Assembly (NCBI GenBank): GCA_019119045.1
Contig: DWXS01000022.1
Coordinates: 1 to 57,162, forward strand
Source: Candidatus Mailhella merdavium
GTDB taxonomy: Bacteria; Desulfobacterota; Desulfovibrionia; Desulfovibrionales; Desulfovibrionaceae
Direction of reading: 5' to 3'
Length of the DNA: 57,162 nt
The first letter of the stretch is position 1. Every line of letters starts with the position of its first letter. Made by a program: the position numbers and the translations under genes. Under the pieces are notes generated by a model. It had not been told where the DNA came from. It did not search any database and saw nothing but the letters and a program-made list of their open reading frames with translations. This document shows positions 1 through 57,162 of this stretch, one piece after another.

Positions 1-539
1 TTTGTCGCTGGCGAGACTGGGGAATCTGGGAAAAAATTTTTGCACAGTTGATGGAGATGGCGGATTTTGAATGGCTTCTGATAGATTCCAGTTACCGTAA
101 GATTCATCCGCATGCAGCGGGAACCTGCTGAGGCACTGAGACCATGAATCGTACAAAAAGGGGACTCTACACCCAAATACATCTGGCCGTGGATGCACAT
201 GGTAGGTCGATCCGAGTTACTCTCACAGAGGCTAGTTATGCTGATATCCGAAAGACAATCAACTTATTGAAGGGGTAAATCCCCAGAGAGTCATTGTCGA
301 TAAAGTATATAACGCAGATTCTTTTCCTAGTTTTCTTTCTGAAGAGAAAATAGAGCTTGTTATTCCCCCAATCCGACGAAAGCACCTCTCACAAATCAAA
401 TATGATAAGTACTAATATAAGATACGTCATCTTATCGAAAATACATTTTTGCATTTAACAGGATGGCGATGGTTCGCAACACGATATACCAAACAAGCGA
501 CATTATTTTTGACAATAGGCCAAACTCGTTGTATTTAAT
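1..539 (+). pseudogene. Decayed IS5-family transposase (partial, 5' end outside window)
   Basis: Conceptual translation gives IS5-group transposase blocks in the right order but broken. Frame 3 from base 3 reads CRWRDWGIWEKIF then DFEWLLIDSSYRKIHPHAAG, stopping at about 129. It continues in the same frame with RTKRGLYTQIHLAVDAHGRS to a stop near 276. After a frameshift come VIVDKVYNADSF and ELVIPPIRRK, another stop near 413, then IRHLIENTFLHL and WRWFATRYTK, ending near 539. The catalytic Asp contexts (LLIDSS, LAVDAHG, VIVDK) and the final Glu (HLIENTF) are recognisable. At least two in-frame stops and one frameshift mean it cannot make an active enzyme. The left end lies beyond the window and I could not define terminal inverted repeats. 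Confidence 0.85.
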
Positions 540-729
540 ATAGTGGAAAATCTTGTGACGACACGCTCTAGCCTTGTTCTTTGAAAGATATCATCCCCTC
601 AGTCCCCACGTTCCTATGGTCAGACCTTGCAGCTCCGGCGCAATCGACGTATTGGCTCTGAGAAGGAAAATCACGACAAGCCGTCTGTTATGTTCCGAGT
701 GAAACAAGCCCGTTTTAAGGACGCAGTGC

Positions 730-1197
730 ATGAAAGCAGATGAACATATGGAATGTCTTTCCATCCCACGGGAAAAGGAAACGCTGGAGCAACTTCTTGC
801 CGTCTGGCAGAGTTCCGTACAGGCAACGCACCATTTCCTGAACGGGGAAGACATTACGGAGCTGCGTCCTTTCGTATGGCAGGCACTTAAGGAAATCCCC
901 CTGCTCCATGCAATTTGTGAGGCAGGGGGGAAACGAGTCGGTTTCATGGGGGTTCAGGCAGACAGGCTGGAAATGCTCTTTCTGCATCCGCAGGTTTGCG
1001 GCAGAGGACTCGGTACGCACATGCTCGCATTTGCCGTGAAGGAACTTGGTGTCCGCAGACTTGATGTCAACGAACAGAATCCCGCCGCGCTGAAATTCTA
1101 TCTGAGCCGGGGATTCCGCGTGACGGCGCGTTCTCCACTGGACAGCCAGGGAAAGCCCTGGCCAATCCTCCATATGGAGCTGAAGCAAAGTATCTGA
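730..1197 (+). CDS. GNAT-family N-acetyltransferase (YjaB-like)
   Basis: A 155-residue protein of the acetyl-CoA-dependent N-acetyltransferase (GNAT) fold. The acetyl-CoA loop is seen as HPQVCGRGLGTHM (around residues 95-107, R/Q-x-x-G-x-G/A pattern), followed by LDVNEQNPAALKFY and GFRVTAR, the usual beta5-alpha4-beta6 block. The N-terminal WQSSVQATHHFL and the C-terminal DSQGKPWPILHM are close to the E. coli YjaB type, a soluble acetyltransferase whose natural substrate is not firmly known. The start is supported by AAGGA eight bases upstream. It stands alone between the IS remnant and the convergent P-type ATPase cluster. Confidence 0.85.
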   Translation: MKADEHMECLSIPREKETLEQLLAVWQSSVQATHHFLNGEDITELRPFVWQALKEIPLLHAICEAGGKRVGFMGVQADRLEMLFLHPQVCGRGLGTHMLAFAVKELGVRRLDVNEQNPAALKFYLSRGFRVTARSPLDSQGKPWPILHMELKQSI

Positions 1198-1450
1198 GAA
1201 GACGCCGACAAGCCGGTTTCATGTCCGCACAGAGAGCCACGTATGGCCCGCATATCCTGCCTGACACGGAGTCTGGAACTGTTCGCCCGTTCTGAAGACA
1301 GCACGAGCTGATACCGAGAGCCTTTCTCTGCAACTTAATATGGAACAACGCAGGCCCCTCCTCATCAAAGAAAAAACCGGCGATGTTCCATTGAAAATAT
1401 TTCCTGAACGGTATGCAAGATCAGAAAAGAAGCTGTCGTTCGGCCACTCC

Positions 1451-1696
1451 TTATTCCATGCCTTCTTTCTTCCCTTCCGCACGGAAGCTGTTCAGCCATT
1501 CTCCAGCAGAGGCAAGCCCGCTCCGCACACATGTCCCTGCCTGCCGCAGTTCCTGCGGGAAAACCAGAGCGGCCGTCACAAGCCCCAGAACCATCAGGGT
1601 CAGGGTTCCCGCAAGCAGCGCCAGAGCGATTCCCGCCATACTAAGGCTAAGACACAGAGCCGCGCCGATCCTCATTCCTTCCGCAAGCCTTTTCAT
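1451..1696 (-). CDS. Small hydrophobic protein of the P-type ATPase cluster
   Basis: An 81-residue protein I do not recognise as a named family. After a short basic N-terminus (MKRLAEGMR) it has a continuous hydrophobic stretch of about 40 residues, enough for one long or two short membrane helices, then a polar amphipathic tail (SAGEWLNSFRAEGKKEG). It lies immediately after the HMA-domain gene on the same strand. The reading frame stays open to a GTG at 1720 that would overlap that gene, so the ATG at 1696 is a choice rather than a certainty. Position and size suggest an accessory membrane peptide of the metal ATPase system, an inference from context only. Confidence 0.5.
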   Translation of the reverse strand: MKRLAEGMRIGAALCLSLSMAGIALALLAGTLTLMVLGLVTAALVFPQELRQAGTCVRSGLASAGEWLNSFRAEGKKEGME

Positions 1697-1710
1697 AAAT
1701 TTCCCGCGCT

Positions 1711-2160
1711 TCACAAACACTTGCGGAATCTGGCCAGATGCAAGGCATTGAAGGCCAGAAACATGCAGCCAAAAAAGCCATGTACCGTTCCGCTTCCTGC
1801 AAGAATACCGGCTAGGGAGACCCCAAGGCTGAAGAGCATCCCTCTGTTTTCCAGCCTGCGCGACACTATCCGTCCAAGCTTTGAGCCGGACAAGTGCCGC
1901 GCCTTCTCCTGTGTCCCGTCAAATTCCAGCCCGAGAATCTGCCGAAGCTCTTCCACAAAAGCAAGCAGATGCAGGGAACTCAGCAGTTCGGAATCATACT
2001 CCAGCAGCAGCGATCCCGTTCGAGAATTTATATGCGCGCTGAACACGCCCTGCCTGGCTTCCAGAACTGACCTGACTTTCTCCCCTGTAGCTCTATTTTT
2101 CAGCATATCATGGCGGATGCGTACCCTTCCCGGCGTCATGCTGCGAATATATTCCCTCAT
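1711..2160 (-). CDS. HMA2-like domain protein
   Basis: A 149-residue protein. The first 75 residues have the ferredoxin-like fold pattern of a heavy-metal-associated (HMA_2) domain: TPGRVRIRHDML, then VFSAHINSRTGSLLLEYD. The CxxC metal ligands of true HMA domains are absent, as in the N-terminus of the ATPase upstream. The last 45 residues (GMLFSLGVSLAGILAGSG and FGCMFLAFNALHLARF) are hydrophobic and probably form a membrane hairpin. Its ATG overlaps the stop of the ATPase gene (ATGA, 2157-2160), so the two are translationally coupled. Likely a regulatory or docking partner of the ATPase; whether it binds metal is unknown. Confidence 0.75.
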   Translation of the reverse strand: MREYIRSMTPGRVRIRHDMLKNRATGEKVRSVLEARQGVFSAHINSRTGSLLLEYDSELLSSLHLLAFVEELRQILGLEFDGTQEKARHLSGSKLGRIVSRRLENRGMLFSLGVSLAGILAGSGTVHGFFGCMFLAFNALHLARFRKCL

Positions 2161-4253
2161 GTTTCCGCTCCTTCTGAGTATCTGCCTTCACCTTGCGGGA
2201 ACAGCGGACGCATGGCATTCAAACATACGCCCAGCGTTGTCAAATTATGCAATATCGCACTGCTGCCGGGCGACAGAATACCGACAAGACTCCCGACAAG
2301 ATAAAGACTGTTGAGGCCGACGGCCGCAGCAAAATTAAAATGCACACGATTCATGGTGCGTTTTCCGAGTTCCCTTGCCGCGACAAGTTCTCCCAAACTG
2401 CTCCGCGTCAATACCACATCCGCTACTTCACGGGCCAGATCCGCGCCATCCCGGAGCGTTATTCCGGCATCGGCGGCAGACAGCGCGGGAGAATCGTTGA
2501 TGCCGTCTCCGACCATTATGACACAATATCCGTCTGCTTTCAGATTCTTCACTATATCCGCCTTGTCGGCAGGAAGAACCTGAGAAAGGTATTCTTTTAT
2601 ATCCAGACAGCGGGCCACGGCAGCCGCACTGCCTTCATCATCTCCGGTCAGCATGAGGATGCGCGTTATGCCTTGCTCGCGCAGATGCTTTATGATTCCT
2701 GCCGATTCCGGACGCAAAGGATCTTCAATGCCGATAATACCGGCCAAATGTTCATCGATGGCCAGATACAGTATGGACTGTCCCTTCTCCGTCAGTCGGG
2801 CCGCCTCCGGCAGCATGGAGTCTACGCTGATCCCCTCATCCTGTTCGATATAGTGACGACTGCCGATGAAGACACGTTGCCCGCGCAGTGTCGAAGCTAT
2901 GCCGTGCGCCACAATATATTTTACTTCAGCATGTTCTTCCTGATGTTGAAGACGCTCCTCCTCCGCTCTGCGAACGACAGCCCGTGCCACGGGATGGGGA
3001 AAATGCTCCTCAAGGCAGGCCGCAAGACGGAGTACCTCTTCCCGCGTTCTCCCCCGTGCCGGAAGGACGTCGCCCACCCGAGGACGGGATTCCGTCAAGG
3101 TTCCGGTTTTATCAAAAATCACGGCATCCGCCTGAGCCAGCACCTCAAGGAAGCGTCCTCCTTTTATAAGCACTCCCCTTCCCGCTCCTTCGCGAATGGC
3201 CGTCAGAATGGCAAGCGGTGTGGCAAGTTTCAATGCACACGAATAATCCACCATGAGTACCCCGGCCGCCCGCATGGGGTTGCGGGTTGCCAGCAATACC
3301 AGAGCTGCCAGCAGAAAGGTAAAAGGAACCACAGCATCGGACAGTCGCTCCATTTTGCCCTGAATCCCGGCCTTACGGGCCTCCGACTCGTCAATAAAAC
3401 GCATTATCTGCTGAAAGCGGGTCTGCCGACCGACACCCGTCGGCTCAATGATAAGTTCTCCTTCTTCCACGGCCGTTCCGGCAAAGACAAAATTTCCAGG
3501 CGCACGCAGTACGCCGAGAGCTTCCCCCGTCATGTAGGCCTGGTTGACCGAGGCCTCCCCTTCCACAACTCTGCCGTCAACAGGAATGGCAGAGCCGGAA
3601 CGAACCACGACAAAATCTCCAGCCTGCAACTTGTCTATGGGAATATGTATTTCCTTCCCCTCTCGACGAACCCATATATTCGTCGCCGTAAGAGCCAGTC
3701 GTTCCGCCAGACTGCTCAAAGATTTCTTGCGTGTCCACGCCTCCAGCGATTCCCCGAAAGCCAGCAGCAACGTAAGCAGTCCGGCTGTCCCGAAATCGCG
3801 CATGACCAGAGATACGCCAATGGCTGCTGCATCCAGAACATCGGCATTCAAACGCCCTCCCAGCAGACTTTTTCCCCCTCTGAGCAAAAAGGGGACGCCA
3901 CGACGCAGCGCGCCGACGACACGCAGAGGAAGCGGCATAAAGGGGCGAAACAGAACGTAGCGAAGCAGCGGCAATACATCCGGCTTCTCCCTGCGACAGA
4001 TATCTTCCCGGCTTTGCTCCCCTGCCGGCGGCAGAGATGCCGGAGCGGCATCCAGCAGCGTCAGAGCGGCTTTGCGCGTTGCAGGAAGCGCATACAGAAG
4101 AAGAATACTGCCGGTGCGAGGGTTTACCCTCACACCTTCCATACCCGGCAGAGCATTCAAGCCGTCGGCAAGGCGTACTGCCATATTACGATTGAATACT
4201 CTGTTTGAACGAAGCCTGATCCGTCCCGGTAGTTCATGAACAATGCAAAACAT
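2157..4253 (-). CDS. P1B-type heavy-metal-translocating P-type ATPase
   Basis: About 698 residues. An N-terminal HMA-like domain (ELPGRIRLRSNRVF, VRVNPRTGSILLLY) lacks the CxxC pair. Then come the actuator TGE loop (YMTGEALGV), a membrane motif, the phosphorylation site DKTGTLTE, the P1B-specific HP dipeptide (HFPHPVARAV), and the hinge GDGINDSPAL. Where copper or zinc ATPases carry CPC or CPH, this one reads SCALKLATP. That places it in the P1B group with a Ser-Cys-Ala membrane motif, whose metal cannot be read from sequence. Such pumps export metals from the cytoplasm. ATG at 4253 has GGGGGA upstream; a TTG at 4271 is the only longer start. Leads the minus-strand cluster with the HMA2-like gene. 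Confidence 0.88.
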   Translation of the reverse strand: MFCIVHELPGRIRLRSNRVFNRNMAVRLADGLNALPGMEGVRVNPRTGSILLLYALPATRKAALTLLDAAPASLPPAGEQSREDICRREKPDVLPLLRYVLFRPFMPLPLRVVGALRRGVPFLLRGGKSLLGGRLNADVLDAAAIGVSLVMRDFGTAGLLTLLLAFGESLEAWTRKKSLSSLAERLALTATNIWVRREGKEIHIPIDKLQAGDFVVVRSGSAIPVDGRVVEGEASVNQAYMTGEALGVLRAPGNFVFAGTAVEEGELIIEPTGVGRQTRFQQIMRFIDESEARKAGIQGKMERLSDAVVPFTFLLAALVLLATRNPMRAAGVLMVDYSCALKLATPLAILTAIREGAGRGVLIKGGRFLEVLAQADAVIFDKTGTLTESRPRVGDVLPARGRTREEVLRLAACLEEHFPHPVARAVVRRAEEERLQHQEEHAEVKYIVAHGIASTLRGQRVFIGSRHYIEQDEGISVDSMLPEAARLTEKGQSILYLAIDEHLAGIIGIEDPLRPESAGIIKHLREQGITRILMLTGDDEGSAAAVARCLDIKEYLSQVLPADKADIVKNLKADGYCVIMVGDGINDSPALSAADAGITLRDGADLAREVADVVLTRSSLGELVAARELGKRTMNRVHFNFAAAVGLNSLYLVGSLVGILSPGSSAILHNLTTLGVCLNAMRPLFPQGEGRYSEGAET

Positions 4254-4347
4254 GATTCCCCCGGCAAACAATCCTAGACACTAGCGTGCAGCGCCGCAGG
4301 AACGACGCTGCACATTCGACGGAAACAATTCCGCCCCATACTCGACA

Positions 4348-4590
4348 TCAGGCTTTGTTTTCCCGCCGCTCTTCGGCGGCAACGCGCGCTTCGGCCACCA
4401 TGTCTTCCATATCCTCTTTAACGCCTTCCATCTTGGCAAGAACGGCATCCTTCATATCCATCCCGCGACTGAGCAGCTCCGTAGCAAAGGGTTTGATATC
4501 CAACTTCCCTCTGCTCACGGCAACAGCGCCGACGACTCCAAGAGTTACACCGCCCAAAAAAAACAAACCGTACTTCAGATTCTCGTTCAT
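4348..4590 (-). CDS. DUF6110/YtxH-like small membrane-anchored protein
   Basis: An 80-residue protein: short polar start (MNENLKYG), one membrane helix with GxxxG spacing (LFFLGGVTLGVVGAVAVS), then a charged helical tail (MEGVKEDMEDMVAEARVAAEE) likely to form a coiled coil. This matches the DUF6110/YtxH type, small proteins often found beside Ser-Cys-Ala P1B ATPases together with HMA2 proteins. The start has AGAGGTG upstream. It is the first gene of the minus-strand metal ATPase cluster, about 95 bases before the ATPase. Function unknown; an ATPase accessory role is inferred from neighbourhood. Confidence 0.7.
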   Translation of the reverse strand: MNENLKYGLFFLGGVTLGVVGAVAVSRGKLDIKPFATELLSRGMDMKDAVLAKMEGVKEDMEDMVAEARVAAEERRENKA

Positions 4591-5011
4591 GGCACACCTC
4601 TTTTGAAGTTTGACAACAAATATTCAGCATGAATACGCCGAGCCGTTTTCTCGCCTGTCCGGATAATGACAAAGCTGACGACATGAACACTCAGATAGTT
4701 ATCCGCAACATTCAGACAGAAGGCGGCAAAGGCTGCTGTAAAACTTTGGGCGACCCGCAGGAGACAGGCCCGACCCACCTGTCGTATATTCCTGCGGACC
4801 GCCCTCGACAGGAAGGGGTATTCCCTTCGTCAGACGGTTTTCCTGTCACGGACTGCGCGGGGGAGGAGGACAAAACCCGCTCATTCCGTCCATTCCACTG
4901 CCGGGACTGCATGCGGACAGTCCGTATCGGCATACGCTGAACCGTCTCAATTCATCATGACGTCTTCCTGAACATCAGCTTGTTCTGCCTGAAAAAGGGA
5001 GAACACGCACG
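4591..5011. other. Intergenic region between feoB and the P-type ATPase cluster
   Basis: About 420 bases without a convincing gene. Open frames of 63-103 codons exist on both strands but lack ribosome binding sites and recognisable composition. The region must hold the promoter of the minus-strand ATPase cluster and any transcription end of feoB. I see no clear stem-loop with a T run after the feoB stop. Confidence 0.4.
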
Positions 5012-7264
5012 TCAGCCCCACACGGAAAGGCCGACATTGTAGGCTACAACCGCCACGCCGTAAGCCAGCAGCGTATTGAAGACCAGAGAGAATACCAGCC
5101 AACGCCATCCTCCCGCCTCATTCTTGATGACAACCAGAGCCACAAAGCACGGGGAGTACAGGAGAACAAACAACATCAGCGAAAGGGCGTTCGCTCGCGA
5201 CCAGTCGGGTTGCGAAGCCAAAGTTTCCGCAAGAGAACCGGCATCCTCGGGATCCACCTCGCCGAGGGAATAGGCAGTACCAAGGGTGGACACAAGGGCT
5301 TCCTTGGCGGCTATGCCGCTCACAAGGCCGACATTGGTACGCCAGTTGAACCCGGCCGGAGCCGTAAGAGGTTCCAGAGCCTTACCGAGGCGTCCCCCTA
5401 TCGTGTTCTGAAGTTCGGCTTCCGCCATTGCCTGCCGGGCCTGATCGAGAGCGGATTCGGCCGCGCTGCGCTCCTCTTCCGTCACGTTCAGCGGCAGGGC
5501 TTCCAGATGAGCCTCGGCAGCAGATATGGCGGCCTCATAGGGTGCGGCCGTCTGTTCGTCAAGCCTGGGGAAGGTCATGGCGGCCCATATCAGAATGGAA
5601 GCTGCAAGAAGCACAGTGCCGGCTTTTTTGATATACATCCAGGCACGCTCCCAGCAGTGAATGCCTATGGCCCGCAGAGTAGGCAGGCGATACGGGGGCA
5701 ACTCCATGACAAAGGGCGTCGATTCTCCTCTGATGATGGTAGAGCGCAACAGCCGGGCAATAATCAGGGCACAGGCCCAGCCCGCCAGCAACAGCCCCAT
5801 CATTACCGTCGCTTCACTGCCGGGAAAGAACACCCCCGCCAGAAGCAGAAACACCGGCAACTTTGCCCCGCATGCCATATACGGCAGGGTCAGCAGCGTC
5901 GCCAGTTTTTCTCTGGGGCTGCGCAACGTCCGTGTGGCCATGGCTCCGGGAATGGCGCACCCGCCCGCGATTCCTCCTGCCGTGATATAGGCCATCATGG
6001 AATTGCCGTGCAGACCGAAGGCACGGAATATGCGATCCACCATGTAGGCCATGCGCGCCATATAGCCCGTATCTTCCAGAAAGGCCACAAAGGCGAACAG
6101 AATGAGAACCAGAGGTACAAAACTCAATATTCCGCCAAGGCCGGCAATCACACCATCGACAATCAGAGAATGCAGCAAGCCCTCAGGAAGCAGTGCGGAA
6201 CACACGTCTCCCAGCCAGCCGAAGAAATTTTCCACCCAGCCCTGCGGATAGGCTCCGATCACAAAAGTCACCTGAAAAACAAGATACAGAACGGCGATCA
6301 TAATGATGGGGCCAAGCAGAGGATTGACAAGTATCTTGTCCAGTTTATCGCTCAAGGCCAGACGATCATGGTTTCCGACATGAGTGACGACGCCGTCTTT
6401 CAGCATGCCGCGGATAAATCCATAACGATAGTCGGAAATTACGGCTTCCGGCGAAGTCCCCGTCGTGGAACGAATATGTGCGGCAAGAGCGTCATATGCC
6501 GCCCGCAGGGAAGATTCGAGACGGGAATCTGCGGCATGCAGGTGCTTCCAGGCCTCACTATCTCCCTCGATTAACTTGATCGCAAACCAGCGTATCGGCG
6601 CCGCGCCTTTCCATATTCCCGCTTCCGAAATACGCTGCTCCATGACGCTCAGGACGGGATCAATATCCGAGCCATACGATATATGAAGTCCCTTGCGGGC
6701 CGATTCCGAACGTCCCACCTCAAGCGCAGCGGCAAGCGCCTTGTCCAGACCTTCCCCTGAACGGGCAACCGTCTCGACCACAGGAGAGGATAAGGCACGG
6801 GAAAGCCGCGCCGTATCAATCTGGTACCCCGCCTTGCGGGCCTCATCCATCATATTCAGCGCCAGAACAAGCGGCTGCCCCATTTCCAGCAGCTGTACCG
6901 TAAGATACAGGTTGCGTTCCAGAGCGGAAGCATCCGCCATGTCGATGACGGCCAGAGGAGGATTTTCCGTCAGCTCCCGGCGTGCGACAACCTCTTCCAT
7001 CGAGTAGGCCGTCAGCGAATAGGTCCCGGGAAGATCCACCAGCTGTACAGGCTGGCCATGCGTATGGGCCACACCTTCCTTGCGCTCAACCGTCACGCCG
7101 GGATAATTGCCCACATGCTGACGCGCCCCCGTCCACGCATTAAAGGCCGTGGTTTTGCCGCAGTTCGGATTACCGGCAAGAGCAACACGGGGACGCCCCG
7201 CAACATAGCCCGGAAGAGTCTCGCTTCCCGCCTCGGGTTTCAAGGTCTGCCGTACCTGACTCAT
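5012..7264 (-). CDS. feoB: Ferrous iron transport protein B
   Basis: A 750-residue inner-membrane Fe(II) transporter with a cytoplasmic G domain. G motifs: G1 GNPNCGKT (about residues 32-39), G2 in GNYPGVTVE, G3 DLPGTYS, G4 LNMMDEA. The membrane part carries two Gate blocks (GGILSFVPLVLILF and the later repeat near SGIAAKEALVSTLGTAYS) and the Cys-containing loop ITAGGIAGGCAIPGAM. Between late helices there is an insert of about 55 residues (EAAISAAEAHLEAL to RQAMAEAELQ) predicted to be coiled coil. Its ATG overlaps the feoA stop (ATGA, 7261-7264) and GAGG precedes it. Works with FeoA and the Cys-rich protein upstream in the same operon. Confidence 0.97.
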   Translation of the reverse strand: MSQVRQTLKPEAGSETLPGYVAGRPRVALAGNPNCGKTTAFNAWTGARQHVGNYPGVTVERKEGVAHTHGQPVQLVDLPGTYSLTAYSMEEVVARRELTENPPLAVIDMADASALERNLYLTVQLLEMGQPLVLALNMMDEARKAGYQIDTARLSRALSSPVVETVARSGEGLDKALAAALEVGRSESARKGLHISYGSDIDPVLSVMEQRISEAGIWKGAAPIRWFAIKLIEGDSEAWKHLHAADSRLESSLRAAYDALAAHIRSTTGTSPEAVISDYRYGFIRGMLKDGVVTHVGNHDRLALSDKLDKILVNPLLGPIIMIAVLYLVFQVTFVIGAYPQGWVENFFGWLGDVCSALLPEGLLHSLIVDGVIAGLGGILSFVPLVLILFAFVAFLEDTGYMARMAYMVDRIFRAFGLHGNSMMAYITAGGIAGGCAIPGAMATRTLRSPREKLATLLTLPYMACGAKLPVFLLLAGVFFPGSEATVMMGLLLAGWACALIIARLLRSTIIRGESTPFVMELPPYRLPTLRAIGIHCWERAWMYIKKAGTVLLAASILIWAAMTFPRLDEQTAAPYEAAISAAEAHLEALPLNVTEEERSAAESALDQARQAMAEAELQNTIGGRLGKALEPLTAPAGFNWRTNVGLVSGIAAKEALVSTLGTAYSLGEVDPEDAGSLAETLASQPDWSRANALSLMLFVLLYSPCFVALVVIKNEAGGWRWLVFSLVFNTLLAYGVAVVAYNVGLSVWG

Positions 7265-7506
7265 CTCTCTACCTCCACACTGATAAAATCCGCCTCACGG
7301 TTACGCAACGCCAACGTCACCCCGGACAGACGCAAGGCCACGGGATCCCTCAGCGGAGCATGGCCGACCACCTCCACCTCTACGCCGGGGACCAGCCCCA
7401 TATCGCGGATACGACGTCCCAGCTCTCCCTCCGCTCCTATACGCAGGATACGGCCCTTCTGCCCTTCTTTCATTTCTCTCAGCCCAATGGACTTCCCGCT
7501 CAACAT
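7261..7506 (-). CDS. feoA: Ferrous iron transport protein A
   Basis: An 81-residue SH3-like FeoA protein, cytoplasmic partner of FeoB. Typical features: a small beta-barrel with GLREMKEGQKGRILRI, RIRDMGLVPGVEVEVVG and a C-terminal GVTLALRNREADFISVE. The start at 7506 (MLSGKSIG) has AAGGAG eight bases upstream; the frame stays open to 7557 but that extension has no ribosome binding site and does not resemble FeoA. It overlaps feoB by four bases, so the two are coupled. Confidence 0.95.
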   Translation of the reverse strand: MLSGKSIGLREMKEGQKGRILRIGAEGELGRRIRDMGLVPGVEVEVVGHAPLRDPVALRLSGVTLALRNREADFISVEVER

Positions 7507-7617
7507 GACTTGAACTCCTTCCTGCCTTCTCCGCCCGATCGCGAAATATATGCCCATCGACGGTATTCAGCGCCGCGCCGACTGTCCTTCGTGATGCGAT
7601 CCCTGCGCTTGTGCAGT

Positions 7618-7670
7618 TTCAATCTATTCTTTAACGAATAGTAAATTGAATTTTATTTTTAAAATAAAAT
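7618..7670. promoter_or_regulatory. Nested inverted repeats before feoA
   Basis: Two adjacent dyads in the 170-base gap before feoA. At 7618-7650, TTCAATCTATTC and GAATAG-TAA-ATTGAA form a 12-bp interrupted stem around TTTAAC. At 7650-7670 there is a perfect AT-only palindrome: arms ATTTTATTTT and AAAATAAAAT around a central T. They could be a Fur-type or other operator, or an RNA element between the Cys-rich gene and feoA. No match to a named motif is claimed. Confidence 0.4.
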
Positions 7671-7678
7671 AAAAAAAA

Positions 7679-7852
7679 TTAATCACCGGCTTTCTTTAAC
7701 GAACTGCACGCAGCAGTACCGGGCCGGATCCTGCGGGAACAGCCGCTGCACCCGCATCCGCAACCGCCCTTTGACCGCACGGCACTCCGCACCCGCCGGA
7801 GAAAAAACAGAAAAGCCAACAGAACAATAACACCAACAACAATTCCCTGCAT
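7679..7852 (-). CDS. FeoB-associated Cys-rich membrane protein
   Basis: A 57-residue protein: one N-terminal membrane helix (MQGIVVGVIVLLAFLFFLRR) followed by a basic, cysteine-rich tail (GGCGCGCSGCSRR). This is the standard layout of the small FeoB-associated Cys-rich proteins found next to feoAB in many anaerobes; the cysteines may bind or pass on iron, which is not proven. The chosen start has AAGGAG upstream. The frame stays open to 7987, but that longer N-terminus overlaps the Fur-like site and has no membrane or signal features. First gene of the feo operon, read before feoA. Confidence 0.8.
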   Translation of the reverse strand: MQGIVVGVIVLLAFLFFLRRVRSAVRSKGGCGCGCSGCSRRIRPGTAACSSLKKAGD

Positions 7853-7957
7853 ACATGCTCCTTCTGCGCTCGACATGCTCTTGTCAAAAGAAAATGTTTC
7901 CTCGCAGACCGACTTCATGCCTTTTGTATGACAGGTCTTCGTACTCCTGTCAATAAA

Positions 7958-7976
7958 ATTGAAATACATTTTCAAT
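7958..7976 (-). promoter_or_regulatory. Fur-box-like palindrome upstream of the feo operon
   Basis: The bases ATTGAAATACATTTTCAAT form an inverted repeat. Its core TGAAATACATTTTCA matches 12 of 14 defined positions of the TGAAAATnATTTTCA pattern known for Fur in Desulfovibrio-type bacteria. It sits about 105 bases upstream of the first feo gene start, in AT-rich DNA. This fits iron repression of the Cys-rich/feoA/feoB operon. The promoter hexamers themselves are not clear. Confidence 0.6.
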
Positions 7977-7987
7977 TTTATACTCAT

Positions 7988-8400
7988 TTTTTCTCATTTA
8001 TTCACACAATATACTAAAATTATTAATATAAAACATTAAATAGAAATGAAATGCACAATTCATATCGTATCATAGTTTTCCATTACCGGACGACCATACC
8101 CGTGCATAGCCGATTTTTTGCTGCCCGGCCCCTGGGGACGCAAAACCCTTTCCCGGTAAAGCGTCTGCTGCCATCCGTCGCCATGCGGATCAGCCTGCCG
8201 CTTTCCCCGCGGCATGGCAGATCTGCACCGGAATAACGCTGCGGAACATGCGGCAAGGAGCAGCCCCGCCCTCTTCCCGGGAAACCACAAATGTCGGCCC
8301 CGGGAAATACGGGGCAGGAGCTTGTTCAATGAAGTGCCGTGGAACGTGTCAGGCCGTATTTCGGGAAAAAGTCATCGATGCCCTGTTCCCCGGAAGAAGA
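7988..8400. other. Intergenic region between cobQ and the feo operon
   Basis: No gene supported. The first 80 bases are AT-rich and include the likely feo promoter area. The rest is GC-rich with an inverted repeat of nine bases (GAAATACGG at 8304-8312 and CCGTATTTC at 8354-8362) just past the cobQ stop, possibly part of its transcript end. I looked for a cobalamin riboswitch and did not find its conserved boxes. Confidence 0.35.
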
Positions 8401-10017
8401 TCAGAACGACAGGCGCAGCATCGTACAGAGCTGTTCCAGGTCAAGATGCCTTTCAAGCGTGTCTGCCAGGAGATCCAGAGATTTTTCAGGAGAGCTGACG
8501 CACACTTTCCGTTCATTTTTTCCCCGACGCCGACGTAAATCATTAAGAAATGCGTTGCGCCACACATCGTCGTCAAAGAGTCCGTGACCATAGGTTCCCC
8601 AGAAGATCCCCTGCCCCTTACTCCGGCTCAGCATCCAGCCATGCGCCTGCTCTTCAGGATTTACCGTCCAGATCCGGAGCGCGGCCCCCTCGCTTCTCCC
8701 CTCCACGGGAGAAGACAAAGAAGGGGTTGTTTCCGTTTTTCCATGATGTATTTCATACACCGACAGAGGAAGCCCGAGAACAAGATCTTCCGCAGCAGAG
8801 CGACGCAGTATTTTGTGTTCTCCCAGCGTGGTTTCGAGGGGCAGCAGGCCGAACGCCTCTTCCACATGGCCGGGGGAATCCTCCAGCCCCTCGGGATCGG
8901 CCACACGGGTTCCCATCATCTGCATTCCTCCGCAGATGCCGAGGATATCCCCACTTCCTTCGCGTCGTACCTCCTCTTTGATCGACTTCTCCAGCCCGTT
9001 GCTCCGCAGAGAACGCAAGGCGGCAGCGGTACATCTGCTTCCGGGCAGAATGATCAAATCTGGATGCCCCAACTCTTCAGGACGGGTTACCATGCGCACA
9101 CGCACCCCGGGTTCGGCAAGCAGCGGATCGATGTCCGACAGGTTGCTCAGATACGGAATATCAACAAGCACAACATCAAGGGTATCTTCAGCCGCCGGAC
9201 ACTCCTCATCCGTGCCCCGGCGCAGAATACGTCCGGCTCGGTAGGCTACGGAATCTTCTTCCGGCAGGATCAGCCCCTCCACCCACGGGACAACGCCGAG
9301 AAAAGGCTTTCCGGTCAGTCTGCTCACCTGCTCAAGAGCCGGAGGAAGAAGAGAGGCATCACCACGAAATTTGTTGATCACAAATCCATCCAGCAGCTCC
9401 CGTTCCCAGTCTTCCATCAATGCCAGCGTACCGGCCAGCGAAGCAAACACGCCGCCCCGATCGATATCGCCGACAAGAATCATCCGTGCGCGGGCCTCTC
9501 TGGCCATGTTGGTATTGACGATATCGCCCCTCTTGAGATTGATTTCCGCCGGGCTACCCGCACCTTCAAGAATCATGAGATCGCGCCCCCGGGCTAGGGA
9601 AGCGTAGGCATGGCATACCTCGTGAAAGAGTTTCGGCTTGAGTCTCTCATATTCATGAACACGGCAGAATCCCCGGGCCTTTCCCAGCACAACAACCTGT
9701 GAACCCGTCTGGGAGCTTGGTTTCAACAGCACAGGATTCATCCGGACATCGGGCCGCAGTCCGCACGCACGAGCCTGAAGAGCCTGCGCCCGGCCTATTT
9801 CCCCCCCCTCGTCCGTTACTGCGGAATTGAGCGCCATGTTCTGGGCCTTGAACGGCGCAACGTTCAGCCCCCGGCGGGAAAAAAGGCGACACAGCCCTGC
9901 GGAAATCAAACTTTTTCCAGCATCGGATGAAGTCCCCAGAACCATGAGTGCCGGGGGCAGCGTAACCCCCTCAAGCAAGTCCCGGGGCAATTCGGCTGGT
10001 ACGAAAGATTCTTGCAT
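8401..10017 (-). CDS. cobQ: Cobyric acid synthase, glutamine-hydrolysing
   Basis: About 538 residues. CobQ amidates four carboxyl side chains of adenosylcobyrinic acid a,c-diamide, using glutamine and ATP, in cobalamin synthesis. The N-terminal dethiobiotin-synthetase-like domain shows the P-loop GTSSDAGKS and PFKAQNMALNS; the middle has GAGSPAEINL and VGDIDRGGVFAS. The C-terminal class I glutaminase domain has ILPGSRCT, the nucleophile elbow GICGGMQMMG, and the catalytic His in TYGHGLFDD. AAGGAG lies three bases before an ATG at 10020 and six before the ATG at 10017; the second is preferred. No other cobalamin genes adjoin it here. Confidence 0.96.
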   Translation of the reverse strand: MQESFVPAELPRDLLEGVTLPPALMVLGTSSDAGKSLISAGLCRLFSRRGLNVAPFKAQNMALNSAVTDEGGEIGRAQALQARACGLRPDVRMNPVLLKPSSQTGSQVVVLGKARGFCRVHEYERLKPKLFHEVCHAYASLARGRDLMILEGAGSPAEINLKRGDIVNTNMAREARARMILVGDIDRGGVFASLAGTLALMEDWERELLDGFVINKFRGDASLLPPALEQVSRLTGKPFLGVVPWVEGLILPEEDSVAYRAGRILRRGTDEECPAAEDTLDVVLVDIPYLSNLSDIDPLLAEPGVRVRMVTRPEELGHPDLIILPGSRCTAAALRSLRSNGLEKSIKEEVRREGSGDILGICGGMQMMGTRVADPEGLEDSPGHVEEAFGLLPLETTLGEHKILRRSAAEDLVLGLPLSVYEIHHGKTETTPSLSSPVEGRSEGAALRIWTVNPEEQAHGWMLSRSKGQGIFWGTYGHGLFDDDVWRNAFLNDLRRRRGKNERKVCVSSPEKSLDLLADTLERHLDLEQLCTMLRLSF

Positions 10018-10151
10018 CATATTCTCCTTCGGCGGGAGAGTATGCCGATACGGCGCATGCCTTGCAAGAGCGTGGTCATCTGCCGGAAATACGCGCTTGC
10101 AAGGCAGCCCACAGACACGTTAACATACTGAAAAAAACGGAGCGATACGCC

Positions 10152-12287
10152 ATGTTCCGCAAAATACTTCTCGGATTTCTCCTCATTATCGTACTGGTTG
10201 TGGCAGGAGGCTGGATGTTCCTCAAGACTCAGGGTGATGTCATTCTGGAAAAATTCAGCCAACTGGTGGAAAAAAATACCGGAAAACCCCTGCATATGGA
10301 GGGCTTGCCGGAAATCGGCATCTTTCCCGGTATCAGCCTGACGCTGGGTCCATCGACCTGGGGCGAAAAGGAAGATGACATTTCCGTATCTTTCAGTCGG
10401 GCAAGTATCCGCGTTTCCGCCTCCGCACTGCTTGCCGGACGCATGGAACTTACCAGTCTGGAAGCCGACGATCTGAAGGTCAACTGCCGTTTTCCGGCTC
10501 CCGCTCCGGAAAGCTCTCCGACCGCCTCCGGGACGGACGGCAACGCGCCTGCCGCCCCGCAGAAAACGGCGTCTCCCCTGACGGAGGTCAGCCTTGAGGA
10601 ACGCATCAACCATATGCTGGGACTTGCGCCGGACACGGCAATCCTGAACAGAGCATCTGTCGCTCTTCTATGGGAGGATGGACGCTCGTGTACTTTCTCC
10701 AACATCTCCCTGAAATTGACCAATGCACGTCCCAACGCCACGCTTGGTCTGGAAAGTTCCGCTGACGTCGCCTTTCGCCAGACGCCTGGAGGAGTGCTTC
10801 GTCGGGCCGGGTTACAGCTTGAAAGCAATCTGGGCTGCAAGGACGGAGCTGTTTCCGCCGTCGTCCACAAAGCTCTCATCCATCCGGAAGAACAGATGGG
10901 CTTCACTGAAGATGCCAGTTTTTCGGGAGGAATGGCCTGGACGCCCGGAAACAATACCCTGACGCTGAATAATCTGGAATCCAGCCTGCCCGGCATCACC
11001 TTCAGCGCATCAGGCACACTTTCCGCCCCGGACATGGCCCGTCTTCTTGCCGTTGCCCCGCGAACTCTGGCTGAACATATTCTGTTGAAAGGTTCCGGAG
11101 GACTTCAGATACGTTGCAAGGGTTCCCTGCATCCGTTAATGCTGGCTGCGGGATTCACCCCTTTCCAGGACAAGAACGCGCTGACGGCGCTGAATGCCGA
11201 TATTGCCTTGCGTCTTGAAGGCGGACTCCTCACGCTCGAAAAACTGGACGGCTCGCTGGACGGCACAAGTTTTTCCGGCAGTCTGGAAGGCAGCATTGAA
11301 CCTCCCGTACTGCGCGGCAATCTGCAACTGGGCGAAGTCGTCCCTGCGCGATATCTGCCCGCTCCGGGAAAGGAAGAAAAAAGCACCTCCATACCGCGTG
11401 TGACCGAACGCAAAAGCGAAAGCGGAGCCACCGTACTGGTCATACAGCCCTGGCCGGCCGTGGATCTCAGCCTTTCCGTCGAAAGAGTGATCTGGGAAAA
11501 ATTCCTGGTGGAAAATATTCAGGCAAAAATCAGCGGCGATCAGGGAACCTACCACGTCAATCCTCTCACCTTTACGGCATGGGACAGCCAGGCAAAGGCC
11601 TCCATTGACGCCGTACTGCCCGCCGTGTCGGCTCTGGCCTCCGCAGGAAGCAGTCTGCGCGACACGGATCTGCACCTGCAACTCAGCGCGGACAATATCA
11701 ATCTGCGAAAAATTGTGGAAAGTCTGCCGGACAATGAAAAACTTCGTCCGGAACAGGTTTCCGGCAAAGGAAAGATCAACGCAAGCCTGAACTTCAACGC
11801 GTCGAATTTTCCCGGAACTCTGAACGGACAGGGAAGCATTTCCGCAGCCCCTCTGACGCTCACACTGACCGAACTTGCCGGCGTCTCCAAAGATCTGAAG
11901 GGATTTGCCGCACTTCTGGGAGGACGCGCTCAGGGTATCGAAAAAATTGAAAAACTGGCCTCTTCCGGAACTGATTTTGAAAAGCTTCTGATCACGTTCA
12001 CGAGCAGCAAGGGCATCATCACCGTGACAGACGCGCGCTGCACTTCACCGGAGCTGGAACTTTCCGGCAAAGGCACCATCAATCTCCCCGGGGAAACGCT
12101 CGATCTCGCGGGAACACTGCGCGTCGCAGGGGTGGCCAGTCTTCCCGTCAGCATGAAGGGTCCCTTTACAAAACCGGCCTATCGGCTTGATATGGGGCGA
12201 GATCTGAAGAAGATAGATCTTTCTCTGCAACCGGGAGGAAAACTGGAAAGAGAAATCTCCCGAGGACTCGAAAAACTTTTTAAATAG
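10152..12287 (+). CDS. AsmA family protein
   Basis: A 711-residue protein with a single N-terminal membrane helix (ILLGFLLIIVLVVAGGWMFL) and a long periplasmic part made of repetitive beta-rich segments, as in AsmA/YhdP-type proteins. Early residues KPLHMEGLPEIGIFPGISLTL and SVSFSRASIRVSASALLAGR match the AsmA N-terminal domain; the end (LELSGKGTINLPGETLDLAG, VSMKGPFTKPAYRLD) matches the AsmA C-terminal region. Such proteins are linked to outer-membrane lipid homeostasis. The start follows GGAG; a longer frame to 10062 lacks a signal. Divergent from cobQ. Confidence 0.85.
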   Translation: MFRKILLGFLLIIVLVVAGGWMFLKTQGDVILEKFSQLVEKNTGKPLHMEGLPEIGIFPGISLTLGPSTWGEKEDDISVSFSRASIRVSASALLAGRMELTSLEADDLKVNCRFPAPAPESSPTASGTDGNAPAAPQKTASPLTEVSLEERINHMLGLAPDTAILNRASVALLWEDGRSCTFSNISLKLTNARPNATLGLESSADVAFRQTPGGVLRRAGLQLESNLGCKDGAVSAVVHKALIHPEEQMGFTEDASFSGGMAWTPGNNTLTLNNLESSLPGITFSASGTLSAPDMARLLAVAPRTLAEHILLKGSGGLQIRCKGSLHPLMLAAGFTPFQDKNALTALNADIALRLEGGLLTLEKLDGSLDGTSFSGSLEGSIEPPVLRGNLQLGEVVPARYLPAPGKEEKSTSIPRVTERKSESGATVLVIQPWPAVDLSLSVERVIWEKFLVENIQAKISGDQGTYHVNPLTFTAWDSQAKASIDAVLPAVSALASAGSSLRDTDLHLQLSADNINLRKIVESLPDNEKLRPEQVSGKGKINASLNFNASNFPGTLNGQGSISAAPLTLTLTELAGVSKDLKGFAALLGGRAQGIEKIEKLASSGTDFEKLLITFTSSKGIITVTDARCTSPELELSGKGTINLPGETLDLAGTLRVAGVASLPVSMKGPFTKPAYRLDMGRDLKKIDLSLQPGGKLEREISRGLEKLFK

Positions 12288-12526
12288 CATTCCCCAATAC
12301 CGGGTCCCATACCAGTAACACAGCAGAGATCTTCTTCCTCATTCAGATATTCGTTTCATTATTCTTTTACCGGATGCTGTTTTTTATTATATTGTCGTGA
12401 AAATTGCATATACCTGCCATAAGATACTTGCAATTTATTGATCTTCAGGCATATAGGGAAACACAAACTGCTGCTGACAAAACGCAGGCATACATTTAAG
12501 GCAGACAATTCTGGAGGAACAACATA

Positions 12527-12940
12527 ATGGACGATTATCTGAAACAGGCTCTGGAAATCGTAAAAGCCCAGGCTTCGGTTCGCGTCATGTCCGAAGAAGA
12601 AATCACTTCCATGGTGCGTACGTTATCCGCGAGCCTCAAAACGCTTGAAGACTCCCCCATTGAAGAAGAAGATAACGCCGCACCAGCCATGCCTCCGGCG
12701 AAATCCATCAAGGAAAAATCCGTCACATGCTTGGAATGCGGCAAAACATTTAAAATCATTACCCGCAAGCATCTTGCCACGCATGATCTCGACGCTGAAA
12801 GCTACCGTGCAAAATGGGGCCTGAAGAAGAATACCCCTCTCGTCTGCAAGGAACTGCAGCGTGAACGCCGTAAAAAGATGAAGGATATGCAGCTCTGGGA
12901 AAAGCGTCGGATCAGCGGCGCCCACAAGGATGAAGAATAA
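12527..12940 (+). CDS. MucR/Ros-family zinc-finger transcriptional regulator
   Basis: A 137-residue DNA-binding protein. The centre has the prokaryotic zinc finger CLECGKTFKIITRKHLATH (ligands C-x2-C-x10-H-x3-H, one residue longer than in Ros itself). It is followed by LDAESYRAKWGLKKNTPLVC and a basic helix QRERRKKMKDMQLWEKRR, both typical of the family. The N-terminus (YLKQALEIVKAQASVRVMSEEEITSMV) is the helical region that mediates oligomerisation in MucR. GGAGG precedes the ATG. The 240-base upstream region is AT-rich, and MucR proteins prefer AT-rich targets, so autoregulation is plausible. Target genes unknown. Confidence 0.9.
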   Translation: MDDYLKQALEIVKAQASVRVMSEEEITSMVRTLSASLKTLEDSPIEEEDNAAPAMPPAKSIKEKSVTCLECGKTFKIITRKHLATHDLDAESYRAKWGLKKNTPLVCKELQRERRKKMKDMQLWEKRRISGAHKDEE

Positions 12941-12952
12941 ACAGGTATTGAG

Positions 12953-12980
12953 GGCGGTCTCATGACCGCCTTCTCTCTTC
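12953..12980 (+). terminator. Probable terminator after the MucR gene
   Basis: Stem GGCGGTC (12953-12959), loop TCAT, arm GACCGCC (12964-12970), then a pyrimidine-rich TTCTCTCTTC. It starts 12 bases after the stop codon. The T run is interrupted, so termination may be partial. Confidence 0.6.
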
Positions 12981-13044
12981 GGCGGCGGCCCTTCCTCATA
13001 TGGGGCCGCAGTTCTTTTTTTGCACTTTTACCTCCTTCTTTCTC

Positions 13045-13560
13045 ATGTCGGCCAAAAAAACCAATGCCGCAAGAATTCTGGATGCTCTGGGTATCCCCTA
13101 CGAAATACATACCGCTACAATCGACGAAAACGATCTGTCTGCTGTAGCCCTGGCAAAAACCCTTGGAGTTCCCCCTGAACAGGTGTTCAAGACTCTTGTT
13201 GTTCGGGCCGAAGGGAAAAGTTCCAGCGAAATCATCATGACCTGCATTCCCGGCCCTGCCGAACTGGATCTAAAAAAAACAGCCGCTGTCTCCGGACATA
13301 AAAGCGCCGCCATGGTTCACCTCAAGGAGGTTTTTCCGCTGACGGGCTATATACGGGGCGGCTGCTCCCCTCTGGGGGCAAAGAAGAACTACCCTGTCTA
13401 TCTGGATGAAAACGCAATTCTGTGGGAACGTATTTTCGTCAGCGCAGGACAGAGAGGAGTTCAGCTTCTGCTCGCTCCGGACGATCTGCTCCGCGCCGTC
13501 TCGGCTGTCTATGCGGATCTTTGCAAAGATGTTCAGGACGGCGCAGGCAATCCCCTATAA
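13045..13560 (+). CDS. ybaK: YbaK/EbsC-type Cys-tRNA(Pro) deacylase
   Basis: A 171-residue editing protein that hydrolyses Cys mischarged onto tRNA(Pro). Recognised by MSAKKTNAARILDALGIPYE at the N-terminus, VFKTLVVRAEGKSS, the conserved catalytic Lys region (DLKKTAAVSG HKSAAM), and the substrate loop GYIRGGCSPLGAKKNYPVYL. The start at 13045 matches the family N-terminus; the frame opens at 13000 but the extra 15 residues are unlike the family. Neither start has a good ribosome binding site. The last residues approach the tRNA-Lys gene downstream. Confidence 0.9.
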   Translation: MSAKKTNAARILDALGIPYEIHTATIDENDLSAVALAKTLGVPPEQVFKTLVVRAEGKSSSEIIMTCIPGPAELDLKKTAAVSGHKSAAMVHLKEVFPLTGYIRGGCSPLGAKKNYPVYLDENAILWERIFVSAGQRGVQLLLAPDDLLRAVSAVYADLCKDVQDGAGNPL

Positions 13561-13700
13561 AGGATACTCTTCGCATACTTCAGAAATCGCGCATGCAGCT
13601 TCATTTCCTGTCGGGCCGGAGCTTTTCTGTTCAGGATTTGCAGACTGAAAACAGTTTTTCTCGCAAATAGAAAAAAATATGCTTCCTCGCAATTTTTTGC

Positions 13701-13729
13701 TTGACTTACCATGCTCGTGAAGGTAACAA
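13701..13729 (+). promoter_or_regulatory. Putative sigma-70 promoter of tRNA-Lys(UUU)
   Basis: TTGACT at 13701-13706, a 17-base spacer, and TAACAA at 13724-13729. The -35 is near consensus and the -10 is weak. Transcription would begin a few bases before the tRNA. Confidence 0.5.
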
Positions 13730-13739
13730 CACGGTTCTC

Positions 13740-13815
13740 GGGTCGTTAACTCAGGCGGTAGAGTACCTGCCTTTTAAGCAGAGAGTCGCAGGTTCGAATC
13801 CTGCACGACCCACCA
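13740..13815 (+). tRNA. tRNA-Lys (anticodon UUU)
   Basis: A 76-base cloverleaf. Acceptor stem GGGTCGT pairs with ACGACCC (13805-13811); D arm around ACTCAGGCGGTAGAGT; anticodon loop CTTTTAA gives UUU; T loop GGTTCGAATCC. Discriminator A and an encoded CCA close the 3' end. Confidence 0.97.
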
Positions 13816-13829
13816 ACTTTCCGTTTTAA

Positions 13830-13870
13830 GAAACCCCGCGATGTATTGCGCATCGCGGGGTTTCATATTT
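13830..13870 (+). terminator. Intrinsic terminator after tRNA-Lys(UUU)
   Basis: A 14-bp stem, GAAACCCCGCGATG (13830-13843) with CATCGCGGGGTTTC (13851-13864) around a seven-base loop, then ATATTTT. The symmetric flanks would let it work in both directions. Confidence 0.8.
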
Positions 13871-13987
13871 TCTGCCCGTACCATGCGGGATTCTTTCGGA
13901 AATAACGCTTTACATCCGGCAAATCCGGAGCTATTCGCTCCTTCCGTTCGTTTTTTATGATTCCGGATTTTCCGGAAGGAGTCCCTC

Positions 13988-15361
13988 ATGCACACTGCCG
14001 CTCATCTGCGTCGCCAACTCTTCAGTCTGACAAGCCCCATCTTTGTGGAACTGCTTCTGATCATGCTGCTCAGTGCCGTGGATGTCATCATGCTCAGTCA
14101 GCACTCCGACAATGCCGTGGCTGCAGTAGGTGTAGATACCCAGATTCTGAATATGGTTTTTCTTGTCTTTGAAGTGTTCACGGCGGGGACTACCGTACTT
14201 TGCGCCCGTTACAGAGGCGCACGCGATCAGGAAAACGTCACCAGAGTCATCGGCATCTCCCTGCTCTTCAACGGACTTTCCGGGCTTCTTGTCAGTGCCG
14301 CCCTTGCGTTGTTTGCCGAGCCGATTCTGCACCTCATGGGCATACGACCGGATCTCATGAACGACGCGGCATCTTATATGAAGATTGTGGGCGGCATGGC
14401 CTTTCTGCAGGGGCTTGCTTTCACCATCTCCGCCGTGTTGCGCAGTATGGAAATGGCCTCCTACCCCATGTTTGTCACCCTGATTATGAATATTCTGAAC
14501 GTAGCGGGCAATTATACATTGATCTTCGGCCACTTTGGGGCTCCTTCCCTCGGGGTGACCGGTGCGGCCATTTCTACATCCGGATGCAGAGCCGTAGCCC
14601 TTTGCCTGCTGCTCTTTATCCTGTTCCGTAAGGGTGTCCGCGTTCCGCTGCGTATCTTTCATCCCTTTCCCTTCGGTAAGCTCCGGGAACTGCTGGGGAT
14701 CGGACTTCCCGCCGCAGGAGAATTCTTTTCCTATCAGTTTTCGCAGCTCGTCATTACCTTTTTTATCAACAAACTCGGAAACGAGGCCCTCGCCGCCCGT
14801 GCCTACTGTGTAAACATCATTATGTTTTCCTATCTATTTGCCAGCGCCATCGGTCAGGGAGGTTCCATCCTTGTTGGCTGGCTCATCGGCAGACATCGTA
14901 TTGAAGCAGCCTACAAAATGGGCTGGTTCTGCTTCAAAGCCGCACTTGCCGTAACCGTGAGCATATCCGTCATTACCGCTCTGCTGGGTCACGTCATCGT
15001 TCCCCTGCTGACGGACAATCCGATCATCATTAAGTTATGTACGACTATCCTTTTTGTGGATATTCTGCTGGAATTCGGACGCCCGGTGAATATTCTGGCA
15101 GGCTTCATGCTGCGTTCTGCAAGCGACTCCACCTATGTGTTTCTTGTCGGCGTCAGCATCATGTGGAGCGTCGCAACTGCACTCAGCTACCTATTCGGAA
15201 TTGTCCTTCACTGGGGACTTGTCGGCATGTGGATAGCCTTTACCATGGATGAAGTCATCAGAGCCGTTCTCCTGGCAAGACGCTGGCGCAGTATGAAATG
15301 GGCGGAAAAATTCCATACACAGGCATCCTTTTCCGAAGGCGTCGAACAGAAGGCCCTATGA
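13988..15361 (+). CDS. MATE-family multidrug/Na+ antiporter-like efflux protein
   Basis: A 457-residue polytopic inner-membrane protein with about 12 helices in two homologous halves, as in MatE domains. Diagnostic stretches are PIFVELLLIMLLSAVDVIML with VDTQILNMVFLVFEVFTAGT in the first half, and ELLGIGLPAAGEFFSYQFSQ and ASAIGQGGSILVGWLIGRHR in the second. MATE proteins export organic cations or other small molecules using Na+ or H+. AAGGAG precedes the start. The stop overlaps the ATG of the WcbI-like gene (ATGA, 15358-15361), so translation is coupled. The exported substrate is unknown. Confidence 0.93.
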   Translation: MHTAAHLRRQLFSLTSPIFVELLLIMLLSAVDVIMLSQHSDNAVAAVGVDTQILNMVFLVFEVFTAGTTVLCARYRGARDQENVTRVIGISLLFNGLSGLLVSAALALFAEPILHLMGIRPDLMNDAASYMKIVGGMAFLQGLAFTISAVLRSMEMASYPMFVTLIMNILNVAGNYTLIFGHFGAPSLGVTGAAISTSGCRAVALCLLLFILFRKGVRVPLRIFHPFPFGKLRELLGIGLPAAGEFFSYQFSQLVITFFINKLGNEALAARAYCVNIIMFSYLFASAIGQGGSILVGWLIGRHRIEAAYKMGWFCFKAALAVTVSISVITALLGHVIVPLLTDNPIIIKLCTTILFVDILLEFGRPVNILAGFMLRSASDSTYVFLVGVSIMWSVATALSYLFGIVLHWGLVGMWIAFTMDEVIRAVLLARRWRSMKWAEKFHTQASFSEGVEQKAL

Positions 15362-16233
15362 AAAAACGTATTTGCGTGCTGGGAAACTGTGTTGCACATC
15401 GGCTGCAAAAAATGCTCGCGGCCAATATGGCCCTGACTGAACGTTTTCTCCCTGTCGACACGCCCTTTATTCATGAAGTGGCCAGGCAGGAAGACGGTAA
15501 AGCACAGCTGGAACGTCTCGCGGCTCTGGCTCTTTCCTGCGACATCATCCTGACGCAGCCGCTGTTCAATTTCGGACCGTGCAACACGGAACAGCTGCGC
15601 TCCAGACTCTCTCCCGGCCAGAAACTTCTGACCTTTTCCGCTCCGGACTTCAAAGCCTACTTTCCCGATATCTGTGTGCTTTCCTGTAAGACAAATCTTC
15701 GTTTTACCCCCATTCTGGATCGGGACAGTCGTATTATTTTTGCCTGCCATGTTAAAGGCATTTCTATTTTCGATGTGGAGCAAATCTACCTTAATCATCC
15801 GATGTTCGAAAAAAAGGCCATGCTGGCAGGCCTGGCCACCTCGCTGGAGCGATATGCAAAGCGCGAACAGGGCGTAGACATTCCCACCGGGGATTATGTT
15901 GCCAGATATTGTACAACGCGCAGGCTCTTCTTCAGCGAACTGCACCCGACGGACGAAATTCTTGCTCTTCTCCGCAATCGCACTCTGGAAGCTCTGGGCC
16001 TGCCGCCTCTTTCCGAGGACAGCCCGCTGGAAGTGGAAAGTTTCGGATTCAACCGCTGGCCCGTCATCACCCGTTCAAGCAATATGTTCCGCTTTCCGGG
16101 GCAGGAATATTATATTCTGGCAGGTGTTCGCCTTTCCATTGAAGATGTAGCCATGGCCTATTACAACTTTTATCAATTTCATCCGCACATTGTGGAAGCC
16201 AACCTTGCGCTTGCCGAGGGCGTTCTGGATTAA
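15358..16233 (+). CDS. WcbI-domain polysaccharide biosynthesis-type protein
   Basis: A 291-residue protein starting MKKRICVLGNCVAHRLQ, the G-N-C-x-x-x-x-L signature of WcbI-type proteins, followed by SCDIILTQPLFNFG and a C-terminal region with INRWP-like FGFNRWPVITRSSN. WcbI from Burkholderia capsule clusters binds coenzyme A and is proposed to be an acetyltransferase; here only the family is supported, not the substrate. It overlaps the MATE gene by four bases, which strongly suggests a shared function, for example modifying a product or surface glycan handled by the exporter. No glycosyltransferases are nearby. Confidence 0.78.
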   Translation: MKKRICVLGNCVAHRLQKMLAANMALTERFLPVDTPFIHEVARQEDGKAQLERLAALALSCDIILTQPLFNFGPCNTEQLRSRLSPGQKLLTFSAPDFKAYFPDICVLSCKTNLRFTPILDRDSRIIFACHVKGISIFDVEQIYLNHPMFEKKAMLAGLATSLERYAKREQGVDIPTGDYVARYCTTRRLFFSELHPTDEILALLRNRTLEALGLPPLSEDSPLEVESFGFNRWPVITRSSNMFRFPGQEYYILAGVRLSIEDVAMAYYNFYQFHPHIVEANLALAEGVLD

Positions 16234-16366
16234 GGCAGGAATTTTTTGTATAAACGGTATGAACACCCTTCAGGGTAGACCGCAAGACGAAACGCATCTT
16301 CCCGTGTCCTTCTCCATACCGGGACGGTGACGCCTGTCCGGGAATGGGATTCCGTCAGCGTTCCGA

Positions 16367-17215
16367 TCACGCTATTTCGGAAACGGGCCAACCGTGCCAC
16401 CGAACATCGGCTCCGGCGAAACGCCGTTCCATAACGCGGAGGGCTTCCGGATTTTCATCCATCAATATGCAGTTGCGCCCCAGCTCCCGTGCCGCTGCAC
16501 CAAAACTGCCGCTCCCGGCGAAAAAATCGCACAGCATATCTCCCGGACGGGAATGAACCTTGACGATACGCCGCAAAATCCCCAACGGCTTCTGCGTGGC
16601 ATAACCGGTTTTCTCCTTTCCGTTGGGGCTGACAATGGTATGCCACCAGACATCCGTAGGCGTTTTGCCGCGCGCCGCCTTTTCCGGCCCGACAAGCTCC
16701 GGCGCCATATAGGGAATGCGATCTATGCTCTCATAATTGAAAACATATGATTCGGGATTTTTTGCATACCACAGGATATTGTCATGCTTGGCCGACCAGC
16801 GTCTTTTTGATCTTGCGCCATAATCATAGGCCCAGATTATCTCATTGATAAATGACCTTCTTCCGAAAATTTCATCAAGCATGATCTTGCAGTAATGGGA
16901 TTCCCGATAATCTATATGAAAAAAAAGACTGCCGTCATCCGTCAGGATGCGCCGGGCTTCCTCCAGACGAGGACGGAGAAAGGCGGGCAGATCTTCAAAG
17001 CTGTCATGATATCCCCGGGTCTCCCGGCGTATGGTCTTGTAACGTAAGCCCTTGAAGCCGACTCTGTCCCCTTTTTCGTCACGAACGGTACTCAGGCTGG
17101 TACGTTGCTGGGTCTTCCCGGTATTGAACGGAGGATCGATATAAATAAGGTTAACGGAACTCCCTGCCATATCTCGCAGAAACGGAAGATTGTCCCCAAA
17201 AAAAATATCGAGCAT
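16367..17215 (-). CDS. Orphan beta-class DNA methyltransferase
   Basis: A 282-residue amino-methyltransferase with motif order IV before I. Motif IV is DPPFNTGK (residues 27-34), the target region lies in the middle (HIDYRESHYCKIMLDE, IWAYDYGARSKRRW), and motif X/I follow as ATQKPLGILRRIV and DFFAGSGSFGAAA (from residue 230). The DPPF form points to N6-adenine or N4-cytosine methylation; the recognition sequence cannot be read. No restriction endonuclease is adjacent, and the neighbours are a WcbI-like gene and a divergent flavodoxin-type gene. It may be a solitary regulatory methylase or the remnant of a restriction system. Confidence 0.88.
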   Translation of the reverse strand: MLDIFFGDNLPFLRDMAGSSVNLIYIDPPFNTGKTQQRTSLSTVRDEKGDRVGFKGLRYKTIRRETRGYHDSFEDLPAFLRPRLEEARRILTDDGSLFFHIDYRESHYCKIMLDEIFGRRSFINEIIWAYDYGARSKRRWSAKHDNILWYAKNPESYVFNYESIDRIPYMAPELVGPEKAARGKTPTDVWWHTIVSPNGKEKTGYATQKPLGILRRIVKVHSRPGDMLCDFFAGSGSFGAAARELGRNCILMDENPEALRVMERRFAGADVRWHGWPVSEIA

Positions 17216-17369
17216 ACTGCACCCTGTAACTCAACGAAAAAACTTTTTATCTGTTTTTCTTCCTTCTCGAGCTGTTCTAGTGCATACCGGCAAGCCAAGG
17301 CAAGAAAGTCTTGCCGTGGCAAAGGACAGTAGACATAGGCCCGTCCTCCGCTTACACTGGAGATATACC

Positions 17370-18218
17370 ATGTTTTTGAGGGCTACCATGAATATCACCC
17401 GTCTTCATCTGATTTTTTTCAGTCCAGTCTTTCACACCCGAGTCATTGCACGGATGCTCGGCGCACGACTCAACGCCGCACTCGGCTTGGCAGAAGCTCC
17501 TGTCGAACATGATATCACAGACTACTCCCAGGCCAGCCCTTCCCTGCGCTTCGGCCCCGAGGATCTGGTCATACTGGCCTCGCCGGTATACGGCGGCCGC
17601 CTGCCCTATCCTGCCGCACAGCGTCTGATGCTGTGCGAAGGCAGAAAAACACCGGCGCTGCTCGTAGTCAGCTACGGCAATCGTGCTTTTGAGGATGCTC
17701 TGCTGGAAATGAAGGATATTGTGGAAAAACAGAAGTTTTTGCCCGTTGCGGCCGCAGCCTGTGTTGCTGAACACAGCATTGCTCCCGTCTATGCCGCAGG
17801 ACGCCCCGACGCCGATGACGAAAAGACCTTCTCCGCCTTTTCCTCCTCCGTCAAAACGCTTCTGGACGGCTTTGATCCCCGTCTGCCCCATACGCTTTCC
17901 GTACCGGGGAATCACCCTTATCGTCTGTACAGGGAATCTCCCCTTCCCCAGACAATAGACGAGCGCTGTACAAAGTGCGGCATGTGCGCTCAGGCCTGCC
18001 CCACCCATGCCATTTCAGAAACGGAACCGGACAGAATAAATAGCAGCCGCTGCATTTCCTGTATGCGCTGCGTCAATATCTGCCCCTGTCATGCGCGCCA
18101 CGCAAGCGAAGCCATGATCCGTGCCGTTACCGAAAAACTGGCTCCGCTCTGCTCCGATCGCAAGGAAAACAGCTACTTTCTTGCTGTCTCTTCCTCGCAG
18201 CAAACTGCGGAAGCATAA
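17370..18218 (+). CDS. Flavodoxin-like/2[4Fe-4S] ferredoxin fusion (EFR1-type)
   Basis: About 282 residues. The N-terminal half has a flavodoxin-like fold (LHLIFFSPVFHT, then VILASPVYGGRLPYPA, then LLVVSYGNRAFEDAL). The C-terminal part has two ferredoxin motifs, CTKCGMCAQACP and CISCMRCVNICP, binding two 4Fe-4S clusters. EFR1-family proteins are thought to be soluble electron carriers in anaerobes. Oddity: the first flavin phosphate loop reads SPVFHT where flavodoxins have SPTGTT, so FMN binding may be lost or altered. Two ATGs, 17370 (GGAG seven bases upstream) and 17388 (GAGGG five bases upstream), are both plausible. Confidence 0.87.
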   Translation: MFLRATMNITRLHLIFFSPVFHTRVIARMLGARLNAALGLAEAPVEHDITDYSQASPSLRFGPEDLVILASPVYGGRLPYPAAQRLMLCEGRKTPALLVVSYGNRAFEDALLEMKDIVEKQKFLPVAAAACVAEHSIAPVYAAGRPDADDEKTFSAFSSSVKTLLDGFDPRLPHTLSVPGNHPYRLYRESPLPQTIDERCTKCGMCAQACPTHAISETEPDRINSSRCISCMRCVNICPCHARHASEAMIRAVTEKLAPLCSDRKENSYFLAVSSSQQTAEA

Positions 18219-18276
18219 TCCTTACTCCGGAAAAAAAGCTACAATCTCCTGATTTTCCGAGTTTTTTCATTTTGAA

Positions 18277-18470
18277 CCTGTTCCCGGAGTCATACGAAGC
18301 AAAACTTGTCCGCGATGCAGGATCAAGCGCAACCTGCTCGTGAGGCAGCCACCTGAGGGGTGCCCCGCATGGCCTTGTCTGTACCCGCAGAGTGTACAGA
18401 CATGAGCAGCGGCACAGTCATCATTGCAGAGACGGGGCAAGCGCAAACGCTATGAGCCGGAACACAGGGT
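18277..18470 (+). ncRNA. Candidate 6S RNA-like structured RNA
   Basis: The segment folds as one long interrupted rod. Outer pairing: CCTGTTCCCGG (from 18277) and TCATA (18290-18294) with TATGA (18451-18455) and GCCGGAACACAGG (18456-18468). Middle: CTTGTCC (18305-18311) with GGGGCAAG (18434-18441). Apex: TGTCTGTAC with GTACAGACA (18376-18402). A large unpaired or locally folded 5' bubble lies between middle and apex, and a small alternative hairpin (CCGGAAC/GTTCCGG) sits on the 3' side. This rod with a central bubble resembles 6S RNA, which binds sigma-70 RNA polymerase. A clear terminator follows at 18497-18522. A structured transcript is well supported; the 6S identity is inference. Boundaries are approximate. 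Confidence 0.5.
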
Positions 18471-18496
18471 TCCGGTCGGCAGAGAATTTTACGAAC

Positions 18497-18522
18497 AAAA
18501 GGTCTGCAACGGCCTTTTTTTT
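18497..18522 (+). terminator. Rho-independent terminator of the structured RNA
   Basis: Stem AAAAGGTC (18497-18504), loop TGCAAC, arm GGCCTTTT (18511-18518) with one G-T pair, then TTTT. The only plus-strand sequence upstream that lacks a gene is the structured RNA, so this is its likely 3' end. Confidence 0.7.
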
Positions 18523-18549
18523 ACAGAGTCTCTCTTCCGTATACACGCT

Positions 18550-18589
18550 GAAAGGGGAGAAGAAAGCACGGACTTTCTTCTCCCCTTTC
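18550..18589 (-). terminator. Strong hairpin downstream of alaS
   Basis: Seventeen-base arms, starting GAAAGGGGAGAAGAAAG (18550) and closing at CTTTC (18589), with a six-base loop. It lies 20 bases beyond the alaS stop. No uninterrupted T run follows on either strand, so it may end transcription weakly or protect the 3' end. Confidence 0.55.
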
Positions 18590-18609
18590 AATGGTTCTTT
18601 ATGTATCCG

Positions 18610-21270
18610 CTATGCTGAAAGCTTTGCCTTCAGCAGAGCAAAGACCTCGTCGATACCCGCCGGATTGTTTCCGCCGGCCTGAGCCATATCCGGACGACCT
18701 CCGCCGGAACCACCCACGGGAGCGGCTATGATACGGATCAGATCAGGAGCGGTGAAGCGTCCATGAAGATCCTTTGAAACATAAAGGATGAGCTGCGCCT
18801 TGCCGTTATCCTCCGCCGCCAGACAGGCAATCCCGGAAGGCAGCTTTGAACGCACATCATCCATGACTTCACGCAGGGCCTTCATGCCCATGCTTCCCAT
18901 TTTTGCGGCAACGAGCTTCACGCCGCCGATTTCCGTCATGCTGTCCATGACATTGCCGCTTCCACCGGACTGGGCCTGAGCCTTGTCCAGATCCTTGCGC
19001 AAGGTTCTGATTTCCTTCTGAAGAGCCTCCACGCGGGAAAGCAGTTCGCCCGGACGCCCCTTCAGCCGTGCGCCGAGTTCGGCCAGCTCCTGACGCTGCT
19101 CCTGAAGCAGCTTCAGAGCGTTCCAGCCTGTGGCCGCCTCGATACGGCGGACTCCCGCCGCCACCCCGGATTCGGAAAGGATGACGAAAGAACCTGCCTG
19201 CCCGGTACGGGACAGGTGCGTCCCTCCGCACAGCTCGACGGATGCGGGCTCACTTCCGGGTTCGCCCACGGAAACCACGCGCACCACATCGCCGTATTTT
19301 TCATCAAACAGAGCCATTGCCCCGGAGGCAACCGCCTCATCATGGGCCATTTCCTTTGTGGTAACGGGATAATCCGCAAGAATGAGCCGGTTGACTTCCG
19401 CCTCAATGGCCGCCAGTTCTTCCGCCGTCACCGCCGCAATATGGGAGAAGTCGAAACGCAGACGATCCGGCGCAACCAGTGAACCGGCCTGATGGACATG
19501 CATTCCCAGAACCTTGCGCAATGCCGCATGCAGCAAGTGGGTGCAGGTATGGTTGCGGGCAGAGGCCATGCGCGTTCCTTCCTGCACGGTCAGCCGGACT
19601 TCCTGCTCAGGCAGCAGCTCGCCTTCCTTCACTTCCACATGATGGGCAACGATCTTCTGCAGGGGCTTGATGGTATCAAGGACTTCAGCAGTACCGCCGG
19701 GAAATTCCAGCAGCCCCGTATCGCCGATCTGCCCTCCGGAAGCTCCATAGAACGGCGTGCGCCCGGTAACGACATAGCCTTTCGCACCGGAAGGCAGGAC
19801 ATCGACAGGCAGAGCATCCTCATCCAGAAGAGCAACCACACGACTTTCTCCCTTCAGGGAATCATAGCCGCAGAACTCCGACTGCACACCTTCATCCTGA
19901 AGAGCCTGGAAACGCGCCAGAATATCGTTGCCGCTCTTGTCCTTACGGGCAGCGCGGGCACGTTCCTTCTGTTCCTTCATGCGCTCCGCAAAGCCTTCCG
20001 TATCCACGCTGAAGCCGCGTTTGACGGCGACATCCTCCACAATATCAAGGGGGAAACCGTAGGTGTCATAGAGGCGGAAGGCAACTTCGCCGGAAACTGT
20101 CTTTCCGCCGGATTTTTCCAGTGCGGAAAGCTCATCTTCAAGCAGAGCAAGCCCCTTATCCAGCGTCAGACGAAAACGCTCTTCCTCTTCGCGCACCACA
20201 CGTTCCAGAAATTCGGCGTTGCCTTTCAGTTCCGGATAGGCGTCTCCCATCAGATCCACGACCTTGGAGACGGATTTGTACATAAAGGCTTCATGCAGCC
20301 CCATCAGAGTACCAAAGCGCAGAGCGCGTCTGATGAGGCGGCGCAGCACATAGCCGCGCCCTTCGTTCGAGGGCAGAATACCTTCCGAGATCAGGAAGGC
20401 CGCAGCCCGGCTGTGGTCGGCGATGACGCGCAGAGCCGTGTCCACGTCGTTGGTATCCGGCGCGCTGTGGGCATAGGTCACACCGGCAATGGAAGCAGTA
20501 TATTCGATAAGATCCAGGAAAAGATCACAGTCGAAGTTGGAACGCTTGCCCTGGCATACAGCAGCCACACGCTCCAGCCCCATACCCGTATCAATGTTCG
20601 GATGTTCCAGCGGTACGCGGCGTCCGTCCGGGAGCTGATCAAACTGGGTGAAGACCAGATTCCATATTTCCAGAAAACGATCGCAGTCGCACTTGCCTAT
20701 GCCGCAATTCGGCCCGCAGGCCATATCCTCGCCCTGGTCAATATAGATTTCCGAACAGGGGCCGCAGGGGCCGGTATCCCCCATGGTCCAGAAGTTGTCC
20801 TTCTCTCCCATGCGGGTAATGCGATCCGGCGTCAATCCGGCGATTTTCTGCCACAAATTAAAAGCTTCGTCATCTTCACGAAAAACCGTGACATACAGTT
20901 TGTCCTTGGGCAGACCAAGCTCCTCCGTGACAAACTGCCAGGCCCAGCGAATGGCATCTTCCTTGAAGTAATCGCCGAAGGAAAAATTCCCCAGCATTTC
21001 AAAGAAGGTATGATGACGGGCGGTGCGCCCCACATTTTCAAGATCGTTGTGCTTGCCGCTGACGCGCAGACATTTCTGAGCCGTGGTGGCCCGCTTGTAC
21101 GAGCGCACTTCCTGCCCGAGAAAGCACTTCTTGAACTGAACCATCCCCGCGTTGGTGAACAGCAGCGTCGGGTCGTCGCGCGGCACGAGGGAAGAAGAGG
21201 CAACAATGGTATGCCCCTGCTTTTTGAAGAATTCCAGATATTTTTTACGAATTTCCTTGGCTGTGAGCAT
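18610..21270 (-). CDS. alaS: Alanyl-tRNA synthetase
   Basis: An 886-residue class II synthetase that charges tRNA(Ala). Motif 1-3 region: [59 protein letters not shown]. The editing domain shows the zinc/active-site ligands HTCTHLL and CGGTH. The C-terminal DHHA1 domain includes [15 protein letters not shown]. Length is normal for the full three-domain enzyme. It follows recA on the same strand with a 53-base gap and probably shares its transcript. Confidence 0.98.
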
Positions 21271-21323
21271 ATCCTTCCCCAGAAAAGAACACTCCGCCGG
21301 TGCGGAATGCCGATTGAACAGCG

Positions 21324-22424
21324 TTACAGATCAAAATCCTCTTCCGGCAGAGCGTCGCCGGGCATGTCGTCAGCGTCAACAGCAGCTCCGGAGGCCGGGG
21401 ACGAAACGCCCAGATGTTCGATGAGCTTGCGCTCAATCTCATCGCGCAGGGCTGTGTTTTCATCCAGCAGCGCACGGACGTTTTCACGCCCCTGCCCCAG
21501 CTTTTCCGAACCATAGGCGAACCACGCGCCGCTTTTATCCACGATACCGGCCTCGACCGCCATATCCAGCACTTCCCCGGAACGGGAAATTCCCGTCCCC
21601 CAGACGATATCGAATTTCGCCTCGCGGAACGGCGGAGCCATCTTGTTCTTCACAACCTTGACGCGGGTCAGGGAGCCGTAGGCTTCGTCCTTATCCTTGA
21701 GGGTCTGGATTCGGCGTATATCCATACGCACCGAGCTGTAAAACTTCAGAGCGTTGCCGCCGGTGGTGGTTTCCGGACTGCCATAGCCCATCTGCCCGAT
21801 TTTCATGCGTATCTGATTGATGAAAATGACAGAAGTGCGGGATTTGTGGATGGTTCCGGTAAGTTTACGCATGGCATGGCTCATGAGCCGGGCCTGTCCG
21901 CCGACCTGACTTTCCCCCATGACGCCTTCAAGTTCTGCCTGCGGGATAAGCGCAGCCACGGAGTCGACGACCACCAGATCAACCGCGCCGGAACGAACCA
22001 GCATGTCGGCGATATCAAGAGCCTGCTCCCCGTGATCGGGCTGAGAAATCAGCAGTTCGTCAATCTTCACGCCGAGACGGGCGGCATAACTGACATCAAG
22101 CGCATGTTCGGCATCGACAAAGGCCGCCGTTCCGCCCATCTTCTGGCATTCCGCAATGATATGCAGCGTCAGAGTGGTCTTGCCCGAAGATTCCGGGCCG
22201 TAGATTTCCGTCACTCTGCCGCGGGGGATACCGCCGATACCCAGCGCAAGATCAAGCCCTATCGAACCGGTAGGAATAACCGGAACACGCACATGGGCGT
22301 CGTCGGAAAGCTTCATGACAGCGCCTTGCCCGTACTTGCGTTCGATGGTGGACAATGCGGTGCGGAGAGCCTCCCTGCGGGCTTCTTCCGTGGACGCTGC
22401 TGAAACAGAGGCCTTTTTTGCCAT
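21324..22424 (-). CDS. recA: Recombinase RecA
   Basis: A 366-residue DNA strand-exchange ATPase and LexA coprotease. Walker [10 protein letters not shown], the catalytic [10 protein letters not shown], Walker [11 protein letters not shown], the L1/L2 DNA-binding loops ([13 protein letters not shown] and [11 protein letters not shown] region) and INQIRMKIG are all intact. The C-terminus ends in the usual acidic tail ([17 protein letters not shown]). CAGGAG stands seven bases before the ATG. alaS follows directly; no recX is present between them. Confidence 0.99.
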
Positions 22425-22784
22425 GAACTTACTCCTGAAGATAACGCAATTTCACCAGTTGCAACAGTTACGGAGCCGAGCTTGTCCGTATTCGCCGAGG
22501 TATCTGTCAAAGCGCAGCCCCGGACAGGCAAACGTAAGTCCCCCGCCTTCACCGCGCTACGGATCCGATACGCCGGACAACAAAAGCTCCAAGCCGTCTA
22601 TTCTAGCAAAAGCTCCGAAGAGGAGCAAGGAAAAGCGGGGAAGGCAGCCTGAGGCGCAGAACGCAGACAGGCCTTCCGGCGGCAGCTCGGAAAGGCGGGA
22701 GAGAGCGTATCCTGAACCATACAGGCCCTTGCCCGTCTCCGTGCGCTGCGTGTGTATACTCCCCGCGAACTGACGCGAACAGTG
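22425..22784. other. Intergenic region between recA and trkH
   Basis: About 360 bases with no supported gene. It holds the recA promoter area and a short hairpin (GCTCC/GGAGC, 22612-22626) that could help end trkH transcription. The octamer palindrome GTTGCAAC lies at about 22459-22466, about 35 bases before recA, and is a possible regulator site. I could not identify a standard LexA box. Confidence 0.4.
22600..22628 (-). promoter_or_regulatory. Putative sigma-70 promoter of recA
   Basis: Read on the minus strand: TTGCTC (22628-22623), 17-base spacer, TAGAAT (22605-22600). Five of six -10 bases match consensus. It would give a leader of about 170 bases before recA. The -35 overlaps the small GCTCC/GGAGC dyad. 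Confidence 0.4.
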
Positions 22785-24248
22785 CTATTTTTTCCAGAAT
22801 TCCGGAACCAGCATGATCAACAGAGCATAAAATTCCAGCCTTCCCAGCAGCATGATCAGAGAAAGCACCCATTTGGAAAAGGCAGGCATCCAGCCGAAAT
22901 TATCGACGGGGCCGACCTTCCCCAGCCCCGGCCCGACATTGGAAATGCAGGTGAGGCTTGCGGTAAAGGCCGTGGCAAGATCGATTTCCTGCGCTGCCAG
23001 CGCAAAGGCCCCCGCCAGCGTCACCAGAACATAGAGAATAAAAAAGTTGAATATGCCGGACAACACCTCGGAAGGAACCGGCCCGCTTTTCAGCTTGATA
23101 TTCCGCACGGCCCGGGGATGCAGCTGTCTGAAAAGCTCTCCGTATGCGGCACGCAGCAGCACGACGGCCCGCATGATCTTCAGACCTCCTGCCGTTGAAC
23201 CGGTACAGCCGCCGAGGAGCGTCAGCAAAAGAATGAAGGCAAGTGCGAGAGAGGGCCAGTTCACATAATTTTCCGATATGAAGCCCGTTGTCGTACACAG
23301 GGAAACCAGCTGGAACACGCTTGCCCGCACGATGCGTTCCAGATCCGCAGGGCCTTCCAGAGGAAAGGTTCCGCGTACCGCCAGCAGCACCGACACGATG
23401 ACCGAGCAGATCAGCAGAATCCACACATAGGCAAGCAGCTCCGTGCTGCTGCCGTAGGCTCGTACGTTTCCCTTCAGAAACGCATAATGCAGGCTGAAAC
23501 GCATCCCGGCAAGAAACATGAACACGATGATGATCCATTGAATCGCCGGGCTGGGATAGGCGGCGATGGAAGCATTTCTGGTGGAAAAGCCTCCCGTGGC
23601 CAGTGTGGAAAAGGAATGGTTGAGAGCATCGAACCAGTCCATGCCGGCCAGCATGAGCAGTACGGTTTCCAGCGCCGTCAGCAGCAGATATATTTTCCAC
23701 AGGGTCAGAGCCGTATCCCGCATGCGGGGAGTAAGTTTGCCGGGATTGGGGCCGCTGGCTTCCGCACGGTACAGCTGCATTCCTCCCACGCCGAGCAGGG
23801 GCAGGACGATGAGGCTCAGCACGATGATTCCCAGCCCTCCCAGCCAGTGCGTCAGGCTGCGCCACATGAGTATGCCCCGGGGAAGAGCCTCTATGTCGGC
23901 AAGGATGGTCGCGCCCGTGGTGGTAAAACCGGACACGGATTCGAAAAAGGCATCGGTCAGACTCATGCCTCCGCCAAGAATATAGGGCACGCCCCCGGCA
24001 AAGCAGGCGACAAGCCAGCTCAGTCCGACAACGGCAAAGGCATGTCGCGGAGCCATCTGTACTTCACGGGAAGGACGGTTGGGCAGCGCAAGTATGAGAC
24101 CTGCGGCACAAATCCCGGCCATGCTGATCAGCAGAGAACCTGTCGAGCCGTCCTTAAACCAGAGCGATACTGCCACAGGAAGGAGAAAACTTGCCCCTAT
24201 GCACAGCAGCAGAACCCCAAGAACAAAACATAGCGATCTCACGTGCAT
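22785..24248 (-). CDS. trkH: Potassium uptake protein TrkH
   Basis: A 487-residue membrane subunit of the Trk K+ transporter. The four selectivity-filter segments of the four-fold repeat are visible: SGFTTTGATIL, TLATGGFSTRN, CTTTGFISEN and CISNVGPGLG. Intervening membrane helices and the gate loop GGCTGSTAGGLKIMR are typical. The start at 24248 (MHVRSLCFVLGV) gives the expected first helix; the frame extends to 24368 without support. It follows trkA by 52 bases in the same operon; TrkA gates it. Confidence 0.95.
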   Translation of the reverse strand: MHVRSLCFVLGVLLLCIGASFLLPVAVSLWFKDGSTGSLLISMAGICAAGLILALPNRPSREVQMAPRHAFAVVGLSWLVACFAGGVPYILGGGMSLTDAFFESVSGFTTTGATILADIEALPRGILMWRSLTHWLGGLGIIVLSLIVLPLLGVGGMQLYRAEASGPNPGKLTPRMRDTALTLWKIYLLLTALETVLLMLAGMDWFDALNHSFSTLATGGFSTRNASIAAYPSPAIQWIIIVFMFLAGMRFSLHYAFLKGNVRAYGSSTELLAYVWILLICSVIVSVLLAVRGTFPLEGPADLERIVRASVFQLVSLCTTTGFISENYVNWPSLALAFILLLTLLGGCTGSTAGGLKIMRAVVLLRAAYGELFRQLHPRAVRNIKLKSGPVPSEVLSGIFNFFILYVLVTLAGAFALAAQEIDLATAFTASLTCISNVGPGLGKVGPVDNFGWMPAFSKWVLSLIMLLGRLEFYALLIMLVPEFWKK

Positions 24249-24300
24249 GATATTTCCGAGCTGTCGGGTTTGCAGAAACGGGAGCAATCCGCCCCGGGCT

Positions 24301-25695
24301 TCAGTTCTTTTTTCTGGCAAGAACGCTCTCAACTTCACTGACTCTGGCGCGCAGACAGAGAATGGCAATGGTATCCCCTTCCCGAATGACCGTCCCCCCC
24401 GAGGGGATGCGGGTTTCTCCCCCGCGGCTCACGCCTATGAGCAGCACCCCGCGCGGCAGCCCCAGTTCATGAACGGCCCTGCCTTCCAGCCAGGCATCCT
24501 TTTCCACCAGAGCTTCCATCATTTCAGCCGCTTCTCCGCCCACCGCCACGCTGGACAGAATGCGCCCCTGCCGGAAATAATGCAGAATGCTGTTCACGGC
24601 GGAAAGCCGGGGGCTGACGCTGTGCCCGATCCCCACCTGTTCCACAAGAGGAAGATAGGCCGCCTTATCCACCCGGACCACAGTTTCCGCAACGCCGAGA
24701 GAACGGGCCAGCAGACAGGCCAGCATATTGTTTTCCTCGTCGTCGGTAACGGAAATGAAGGCGTCCATGCGCCCCACATTTTCCTGCCGCAGCAGATCGG
24801 CATCCGTGCCGTCCCCGTGCAGTACCAGCGCATCCCCCAGATGTTCCGCCAGGAATTCGCAGCGGGCAGCGTCGCGATCGATGATCTTCACGTCAACCTG
24901 ACGCCGTTCAAACAGCCTTGCCAGCCGGAACCCTATATCTCCGCCGCCCACAATGCAGGCCGAGGACGGATAACCGCCCCGACGCCTCAGCATACGGAGC
25001 AGGGAAGGCTGACTTCCCGGCAGAAAGACGAAATAGACGACATCACCCTTTTCCAGCGTATCCCTGCCGGAAGGAATAAGCAGGCGTCCGTCACGGTTGA
25101 TCGCCCCGACCATGAGGCCGGGATCGCCCGCCAGTTCGGGAAATTTTTTCAGACTCTGCCCCGCGAGCGGCGCGCCCTCAATGCGCATGGAAGCCATGCG
25201 CAGCGTACCGTCGGCAAATTCCGCGTATTCCATGGCTCCCGGCAGGGTAAGCTGCCTCTCGATACTGCGGACGACTTCCTCCTCCGGATTGACCATCATA
25301 TTGATGTTCAGCGGTTCCTTTGCGAAAAGCGCAGGCATGTCCGCATATTCCGGATGCCGGATACGGGCCAGCTTGGTCAGATTGGGCGCAAGCTCTCCCG
25401 CAAAGAGGCAGGACACGATATTGGTTTCATCACTGTCCGTCACGGCCAGAAACATGGCCGCGCTCTCCACTTCCGCCCTGCGCAGAACCGAGGGTGTCGT
25501 GCCCGATCCCTGAAGCGTCTGCACGTCAAGCTCTTCTTCCACAGCGGCAAGACGCTCCCGGCTGAGATCAATGAGCAGCACACGCCTGCCTTCCGCAGCC
25601 AGACGCCGCGAAATATGGAAGCCGACTTCTCCCGCACCCACAATCACGATGCGATCCGCCACGGTCTGCGTTCTGCCGAGACGTTGAAAAAACAT
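24301..25695 (-). CDS. trkA: Trk system potassium uptake protein TrkA
   Basis: A 464-residue cytoplasmic regulatory subunit made of two RCK units (each TrkA_N plus TrkA_C). The first NAD-binding loop is VIVGAGEVGFHISRRLA, the second IVGGGDIGFRLARLFE, each followed by an acidic strand end. Binds nucleotide and controls TrkH. The ATG at 25695 has AGGAGG upstream; the frame is open to 25812. It sits between mobA and trkH on one strand with gaps of 49 and 52 bases. Confidence 0.95.
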   Translation of the reverse strand: MFFQRLGRTQTVADRIVIVGAGEVGFHISRRLAAEGRRVLLIDLSRERLAAVEEELDVQTLQGSGTTPSVLRRAEVESAAMFLAVTDSDETNIVSCLFAGELAPNLTKLARIRHPEYADMPALFAKEPLNINMMVNPEEEVVRSIERQLTLPGAMEYAEFADGTLRMASMRIEGAPLAGQSLKKFPELAGDPGLMVGAINRDGRLLIPSGRDTLEKGDVVYFVFLPGSQPSLLRMLRRRGGYPSSACIVGGGDIGFRLARLFERRQVDVKIIDRDAARCEFLAEHLGDALVLHGDGTDADLLRQENVGRMDAFISVTDDEENNMLACLLARSLGVAETVVRVDKAAYLPLVEQVGIGHSVSPRLSAVNSILHYFRQGRILSSVAVGGEAAEMMEALVEKDAWLEGRAVHELGLPRGVLLIGVSRGGETRIPSGGTVIREGDTIAILCLRARVSEVESVLARKKN

Positions 25696-25744
25696 TCCAT
25701 CCCTCCTGTCGGAAACGGCGGTCGGAAACGGCGAAAGGCTGCCT

Positions 25745-26458
25745 TCACACTCCGCGTCTTCCGGGTATTTCTTCCGCACATGCTCCGGAGCGCGCCAGTT
25801 CCTTCTGCACATGTTCCCAGTCTTCCGGAAAGTTCACATTCTGGAAAAAAAAGGCCTTTTCCGCTCCATAGCGAAGGCAGGCCATCAATTCCGGGGGCAC
25901 AACCGTTGCCAGCTTATAGCGTTTTTCCTCCACGGCCCTGCGGAACAGAGGCAGTGCTTCCAGTTCATACACCGCCACAAGAGGCTGCGTTGCTCCATAG
26001 ACGGTATCAAAAAAACAGGAACACAGGCAAGGCTCGGGCTCCAGACGCCGCTCTCGGCGGAAGGCCAGCAGCTCTCCAAGCGTAGCCTCATCCATACAGG
26101 GGAGATCGCAGGGCATCACCAGACAGGCCCGCCGCGTTCCTTCCAGCGCGGAATATACGGCACGCAGCGTCCCCCCTTCGGGAAGCAGATCTTCCACAAT
26201 GCCATAGCCGTGTTCCCGGGCTTCTTCGCGTATGCGCCTCCCCTGTTCGTCTTCCTCTCCGCCGAAAGGACGACAGCTCACGAACACGCGGCCGGGATCC
26301 CCCAGAAGGCGTTCCAGAACCCCGGCAGCCCGCAGAACGAGACTCTGACCTTTTTCTCCCGTCCTTTCCGCAGGACGGGGGACACACAGAGCGGTTTTAT
26401 CCCGCCCGAAACGGCGGCTCCGGCCTCCCGCCAGAACAACGCCGGCAAGATCCCCCAC
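25745..26458 (-). CDS. mobA: Molybdenum cofactor guanylyltransferase
   Basis: About 237 residues, starting at a GTG preceded by AGGAGG with a five-base gap. The N-terminus AGVVLAGGRSRRFGRDK is the GTP-binding loop of MobA, which adds GMP to molybdopterin to form the MGD cofactor of DMSO-reductase-type enzymes (formate dehydrogenase, nitrate reductase). Later motifs: CLVMPCDLPCMDEATLGEL (metal-binding Asp) and PLVAVYELEALPLF. The frame is open to a TTG at 26584, overlapping the upstream gene, but that extension is proline/serine-rich and unlike MobA. Second gene in the run FmdE/MoeA-like, mobA, trkA, trkH. Confidence 0.9.
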   Translation of the reverse strand: MGDLAGVVLAGGRSRRFGRDKTALCVPRPAERTGEKGQSLVLRAAGVLERLLGDPGRVFVSCRPFGGEEDEQGRRIREEAREHGYGIVEDLLPEGGTLRAVYSALEGTRRACLVMPCDLPCMDEATLGELLAFRRERRLEPEPCLCSCFFDTVYGATQPLVAVYELEALPLFRRAVEEKRYKLATVVPPELMACLRYGAEKAFFFQNVNFPEDWEHVQKELARSGACAEEIPGRRGV

Positions 26459-26537
26459 TGCTCCCTCCTCCCCGGAAGGAACGAACGGGACGGTGGAAGA
26501 GCCGCGCCCTCCGCCGGATGAGTCCCGGCTCTTCAGA

Positions 26538-28181
26538 CTATCTGGCAAAGGTACATTTGGGATAGGTGCAGGTTTTGCAGTCAAGGCACAATCCCCCGTG
26601 CCCCAGCTCGGAAAGATACTCGCGGGTCAGCGGAGCGTCGGCCAGCACGCAGGGCAGAAGCACGTCAAAGGCAGTTGTTTTATGGAACAGCGCGCAGGCG
26701 GGAACACCGATCACCCTGGCCGGAGCCGAGGCAATATCACCTTCTCCGCCGAGACTTCCCACAAGGCTCATGGCCCCGGGCAACACGGGAATGCCGTACA
26801 GCATATCCCGGAGCCCCGCATCCAGCAGGCCTTTACGGGTCACATCATCCGGATCCACGGAAAGCCCGGCCGTCGTGATGACCACTTCCGCCCCCGCGTC
26901 CAGCAGACTTTCCACACCTTCCCGAATAAGGCGGGCATCATCCGGGGACTTGTTCACTCTGACGATTTCGCAGCCCAGCGCCTGAACCTTCTGCGAAATG
27001 ACGGGCTCGAACCTGTCCTCGATCAGCCCCCGAAAAACTTCCGTTCCCGTTATGAGTATGCCGATACGGCGACGGCGCAACGGCAACACGGAAAAAAGAG
27101 GACCTCCGCTCAGCACATCGCGGGCCAGCAGGAAGTTTTCCCGCGCAAGATACAGAGGAATGGCCCGGCTGGAAGCCAGCGGCGCACCTGCATCCACCAC
27201 ACTACCGCAATGACGGGTGGCGCAGATCACTTCAGGGACGGAATTGAACTCGAACAGCCGTTCTTCATTGACCCAGAACACGCCTCCGTGTGCGGCGCGG
27301 AAACTGATTTTTCCTTCCCTGATCGCGCCGGATGCGTCGACGCCTTCACCGGGCATAAGCTCTCTGAAGCTTTCCGCCACATCGTTTTCATGCACCCAGT
27401 TTTCGGGAACCGCCTTGTCGTCCACATAAATGCTGTTGCGGCCCATGAGCTGGAGCCTGCACAGGTCTCCGCCGGTGATCGTCTGCCCCGCAATGACGGC
27501 GGGCCCCTTGGACACACCGGGTTCGATGCGCGTCATGTCATGCAGCGCAACCCGGCCCACGGCCTCAGTTACGGGAATGCGCGTCAGTTCCGGCCCGGAG
27601 AAGGACAGTCCCGGCCCTTTGACGTAGGGGGATTCCCCTCGGCAGGAACGGCATACCGTGCCGAACACTCCCGGATGAGGTTCGCCGCAGATGGCGCAGC
27701 GCACGATTCCGCCCCTGTCCCTGCGCCCCATGAATTCCGGCTTCACCGTCACAGGCCGTGCGGAAAGTATGGAAATCCCCGCTTCATAAATCTCTTCCTG
27801 CAGCAGAGCGCTGTCCTGCTCCTTTTTGGGAGCGGTCTTCATATACCAGGTACGGATGGTCGGATAGGCGTCGAGCTTGTCCAGATCCAGACGGACGCGC
27901 ACACCTTCCCCCGTGCGCTTGTCATAAAGACTCATGGCGTACAGCCCGAAATTGAGAATTTTCATCCAGCCGTTGCCAATGGTGCAGGGAGTAAGAAGCT
28001 GAATGGCATCCGGCAGACAGTAGGAAGTTTCGCTGATGGCGTCATACAGCACGCCGCCGGGCATATGGCTCTTGGCCAGTTCCACCATATATGCCCCGAT
28101 GATGAGGCCGGGCGCGGGATAGCCGTGAAATTTGCGCGCCACCTCCATGAATTCCTCGTGAGTCCATTGGCCCAAACGCAT
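26538..28181 (-). CDS. FmdE domain / MoeA-like molybdopterin-binding fusion protein
   Basis: A 547-residue multidomain protein. Residues 1-150 form an FmdE-like domain (KFHGYPAPGLIIGAYM, SYCLPDAIQLLTPCTIGNGW). Around 162-180 is a zinc ribbon (CAICG ... CRSC). The rest is MoeA/MogA-like: GRRDRGGIV and VSKGPAVIAGQTI, then the MoCF-binding core RIGILITGTEVFRGLIEDRF, VITTAGLSVDPDDVTRKG and PVLPGAM. It ends with four cysteines (CLDCKTCTYPKC), possibly a metal or Fe-S site. Family members are tied to tungsten/molybdenum metabolism, exact reaction unknown. Oddity: the conserved Cys of the FmdE motif HGHxCPG is Ala here (HGYPAPG). AGAGGG precedes the ATG; divergent from a second FmdE gene. Confidence 0.85.
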   Translation of the reverse strand: MRLGQWTHEEFMEVARKFHGYPAPGLIIGAYMVELAKSHMPGGVLYDAISETSYCLPDAIQLLTPCTIGNGWMKILNFGLYAMSLYDKRTGEGVRVRLDLDKLDAYPTIRTWYMKTAPKKEQDSALLQEEIYEAGISILSARPVTVKPEFMGRRDRGGIVRCAICGEPHPGVFGTVCRSCRGESPYVKGPGLSFSGPELTRIPVTEAVGRVALHDMTRIEPGVSKGPAVIAGQTITGGDLCRLQLMGRNSIYVDDKAVPENWVHENDVAESFRELMPGEGVDASGAIREGKISFRAAHGGVFWVNEERLFEFNSVPEVICATRHCGSVVDAGAPLASSRAIPLYLARENFLLARDVLSGGPLFSVLPLRRRRIGILITGTEVFRGLIEDRFEPVISQKVQALGCEIVRVNKSPDDARLIREGVESLLDAGAEVVITTAGLSVDPDDVTRKGLLDAGLRDMLYGIPVLPGAMSLVGSLGGEGDIASAPARVIGVPACALFHKTTAFDVLLPCVLADAPLTREYLSELGHGGLCLDCKTCTYPKCTFAR

Positions 28182-28357
28182 ATGCCCTCTCTCCGTCTGT
28201 TCCTGACTGACGCCGTTGTCGTCGTTCAAACAGCGGGATGACAGCTCCCGCCATGCTCCGGCATGGTATCCGCAAGGAGGGATCGCTGTCAAATCCTCCC
28301 CTTTGCCGCCTGTTTTTCGACGCCCGCTTTCCGCTCTGCCCAAAGCAAAGCCCCGTC

Positions 28358-28409
28358 TTGACGCTCTGCAGAACAGTTGCTAGTGTTACTTTTATAAAAT
28401 TTGTAACAC
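28358..28409 (+). promoter_or_regulatory. Promoter with overlapping inverted-repeat operator
   Basis: TTGACG (28358-28363), 17-base spacer, TAGTGT (28381-28386). The -10 box overlaps an inverted repeat: arms GTGTTAC (28383-28389) and GTAACAC (28403-28409) with a 13-base AT-rich spacer. A dimer on this site would cover the -10 and start site, i.e. repression. By context the ligand could be molybdate, tungstate or another metal. Which regulator binds is not known. Confidence 0.6.
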
Positions 28410-28426
28410 CAACCCCTTCTTTTGTT

Positions 28427-29017
28427 ATGTCGTTGAATTTTCTTTCCCCGGATTCATCCGCCTGGCAGAATACCGTCCGCTTTCACGGTCATGCCTGCCC
28501 GGGGCTGGCCATAGGATATCGCATGGCCCTGTCCGCGAGCGCGGCGCTCGGGCTTGAGGTCTCCCTTCATGAAGACAGCTGCCGCACGATTTCTCCTGAT
28601 GAGGAACTGGTCTGCGTGGCGGAGACCGACGCCTGCTGCGTTGACGCCGTTCAGATACTTCTCGGCTGCACCCTGGGCAAGGGCAATCTGCTGCTCAAGC
28701 TGCGCGGCAAAACGGCCATGACCTTCTATCACCGCCCTTCGCAGGCTGCCTTCCGTACCCTCTGGCAGGCGGATGTCCATACGCCGGACGGCAGGGAAAT
28801 GTCCAGAGACGAAAAGCTGCTTCACTTCCTTACTGCCCCGGAAGAAAGGCTGCTTCGCGTGTATGCCGTCCCCTTCGATCCCCCTTCCCGGGCGCTCATA
28901 TCCCGCAGTCTTATCTGTGCAAAGTGCGGCGAATTAACCGCAGAATATGCCGTCCGTCTTCATGACGGGCAGGTTTTCTGTCTGGACTGTCGGCCCGATC
29001 ACTCCCGTATTCTGTGA
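28427..29017 (+). CDS. FmdE family protein
   Basis: A 196-residue FmdE-domain protein. The signature FHGHACPGLAIGYRM (residues 19-33) is intact, with ETDACCVDAVQILLGCTLGKGN following, and a C-terminal zinc ribbon (CAKCGELTAEYA ... FCLDC). FmdE was first seen in methanogen formylmethanofuran dehydrogenase clusters; in sulfate reducers such proteins accompany Mo/W enzymes and transporters. The ATG at 28427 has no ribosome binding site but matches the family N-terminus and lies about 34 bases after the predicted transcription start; an upstream open frame to 28238 crosses the promoter. First gene of the plus-strand transporter operon. Confidence 0.85.
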   Translation: MSLNFLSPDSSAWQNTVRFHGHACPGLAIGYRMALSASAALGLEVSLHEDSCRTISPDEELVCVAETDACCVDAVQILLGCTLGKGNLLLKLRGKTAMTFYHRPSQAAFRTLWQADVHTPDGREMSRDEKLLHFLTAPEERLLRVYAVPFDPPSRALISRSLICAKCGELTAEYAVRLHDGQVFCLDCRPDHSRIL

Positions 29018-29040
29018 CCTCATTTTTCAGGAATATCCTC

Positions 29041-30231
29041 ATGATTAAAGTTTTCCCGGTCTGTGCAACCCTCATTTTATCACTTTCCCTGGTTCTGTCG
29101 GGAGTCATATCCGCTCCTGCCCGCACCATAATGGACATGCGCGGCAAACAAGTCACGCTTCCGGACAAGCTGACCCGTATTGCCACCATCGACGACGGTT
29201 TTGTGGAAGGCGTCATGACCAACCTCGGCGTCATCGACAGCGTCGACATGATCGGGTCATGGAGCATGAAGCGGGACTACAAATACACTTTTGAGGGAGA
29301 AAACGGAGAAACATGGCAGCACAGCGGCTGGAACACCATGAAATTCCTCCATCCCTGGCTGAACGACAAGGTATGCGTCAACTCTCCGCAGGGTAACGTG
29401 ATCAATTTTGAAGCTCTGGCCGCGGGAACTCCCGAAGCCGTCATCCTGCGTCTGGGAGACTGTACCGTCGGCGCAGGCAACAGAGAGGCAGCAGCCAGAA
29501 CAGTAGAAACCATTGAAGCTCTGGGCATACCGCTGGTGGTTCTCTATGCCCCCACCTGGTTCAAGTCCTCGGATCTCTCCTCCATGAAGGAGGAAGGCAG
29601 AGTCATCGGCGCCATGTTCGGTATGGAAGAAAAGGCCGCGGCCCTCATGGATCACCTTGCCGATACGGAACGCCTCATCCGCGAGCGGACAAAGGACATT
29701 CCCGACGGGGAAAAGACCCGTGTGCTGTATCTGGGCCTCAATCCCAATATCCGCAAAAACGGCGGAGCCGGCACGGCGCACGGTGTGGATACTCCGGAAT
29801 CCTACATCATCGAAAATGTGGCCGGGGCAAAAAATGCCTTCAGGGGCAAGGGGTCCGGCGTCCCCATAAGCGCGGAACAAATCTACGCCCTTGATCCCGA
29901 CGTCATTCTGCTGCCCACATCCAACGGCTACCATCCTCCCCGCGAACTCATGGAAGCCCCGTACTTCAAAAATCTCCGCGAACTGCGGGCCGTACGGGAA
30001 AAGAAGGTCTATGCCATGCCCTGGTCTCCCATGAACTGCGCCCGCCGGGTGGAATACCCTCTGGACATGCTGATTGCGGCGAAGGCCGCTTATCCGGAAC
30101 GCTTCAAGGATATCAACGTATATGACTTTGCGCTGAATTTTTATAAGGACGTCTACCATGTGGACGACGACACGGCCAAAGCGCTGCGTTCACATCAGCT
30201 TCTTGACTGGATGAAGGACATCGACTTCTGA
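29041..30231 (+). CDS. Periplasmic ABC substrate-binding protein (BtuF/FepB-like)
   Basis: A 396-residue exported protein: signal peptide MIKVFPVCATLILSLSLVLS ending near APA, then an iron-siderophore/cobalamin-type binding fold. It begins TIMDMRGKQVTLPDKLTRIA, the usual start of this class, with EALAAGTPEAVILR, the long helix region, YALDPDVILLPT and EKKVYAMPWSPM. The second ATG with AGGA upstream is chosen; a GTG at 29014 overlaps the FmdE stop. Substrate is not readable. The operon with FmdE genes suggests a molybdate/tungstate or metal chelate, whereas the fold alone would also fit haem, cobalamin or siderophores. Confidence 0.88.
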   Translation: MIKVFPVCATLILSLSLVLSGVISAPARTIMDMRGKQVTLPDKLTRIATIDDGFVEGVMTNLGVIDSVDMIGSWSMKRDYKYTFEGENGETWQHSGWNTMKFLHPWLNDKVCVNSPQGNVINFEALAAGTPEAVILRLGDCTVGAGNREAAARTVETIEALGIPLVVLYAPTWFKSSDLSSMKEEGRVIGAMFGMEEKAAALMDHLADTERLIRERTKDIPDGEKTRVLYLGLNPNIRKNGGAGTAHGVDTPESYIIENVAGAKNAFRGKGSGVPISAEQIYALDPDVILLPTSNGYHPPRELMEAPYFKNLRELRAVREKKVYAMPWSPMNCARRVEYPLDMLIAAKAAYPERFKDINVYDFALNFYKDVYHVDDDTAKALRSHQLLDWMKDIDF

Positions 30232-30344
30232 CGCCCCCCGCTCCTCCTGCTCCGGACAACTCCGCAGAAGAATTGTCCGGAGCCGCATCCCGGAGTCACG
30301 GATACCATGTTTCCGGCAATGACAACACGCTATTTCCGCCAGCC

Positions 30345-31400
30345 ATGAAAAGGTCTTCTTCTCCGCACGGGTACGGATCGCGCCCCTTCATTATTCCTCT
30401 GCTGCTGCTGATGCTGCTGCTTCTGTTTGTCTGGGCTCTGACGGCAGGGGACTATGACCTTTCTCCCCAACAGGCATGGCATACCCTCTGGGCAAAGCTC
30501 CGCGCCCTTGACTCCGACGCCCTGCGGGAAGCCGGGATCAGCCGCATGGATGAAATCATTGTCTGGAATATCCGCATGCCCCGTCTGCTGCTTGCCGTTC
30601 TGGCGGGAATGGCTCTTTCCTCCTCCGGGGCGGCCTATCAGGGATGTTTCCGCAATCCTCTGGTGGAACCCTATCTGCTGGGAGTTTCTTCCGGGGCGGC
30701 GTGGGGCGCGTCTCTTTCCATCGTCTTTCCGGCGATCTTTCCTCAGGGGCAGCTCAGTGCCTTCGCCTTTGCCCTGCTTGCCGTGCTGATTTCCTGCTTC
30801 ATGGCCCGGCAGGACGGGGAAACGCCCCCCGTCGCGCTCATTCTTTCCGGCATCATCGTGGGAGCCGTTTTTTCGGCCCTTGTCAGCATCATGAAATACC
30901 TTGCCGCAGATACGGAACTTCGGGAAATCACCTTCTGGATGATGGGCGGATTCTATTACGCCACCTGGGAGGATGTGGGCATCAATGCAACGGCGATACT
31001 GCCCTGTGTGATTGCCGTTTCCCTTATGGGCTGGAAGCTCAATCTGCTCTCCTTCGGAGATGAGGAAGCCCGGGCGCTGGGCCTGCATCCCGACCGCACG
31101 CGCATGGTTTTTCTGACGCTTGCCACGCTGGCCGCCGCCGTATGCGTTTCCACCGTGGGGATCGTTGCCTGGGTCGGACTCATGATGCCCCATGCGGCGC
31201 GCATGATGCTGGGTCCGGACAACCGCTATGTCGTGCCTGCTGCTGCCCTGCTGGGCGCCATGTATATGCTGCTGTGCGATACCATCGCCCGAACGCTGAC
31301 CGGAGCGGAAATTCCCGTGGCAATCATCACCTCTATCCTCGGCGCACCCTACCTGCTCTGGCTGCTGCGCGGCAAAGGAAGAGAACTCTATGCAGGATAA
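30345..31400 (+). CDS. FecCD-type ABC transporter permease
   Basis: About 351 residues. A polytopic inner-membrane protein of the BtuC/FecCD family with roughly ten helices. Diagnostic blocks: RMPRLLLAVLAGMALSSSGA, the loop AAYQGCFRNPLVEPYLLGVS, GGFYYATWEDVG, the coupling region ALGLHPDRTR, and VGIVAWVGLMMPHAARMMLG. Works as a dimer with the ATPase encoded immediately after it. The start at 30345 (MKRSSS) lacks a clear ribosome binding site; a TTG at 30273 is the only other in-frame option. Confidence 0.92.
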   Translation: MKRSSSPHGYGSRPFIIPLLLLMLLLLFVWALTAGDYDLSPQQAWHTLWAKLRALDSDALREAGISRMDEIIVWNIRMPRLLLAVLAGMALSSSGAAYQGCFRNPLVEPYLLGVSSGAAWGASLSIVFPAIFPQGQLSAFAFALLAVLISCFMARQDGETPPVALILSGIIVGAVFSALVSIMKYLAADTELREITFWMMGGFYYATWEDVGINATAILPCVIAVSLMGWKLNLLSFGDEEARALGLHPDRTRMVFLTLATLAAAVCVSTVGIVAWVGLMMPHAARMMLGPDNRYVVPAAALLGAMYMLLCDTIARTLTGAEIPVAIITSILGAPYLLWLLRGKGRELYAG

Positions 31401-32172
31401 ATTCCCGGCGCTGGAAACGAAAAATCTGCATAGCCGCTACGGCTCGCGTGAAGTTCTGCGCGGGGTTTCCCTGCGGGTAAATCCCGGCACGATATGCGGC
31501 CTGCTCGGCCCGAACGGTTCCGGCAAAACAACGCTGTTCCGCTGCTGTCTGAACTTCCACAAGGCAAGTTCCGGGGACATACTCATGGACGGAAGTTCGA
31601 CGCTGCGTCTTCCTCCTCCTCTGCTGGCAAAAAAAGTTTCCTATGTTCCGCAGGAACACCGCATGGCCTTTCCCTTTCCCGTCCGGGATGTTGTACGCAT
31701 GGGGCGCACTCCCCGCATGTCCGGCCTGTTCCGTCCCGGAAAAAAAGACGAAGAGATCACGGAACAGGCTCTTGCCTGCGTGGGGATTCAGCATCTGGCC
31801 GACCAGCCCTGCAACCGTCTGAGCGGCGGCCAGCGTCAGCTCGCACTCATTGCCAGAGCCGTAGCTCAGGAAGCTCCGCTCATGCTGCTGGACGAACCGA
31901 CTTCAGCTCTGGATTTTCAGAACCAGCTTGAAGTCTGGAAAACGCTGCGCGACGTTGCGGAACGCGGCGTCACCGTAGTGGTCTGCTGTCATGATCCCAA
32001 TCATATCCTCTGGTTCTGTGATCAGACCGTTCTGCTCAGGAACGGACAGATTCTGGATTCCGGGTCTCCGGAAAAGGTGATGACGGAAGAAGCTCTGGCG
32101 GAACTGTACGGAAAAAGCTGTGCGCGAGGAGAACTGCCCGGGGGGCATCCCGTCGTGCATCCCGTGTTCTGA
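31390..32172 (+). CDS. ABC transporter ATP-binding protein (FecE/BtuD type)
   Basis: A 260-residue ATPase of a metal-chelate import system. Walker A GPNGSGKTT, Q-loop SYVPQEHRM, signature LSGGQRQLALIARA, Walker B LMLLDEPTSALD, and switch His in VVVCCHDPNH are intact. The conserved PVRDVVRMGRTPRM is typical of FecE-type ATPases. It overlaps the permease gene by 11 bases; GGAAGAGA precedes the ATG. Completes a three-component importer with the two upstream genes. Confidence 0.95.
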   Translation: MQDKFPALETKNLHSRYGSREVLRGVSLRVNPGTICGLLGPNGSGKTTLFRCCLNFHKASSGDILMDGSSTLRLPPPLLAKKVSYVPQEHRMAFPFPVRDVVRMGRTPRMSGLFRPGKKDEEITEQALACVGIQHLADQPCNRLSGGQRQLALIARAVAQEAPLMLLDEPTSALDFQNQLEVWKTLRDVAERGVTVVVCCHDPNHILWFCDQTVLLRNGQILDSGSPEKVMTEEALAELYGKSCARGELPGGHPVVHPVF

Positions 32173-32889
32173 TTCCTGTTCACCGTTCTTCCTTAATATA
32201 TGGACGAAAAGCCTGTTTCTTCCGCTGAACGCCGAAGCCGCCGGAACAGTGCCGCCGTGCGCGATGCTCCCCGATGTCCGGGTATATTCGTCGTCGCAGT
32301 CTTCCGGACAGGTTCCGAATCGCCTGAATTTCTGTCTGCGCAGCGGCCGCATATTCCGAAGAACCCGCCTTTTCGGAGCCTGCCTGCAACGGGAAGCCCC
32401 GCAGGGCATTTCCGACATGCTCCCGTCAGATGCCGTGCGGCTGCTCCGCAACACCGGCTTCGCCTCAACCTGCCTGCGGCGCAGGCAAACGACGGATAGC
32501 CGCAGGGCTGTACCTGTAGCCCGCAGGGCGACAGGCACGAAAGCAGCCCGGAGGACGGCACAGAAACGGCGCAGGCGTGAACGCCGGCAGCCGGAACTCG
32601 GAGCCCGAAGCGCGGGGCCGCAGTGTCCCGGACGGCGGATATCTTAAGAGCAAAACGCTCTGCATACCCGGCTGTACAGACTCCCCTCAGCCCCCATCAG
32701 ATAACCGGGCGGCAGAAAACAGATGCAGCAAAAAAAATGTGATTCTGACGAACATTAATGCAGCCGATAAGATTTTTTTAAGATTTGTATGGTTCCATAC
32801 AAGGCAGGTAAGGATCCGGACAGCCCGCATAAACGTCGTATACAGCGGCGGAGTCCGGTAGTTTTCAGCCATATGGAATGGAGGTACTT
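32173..32889. other. Long intergenic region before the ygiW-qseBC operon
   Basis: About 700 bases. Open frames of 60-175 codons occur on both strands, but none has a ribosome binding site or a recognisable protein. The middle part is GC-rich with several short hairpins, for example TGCCTGC/GCAGGCA at 32471-32487. The last 130 bases are AT-richer and carry regulatory-looking repeats. It could hold decayed genes or small RNAs; I cannot assign any. Confidence 0.35.
32769..32802 (+). promoter_or_regulatory. Tandem repeat plus palindrome upstream of the ygiW-like gene
   Basis: AAGATTT occurs at 32769-32775 and again at 32780-32786, one helical turn apart, the layout used by OmpR-family response regulators. 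It merges with a perfect palindrome TTGTATGGTTCCATACAA (32785-32802). The site is about 90 bases before the operon and may be where the QseB-like regulator binds. Confidence 0.45.
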
Positions 32890-33390
32890 ATGAAGTTTTA
32901 CAGCACTCGTCACATCTCCCGCCGGATCTCCAGATCTTCCCTTCTCGCGCTTCTGCTCGGCCTGAGTCTGGCGCTGGCTCCTGCGCTTCTTCCCGATACG
33001 GCGCAGGCCCGCAAAGGCCCCGGCCCGGAAGAAGGCTTCTACGGCCCTGCCGCAGGCCCCGGCCCCATGCCTCAGGGCCCCGGCGGCTATGTCGGCCCCG
33101 GCCCGGACTTCGGCGGCTATGACGGCCCCGGCCCGGATCTGACTACGGTTCGCGAAGCCTCCGCCATGGGGGACGGCGCATGGGTTGCCTTGAAGGGAAC
33201 CATAACGCATAGTCTCGGCGACAGGGACTATATGTTTGAAGATCCCACGGGCGCCATTGAAATCAAAATAGGCCCGAAGGAATGGATGGGGCAGAGAGTC
33301 AGCGATACCGACACCGTGGAAATTCATGGCCGGGTCAAAAAGGACTGGTCGCGTGTTCATGTCGATGTGAGAAGGCTCATCAAGCGCTGA
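32890..33390 (+). CDS. YgiW/YdeI-type periplasmic OB-fold (BOF) protein
   Basis: A 166-residue exported protein. Signal peptide: basic start, then [20 protein letters not shown], cleavage near AQA. A Gly/Pro/Tyr-rich stretch of about 40 residues follows (GPGP motifs repeated). The OB-fold domain then runs from [20 protein letters not shown] through [19 protein letters not shown] and [20 protein letters not shown], the BOF pattern. E. coli YgiW/VisP is stress-related and sits beside qseBC, as here. GGAGG lies five bases before the ATG. The Gly/Pro linker is longer than in E. coli homologues I know. Confidence 0.87.
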
Positions 33391-33476
33391 TTTCCTCTCC
33401 CCGAGTTTTGTCCGCTGCCGGCAACTTCCCGCTGCCGGCAGCGGCGCAGGTTCCTGTCCATATTCAGGAGCAGCGC

Positions 33477-34139
33477 ATGCGTATTCTTCTCATAGAAGAT
33501 GACGAAATCATCGGCGAAGGCATCAAGCTCGGCCTTTCAAAGCAGAATATGGCCGTAGACTGGTTCACGGACGGAAAACTGGGAGCGAGCGCACCCGACT
33601 CCGCCCGCTATGACGCCGTCATACTGGATTTGTCGCTTCCCGGCATGGACGGTCTTGCCATTCTGCGCCAATGGCGGCAATCCGGCAACAATGTGCCCGT
33701 TCTCATCCTGACCGCACGCGGTACGCTGGAACAGCGCGTCGAGGGGCTGAACCTCGGCGCCGACGACTATCTGAGCAAACCCTTTGCGCTGGAAGAACTG
33801 GCGGCAAGGGTTCATGCGCTTGTCCGGCGCAGTCACGGACAGCCCGCCCCCCTTCTCTGCCACGGCGAAGTTTGTCTGGATACGGCGACGCGCACCGTTT
33901 TTCTTGCGGGAGAGCCCGTCAGTCTGAGCGGCAAGGCCGTTGCTCTTGTCGAGCTTTTTCTGCAGCATAAGCATCAAATCCTCTCCCGGGAGGCCATTGA
34001 AGAAAAGTTGTACCCGTGGGGAGAAGAGGTCAGCAGCAACGCGGTTGAGGTTCATATCCATAATATACGCCGCAAACTCGGAAATTCCTTTATCCGGACG
34101 GTGTACGGCGCGGGATACAGGCTGGGAGACAACACATGA
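33477..34139 (+). CDS. qseB: QseB/PmrA-like response regulator (OmpR family)
   Basis: A 220-residue two-component regulator. Receiver: acidic pair EDD at residues 7-9, phospho-acceptor Asp51 in [12 protein letters not shown], Thr/Lys in LTARG and YLSKPF. C-terminal winged helix: [40 protein letters not shown] and [30 protein letters not shown] lies six bases before the ATG. It overlaps the kinase gene by four bases. Gene order YgiW-like, regulator, kinase copies the E. coli ygiW-qseBC arrangement; orthology is likely but the signal is unknown. Confidence 0.9.
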
Positions 34140-35611
34140 AACAACATTCCTCACGCCTGCGGGAAACGTGGAGTACCGCCTGGAAGCAGCTGACAGGCTC
34201 CCCCTTCAGCGACTGGAGCCTGCGCCTGCGTCTGAGCGTCTGCTTCACGCTTTTTCTTATCTGCGTCTGGCTGCTGATCGCGCTTTTCTCCTGGTATGAA
34301 AACCGAAAATATATCGACAAGTTTTTCGACACGCAGCAGCTGGTCTTTGCCAAAACGCTGCTCACGGCGGATCTGGGGAGCATGGTTCCCCGGCTTCCCA
34401 GGAATGGCGAAGTGCTGCCCGGCGTCAGCCGCGAAGCCCGCGGGGAACAGGACAAAAACTCCCTCGGATTTGCCGTGTTCGACGCTTCCGGCAACAGACT
34501 GCTTGACGACGGCGAAAAGGGGAAGCACTTCGTCTATGACGGCAGAACGGAAGGCTTTGTCGATGTGATGATTGAACCGCGCCCCAAGCTCTGGCGTCTG
34601 GTCTGGCTGACCTCACAGGATGCTTCGCGCATTGTCGCCGTCGGACAGGAAGTCAATTACCGCAACAGAATGGCTCTGGACATGCTGAACAAGCAGCTCC
34701 TACCCTGGCTGCTCCTGCTGCCCGTTCCTCTGCTCGGGCTTTTCTGGCTGCTCAACCGTGAACTGGCTCCGATAAAAAAAACGACAGCCGGCCTGCAGCA
34801 GCGTTCTCCGCTGGATACGCGAGCGCTGGAAACACAGGATGTTCCGCAGGAAGTGCGTCCGCTGCTTCGCGCCCTGAACAGTCTCTTTTCCCGTATGGCC
34901 GCCATGCTGGAACGGGAACGGGGCTTTGTCGCCGACGCGGCGCACGAGCTGCGCACGCCGCTTACGGGCCTGCGGGTACAGGCGGAACTGCTGGCCCTTG
35001 CCGAAACCCCGGAGGAACGCAAGCGCGCCGTCTCCCATATTCTTGCCAGCATAGATCGCTGTGCCCGTATGGTCGAACAGCTTCTCACGCTTTCCAGAGT
35101 TGACCAGATGGACGGAAACGGAGACGCGGAAAGCCCCGTATTTCCTCGGAAGCTCCGCCCTCTGGACTGGAGCACGCTTATCGACGAAGCTGTGGACTCG
35201 CTTGCCCCAGCAGCAAAGGCCAGACATATACAACTATGCCGAACGGCAACGGATTTCCCCGCCGCTGTCAGAGGAGACGACTGGCTCATCTCTGTGCTGC
35301 TCAGAAATATTCTGGACAACGCCGTCAAATACTGCCCGGAAAACGGAAGCGTACACATCCTTCTGAACAGCCATGAATTCCGCGTGGAAAATGACGGCAG
35401 GGGAATCGATCCGGAGTCTCTTCCCCACATAGGGAAAAGATTCTTCCGTCCGCCTGGCCAGAAGGAACAGGGCTGCGGACTGGGATTTTCCATCATCATG
35501 AAGATTGCAACCCTGCACGGCTTCCGCGTGCAGTTTGCCAACCGTTATCCCGAGGGCAGCGACAGTCCCGACGGATTCACGGTATCCGTACTCTTTCCGG
35601 ATGAGTCCTGA
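34136..35611 (+). CDS. qseC: QseC-like sensor histidine kinase
   Basis: A 491-residue inner-membrane kinase. TM1 about residues 34-52 ([18 protein letters not shown]), a periplasmic sensor of about 135 residues with [18 protein letters not shown]2 about 187-207. HisKA domain with phospho-His270 in [14 protein letters not shown]. ATPase: N box [15 protein letters not shown]1 [10 protein letters not shown]2 GCGLGFSI. Translationally coupled to the regulator gene (ATGA). The periplasmic domain layout is of the QseC/PmrB kind; ligand not deducible. Confidence 0.9.
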
Positions 35612-35656
35612 TCAGAATAGCTCAGGAGCCGCCGTCAGACGACAAGGAGAACTATC

Positions 35657-35965
35657 ATGCCGATACATGACCTGCTGCATACAGCCTTTTTTCTTTCTTC
35701 CGCCGCTGTCATCGCAAGCGGTATATGGATGATGCTGCGTAAGGCTCCGCATGAGGGCGGCTCCCTGCACAAAAAAGTCGCCCTTGTCTTTCTCATTGTC
35801 GGAGCAGTCTACCTCCTGACGCATACTCCGCCCAAGTTCCCTCCGCTCGGCAACCATGTTCTGTCCGTCGCGCTGATTGTCGTTGCAATTCTCGCCTTTC
35901 TTGTTTTCAGAGCGGTTCAGCGGGACAGACAGAAGGAACAGTCTCGCGGGGACGACCGGAAATAG
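35657..35965 (+). CDS. Small membrane protein of the two-component locus
   Basis: A 102-residue protein with three predicted membrane helices (HTAFFLSSAAVIASGIWMML, KVALVFLIVGAVYLLTH, HVLSVALIVVAILAFLVF) and a charged C-terminus. No named family recognised. AAGGAG precedes the ATG and the gap to qseC is 45 bases, so it probably belongs to that operon. A role in sensing or in the response is possible but not shown. Confidence 0.7.
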   Translation: MPIHDLLHTAFFLSSAAVIASGIWMMLRKAPHEGGSLHKKVALVFLIVGAVYLLTHTPPKFPPLGNHVLSVALIVVAILAFLVFRAVQRDRQKEQSRGDDRK

Positions 35966-36005
35966 CTCCCTTGCCTGCACATGGCAGAGGAATATGTCCA
36001 TCCTT

Positions 36006-37190
36006 TTATCTGACGGGTTCGGCGTGGGCCGTAACTATACCCTGCCGTGAGGCCCAAAGTCCGACATCCTCCCTGCGGATGGCCGCAGCCATCATATCAG
36101 GAAAGAGATCGGGCGTGCAGGCAAAGGAAGGCATACCGAGCGCGGCCAGTTTGGCCGCCAGGGCCTTGTCGTAGAACGGACTTCCCTCATCGCTCAGAGC
36201 CAGAAGCGCGATGCACTGCACGCCGGATTCCACCAGTTCCGAGGTGCGCTGAAGCAGATTGCGCTCAACGCCTCCTTCGTACAGGTCTGAAATCAGCACG
36301 AAAATCGTGTTGCGCGGATCGCGGATCAGCGACTGACAATAACCCACGGCTCTATTGATATCCGTACCGCCGCCGAGCTGCACGCCGAACAGTATATCGA
36401 CGGGATCCTGCATTTCTTCCGTCAAATCGACCACGGAAGTATCAAAAACCACAAGGCGCGTCCTCACGGCGGGCAGAGACGCCATGACCGCGCCGAATAT
36501 GCTGGAATACACGATGGAATCGGCCATGGAACCGCTCTGATCGATGCACAGGATAATTTCCCGCTGCGGCGTTCTTGCCTTGCGTCCGAAACCGATCAGC
36601 GTTTCCGGAACAAGTGTGTGATATTCATCCTGCCAGTGGCGCAGATTCGCCCTTATGGTGCGATTCCAGTCTATTTCCGCATGACGCGGACGCCGGTTGC
36701 GCACAGCCCTGTTCAACGCGCCGCCGACCGCCGAGCGCAGCGGTTCCTCGAGCTTCCGCATCAGCTCATCCACAACCTTGCGGACGACAAGACGGGCCGT
36801 CTCTCTGGTCTTTGCGGGAATGACCCCGTTCATGGCCATCAGGGTCGAAACCAGATGCACGTCCGGCTGAATGGTCTCCAGCATTTCCGGCTGAAGCAGC
36901 ATATCCTTCAGATTCAGCCTGTCGAATGCGTCCCTCTGCATGGTCTGCACCACGCTGGAAGGAAAATATTTACGGATATCCCCCAGCCAGCGGGCCACGC
37001 GCGGAGAAGAGGCTCCGCTCCCCCCGCGCAGTCCGCCCCGGCCTTCGGGAGAATCGTACAGGGCTGCGAGCGCTTCGTTCATTTCCAGCTCTTCCGCGCT
37101 CAGTTTCACATCCTCGCAGACCTGCCGGGCCTCGTCGCCCAGAGCAAGCACCCAGCGCCGTATATGTTCCGGCTTACGGAGCGTTTCCAT
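36006..37190 (-). CDS. VWA-domain protein (YehP/CoxE-like)
   Basis: About 394 residues, soluble. The C-terminal half is a von Willebrand A domain with a complete MIDAS: DQSGSMAD, GGGTDINRAVG and LISDLYEGG. The N-terminal half is helical with RRPRHAEIDWNRTIRANLRH just before the VWA, as in YehP and CoxE-type proteins that pair with MoxR ATPases. Last gene of a five-gene minus-strand operon. The ATG at 37190 (METLRKPEHIRRW) is chosen because longer starts overlap the preceding gene. Likely binds a divalent metal and a client protein; function unknown. Confidence 0.85.
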   Translation of the reverse strand: METLRKPEHIRRWVLALGDEARQVCEDVKLSAEELEMNEALAALYDSPEGRGGLRGGSGASSPRVARWLGDIRKYFPSSVVQTMQRDAFDRLNLKDMLLQPEMLETIQPDVHLVSTLMAMNGVIPAKTRETARLVVRKVVDELMRKLEEPLRSAVGGALNRAVRNRRPRHAEIDWNRTIRANLRHWQDEYHTLVPETLIGFGRKARTPQREIILCIDQSGSMADSIVYSSIFGAVMASLPAVRTRLVVFDTSVVDLTEEMQDPVDILFGVQLGGGTDINRAVGYCQSLIRDPRNTIFVLISDLYEGGVERNLLQRTSELVESGVQCIALLALSDEGSPFYDKALAAKLAALGMPSFACTPDLFPDMMAAAIRREDVGLWASRQGIVTAHAEPVR

Positions 37191-37216
37191 ATGCGTCCCA
37201 TCCCAAACGTTCGCAA

Positions 37217-39619
37217 TTACCCGACCTGTTCCCCTGCCAGACCCAGAACCCGGCGCAGAAACGGCAGGGGCAGAGCCGCCCTTTCTTCGTCCCACGACTC
37301 CGCATGACTATGGCCGGCAGAAGGAGCAGCAGCACGCCGGGAGCGTTCCGCCAGCTGACGACGTTCCGGAGCGGAAAAGGCAGTAAAGGTTCGTCTCAGC
37401 AGGGGAAGAACATGAATGAAATGTTCCTCGGAAAGTCCGCCCAGCCAGGCGTCCACCAGCCCCCAGAGAGTTTCGTCATGCAGAAGCAGCATCGCGCTCC
37501 GCCCGAGAAAGGCTTCCAGCCAGCCTGCGGATTCCGCCGGAACCGCAGCGCAGGAAAGTTCCATCCCCATATGCGTTGCCGCATCCTCTGCGGAAAGTAT
37601 CTGCCCGTCGAACAGAAGACGGACGGCCTGCCCTCTCAGAACGGCATGTACGCCGCTTTCCGCAGTTGTGATGCGGCGCAGCGCCTGAAGCCACGTTTCC
37701 TTAAGTTCCCGATCGCCGACAAGCTGTATGGCCGCATGTGCCTCCTGAATCGGTTTGTGCAATGCAGCGGAACTTTCTTCATTCAGCCCGGAGCAGGCCG
37801 AATGCAGGCCGACGGCCGCACGCGGAATCATTTCCCGCAGCACTTCCTCCACCATGGCGGAATCCGTACCCCGCACGTCGCCGTATCGAGCCACGCGCGC
37901 CAGTTCCGGTATGGTCTCCAGCAGCTGAACCGTATCCGTCGTCAGGGCGGCCATTTCCCCCAGAGAGCGGACCAGACCGCTGATCGCCGCGGGCATGTCC
38001 GCCAGCAGCGCGGCGTCCACAAGACGGGCAAGCTCGGGAAGTCCGGCCTCCTGCGCCTGCTCCAGCACGCGCGCCGTCGCCGCTTCCTCAACCGTATTAC
38101 CCCAGCGGCCTGCATTGATGAGCTGCACCAGCAGATGGGGTTCCCATTCCATTGTCCATAGTTCGTGGAATGTGCCCTTGCCTCTTCCTTCCGAAGTCAG
38201 AGTTCCCCAGTCGATATCCAGCAGACGCAATCTGTGGAGTAAATGACTGCGTTCCAAATCCGTGGGCTTGCGTAAATCGAGATCCAGTGTTTTCCGCAGG
38301 GCCTCCTGCTTCATACGCAGCCGCTTTTTCTGCTTCTCAAAATCCCTCTGGAGCGGAATGGCGGGCACGCCGTCCGGCACGCTTCCCATGCGGTCGCCGG
38401 TGATGAGCCGTCTGCCGATCAGGCGCAGAGGCAGGGGATCCCCCATGCAGACCACACTCTGAAGCGATTCGTACAGTTCGGGAAGACCGGCATGCGGTCT
38501 GTCGCGCAGCGCGGCCAGCGTTACGGCCAGCCGGGCCGCTTCGATGACATGCGCCGGCGAGCAGTCAAGATCTTCCTGACGGAACAGGTGCGCCGCTTCG
38601 GTCAGCCAGCCCAGAACCCGCTGCTCCGCGTTCGCGCTCCGCCACAGGTGTTCGTACCATGCAGGAGAATACACGCCGGCGCCGTAGCCCCCGGAGCGGG
38701 TCAGCGCGGCATAGGTCCAGGGCGCCCAGGTGGCGGCCGTTTTGACGGAAGGCAGCCCCCGGAGCAAGGCGTTGTCTTCCCCCGCAGGGGGCATATCTTC
38801 CAGTGCGGGCACATGCCATGCCCCGCACACGACGGCAATACGGCCGAACGCTTCCTTCCGTGCCTGCCGGAGGCATTTGCGCATATGAGCTTCGCGCAGA
38901 GCCTCTTCCTTTTCCTCGTCCGGCGTGCGCCTGCGTCCCGGAGCCTCCCTGCGGATGGTGGTCATGGCTTCCCGTATGGCCTCGAAAAGCTCCAGACCGT
39001 CCGCCCGCTCCTCCACCATGTGATTCCACCAGCTCTCGCCGTTTTCATAGCCTGCGGCACGCCCCAGCCAGTCCAGAGGATCGGCGTAATCGAAGTCTTC
39101 GTCCCCGGCCTCTTCAGATTCCCCGTCGGATTCCCCGCAGGACTCCTCCCCGGCCTCCGCTTCGGACGCTTCTGCTGCGGAATCCGGGTCGGATACTCCG
39201 GAAGAAACGTCGTCCTCGCTTTCTTCCTCCCCTTTTTCCTCAGGGTTCTCCTCGTTCAGGGCGGCCAGACGCTCTTCCCGCTCCCTGTCCAGACCAAACT
39301 GGACGGCAACGGGCAAATCCATAAAGCGCACGGCTATACCCTTGCTCAACCCGTAACGCAGAGCCTGCCACTCCGGTGAAAACTCGGCAAAGGGATAGAA
39401 GACCACGCGGCGGGACTCGTCCTCCGCATAGAGTACCAGAGCGACGGGAGGCTCCATGTCCGGAGAGAGTACAAAGGGCAGAAGCGCGTCTCCTTCCGGA
39501 GGCCCTTCCAGCAGCAGACAGTCCGGCTGCCACTCCTCAAGAGCCGCAAGCAGGCTCCGGGCGCATCCCGGCCCGTGATGCCGGATACCGAAAATGCGGA
39601 TTTGCGAGGAATGTTTCAT
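37217..39619 (-). CDS. DUF5682 family protein (YehM-like)
   Basis: An 800-residue protein of unknown function. N-terminus RIFGIRHHGPGCARSLLAAL with LLLEGPPEGDALLPF is the family signature and recalls TraB/ChaN-type folds. Residues about 145-205 are a very acidic, Ser/Glu/Asp-rich linker. Then comes EALREAHMRKCLRQARKE with VVCGAWHVPAL, and a long helical C-terminal half. It starts two bases after the MoxR stop. Its neighbours (MoxR ATPase, VWA, SWIM) match the E. coli yehLMPQ set, where YehM is the counterpart in size. No enzymatic activity can be assigned. Confidence 0.75.
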   Translation of the reverse strand: MKHSSQIRIFGIRHHGPGCARSLLAALEEWQPDCLLLEGPPEGDALLPFVLSPDMEPPVALVLYAEDESRRVVFYPFAEFSPEWQALRYGLSKGIAVRFMDLPVAVQFGLDREREERLAALNEENPEEKGEEESEDDVSSGVSDPDSAAEASEAEAGEESCGESDGESEEAGDEDFDYADPLDWLGRAAGYENGESWWNHMVEERADGLELFEAIREAMTTIRREAPGRRRTPDEEKEEALREAHMRKCLRQARKEAFGRIAVVCGAWHVPALEDMPPAGEDNALLRGLPSVKTAATWAPWTYAALTRSGGYGAGVYSPAWYEHLWRSANAEQRVLGWLTEAAHLFRQEDLDCSPAHVIEAARLAVTLAALRDRPHAGLPELYESLQSVVCMGDPLPLRLIGRRLITGDRMGSVPDGVPAIPLQRDFEKQKKRLRMKQEALRKTLDLDLRKPTDLERSHLLHRLRLLDIDWGTLTSEGRGKGTFHELWTMEWEPHLLVQLINAGRWGNTVEEAATARVLEQAQEAGLPELARLVDAALLADMPAAISGLVRSLGEMAALTTDTVQLLETIPELARVARYGDVRGTDSAMVEEVLREMIPRAAVGLHSACSGLNEESSAALHKPIQEAHAAIQLVGDRELKETWLQALRRITTAESGVHAVLRGQAVRLLFDGQILSAEDAATHMGMELSCAAVPAESAGWLEAFLGRSAMLLLHDETLWGLVDAWLGGLSEEHFIHVLPLLRRTFTAFSAPERRQLAERSRRAAAPSAGHSHAESWDEERAALPLPFLRRVLGLAGEQVG

Positions 39620-39621
39620 GT

Positions 39622-40731
39622 TCAGTCCACCGCACGACAGGCCCGGTACAGATCTTTCCAGTCGCCGCGTTCCTTCATGACCGTTTCCAGATATTCATGC
39701 CATACCACGCTGTCCTGCACGGGATCCTTGACTATGGCCCCCACCAGACCGGCGGCAATATCTGCGGCGCGCAGCGCGCCGTCACCGAAGTGAGCGGCAA
39801 GCGCCATGCCGCTGTTGACGACGGAAATGGCTTCCGCGGTACTCAGCGTTCCGGAAGGCGATTTGACCCGGGTTTTTCCGTCTTCGGTCTTGCCGTTGCG
39901 CAGCTCTCGGAATATGCGCACCACACGGCGCACTTCTTCCAGCGCGGGCGGTTCGGCGGGAAGTTCCAGAGCGCGCCCCATTTCCGCAACACGCTTGGCG
40001 ACAATGCTGACTTCTTCCTCTTCCGAAGCAGGCACGGGCAGCACCACGGTATTGAAGCGCCGCTTGAGGGCGGAGGAAAGTTCATTGACGCCCTTATCCC
40101 TGTTGTTGGCCGTGGCAATGACGTTGAAGCCGCGCAAGGCCTGAACCTCATCATTCAGTTCGGGAATGGGCAGCGTCTTTTCCGACAGGATGGTAATCAG
40201 CGTATCCTGCACGTCGGCTGGTATGCGGGTCAGCTCTTCCACACGGGCAATGCGCCCTTCCGACATGGCCCGCATCAGCGGGCTTTCCACCAGAGCCGAA
40301 CGGGACGGCCCCTTGGAAAGCAATTCCGCATAATTCCAGCCGTAGCGCATCTGCTCCTCACTGGTGCCCGCCGTCCCCTGAATAATCAGTGTGGAATCGC
40401 CGCTGATTGCGGCCGCAAGATGCTCGGACACCCAGGATTTGGCTGTTCCGGGCACGCCGTACAGCAGCAGGGCGCGATCCGTGGCAAGCGTCGCCACGGC
40501 TATTTCGATGATACGCCGGTTGCCGATGTATTTCGGGCTTACTTCAAAGCCGTTTTCCAGCTTTCCCCCCATAAGATAGGTACATACCGCCCACGGGGAC
40601 ATCTCCCAGTGAGCAGGACGCTGGCGGGTGTCGTTTTTTTTCAGCTCTTCCAGTTCTTCGGCAAACTGCTGTTCGGCATGACGGCGCAGGACATCGGACG
40701 TTCCGCCGTCTTTTTCGTGTGGTGTACTCAT
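39622..40731 (-). CDS. MoxR-type AAA+ ATPase (YehL-like)
   Basis: About 369 residues. AAA+ core: Walker A GVPGTAKS, Walker B with RVEELTRIP, sensor 1 NVIATANNRD, arginine finger SSALKRRFN, sensor 2 region. A preceding block (MGGKLENGFEVSPKYIGNRR) is specific to this subgroup. MoxR ATPases act as chaperones with VWA partners; the VWA gene is two genes downstream. The ATG at 40731 (MSTPHEKDG) is preferred to 40773, which nearly touches the upstream stop. Size matches E. coli YehL. Energy-supplying member of the cluster. Confidence 0.9.
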   Translation of the reverse strand: MSTPHEKDGGTSDVLRRHAEQQFAEELEELKKNDTRQRPAHWEMSPWAVCTYLMGGKLENGFEVSPKYIGNRRIIEIAVATLATDRALLLYGVPGTAKSWVSEHLAAAISGDSTLIIQGTAGTSEEQMRYGWNYAELLSKGPSRSALVESPLMRAMSEGRIARVEELTRIPADVQDTLITILSEKTLPIPELNDEVQALRGFNVIATANNRDKGVNELSSALKRRFNTVVLPVPASEEEEVSIVAKRVAEMGRALELPAEPPALEEVRRVVRIFRELRNGKTEDGKTRVKSPSGTLSTAEAISVVNSGMALAAHFGDGALRAADIAAGLVGAIVKDPVQDSVVWHEYLETVMKERGDWKDLYRACRAVD

Positions 40732-40754
40732 GGATGTTTCTCGTATGGTTACAG

Positions 40755-42482
40755 TCAGGAAAAATAGGCGCACAGCGCACGGCGCCGCAGGACAATGACG
40801 GAAAATGCGGCCAGAGCCTCTTCAAGGTCGGGCCGCTCCCTTTCTTTGAAGGAAAGGGGGTGAGCGTTCTCATCCAGCATGTCGGCAGGCAGAAGCTGCG
40901 CCAGTTCCGTCAGAATTCCGCCCAGTTCGTAATCTCTGTTCTTCCGGGACAATCTGATCCGCAGCACATCGAAAATCCGCTGTGCAAATTCCCGGGACAT
41001 GACGTAGTCCTCCCCTTCCGGAGCCAGGGCCTTTGTCAGCATGGGCACGAGATTTTCCGGGGTAAGCCGCCGAACACGTTCTTTTTCCCTCTCTTCGGGC
41101 AAAAGCAGACATAAAAGATCCATCTGATCAAGATCGCGCCTGACCGCACATTCCCATATTCCGCCGCAGGCCAGCATGGCGCGCGCCCAGTCCGGATCAG
41201 GATCGCGGATCAGCGCGTCGCCCCAGGCGCACCTGATCGCGTTTTTCCATTCCGAATGTTCCGTCAGGGCTATCAGTTCTTCCGGCGTTCTGCCCGTATG
41301 CTTCGTCCACCAGGAGAGCGGAACGCTCACGGCCATCCGATACAGCCAGAACGCACGCGGGCCGAATGCCTTGATTGTCGATTTTTCGCCGATGAGATCG
41401 GCCGCCCAGGAAGCATCATAGCTCTCAGGCGGAGCAAAGAACTCCCTTGCATCCGAGCGCAGTTGCGGATCGGCTTCAGACTTGAACGCGTGTTTCATAC
41501 GGGCGAGCAGCCCTTCCCCCGCACGGGCCGCAGAGCGATTGCCCGACAGACGGCCGAACAGGCCGGCAGTGTGCCGCAGCTCCCCGCCGTGATTCCTTTG
41601 CATGGGATCGGCTTCAGGCTCAAGCGCGTGCTTCATGCAGGCAAGCAGACGTTCACCCATGCGGGCCACATAGCGACTGTCCGGCAGACGGGCAAGCAGA
41701 TCGGCCGCAGTGTGTCGCACGTCCCTACTGCGATCCGTGCGCAGCAGATCCTCCAGAACGTCTTCATCCTCCATGCTCAGCCCTGTGGAAAAAAGAGACA
41801 GCATGGTATTGCGCTCCGCTGCATCCATGCTTTTCATATCCTGAAGAAAAAGCTCGCGGGCCTGCCCCGGATTCTCCTCACGCGCCCCCAGAAAATAGGC
41901 CTGACGCTGCGCCGGGCGTCCATGTTCCCAGGCTTCAGGGTTCAGTTCTCCTGTCGTAGATACGGCAAAAAGGTTCCAGTCAGGATTAAGCGACGCCAGC
42001 CACAGGCCCCGTTCTCCGATGACCCGGGCCAGAAGAGGACGGAGGGAACGGTTCACTCGCCCCAGATTCAAGGCCGCAACAAGCAACGAAGGGGGAAGAA
42101 CCGTGCCCCGTGCGTCAAGATAGCGCAAACTCTCCCTTTGAAGCCGGACATTCTTCTCGCTGAAGATGGTGCGATACAGTTCCGTAACGGCGTCCCTTTC
42201 GGGAAGCATGGGGCGATCCTCATGAGGACAGGGCGGAGGAAGCATCACATCCTCGACATTCAGGGCGGAAGGAAGATAGCCTGCCTGTCCGCAGACGAAC
42301 AGTACGCCCGCCCCACGCAGCAGACGCAGCTCATCGCTCTCCTTGTCAGCCTCCGCAGAGGCAGGCACGGCAAGTTCTCCCAGCATCTGCCCGCACGGTT
42401 CGTCCGAAACGGGAAGTTCCGGAGTCCTTCTGGACGTGCCGAGCAGAGCCTGTACGCCAAGCAGTTGCAGTGCAGAAGTCAT
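40755..42482 (-). CDS. DUF5691 family helical-repeat protein
   Basis: A 575-residue, mainly helical protein with HEAT-like character, found with MoxR/VWA/SWIM clusters and assigned to DUF5691 by context and composition. Residues about 256-297 and 303-343 are a recent tandem duplication (see the repeat entry). Conserved-looking stretches: YFLGAREENPGQARELFLQ and MSREFAQRIFDVLRIRLSRKN near the end. It overlaps the SWIM gene by four bases (ATGA) and ends about 23 bases before the MoxR start, so the operon is tightly coupled. Function unknown; probably a scaffold or client-binding subunit. Confidence 0.7.
   Translation of the reverse strand: MTSALQLLGVQALLGTSRRTPELPVSDEPCGQMLGELAVPASAEADKESDELRLLRGAGVLFVCGQAGYLPSALNVEDVMLPPPCPHEDRPMLPERDAVTELYRTIFSEKNVRLQRESLRYLDARGTVLPPSLLVAALNLGRVNRSLRPLLARVIGERGLWLASLNPDWNLFAVSTTGELNPEAWEHGRPAQRQAYFLGAREENPGQARELFLQDMKSMDAAERNTMLSLFSTGLSMEDEDVLEDLLRTDRSRDVRHTAADLLARLPDSRYVARMGERLLACMKHALEPEADPMQRNHGGELRHTAGLFGRLSGNRSAARAGEGLLARMKHAFKSEADPQLRSDAREFFAPPESYDASWAADLIGEKSTIKAFGPRAFWLYRMAVSVPLSWWTKHTGRTPEELIALTEHSEWKNAIRCAWGDALIRDPDPDWARAMLACGGIWECAVRRDLDQMDLLCLLLPEEREKERVRRLTPENLVPMLTKALAPEGEDYVMSREFAQRIFDVLRIRLSRKNRDYELGGILTELAQLLPADMLDENAHPLSFKERERPDLEEALAAFSVIVLRRRALCAYFS
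41454..41717 (-). repeat. Internal tandem duplication in the DUF5691 gene
   Basis: Two copies of about 47 codons in the same frame. Copy 1 has RHTAADLLARLPDSRYVARM then GERLLACMKHALEPEADP. Copy 2 has RHTAGLFGRLSGNRSAARAG then EGLLARMKHAFKSEADPQ. The copies are close enough to suggest a recent event but have diverged by substitutions. Confidence 0.75.
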
Positions 42483-43807
42483 GCCTTTCCCCCTTCCTCC
42501 GCAGGACGGACAAAAGCCCCGGCGATTTTCAGGCGTTCATCCTCCCATTCTCCGCAGACAAAAAGCCTCTGCCCTCCGCTTTCAGCCAGCAATTCCCAGG
42601 CTTCGGCATCCGTCATGTCCAGAGAAAGGCCCTGCCCTGCATCCGTAAGCAGCATCCAGTCCTCGCCCCGGCGGCAAAGGCGCGCTCCGTCAAAAACCAG
42701 GGGCAAAGGCTCCTGCCAGGGATTGGCGGCACGCAGCCGGGCCATACGTTCCAGAGCCGCGCCAAAAGAACAGTCCGCCGGAAAGACCATCTGCTCGTCT
42801 GACGCCGCAGATTCGATATCTCCGCATGAAACAGCCCGCAGCGGGGCGGCACCGGGATAAAAGGCAAGAACCATATGCAGACTTTCACCCGGTGAAAAGA
42901 CGCGCTCAAACTGCCTATTGCCGTGCGAAAAATCCAGCAGCAGAGCCATGCGTCCGCTCTCTCTGCCGTACAGCCAGACCCGCCTTCTCCACAACTTTTC
43001 TTCCTCTGCAAAGGTCACGCCGAACACCTGCCAGATATCTTCGACGCGATCCGGGCCTGCCATGACCTCATCCTTTCCCGGAGCAAATCCGAGGGCCGCC
43101 CGGACATCCTCCTGCTCTGGAAGAGACAGCCTGCCTCTGTTGCGGAAGGCATCCGCCATGAGCTGCAAACGGCCAAGCCGCCCCAGCAGAAGCCCTGCCT
43201 GTTCGGCATTTCCGCTTCCGACTTTCCCGAGACTTCTCAGCTGTGCGGCCATGCCCTGGGCCTGTGCATCCACCATGCGCGCGGCCAGTTTATCCCATAC
43301 GTCATACTGTTCGGAAAGCTGAGACAAGCCCTGCCGGATCTGATCCCCCATCCAGCGTTCCAGCTCCTCCAGCCCGTCCTGCATTCGGAGCAGACGGGTC
43401 TGTTCCCGTTTTCCGTCGGATCCGGAAGAAGCCTTCGCCCGCGTATTCGCGCTTTCCTTGCGCGCCTCCTGCTTTGCGGCGCGCTGCCTGCGGGCGTCGA
43501 GCCACTCCTCCAGCCATTCAGGGCGGGGAGCAGTGAACAGATCAGGATGCTGAGTCAGCAGCAGAAGCAGCGCAAGCGCATGTTTGCAGGGAATCTTGCG
43601 ACTGGGGCAGGAGCAGGAACAGACGAGGCCTGCACGCTCGATCTTCACCTGATAAGGCTTGGAACCGCTCCCCTGACAGGCGCCCCACACGGCTTCCTCA
43701 TCAACTCCGAGGAGCGGCCATTTCCCCGGTGAAACAAGTCCTCTGGCGGCCTTGACCGAAGCCTCGTCCGGAGCCATGGCAACAACGGCATCGACACTTA
43801 TTTCCAT
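42479..43807 (-). CDS. SWIM zinc-finger protein (YehQ-like)
   Basis: A 442-residue protein. The SWIM finger is at residues 65-76 (CSCPSRKIPCKH, CxC...CxH) within AGLVCSCSCPSRKIPCKHAL; a basic, Ala/Lys/Arg-rich linker follows, then a long helical and beta region with no catalytic motif. SWIM domains bind nucleic acid or protein. First gene of the operon; its stop overlaps the DUF5691 start. E. coli YehQ has the same finger and the same neighbours. Confidence 0.85.
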   Translation of the reverse strand: MEISVDAVVAMAPDEASVKAARGLVSPGKWPLLGVDEEAVWGACQGSGSKPYQVKIERAGLVCSCSCPSRKIPCKHALALLLLLTQHPDLFTAPRPEWLEEWLDARRQRAAKQEARKESANTRAKASSGSDGKREQTRLLRMQDGLEELERWMGDQIRQGLSQLSEQYDVWDKLAARMVDAQAQGMAAQLRSLGKVGSGNAEQAGLLLGRLGRLQLMADAFRNRGRLSLPEQEDVRAALGFAPGKDEVMAGPDRVEDIWQVFGVTFAEEEKLWRRRVWLYGRESGRMALLLDFSHGNRQFERVFSPGESLHMVLAFYPGAAPLRAVSCGDIESAASDEQMVFPADCSFGAALERMARLRAANPWQEPLPLVFDGARLCRRGEDWMLLTDAGQGLSLDMTDAEAWELLAESGGQRLFVCGEWEDERLKIAGAFVRPAEEGGKA

Positions 43808-43936
43808 ACCCTTTTCCTGAACGCCGTTCCGCCGGAAATCTTCCGCCGGCAGTAATGAACGATTTTTCTTTTTCGGCAGATTCCGCCACGCTCTCCGTCT
43901 CCTCCCCCGTCGGGGAAAGAAAAAAGCCGGAGCCGT

Positions 43937-44866
43937 TCATCGCGCATGACTGCGCAGAAAGTCCCGGATGGCGGCATATATGCCCTTTGCATCAGGAACG
44001 GTCGGGATATCCGCGGAAGCCGGATTAAAATTGTGTTCCGCCCCGGTCACGATCAGTTCCGGCCAGTCCAGCCCCAGCAGGCGGGCATGAGCGGCCGTTT
44101 CCCGGGACTGATCTCCGGGAACAAAGGTATCCGCGGTACCGCAGACCACCATGCAGGGAGAACTGGACTCCGATACATAAGTGCGCGGGCTTGCCTTCCG
44201 CTGAAGCTCTGCATCATAAAGATGTTCCGGGGAAAGAAGACAGCGCAGACAATGAAGAAAACGTCCGTCGCCGTTGGCCTGAACCTTGCCCTCCGCCTCG
44301 ACGACGCAGCGGGGCACATCCAGCACGCCGGAACAGGCCACAGCCGCAGCAATGTCGAAACTCACATCCGCAAGCTCCGGCGCGTTCTCTCTATCACGCC
44401 ATTTGTCCCGTTCGCAGGCCAGCATGGCCGACGCATATCCCCCGGCTGACGTTCCGACAACAAAGAGATTATGTCTGTCCACTCCGTATTCATCCGCATG
44501 TCGAACCAGAAAACGGAAAGCGTCGCAACAGTCGTACAGCTGTTCGGGAAAAGGTGCCCCTTCCGGATATTTGCGATATTCCACCGAGGCGATGAGCCAG
44601 CCGTCTTCCAGCAGGGTTTCCCTCCCCATGAAGTGCATGTACCACGCGGGCAGACCTTCGCGCTTCGTCTGGTGACACCAGCAACCGCCATGAATAAGCA
44701 TGATCAGCGGAACTTTACCCCTTCCGCGCCCCTTCGCCCGATACAGATCGAGCTTCATGGGGAATATGCTCCCGGCTTCGTCGCGCACCTGCTTGTACAC
44801 AATATCTTCAACACACTCCACGCCATCGGGAATACGCAGCTGACTCATAGTTTCATTATCCTTCAT
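43937..44866 (-). CDS. Alpha/beta-hydrolase (esterase/lipase, BD-FAE type)
   Basis: A 309-residue hydrolase. Oxyanion motif HGGCWCHQ, nucleophile elbow GTSAGG (Ser), Asp in VCGTADTFVP, His in GAEHNF. This is the carboxylesterase class related to feruloyl/xylan esterases. No signal peptide is seen, so it acts in the cytoplasm. The ATG at 44866 and one 18 bases downstream are both weakly supported. It lies 130 bases upstream of the SWIM gene on the same strand and divergent from the lipoprotein gene; whether it belongs with the MoxR cluster is unclear. Substrate unknown. Confidence 0.85.
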   Translation of the reverse strand: MKDNETMSQLRIPDGVECVEDIVYKQVRDEAGSIFPMKLDLYRAKGRGRGKVPLIMLIHGGCWCHQTKREGLPAWYMHFMGRETLLEDGWLIASVEYRKYPEGAPFPEQLYDCCDAFRFLVRHADEYGVDRHNLFVVGTSAGGYASAMLACERDKWRDRENAPELADVSFDIAAAVACSGVLDVPRCVVEAEGKVQANGDGRFLHCLRCLLSPEHLYDAELQRKASPRTYVSESSSPCMVVCGTADTFVPGDQSRETAAHARLLGLDWPELIVTGAEHNFNPASADIPTVPDAKGIYAAIRDFLRSHAR

Positions 44867-44995
44867 ATCCTGTCGTGATGTTATTCACGCAGTTTTCTTT
44901 TCTGCCTTTTTTTCCCAAACCCCGCAAGTCTCCGCCCCGTCCTGCGCAGAAAAGCCTCATTGGAAATGCCTAAAAGCTGCGCTATAGTGCCGCTC

Positions 44996-46366
44996 ATGAA
45001 AAATACATACCGTTCTGTCGTTCCCGCTTTTATTGTGGCCTGTGCATTCGCCCTCGCCGGATGCACCGTTTCCGTACCCCGCCCCGAACTCGTCTATGAG
45101 ACAAGTACGGTTCGCGATCTGACGACGTTTCCCCAGAATCTCATGATATTTGCCGATCGCGCAGGACGGGACAGGCAGCTGCTTCCTCCCGGAAAATCCG
45201 TCGAACTGGCCGCGCTGTATAAAAAACGCTTCTTTGCCGCATGGAACCAGAGCCGCCCCGGCAAGGGCAATGTGGAATACATGCGCGCCATGCTGAACCG
45301 CAGCGGCGTAAAGCGCGGCTTTGCGGAAAATTTCCAGCCCTGGAGCAGTGCGCGCTGGTCCGCCATGCGGGAAAATGCCGATATCGGCGCCATGCCCTCA
45401 CTGCGCAGACCGGCCGTCACCGTATGTCATACCAGCCTGCGGCTGCTGCCCACGGAACGCCCCCAGCTGTCCAATCCGGCCGCTCCCGGGCAGTCCTTCC
45501 CCTTCGACGAAGCCCAGCAGACAGCTCTGCATGTCGGTACGCCCCTGATCCTGCTGCATGTCACCCGCGACGGCGCATGGTACTATGCGGAAAGCGGTGT
45601 CGCCTGCGGCTGGGTGCGCGCCATGGATGTGGCCGCCGTCGACGAAAACTTCCGCAATACATGGAAAGAGGCCACGCTCGCTGTCTGTCATGATGACGGC
45701 GTTGCCCTGAAAGACGAATCCGGACATTTTCTGGCTCATGCAGACATAGGAACGGTTCTCCCTCTTGCCCGGCAGGACGGAGAAAGCGGCGTGCTGGTCC
45801 CCGCCAGGGACAGAAACGGCAATGCCTATATTGCACGCGCCAGGGTAAGCGCCTCTGCTTTCCGTTCCATGCCCCAGCCCCTGACTCCGGGACGTGTGGC
45901 CGAACTCGGCAACCGCATGATGGGGCAGTCCTACGGCTGGGGAGGGCTGTACGGCGATCGCGACTGCTCTTCCACACTACGGGATCTGTTTGCCCCGTTC
46001 GGCCTCTGGCTTCCGCGCAATTCCGCGGCGCAGGCCGGGTCAGGACAACAGATAAAACTTCAGGATCTTTCTCCTGAAAAGAAAGAACGCCTTATTCTGG
46101 ACGAAGGAATTCCTTTCCTTTCCCTGATTCAGCTGCCCGGCCACATAGGCCTGTATATCGGTTCATACAACGGTCAGGCCGCCTTTTTCCACAACCTCTG
46201 GGGCCTGCGTACCGCTCCCTCTCCTGCCACGGGAGGCTGGTCCGGGCGTCATATTCTGGGCAGAGCTGTGGTTACCTCGCTCCGCCCCGGAGCGGAACTG
46301 CCCGATATTGATGAAAACGCTCTCCTCATACACCGGATGCGCGTTCTGACCATTCTGGGTCGCTGA
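44996..46366 (+). CDS. SH3/NlpC-P60 cell-wall endopeptidase lipoprotein
   Basis: A 456-residue lipoprotein: signal MKNTYRSVVPAFIVACAFAL with lipobox ALAGC, lipidated Cys23. After an N-terminal helical domain come two SH3-like regions (about 140-290) and a C-terminal NlpC/P60 domain. Catalytic Cys324 lies in GDRDCSSTL, His383 in LPGHIGLYIG, third polar residue near FFHNLWG. This layout is that of the Desulfovibrio vulgaris SH3-NlpC/P60 enzyme of known structure, which cleaves gamma-D-Glu-diamino acid bonds in peptidoglycan stems. It probably acts in muropeptide recycling or remodelling at the envelope. No good ribosome binding site is visible. Confidence 0.88.
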   Translation: MKNTYRSVVPAFIVACAFALAGCTVSVPRPELVYETSTVRDLTTFPQNLMIFADRAGRDRQLLPPGKSVELAALYKKRFFAAWNQSRPGKGNVEYMRAMLNRSGVKRGFAENFQPWSSARWSAMRENADIGAMPSLRRPAVTVCHTSLRLLPTERPQLSNPAAPGQSFPFDEAQQTALHVGTPLILLHVTRDGAWYYAESGVACGWVRAMDVAAVDENFRNTWKEATLAVCHDDGVALKDESGHFLAHADIGTVLPLARQDGESGVLVPARDRNGNAYIARARVSASAFRSMPQPLTPGRVAELGNRMMGQSYGWGGLYGDRDCSSTLRDLFAPFGLWLPRNSAAQAGSGQQIKLQDLSPEKKERLILDEGIPFLSLIQLPGHIGLYIGSYNGQAAFFHNLWGLRTAPSPATGGWSGRHILGRAVVTSLRPGAELPDIDENALLIHRMRVLTILGR

Positions 46367-46928
46367 ATCTGCATACAACTTTTTCCTGCGGCAATATTAT
46401 TCCGAACAGTTCCACAACTGTATCAAAACAGATAATAATCAAAACCGCCTGCAAAGCGGGTAGTTTTCTGTTTCGCACCTTGGGCACTCGACCGGCTCAT
46501 GTTCAGACAAAGCCGGAGGGCTGTAGTGCAAGAAATTGCAGTACAGCCCTCCGGCTTCCGCATACGGGACATGGAAAAAGAGTTTGCCCTTCTGTGCAAA
46601 AGATATACATCCTGTACCGGCATTTCACTCCATTAAAGAAGCATCCTGCTGCTTTCACGAAATTTTCAGTGAAAGCCGGAATACGCATAGAGTATAATGA
46701 ACAAATTTCCTGACTGTTCCTACCCGGAGCATCGACAGGCTCTTTTGTCCGTACCTGTTGCATCTCCATTGCGTTGCTTATGGCTATCAGCTTTTCCGCC
46801 TTTCTCCGTTCTCCAATGCGTCTTTCTCAACTGCAAGCCGATATACTGCGCATATCCCTGCGCTCGACGCGCCATTAACTATCTTCCGCCAAGTGCCGAA
46901 TCTTGTTTCAGCTTCCCTGATCCGGGTT
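46367..46928. other. Intergenic region with hairpins and a possible promoter
   Basis: About 560 bases without a supported gene. Besides the large hairpin at 46510-46557 it holds a dyad CTTTCAC/GTGAAAG (46652-46675) and a perfect -10 hexamer TATAAT (46693-46698) on the plus strand with no clear -35. A small RNA reading rightwards is conceivable. Short open frames here lack ribosome binding sites. Confidence 0.35.
46510..46557. repeat. Long near-perfect intergenic hairpin
   Basis: Arms of 22 bases, starting AAGCCGGAGGGCTGTA and ending TACAGCCCTCCGGCTT, around GAAA, with a single G/G mismatch. It lies about 140 bases past the lipoprotein stop. It has no T run on either side, so it is more like a REP-type or RNA-stabilising element than a standard terminator. 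Confidence 0.6.
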
Positions 46929-47447
46929 TCAATGCCGGTTCCAGGGCATACGCGACAGCAACAAGCCAAGCCCGCAGAATCCGGTCACACCGGCAAAGAT
47001 GAGTCCCGCTCCGATGAAAGCGGAAAGCCAGTACATGGGATACCAGATGAAGCTGCCCAAAATACCAATCAGCACCAGACTTCCCGCTCCAATCTGAATC
47101 TGCCGGAACAGCGGGAAAGAAGCATTGCCGCGCTCCACGGGCAGTCCCTCCTTCTCCCACCCGGAAAGCCCTCCTTCAATCTGAAAAGCCTGCACGTTAC
47201 CCGCAGCACGCTCGAGAAGATCCGAGGACTTTGTCGTACGATTGCCGGAGCGACAGAAAAAAATGATGGGCTTGTCCTTTGTCTCGCAGTCATTCACATT
47301 CTGCGTGGCAATGGCCGAAAGAGGAATCAGCCGGGAACCGGGTATGAATTTTTCAGCATATTCCGAACTTTCCCGCACATCGACAAGACGGGCTTCTCCA
47401 TTCTGAACCATTTCAAAAGCGCGCTTCGGAGGAAGGGAAGGAAGCAT
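46929..47447 (-). CDS. Membrane rhodanese (YgaP-like, rhodanese + DUF2892)
   Basis: A 172-residue protein. Residues 1-115 are a rhodanese domain: LVDVRESSEYAEKFIPGSRL and the active Cys65 in IIFFCRSGNRT, followed by QIEGGLSGWEKEGLPV. Residues 120-170 form a two-helix membrane hairpin (GSLVLIGILGSFIWYPMYWL, GAGLIFAGVTGFCGLGLLL) of the DUF2892 type, as in E. coli YgaP. It transfers sulfane sulfur or carries persulfide near the membrane. AAGGAG lies seven bases before the ATG; the longer frame to 47564 has no support. Confidence 0.9.
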   Translation of the reverse strand: MLPSLPPKRAFEMVQNGEARLVDVRESSEYAEKFIPGSRLIPLSAIATQNVNDCETKDKPIIFFCRSGNRTTKSSDLLERAAGNVQAFQIEGGLSGWEKEGLPVERGNASFPLFRQIQIGAGSLVLIGILGSFIWYPMYWLSAFIGAGLIFAGVTGFCGLGLLLSRMPWNRH

Positions 47448-47740
47448 AATAAAACTCCTTTTTGAGTGCGGTATATCACCACGACCCGCCGAGCGCAATG
47501 AAGGAAAAAATTTATCCTCTGTTCCCGCTGATATTGAGGGCATCTGATAGAAGAAAGCATTCATCTTTTCATGTCCATTAGGAAGCTCCCTGATTCCAGA
47601 ATACGCCTCGAAATATTATCTCTGCTGTCGGCCCATCAGCCCCCTGATTTCAATTCAAGTGATATGGATTTTTCGAAATCCGGCTCTGAAATCTGCCCGC
47701 ACGCTCTGCCGAACCCGCTAGGAAGAATTCCGGCAACACG

Positions 47741-47774
47741 AAAAAGGGCTTACAGAGAAACTCTGCAAGCCCTT
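47741..47774 (-). terminator. Intrinsic terminator after tRNA-Lys(CUU)
   Basis: On the minus strand, AAGGGCTTGCAGAG pairs with CTCTGTAAGCCCTT around a three-base loop, with one G-U pair, then TTTC. It lies 10 bases beyond the tRNA 3' end. Confidence 0.8.
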
Positions 47775-47783
47775 GATTTCTTC

Positions 47784-47859
<76 letters not shown>

Positions 47860-47950
47860 GTTCAGCCCGATTCGCCAAGAACCAGTGCTGCACAACAAAA
47901 AGCACTATGTCCTTTTTTGCGAATCCTGTCAAGTTTTATAACAGGAATCT

Positions 47951-50026
47951 TCAGGCTTTTTTCGTGATCAGGCTCTCAGCAAGGCTTGCCGGAACCTTCT
48001 CATAATGATCAAACTGCATGGTGAAGGTTGCGCGACCCTGCGTACGGGAACGCAGGTCCGTGGCGTAACCGAACATTTCCGACAGCGGAACCTGAGCGCG
48101 GATAACCTGCGCGCCGGCGCGAGCTTCCATGGACTGCACCTTGCCGCGCCGTCCGTTCAGATCGCCCATAACATCGCCGAGGTAATCGTCAGGAGTAACG
48201 ACTTCCACGTCCATAATCGGTTCAAGCAGCACGGGGCTGGCTTTCTGCATGGCATCCTTAATAGCCATACTACCGGTGACGTAGAAGGCCTGTTCGGAAG
48301 AGTCCACATCATGGTAGGAACCGAACACCAGATTGACTTTCACGTCCACCACGGGGAAACCGGCCAGTACGCCGGACTTCAGGGCATCCTGAATACCTTT
48401 GTCGATAGCCGGGATATATTCCTTCGGAATCACACCGCCGGTAATGGAGTTGATGAACTCGTAGCCCTTGCCGGGATTCGGTTCCACCTCGATGACCGCA
48501 TGACCGTACTGTCCGCGACCACCCGACTGCTTGACGTGCTTGGTATCAGACTTCGAAGGCTTGGTGATGGTTTCGCGATAGGCCACCTGAGGTTTACCGA
48601 CATTGGCATTGACGCCGAATTCACGGGTCAGACGGTCCACAATGATTTCAAGATGGAGTTCGCCCATGCCAGCAATAAGCGTCTGTCCGGTTTCTTCATT
48701 GCCCTTCACGCGGAAAGAGGGGTCTTCCTTGGCGAGCTTGTTCAGGGCAGCAGACAGAGCGTCACGGTCGGCCTTGGTCTTGGGCTCAATGGCCACTTCA
48801 ATGACCGGTTCCGGAATATCAAGAGATTCCAGAACAACCGGACGCTTTTCATCGCACAGCGTATCCCCGGTGGAAACCTGCTTCAAACCGACAAGAGCAA
48901 CGATATCGCCCGCGCCAGCCCACTTGATTTCTTCACGCTTATTGGCGTGCATGCGCAGGATACGTCCGACACGTTCATTTTTCCCGGTATTGGCATTCAG
49001 CACGGTCATACCGGACTCAACAAAACCGGAATACAGGCGGAAGAAGGCCAGATGTCCGATATAAGGGTCTGCGGCCAGCTTGAATACCAGACCTGCAAGG
49101 GGTTCGCTGTCCTTACAGTGACAGGTGATGATTTCTTCTTCATTCCCCGGCGCATGTCCGGTCATTTGAGGAATATCCAGAGGAGAAGGAAGATAGCGAA
49201 CAACGGCGTCGAGCAGGGGCTGCACGCCCATGTTGCGGAAGGCGGAGCCGCACACCACAGGCACAATTGCCTGAGAAATGGTGGCCTTACGTACACAGGA
49301 AATGATTTCCTCTTCGGAAAGGGTGCCGTTTTCCAGATAACGGTTGAGGAGTTCTTCGTCCTCTTCCGCCACGGCTTCCATCATTTCCATGCGCTTTTCA
49401 TTATAAAGTTCTTCCATGTCCGCCGGGATGTCTTCTTCCCAGAACTCGGCGCCCTTGGTTTCCTTATTGAACTTGATCGCCTTGCCCGTCACCAGGTCGA
49501 CCACACCTTCAAAATGATCTTCGGCACCGATGGGGAGCTGAAGCATAATGGGTTTGGCCTTCAGGCGTTCATGGATCATATCCACAGCACGGAAGAAGTT
49601 CGCGCCGATGCGATCCATCTTATTAATGAAACAGATGCGGGGCACACCATAGCGGTTGGCCTGACGCCACACGGTTTCGGACTGGGGTTCCACGCCCGCG
49701 ACGGCATCGAAAACAGCCACGGCGCCATCAAGCACGCGCAGGGAACGTTCGACTTCAATGGTGAAGTCCACGTGTCCGGGAGTGTCGATGATGTTGATGG
49801 TATAGCCCTTCCACTGGCAGTGCGTAGCGGCGGAAGTAATGGTGATACCGCGTTCCTGCTCCTGTTCCATCCAGTCCATGGTGGCGGAGCCGTCATGGGT
49901 TTCGCCGATCTTGTGCGATACACCGGTATAGAAAAGGATGCGTTCGGTAGTGGTGGTCTTGCCGGCGTCAATATGGGCCATAATGCCGATATTGCGCAGT
50001 TTGTCGAGAGGGAACGTACGGGACAT
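47951..50026 (-). CDS. fusA: Elongation factor G
   Basis: A 691-residue translational GTPase that drives translocation. G motifs: [35 protein letters not shown]. Domains II-V are complete ([38 protein letters not shown], ending [18 protein letters not shown]). It starts eight bases after the rpsG stop and is the last gene of the str operon here; no tuf follows, the tRNA-Lys(CUU) lies next. Confidence 0.99.
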
Positions 50027-50034
50027 AGTATGAC

Positions 50035-50505
50035 CTACCAGCGGTAATGCGCAAAGGCCTTGTTGGCTTCGGCCATGCGGTGAGTATCTTCCTTCTTCTT
50101 CACAGCACCGCCGCGACCGTTGAAGGCATCAAGCAGTTCGGCAGAGAGCTTGTTCACCATCCCCTTTTCACCGCGAGAGCGCGCGTAGGTGATGAGCCAA
50201 CGAAGAGCAAGAGAAATTTGACGTTCCTGCCGCACTTCCATGGGAACCTGATAGGTAGCGCCGCCAACGCGGCGGGACTTCACTTCAAGATGCGGCTTGA
50301 CGTTGTCAAGGGCCTTTTCGAAGGCGCGCAGAGCGTCTTCACCCGACTTTTCCGCCAGATTTTCCAGCGCACGATATACGATGGTTTCCGCGGGACCCTT
50401 CTTTCCGTCATACATGAGCCGGTTTACGAACCGAGCTACAAGACTGCTGTTGTACACCGGATCGGGCAGGATTTTCCTGTTGGATACGATACCTTTACGG
50501 GGCAT
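50035..50505 (-). CDS. rpsG: 30S ribosomal protein S7
   Basis: A 156-residue primary 16S rRNA-binding protein of the 30S head. Starts [20 protein letters not shown]; conserved [12 protein letters not shown]-like block seen as [20 protein letters not shown], and [19 protein letters not shown] precedes the ATG at 50505; the frame is open to 50538. In E. coli S7 represses its own operon by binding the rpsL-rpsG gap, and a strong hairpin lies in that gap here. Confidence 0.99.
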
Positions 50506-50642
50506 GGTGATTCCTCCGTGAGGTTTCTGAACGAGCAATTTCCGGAACCACCGGAAATGCAGCCATTCTTGTTGATATTACTCCCCGCAGCGGCGGGGCC
50601 GACACTTTCCAGGCTGTGCCTCTCCCTTGTGAACACGTCAAA

Positions 50643-50677
50643 ACGCATGGCGTCCACAAAACCAGGACGCCATGCGT
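50643..50677 (-). promoter_or_regulatory. Hairpin in the rpsL-rpsG gap
   Basis: Perfect 13-bp stem: ACGCATGGCGTCC (50643-50655) and GGACGCCATGCGT (50665-50677) with a nine-base loop, followed on the minus strand by TTTTG. It lies 38 bases after the rpsL stop. It may be an attenuator or part of an S7 binding site. A second small dyad (CCCCGC/GCGGGG) is found near 50584-50599. Confidence 0.5.
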
Positions 50678-50715
50678 AAACGTCATATCACAAATGGAGA
50701 AACGCGCACACGCAA

Positions 50716-51090
50716 TCAGGACTTCGGACGCTTCGCGCCGTACTTGGAACGACGCTGACGGCGATCCGCCACGCCGGAGGTATCCAGCGTACCACGGACG
50801 ATGTGGTAACGGACACCGGGCAAGTCCTTCACGCGGCCGCCACGGATAAGAACCACGGAGTGTTCCTGCAGATTGTGGCCTTCACCGGGGATATAGGCCG
50901 ATACTTCGATTCCGTTGGTCAGACGAACGCGGGCCACCTTACGTAAAGCCGAGTTAGGCTTCTTGGGGGTGGTGGTGTACACACGGGTACACACGCCGCG
51001 ACGCTGCGGACAAGCCTGCAGGGCCGGGGTCTTCTTCCGCTTCACAACCTTTTTCCGCTCGATGCGGATAAGCTGGTTGATAGTGGGCAT
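50716..51090 (-). CDS. rpsL: 30S ribosomal protein S12
   Basis: A 124-residue decoding-centre protein. [20 protein letters not shown], the loop [18 protein letters not shown] and [20 protein letters not shown] are all conserved. The lysines in TPKKPNS and GGRVKDLPG that govern streptomycin response are the wild-type residues. GAGG precedes the ATG. First gene of the rpsL-rpsG-fusA operon. Confidence 0.99.
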
Positions 51091-51306
51091 GAGGTTCCTC
51101 CAAAAAATTTAAAAACACATTTCTGATCGAACCGTCCGATCAAAGAGTCTTACTTAGACCTGCTCATAACGCATGTCAAGAAAAAAGATATACAAAGGCA
51201 ACGGCTCCGCGCCCTTTATCACCTCTTCAGGAGTACTGCCGAACACGACTGCTCCTCTATCGGATATCGGCCGTGACATCATGAACAATAAAATATCCCG
51301 CGGCCA

Positions 51307-52158
51307 TTATTCCTCTACTGCCACATCTTCCTGATGCTCTTCTTTTCCGAGGCGACGGGCACAAACTTTATGGATCTGCTTGGCGTCGGCGTCCGTCACG
51401 GTAAAATGCCAGCCGGCAAGTTCAAAGGTCTCATCCTGCTGGGGGACATGTCCGGCGGCCAGGCTCAGATAACCGCCGAGCGTATCTACCTCATCCGATT
51501 CCAGCTCTATTCCGAGCGGGGCAAGATCTTCAAGATAGGCTCGACCGGAAATTTCGAACTCCCCTTCCCCAATCTGCCGGAAATCCTCCTCCCGCGGAGC
51601 GTCATGTTCGTCTTCGATGTCCCCTACAATAACTTCGAGCAGATCCTCGATGGTCACAAGGCCTGAAGTACCTCCATATTCATCCACCACAATAGCCAGA
51701 TGATTTTTCCGTGCGCGGAATTCCTGCAGCAGTTCACTGGAAATTTTCGTCTCCGGCACAAAGAAAGGAGGACGCATAATACGATCCACCGATACATCAT
51801 GTCCTTCCGGATGCACCAGATACTCGAGGGTATCCTTGGCATAAGCTATACCGATGATGTTATCTCTGGTGCCGTTATACACAGGCAGACGGGAATGACC
51901 GGTTTCGGTAATGGCACGTGCAACCTCGACGACGGAAGTTCCCGACGCAACGCAATCGATATCGGTTCGAGGAGTCATGATGTCCTGTACCTGAAGTTCA
52001 TCCAGCGTCAGGATGGAAAGCAGCATGGAACCTTCCTCGGCTTTCAGCTCGCCGTCATCGCGCGCCTCCTTGATGACCTGCTCAAGATGGTCTTCGTTTC
52101 TGCCACTGAAGCGGGAAAAAAGCCGTGACCACATACTGCCGTGGGAATCAGCGTCCAA
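51307..52158 (-). CDS. CBS-domain/CorC-type transporter-associated protein
   Basis: About 283 residues. After a short N-terminus ([20 protein letters not shown]) come the anchor [20 protein letters not shown], two CBS domains ([40 protein letters not shown]) and a C-terminal CorC_HlyC domain ([34 protein letters not shown]). There is no DUF21 membrane domain, so it is the soluble CorC/YbeX form linked to Mg/Co efflux and ribosome stress. A TTG at 52158 with AGGAG six bases upstream is preferred; an ATG at 52134 is the alternative. The TTG lies inside the end of the PilZ gene. Confidence 0.85.
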
Positions 52159-53575
52159 GTGATGCTCCTGGGGTTTGAAGGTTGAAAAAGCGGGGACTGA
52201 TCCGACGCTGTGCCGCCATATCGCGCAAAACCCAGCGTAACAGCGGGGGAACCTCCCCGTCCGCCGCAACGGGTCGCCATGCCAGTTCCTTACGGAAGTT
52301 GCTCCCCTGCCCCCAGGGGCTCCAGGCTTCCAATGCATAACCAAGCACGGCATGAGACCGACGAACACCGTCGGCGTGTCCGGTGACGTGACGCAGAGAA
52401 CAGGCCAACCACAGGGTCAGCGGCGAACGCATCCTCTGCCGGAGAGACAACAACAAAACGCCGGACTGCGGTGCGGCTGCTGCAATTTCACGGCGTACGG
52501 CAATGCCCACGCCGGACGCGGAAAGATTTTCCAGACGGGCGTTTCCTTCGTTACGGGAGGGATATCCCCAAACAAGAAAAGGCTTACCGGCCGGAGCCTC
52601 CGGCGGAAGAGATGCAAGAACGGGCCAGGGCCAGAAGCCCAGAGCGACATCCTCTTCTTCAGGGACTGTTCTCGGAAAAAGTCTGTGCTGAACCCGCTCC
52701 ACACGCTCAGGGCGACTAAGACTCAGCAGCGTTTCATAGTTGCGTAGATCACCGCCCCGGATTCGACAGAAAAACGAAAACACCAGTTTTTCGGAATGTA
52801 CGCCATATCCTCGATTAAATGTCAGACGGGCATGAACCGGTCGTCCGGCCCAGAACTGCCAGCTTTCATCTTCCAGAGGACTGATTGTCCGTATCACGAG
52901 GCGGGAAGCGTCAACATGCAGACAGCTCCCCCGTAAAGGAAGTACCCCCCGGGCAGAAGACCTTGAAAAGGAGGCCTCCAATTCTTCGGAAAAAGCGGAA
53001 ACAGTAGAGGATGGGGCCGGCATTTCAAACGATCGGTCAGCCTTTTCTCCTCCGATATTATCCAAGGGCGCAGGAGAAAGAAGAATATCCGCGCTGCGCT
53101 CGCAGGCCTGCACGAGAATTTCATCAGCCTGTATCGGCTCCAGACTGAAAGACGACTCTTCCGCCCCGGAAAAAGATACTCTCTGCTGCGCCCTCTTCAG
53201 CCATCCCGACAGGAATCCGGGAAGAACACCGACGGATACGCCTTCTGCTTTCAAACGAAAAGACAGCAGACAAAAGGCAAGAATACCGGTAACTAACAGC
53301 GTTCCCCAGAAAAGGAAGCCCGTCTTCCCGGAAAAATTTTTCCCTGAAGAACAGCCTGCGAGAAGAAGACATGCCGAAACAAGAACAGGCCGAAACAGTA
53401 CGGGGCGTTCCGCAAAAAAACAGCTCAAACAGCAATACGGAGTCGACAGTCTCTGTATGGGTGCTGCCGCACCGCATCGAGTCCGCGTCCCTTCCGCTGA
53501 ATCCGGCATTTCCGCCGCGGCGTAGCGGCGCCGCGGCTTACATCGATGAGGTATGTCTGATGGAGAATTGTCCAT
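52148..53575 (-). CDS. PilZ-domain (c-di-GMP-binding) membrane protein
   Basis: A 475-residue protein. A hydrophobic segment at about 88-106 (WGTLLVTGILAFCLLSF) anchors it; a preceding ACLLLAGC resembles a lipobox but lies 65 residues in. The C-terminal half is a flagellar-brake/YcgR-type module. Its c-di-GMP motif is split between RVERVQHRLFPR (about 291-302) and ENLSASGVGI (about 349-358), the RxxxR and (D/N)xSxxG elements. The start is uncertain; the first ATG has AGGGA upstream, yet the first 60 residues are low-complexity and Cys-rich. It overlaps the downstream CBS gene by 11 bases. Confidence 0.8.
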   Translation of the reverse strand: MDNSPSDIPHRCKPRRRYAAAEMPDSAEGTRTRCGAAAPIQRLSTPYCCLSCFFAERPVLFRPVLVSACLLLAGCSSGKNFSGKTGFLFWGTLLVTGILAFCLLSFRLKAEGVSVGVLPGFLSGWLKRAQQRVSFSGAEESSFSLEPIQADEILVQACERSADILLSPAPLDNIGGEKADRSFEMPAPSSTVSAFSEELEASFSRSSARGVLPLRGSCLHVDASRLVIRTISPLEDESWQFWAGRPVHARLTFNRGYGVHSEKLVFSFFCRIRGGDLRNYETLLSLSRPERVERVQHRLFPRTVPEEEDVALGFWPWPVLASLPPEAPAGKPFLVWGYPSRNEGNARLENLSASGVGIAVRREIAAAAPQSGVLLLSLRQRMRSPLTLWLACSLRHVTGHADGVRRSHAVLGYALEAWSPWGQGSNFRKELAWRPVAADGEVPPLLRWVLRDMAAQRRISPRFFNLQTPGASLGR

Positions 53576-53663
53576 ATTCTTCCCTGAAAATATGGATAAT
53601 CATAGCAGGGCGATCAGATCTTGGCAAGACGCGGCGCCGACGCATCCTTGAACAGAACAGGCT

Positions 53664-55013
53664 CTATATTTTTTTGAGCAGCGCATCAACGACATCAGCA
53701 AAAGCTTTTCTTCCATCAATATACAGCTCTCCGCTTACCAGCAGATTATCAAGCAGCGAAACTCTGCGTCGAGAAGAAATAAGCAGCCCCTGACGAACCT
53801 TTTCGGCCAGATGTTCCAACCCTATATAAAGGCGCTCTCTGTCCGTATATAAGTAATCATACCAGGCATTGGCGCATGTCAGTCTGATGTCCGACGCAAG
53901 CTGCCCGATATTTGCGGCACATTCATAAAAGCAGAGAGCCTGCATCACATCGGTGTTCAGAAAAATCGGCGTATCAACATTCCTTGCCTCCTGCCAGATA
54001 AAACCGAGAATGAGGTTGACACGTTCTTCAAAGCTCCGTTCTCCCAGAGGAGGCAAGACAATCTGCATGGGAATGCGGCGCAAAAATGTGGCAAGCATGC
54101 TTTCCGTCGGATTTTCTGTCGTAGCGCCGATAATCAGGACATTGGCCCTGCGGGGGGCTTTCGCTTCCCCCAGTCTGGAAAAGACACCCTGATCCATGAG
54201 CAGAAAAAGCTTCTCCTGACCTTCCGGATTCAAGCGATGAATTTCATCAAGAAAAAGTATTCCTTCGTGTGCCCGTTCCACCAGTCCCGGCTGATCGCGA
54301 TCCGCCCCCGTATAGGCACCTCTCACATAACCAAAGAGCTGAGACAGCAGCAGCTGAGGGTTATCGGCATAGTTTGCACAATTAAGCGTAATGAATGCAG
54401 CATGTTTCGGCCTTACTCCGCTTTTAAGCGCAAAGTCGTACATACAACGGGCAAACTGACTTTTTCCTGTCCCGGTTGCTCCGGTGATCAGCGTATGTAA
54501 TCCGGCAGGAGGATACAGCATAGCCGCTTTGGCCTGTTTAATAAGAGGAGCGAGGCTATGTTCCGCGCCTATGAGATTGTCGAATGTCGAAGGCTCCCGC
54601 AAACGAAGATAAGGAGTCCCATGTCGAGGACTCCCCTGCCCTTCTGCCTGTTTTCCAGAATCTTCCGAAAAAGCCGGGGAGCGAACCTCTTCTCCCCCGG
54701 ACTTCTCCATTCCTAAAAAAGATAGAAACTCCTGCATGGTAAAATTCGTAACGGAAACCGATCTTCCAAGCAGCGTTTCCAGATGAGAAAGCGAAAGGTA
54801 ATAGGAAGGTCTCCCGCTGATCTTAACCAGCACCCCCGAGCGATACAGCAAATTCAGTTCAGTACTTGCATTGTTGGGAGCAACAGCGGCTTTTTCAGCC
54901 AGAGCACGCAAGGAAAGCGACGCCAGAGCCTCTTTTCCGCCTTCAGGCCTGAAGGCCAGCGTTGCCTCTGTAAGTATCTTCAAGATCTTTGCTGCACGCT
55001 TACGCTCTTTCAT
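53664..55013 (-). CDS. LevR-like sigma-54-dependent activator (short form)
   Basis: About 449 residues. N-terminal winged helix (LSLRALAEKAAVAPNNASTE), then an AAA+ sigma-54 domain: Walker A GATGTGKS (178-185), the loop GYVRGAYTGADRD, Walker B LFLDEIHR (253-260), LRRIPMQIVLPPLGERS. The loop has Tyr in place of Phe of GAFTGA. The helix-turn-helix at the N-terminus and LFGY motif are LevR/ManR traits, but PTS regulatory (PRD/EIIA) domains are missing, so control must differ. ATG at 55013 has AAGGGG upstream. Divergent from the cyclodeaminase gene, which has a -24/-12 promoter. Confidence 0.87.
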   Translation of the reverse strand: MKERKRAAKILKILTEATLAFRPEGGKEALASLSLRALAEKAAVAPNNASTELNLLYRSGVLVKISGRPSYYLSLSHLETLLGRSVSVTNFTMQEFLSFLGMEKSGGEEVRSPAFSEDSGKQAEGQGSPRHGTPYLRLREPSTFDNLIGAEHSLAPLIKQAKAAMLYPPAGLHTLITGATGTGKSQFARCMYDFALKSGVRPKHAAFITLNCANYADNPQLLLSQLFGYVRGAYTGADRDQPGLVERAHEGILFLDEIHRLNPEGQEKLFLLMDQGVFSRLGEAKAPRRANVLIIGATTENPTESMLATFLRRIPMQIVLPPLGERSFEERVNLILGFIWQEARNVDTPIFLNTDVMQALCFYECAANIGQLASDIRLTCANAWYDYLYTDRERLYIGLEHLAEKVRQGLLISSRRRVSLLDNLLVSGELYIDGRKAFADVVDALLKKI

Positions 55014-55034
55014 GAGACCCCTTTTCAAGAATAT

Positions 55035-55047
55035 TCTTATAATAAGA
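55035..55047. promoter_or_regulatory. Palindrome, possible activator binding site
   Basis: TCTTAT-A-ATAAGA, a perfect 6+6 dyad about 100 bases upstream of the -24/-12 promoter, a usual distance for a sigma-54 enhancer. A looser pair, AATCTTTT (55086-55093) and AAAAGATT (55124-55131), lies between. Neither has been tested. Confidence 0.4.
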
Positions 55048-55146
55048 CGATTATATTCTCGACCTTGTAGTGTCAAGGAATATTTAATCTTTTATTTTTC
55101 ATATGATACAGATTTTTATCTAAAAAAGATTCTATTATATACTTTT

Positions 55147-55162
55147 TGGCATGACGTTTGCT
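55147..55162 (+). promoter_or_regulatory. Sigma-54 (-24/-12) promoter
   Basis: TGGCATGACGTTTGCT: GG at 55148-55149 and GC at 55160-55161, with ten bases between, matches TGGCACG-N4-TTGCW at all but one base. Start about 55172, 19 bases before the cyclodeaminase ATG. The divergent sigma-54 activator next door fits. Confidence 0.85.
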
Positions 55163-55190
55163 AAGTTCCGGGCAATATCGGGGAGGTATC

Positions 55191-56171
55191 ATGAATATCG
55201 GACATGAAATTCTTTATCTTTCCAGAGCTGATATCGAAGCTATAAACCTGCCGATGTCTGAACTCATGGATATTCTTGAGCAGGCCTATATCGAAAAAAA
55301 CAACGGCAATCTGGATATGCCCCCAAAACTCGGCATTGCTCCCGACCCGGAAGCTTTTATTCACGCCATGCCCTGCTGGCTGCCGGAGATGCACGCAGCA
55401 GGACTGAAATGGGTTGGTGGAACCAGACAAAACAAAAGTAAAGGCCTGCCCTTTCTGGGCGGACTCTGCATCCTTAACGATCCAGAGACCTGTCTGCCTG
55501 TATGCGTCATGGATTGCGGCTGGATTACTGCAAAACGTACCGGTGCAAAATCCGGAGTCTGCGCCCGACACCTCGCACGCAGGGAAAGTCGGACTCTGGG
55601 CATTTTGGGCTGCGGGGAACAGGGCTACACAAATCTGGAAGCCATGAGCGTCGCACTCCCCATGCTGGAACAGGTTTTTGTCTATAACACGTCTCCCGAA
55701 CCGGCAAAACGTCTCGCAGCCACCCAAAGCGAAAAACTCGGCATCCCCGTACGCGCAATGGACAGCACAAAAGATGTAGTCATGGAAAGCGACGTGCTTG
55801 TCTCAGCCGGCTGGATATCACCCACTGCGCGCAGAACCATCAATGCCGAATGGCTTAAACCCGGGGTAACTCTTATTCCTGTGGATCTGGATTGTATGTA
55901 CACGGCGGAAGCCATGGCCTTATGCGATAAATATTTTACCGATGATATAACGCTCTATGAATATTTTCGCAAAGCAGGTTTCTTTTCCACTGTTCCGGAA
56001 CGCCCTCAGGAACTATGCGGTGTCATTGCCGGACTTACCCCAGGACGCGAAACAGATACCCAACGCATCATTACGCTGAATAATGGTCTGGCTCTGGACG
56101 ACGTGAGCGTCGCGCAACAGATCTTCAAACGTGCCCTCAGTATGGGAAAAGGGATCTTATTACCCTTATAA
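55191..56171 (+). CDS. Ornithine cyclodeaminase/mu-crystallin family protein
   Basis: A 326-residue NAD(P)-dependent enzyme of the ornithine cyclodeaminase superfamily. N-terminal substrate region with MPPKLGIAPDPEAFIHAMPC and GLKWVGGTRQN; Rossmann loop TLGILGCGEQGYTNLEA; later VLVSAGWISPTARRTIN. Members act on ornithine, imino acids or alanine, and one clade (EutC) works in ectoine use. Which reaction occurs here is not settled. GGAGG lies four bases before the ATG. Under the -24/-12 promoter; the racemase-family gene follows after 27 bases. Confidence 0.88.
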   Translation: MNIGHEILYLSRADIEAINLPMSELMDILEQAYIEKNNGNLDMPPKLGIAPDPEAFIHAMPCWLPEMHAAGLKWVGGTRQNKSKGLPFLGGLCILNDPETCLPVCVMDCGWITAKRTGAKSGVCARHLARRESRTLGILGCGEQGYTNLEAMSVALPMLEQVFVYNTSPEPAKRLAATQSEKLGIPVRAMDSTKDVVMESDVLVSAGWISPTARRTINAEWLKPGVTLIPVDLDCMYTAEAMALCDKYFTDDITLYEYFRKAGFFSTVPERPQELCGVIAGLTPGRETDTQRIITLNNGLALDDVSVAQQIFKRALSMGKGILLPL

Positions 56172-56198
56172 TGTACTTACTCAAAGCAAGGAGGAACT

Positions 56199-56912
56199 AT
56201 GTATTCCTGGCGTGCCTATCTCGGCCTTATCAATCCCGGATCCGGCCCCAACATGGAACAGGATTTCCATCGTTTTCTTCCACGGGGAGTTGCCCTCGCG
56301 ACAACAAGAGTTCCCTTTACCTACCCTTCTCCCGAAGGCTTGCGCAATATGGTTTCCCATCTTGAGGAAGCATGTGAAATTTTCAAACGCTACAAGCACG
56401 ATGTCGTTATGTTCGGCTGTACTTCGGGCAGCTTGATCGGCGGATTCGATTACGACAAACAACTTATTAAAATCATTGAAGATATCACAGGCGATCAGGG
56501 ATTGACGACTTCGACGGCAGTCCTTGAAGCTCTTCAGGAACTTGGTGTTACCCACCCTGCCGTAGTGACGCCATACCCTGACGACACAAACGAAATAGAA
56601 AAACAGTTCCTTGAACATCACGGATTTCATGTCGTAAATATTTCAGGTATGGGTAACGATTATGTACATCAATCCATTACCGATATTGAACCCAGTCATG
56701 TCTATCAAAGTGTAAAAAAACTGGATAAAAGCGGCGCCGACTGCCTTTTCATCAGTTGTTCAGGCCTCAATGTTCTGGATCTCATTGACCTGCTGGAAAC
56801 AGATTTGAATATGCCGGTAGTGACCAGCAATCAGGCATCCTTATGGGCATGCCTGCGTCACTCCGGCGTAGGAACGCGTATTCCGCAACTGGGGGAACTG
56901 TTCCGCAAATAG
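56199..56912 (+). CDS. Asp/Glu racemase superfamily protein (maleate isomerase/arylmalonate decarboxylase type)
   Basis: A 237-residue protein. The two catalytic Cys positions of the fold are occupied: VVMFGCTSGSLIGG (about residue 74) and LFISCSGLNVLDLI (about residue 188). The start YLGLINPGSGPNMEQDF and VVTPYPDDTNEIEKQF fit the maleate isomerase/AMDase branch (EutA is a member). AAGGAGG precedes the ATG. With the preceding cyclodeaminase it resembles the EutC-EutA pair of ectoine degradation, but the hydrolase genes expected for that pathway are not in this window. Substrate open. Confidence 0.85.
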   Translation: MYSWRAYLGLINPGSGPNMEQDFHRFLPRGVALATTRVPFTYPSPEGLRNMVSHLEEACEIFKRYKHDVVMFGCTSGSLIGGFDYDKQLIKIIEDITGDQGLTTSTAVLEALQELGVTHPAVVTPYPDDTNEIEKQFLEHHGFHVVNISGMGNDYVHQSITDIEPSHVYQSVKKLDKSGADCLFISCSGLNVLDLIDLLETDLNMPVVTSNQASLWACLRHSGVGTRIPQLGELFRK

Positions 56913-56917
56913 ACAGG

Positions 56918-56946
56918 AAAAGGGCGGGCCGGTACCGCCCTTTTTT
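56918..56946 (+). terminator. Intrinsic terminator of the cyclodeaminase-racemase operon
   Basis: AAAAGGGCGG (56918-56927), loop GCCGGTA, CCGCCCTTTT (56935-56944), then TT. Six bases past the stop. It implies the operon has two genes. The 216 bases after it contain no gene that I can support. Confidence 0.9.
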
Positions 56947-57162
56947 CAAAACTGACTACACAGCCATAGCTCTGCGCAATATCCAGATATACAACTTACA
57001 ATTATCCATCGAAAAATTCAGACCTATACGGAAAATATTCTTTTTTATACCACACAAAGAACAAATGGTACTGCAAAATAGTCATGTACGACAAAAAATT
57101 CGGAGGTGACAGCTCTTATCTTCACACTTTACATCATAAAAACAACGCTGATTTGAACTTTC

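Follow-up and report, generated by a model that had tools for sequence, protein, structure and literature searches.

We analysed a window of 57,162 nucleotides, meaning the whole stretch of DNA under study, and focused on five genes on its minus strand at positions 36006–43807. The first gene encodes a SWIM protein of 442 aa (42479..43807; Pfam SWIM, PF04434, E 6.3e-8), followed by a DUF5691 protein of 575 aa (40755..42482; PF18944, 2.4e-103), a MoxR-type AAA+ ATPase (39622..40731; AAA_5, PF07728, 8.8e-39), a DUF5682 protein of 800 aa (37217..39619; PF18934, 2.3e-256) and a VWA_CoxE protein (36006..37190; PF05762, 3.5e-50). All five matches exceeded the Pfam cut-off, and together with the ORF list they bore out the positions and domain families that a sequence-only reading had assigned. 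The SWIM and DUF5691 ORFs overlap by 4 nt, and 2 nt separate MoxR from DUF5682. The listed GTG starts of MoxR (40773) and VWA (37295) make these genes overlap DUF5691 and DUF5682, respectively; the probable starts are instead ATG 40731 and ATG 37190, which agree with the lengths of homologues and leave gaps of 23 nt and 26 nt. With these starts, the tight spacing described earlier held (a 4-nt overlap, then gaps of 23, 2 and 26 nt). The esterase gene at 43937–44866, previously considered a possible client, had no match in the fetched flanks of seven Desulfovibrionaceae loci (E 1e-20); this gave no support for it as a client, and we rejected it as an operon member. The sole ORF outside the cluster with a match in those flanks at this threshold encodes an AAA-type protein (53664–55076).

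Searches with tblastn placed all five genes on one strand in 63 out of 75 related loci. The other 12 were mostly cut by contig ends or came from Competibacteraceae, with the set split. Under a stricter ORF rule, strand and order were kept in 60 out of 75 loci; L004, L008 and L047 failed this rule because ORF picking had dropped one gene that was present by tblastn. A 4-nt overlap joined SWIM to DUF5691 in 39 out of 64 loci and DUF5691 to MoxR in 30 out of 64. In Competibacteraceae, SWIM-DUF5691-MoxR (L156, L157) lay apart from DUF5682-VWA (L051, L065), and the genome kept both halves. Separate loci for the two halves occurred in a few genomes, in one of which (L054) MoxR was not found. DUF5682 and VWA were fused in Streptomyces atratus and Streptomyces sp. 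NBC_00984, the fused proteins being 99% identical, and one Hymenobacter record (Hymenobacter HDW8) carried SWIM and DUF5691 in a single ORF. Among 299 Pseudomonadota genomes, a sample that included the chosen centre G253, known beforehand as a cluster carrier, we found 13 full-length DUF5682 loci. MoxR adjoined DUF5682 in all 13 and VWA in 12, the remaining locus being at a contig end; the proposed pairing of MoxR with a VWA partner was supported. The kept order, overlapping junctions and fusions therefore support the view that the five genes form one unit, whose membership is shared by widely differing bacteria. The expectation that they belong together was borne out, and their linkage goes beyond what chance would give. 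Two alignments used below (A1, A4) comprised the window plus 49 loci from the set of 75, and another (A2) comprised 18 rows chosen for diversity.

The N-terminus of the DUF5682 protein (residues 1 to about 330) appears to be a TraB/TIKI-like domain, an assignment that is new here; we mapped it to residues 1–332 (38624..39619, minus strand) from fold matches, profile comparison and conserved residues. The C-terminal part is predicted to consist of helical repeats. The predicted models had pLDDT values of 87.1 and 83.5. A fold search with the whole protein was swamped by the repeats, returning only helical-repeat and unrelated proteins in the top 50, so we modelled the N-domain alone. The best of its 29 BFVD matches belonged to the TraB family (prob 1.00, E 1.1e-3), with the second match only at E 0.51, and the top three of 108 PDB matches were chains of a TraB family member from Tetrahymena (E 0.054, 1.1 and 1.2). 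The TraB family thus came top in both libraries, with modest scores, weak on an absolute scale, that came from a predicted model (PDB: best E 0.054, TM 0.25–0.28, rmsd 12.6; BFVD: TM 0.30–0.44, rmsd 14.0). No related PDB sequence came up in a search with a profile built from 18 DUF5682 proteins. Compared with 30 TraB sequences, a DUF5682 profile that included the diverse rows (66 rows, with L003, L009 and L044 each in twice) gave 68% probability (E 4.7e-5), a moderate agreement, against 17% (E 1.5e-3) for the 50 close homologues alone; six other families reached at most 0.5%. The profile alignment spanned 41 residues and set H14 and E38 opposite the His of the TraB GxxH motif and the TraB Glu. 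In the TraB alignment (A5, 22 of the 30 TraB loci), this Glu was readable in 12 of the 22 rows, being Glu in all 12, and the others had gaps.

The invariant residues of DUF5682 are H14, E38, D101, R242, E243 and H269, and H14, E38, R242 and H269 were unchanged in 50 out of 50 close and 18 out of 18 diverse rows. In the first GxxH, the Gly was present in 48 out of 50 and 16 out of 18 rows, respectively. R242 and H269 are 27 residues apart, compared with 26 for the invariant R261 and H287 of TraB, and in the predicted model H14, E38, D101 and H269 lie 1–3 residues past strand ends. The invariant His, Glu, Arg and His suggest that the N-domain holds an active site. Some members of the TraB/TIKI superfamily are not proteases; ChaN, for instance, binds haem. 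According to excerpts of PMC6254334, cleavage by the TIKI endopeptidase RRSP needs two His and two Glu, and also a basic residue, perhaps for substrate recognition. The first Glu of the RRSP ExH motif has no counterpart in DUF5682, which has I12 at that place.

The MoxR and VWA proteins carry conserved motifs (numbering from the GTG starts). The MoxR Walker A motif is GVPGTAKS, E179–E180 occupy the Walker B position, where Asp is usual in place of E179, and R238–R239 follow. Across 81 sequences of both forms of the cluster, the second being the E. coli form described below, G106, P108–K112, E179, E180, N223, R238 and R239 were at least 0.99 conserved. The VWA protein has a MIDAS motif (DxSxS) at D252–S256; D252, S254, S256 and T286 were at least 0.99 conserved in 85 sequences. 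The closest E. coli protein to MoxR was YehL (41% identity, 234 bits), while RavA was unmatched in BLAST at E 1, and the best match in its own genome scored 27 bits (search covering nine of the 45 AAA_5 places, with the three longest ORFs of these loci). By sequence similarity, the window MoxR would belong with the YehL subfamily, being nearer to YehL than to other MoxR proteins. The YehL type is a named subfamily in the part of PMC3893208 consulted.

Taking these results together, we tentatively favour, at somewhat less than even confidence, one ATP-driven client-processing machine encoded by the five genes. Like other MoxR/VWA pairs, a MoxR AAA+ ring and the MIDAS-bearing VWA protein would take hold of a client and remodel it. 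DUF5682 would be a two-part protein, its TraB/TIKI-like domain retaining the key residues and its helical-repeat arm docking on the MoxR/VWA engine. The TIKI-like site would receive the client, by threading or presentation, and hydrolyse it, most likely at a peptide bond. The SWIM protein, with its zinc knuckle, and DUF5691 would be adaptors on the client-selecting side. We infer the catalysis, the client, the docking and which way the ATP-driven step runs; the conserved unit, its two alternative adaptor sets, the fusions, and the predicted DUF5682 fold and motif came directly from the computation.

A maturation chaperone is another reading, one that we consider possible but rather doubtful. 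Here, MoxR and VWA would insert a metal or cofactor into, or assemble, a client enzyme encoded elsewhere, and the TraB/TIKI-like domain would be an inert scaffold or cofactor holder. The models are CoxD/CoxE and NorQ, for cofactor insertion or assembly, and ChaN, for haem holding. The window VWA is of the CoxE type by Pfam, the MoxR systems studied so far act in maturation of protein complexes (PMC3893208, in part), and the TIKI superfamily takes in both ChaN and PMT, the latter lacking the motif (PMC6254334, excerpts). However, the His, Glu, Arg and His of DUF5682 do not vary in any aligned row, and the flanking ORFs, for which gene calling was noisy, revealed no conserved client gene next to the cluster: flanking-ORF clusters found in at least four loci were antisense to the core, confined to genera or small groups. 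The sequence-only reading had drawn a cofactor-insertion analogy. Such a role is still conceivable, but the TraB/TIKI-like domain, which that reading could not see, points towards client cleavage.

The adaptor side of the favoured processing machine was clarified by comparison with E. coli. Sequence comparisons indicated that yehI-yehLMPQ is a sister form of the window cluster, with DUF4132 in place of DUF5691. MoxR, DUF5682 and VWA stand in identical order in both, DUF5682 keeps its key residues, and identities beyond that of YehL were 34% for VWA/YehP and 24% for DUF5682/YehM. By contrast, the E. coli SWIM gene lies at the opposite end, and the two forms are well apart in the DUF5682 tree. 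The window SWIM gene found no support as a yehQ orthologue, with no BLAST match at E 1, a profile probability of 4% and no detectable homology beyond the SWIM motif. In the Pseudomonadota sample, DUF4132 had no match at the six loci of window type. The likeness to yehLMPQ claimed earlier therefore held for MoxR, VWA and DUF5682, and the window has MoxR, DUF5682, VWA and SWIM together, with DUF5691 where the DUF4132 partner is absent; it found no support for SWIM/yehQ orthology or for DUF5691 as a mere addition. Six of the 299 Pseudomonadota genomes had DUF5691 over cut-off, and these were the same six (one being G253) that had window-type DUF5682, so DUF5691 is a standard member and not the extra gene it had been taken for. 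It may consist of helical repeats (HEAT_2 match, E 0.054), and we rejected it as a DUF4132 homologue (profile probability 0.2%). The SWIM zinc ligands C65, C67, C74 and H76 were invariant in 44 aligned rows (A3, made up of the window and 43 of the 70 SWIM-matching loci). The exchange of DUF5691 for DUF4132 suggests interchangeable adaptor sets on one engine, and in the E. coli-type form DUF4132 and a different SWIM protein would take the client-selecting role. In the papers open to search, we found no function for the yeh operon and none naming DUF5682 or DUF5691; among the matches listed that combine MoxR with TraB, TIKI or chaperone, none concerned the five-gene system.

Several leads, which we treat as leads only, connect the cassette to nucleic-acid damage. 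After damage to DNA or RNA, the machine might dismantle or process complexes of protein and nucleic acid, with nucleic-acid sensing left to the SWIM knuckle and the DUF4132-type parts; we consider this unlikely. In E. coli, a LexA-like site, CTGGATAAAATTACAG, lies ~10 nt before yehF, upstream of yehI and yehLMPQ, but 8 sites of this quality were seen in a 26-kb E. coli stretch against 7.5 expected, and a LexA consensus scan of that stretch did not pick it. In the portions consulted, yehF appears in an SOS gene table with a modest change (PMC11002266), molR figures among SOS or LexA genes (PMC3978071, PMC4576408), and mitomycin C raises DRA0166, a DUF4132 protein of Deinococcus, in a way that depends on IrrE (PMC8533742). 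For the window form, site scans gave no support for LexA, DdrO-type or sigma-54 control: upstream of SWIM genes we found one weak LexA-type match among 70 loci and no DdrO-type sites, and sigma-54 sites stood in 13 out of 69 (three or fewer mismatches) against 15.9 in random windows, which is no enrichment. The window itself gave only a one-mismatch alpha-type match. Genes for RtcR, RtcB, RtcA and an RlaP-like protein adjoin the cluster in L039 and L050, and RtcB alone in L016, an association noticed after the fact and seen within 10 kb in only 3 of 42 chosen genomes (RtcB tests covered 42 of the 75 loci). RtcB was present in 37 out of 42 chosen genomes, yet in 5 out of 12 DUF5682 genomes against 74 out of 299 overall in the Pseudomonadota sample; we therefore set aside the link by genome content as probably confounded by taxonomy.

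The distribution of the cluster bears on a further alternative, an anti-phage or other conflict system with a logic akin to MoxR-VWA ternary systems, which we likewise judge unlikely. DUF5682 is patchy, occurring in 12 out of 299 Pseudomonadota genomes, and the cluster has probably spread horizontally, since the window branch nests among Pseudomonadota in the DUF5682 tree (9 of 92 rows left out). Plasmid copies have transposases, a recombinase or a restriction system nearby. PADLOC defence models matched the window proteins only weakly, with IetA at E 1.1e-3 and the candidate PDC-S62, for the SWIM protein, at E 3.1e-5, and eight proteins of both forms from other genomes had no match at E 0.01. 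The window MoxR scored 23.7 against the ternary-system bpMoxR model, below the cut-off of 27. Flanking ORFs (A7; 100 of 233 ORFs of at least 200 aa, near 31 of 75 loci) matched 15 PADLOC models at E 1e-20, with one member each and without a control set; given this scatter, we rejected a defence-island context.

If the domain cleaves clients, the favoured machine would be a bacterial ATP-dependent processing machine beyond the known AAA+ proteases. A further, speculative step, which we hold with considerable doubt, is that such ATP-dependent proteolytic (or otherwise hydrolytic) machines, with MoxR/VWA feeding a TIKI-family site, make up a class not recognised before, one that occurs in several phyla and has E. 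coli K-12 yehLMP as a sister form. The apparent kinship of DUF5682 to protein-cutting enzymes gives the machine its first testable job, and the TraB/TIKI-like domain points out residues for mutation and an activity for assay, E. coli K-12 included.

Compared with known systems, the cluster shares a third component beside MoxR and VWA with the MoxR-VWA ternary conflict systems (VMAP, iSTAND; PMC7159879, in part), although that of the cluster is TraB-like; TIKI, TraB and WGR are words absent from the text of PMC7159879. Like CoxD/CoxE, RavA-ViaA and NorQ, it combines a MoxR ATPase with a VWA partner, here of the CoxE type, but it adds SWIM, DUF5691 and TraB-like subunits, and no conserved client gene was seen nearby in the noisy flanking gene calls. 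With the TraB/TIKI/Ere/ChaN superfamily, DUF5682 shares the predicted fold of residues 1–332 and the His, Glu, Arg and His positions, whereas its placement in an AAA+ operon and its long helical-repeat arm set it apart.

Pfam matches assigned the five minus-strand ORFs at 36006-43807 of the window to SWIM, DUF5691, AAA_5 (MoxR type), DUF5682 and VWA_CoxE. With starts chosen to fit homologues, every junction was a 4-nt overlap or a 2-26-nt gap. The SWIM ligands were invariant in 44 of 44 aligned rows, and the MIDAS residues of VWA were kept in 85 sequences. Across 81 MoxR sequences from this window form and from the sister form (E. coli yehI-yehLMPQ type, with DUF4132 in place of DUF5691), most of Walker A was kept together with E179-E180, N223 and R238-R239. 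The SWIM protein (window 42482-43807) also weakly matched the PADLOC candidate PDC-S62 (E 3.1e-5, residues 14-107).

We collected 75 loci by scanning with the window DUF5682 protein. The five genes shared one strand in 63 of these by tblastn, and strand and order were kept in 60 under a stricter ORF rule, with L004, L008 and L047 failing under that rule only. Twelve loci lacked one or more genes, four of them (L028, L037, L042 and L060) through contig-end cuts. At L055, the contig ended after DUF5682 and an unrelated gene preceded MoxR; L029 had no VWA match, L070 had no SWIM match, and L011 had neither SWIM nor DUF5691 matches at the locus, its DUF5691 lying on a different contig of the same genome. 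Four Competibacteraceae loci (L051, L052, L054 and L065) carried DUF5682 and VWA only. A close MoxR lay elsewhere in the genome for L051, L052 and L065 and was not found in the genome of L054. This separate MoxR came after SWIM and DUF5691 in L156 and L157, and after DUF5691 in L158. Because L156 runs into a contig end shortly past MoxR and L052 begins at one, L157 with L065 is the clearest true split of the set. At L034 (5706-9965, Variovorax sp. OK212), MoxR and DUF5682 were separated by two genes on their own strand, one of them coding for an HSP90-like ATPase (Pfam HSP90, 7.4e-9).

Fusions joined some of the same partners. Pfam placed DUF5682 and VWA in one protein of Streptomyces atratus, and Streptomyces sp. 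NBC_00984 had the same fusion in a 99% identical protein. A single ORF of Hymenobacter sp. HDW8 resembled the window SWIM protein in its first part (35%) and matched DUF5691 in its second. This SWIM-DUF5691 fusion rests on one record, since the annotation of a similar region in H. radiodurans shows two ORFs that overlap, other genes of that record being split as well, and the Pfam SWIM model was not reported on the HDW8 ORF at E 0.01.

We also drew an even sample of 299 Pseudomonadota genomes, among them the centre genome G253, for which cluster carriage was known beforehand. DUF5682 exceeded the cut-off in 12 of these genomes, giving 13 full-length loci. Six scored 658-899 bits (window form) and seven 328-372 bits (sister form). 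The six genomes in which DUF5691 exceeded its cut-off were the same six that carried the window form; two more matches, below cut-off, came from genomes without DUF5682. MoxR adjoined DUF5682 in all 13 fetched loci and VWA in 12, the sequence ending first at L137. SWIM and DUF5691 adjoined five of the six window-form loci, the sixth being that of G253. DUF4132 adjoined six of the seven sister-form loci, and a small SWIM profile found the sister-form SWIM at only two. Among 247 Desulfobacterota genomes, seven had a match: the window genome, G202 (sister form) and five with proteins that match DUF5682 only in part. Both forms occurred together in 4 of 42 genomes.

The E. coli operon comprises yehI (DUF4132), yehK, yehL, yehM, yehP and yehQ; plasmids of Iodobacter, Sinorhizobium and Agrobacterium carried its families in varied order. 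DUF5691 and DUF4132 showed no profile similarity (0.2%), nor did the SWIM proteins of the two forms outside the motif (4%). A quick-method DUF5682 tree, with long branches flagged, set five E. coli-type rows apart (support 100); a divergent Streptomyces row, on a very long branch, was placed away from them. The closest relatives of the window DUF5682 protein, in the protein scan and the tree, were from Mailhella and other Desulfovibrionaceae. Because the window, Mailhella and Bilophila nest among Pseudomonadota (supports 95, 89 and 98 on successive branches), the tree suggests horizontal gain. Separately, an E. coli conjugative plasmid (L091, 1-15980) carried a region resembling the chromosomal yehI-yehR, close to an IS26-family element. 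MoxR, DUF5682 and VWA also occurred on a 14-kb record (L093, 166-4876) that bears the unverified label Bacteriophage sp. and may be bacterial DNA.

Two leads on the biology were noted. Passages of PMC11002266, PMC3978071 and PMC4576408 list yehF or molR among SOS genes, and a LexA-like site (L077, 450-465) precedes E. coli yehF by about 10 nt, upstream of the yehI-yehLMPQ region; sites of that quality were as frequent as chance in that E. coli stretch, and none stood out upstream of window-form SWIM genes. RtcB lay near the cluster at window-type loci L039 (993-5944), L050 (13401-21514) and L016 (18208-19335) and at sister-type L134 (17849-19033). RtcB and the cluster were at most 10 kb apart in 3 of 42 genomes, a possible link spotted after viewing many families. 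RNA-repair genes flanked the cluster in L039 and L050, where RtcR, RtcA and an RlaP-like gene accompanied RtcB, and in L039 RtcR preceded SWIM with a spacing of about 75 nt; names were assigned by eye and, in the case of one RtcB and one RlaP, by Pfam. An AAA-type ORF at window 53664-55076 resembled part of RtcR (37-40% over 126-144 residues) and is perhaps an ordinary sigma-54 activator.

The predicted structure of full-length DUF5682 (mean pLDDT 87.1) combined a mixed alpha/beta N-domain with a helical-repeat arm. A fold search with the whole model returned repeat or unrelated proteins as its top 50 matches. Modelled alone (pLDDT 83.5), the N-domain matched a TraB family protein first in BFVD (prob 1.00, E 1.1e-3; runner-up E 0.51). 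In the PDB, three chains of a complex IV subunit from Tetrahymena took ranks 1-3 (E 0.054, 1.1 and 1.2); the entries, 7w5z with 8b6h and 8bqs, name this molecule TraB family protein. The TIKI protein HopBA1 ranked 22 (E 4.1). Alignments to these matches were of modest quality (rmsd 12.6-14.7). Profile comparison with 30 TraB sequences gave 68% (E 4.7e-5) using 66 rows including diverse homologues and 17% (E 1.5e-3) using 50 close rows alone; six unrelated profiles scored 0.09-0.50%. H14, E38, D101, R242, E243 and H269 of DUF5682 were invariant (50/50 and 18/18 rows). In an alignment of 22 TraB sequences, the first GxxH His was present in 19 rows and gapped in the other three, Glu occupied its position in all 12 rows with a residue there, and R261, G284 and H287 were invariant. 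L079, a Desulfobacterota protein matching DUF5682 (E 5.4e-10) and TraB_PrgY_gumN (E 0.18), may bridge the two families. Five Desulfobacterota proteins (L079-L083, about 600-720 aa) matched the first 80-90 DUF5682 positions only and are possibly a separate TraB-like family.

From these parts, we infer that the cluster encodes a client-processing machine, in which MoxR and VWA would drive processing at a predicted TIKI-like site of DUF5682. Cofactor insertion or complex assembly stays the chief rival because characterised MoxR systems mature enzyme complexes, as passages of PMC3893208 describe. For client processing, the comparison is with RRSP, a TIKI endopeptidase for which PMC6254334 gives two His and two Glu as essential; DUF5682 has one Glu beside its two His, plus an Arg.
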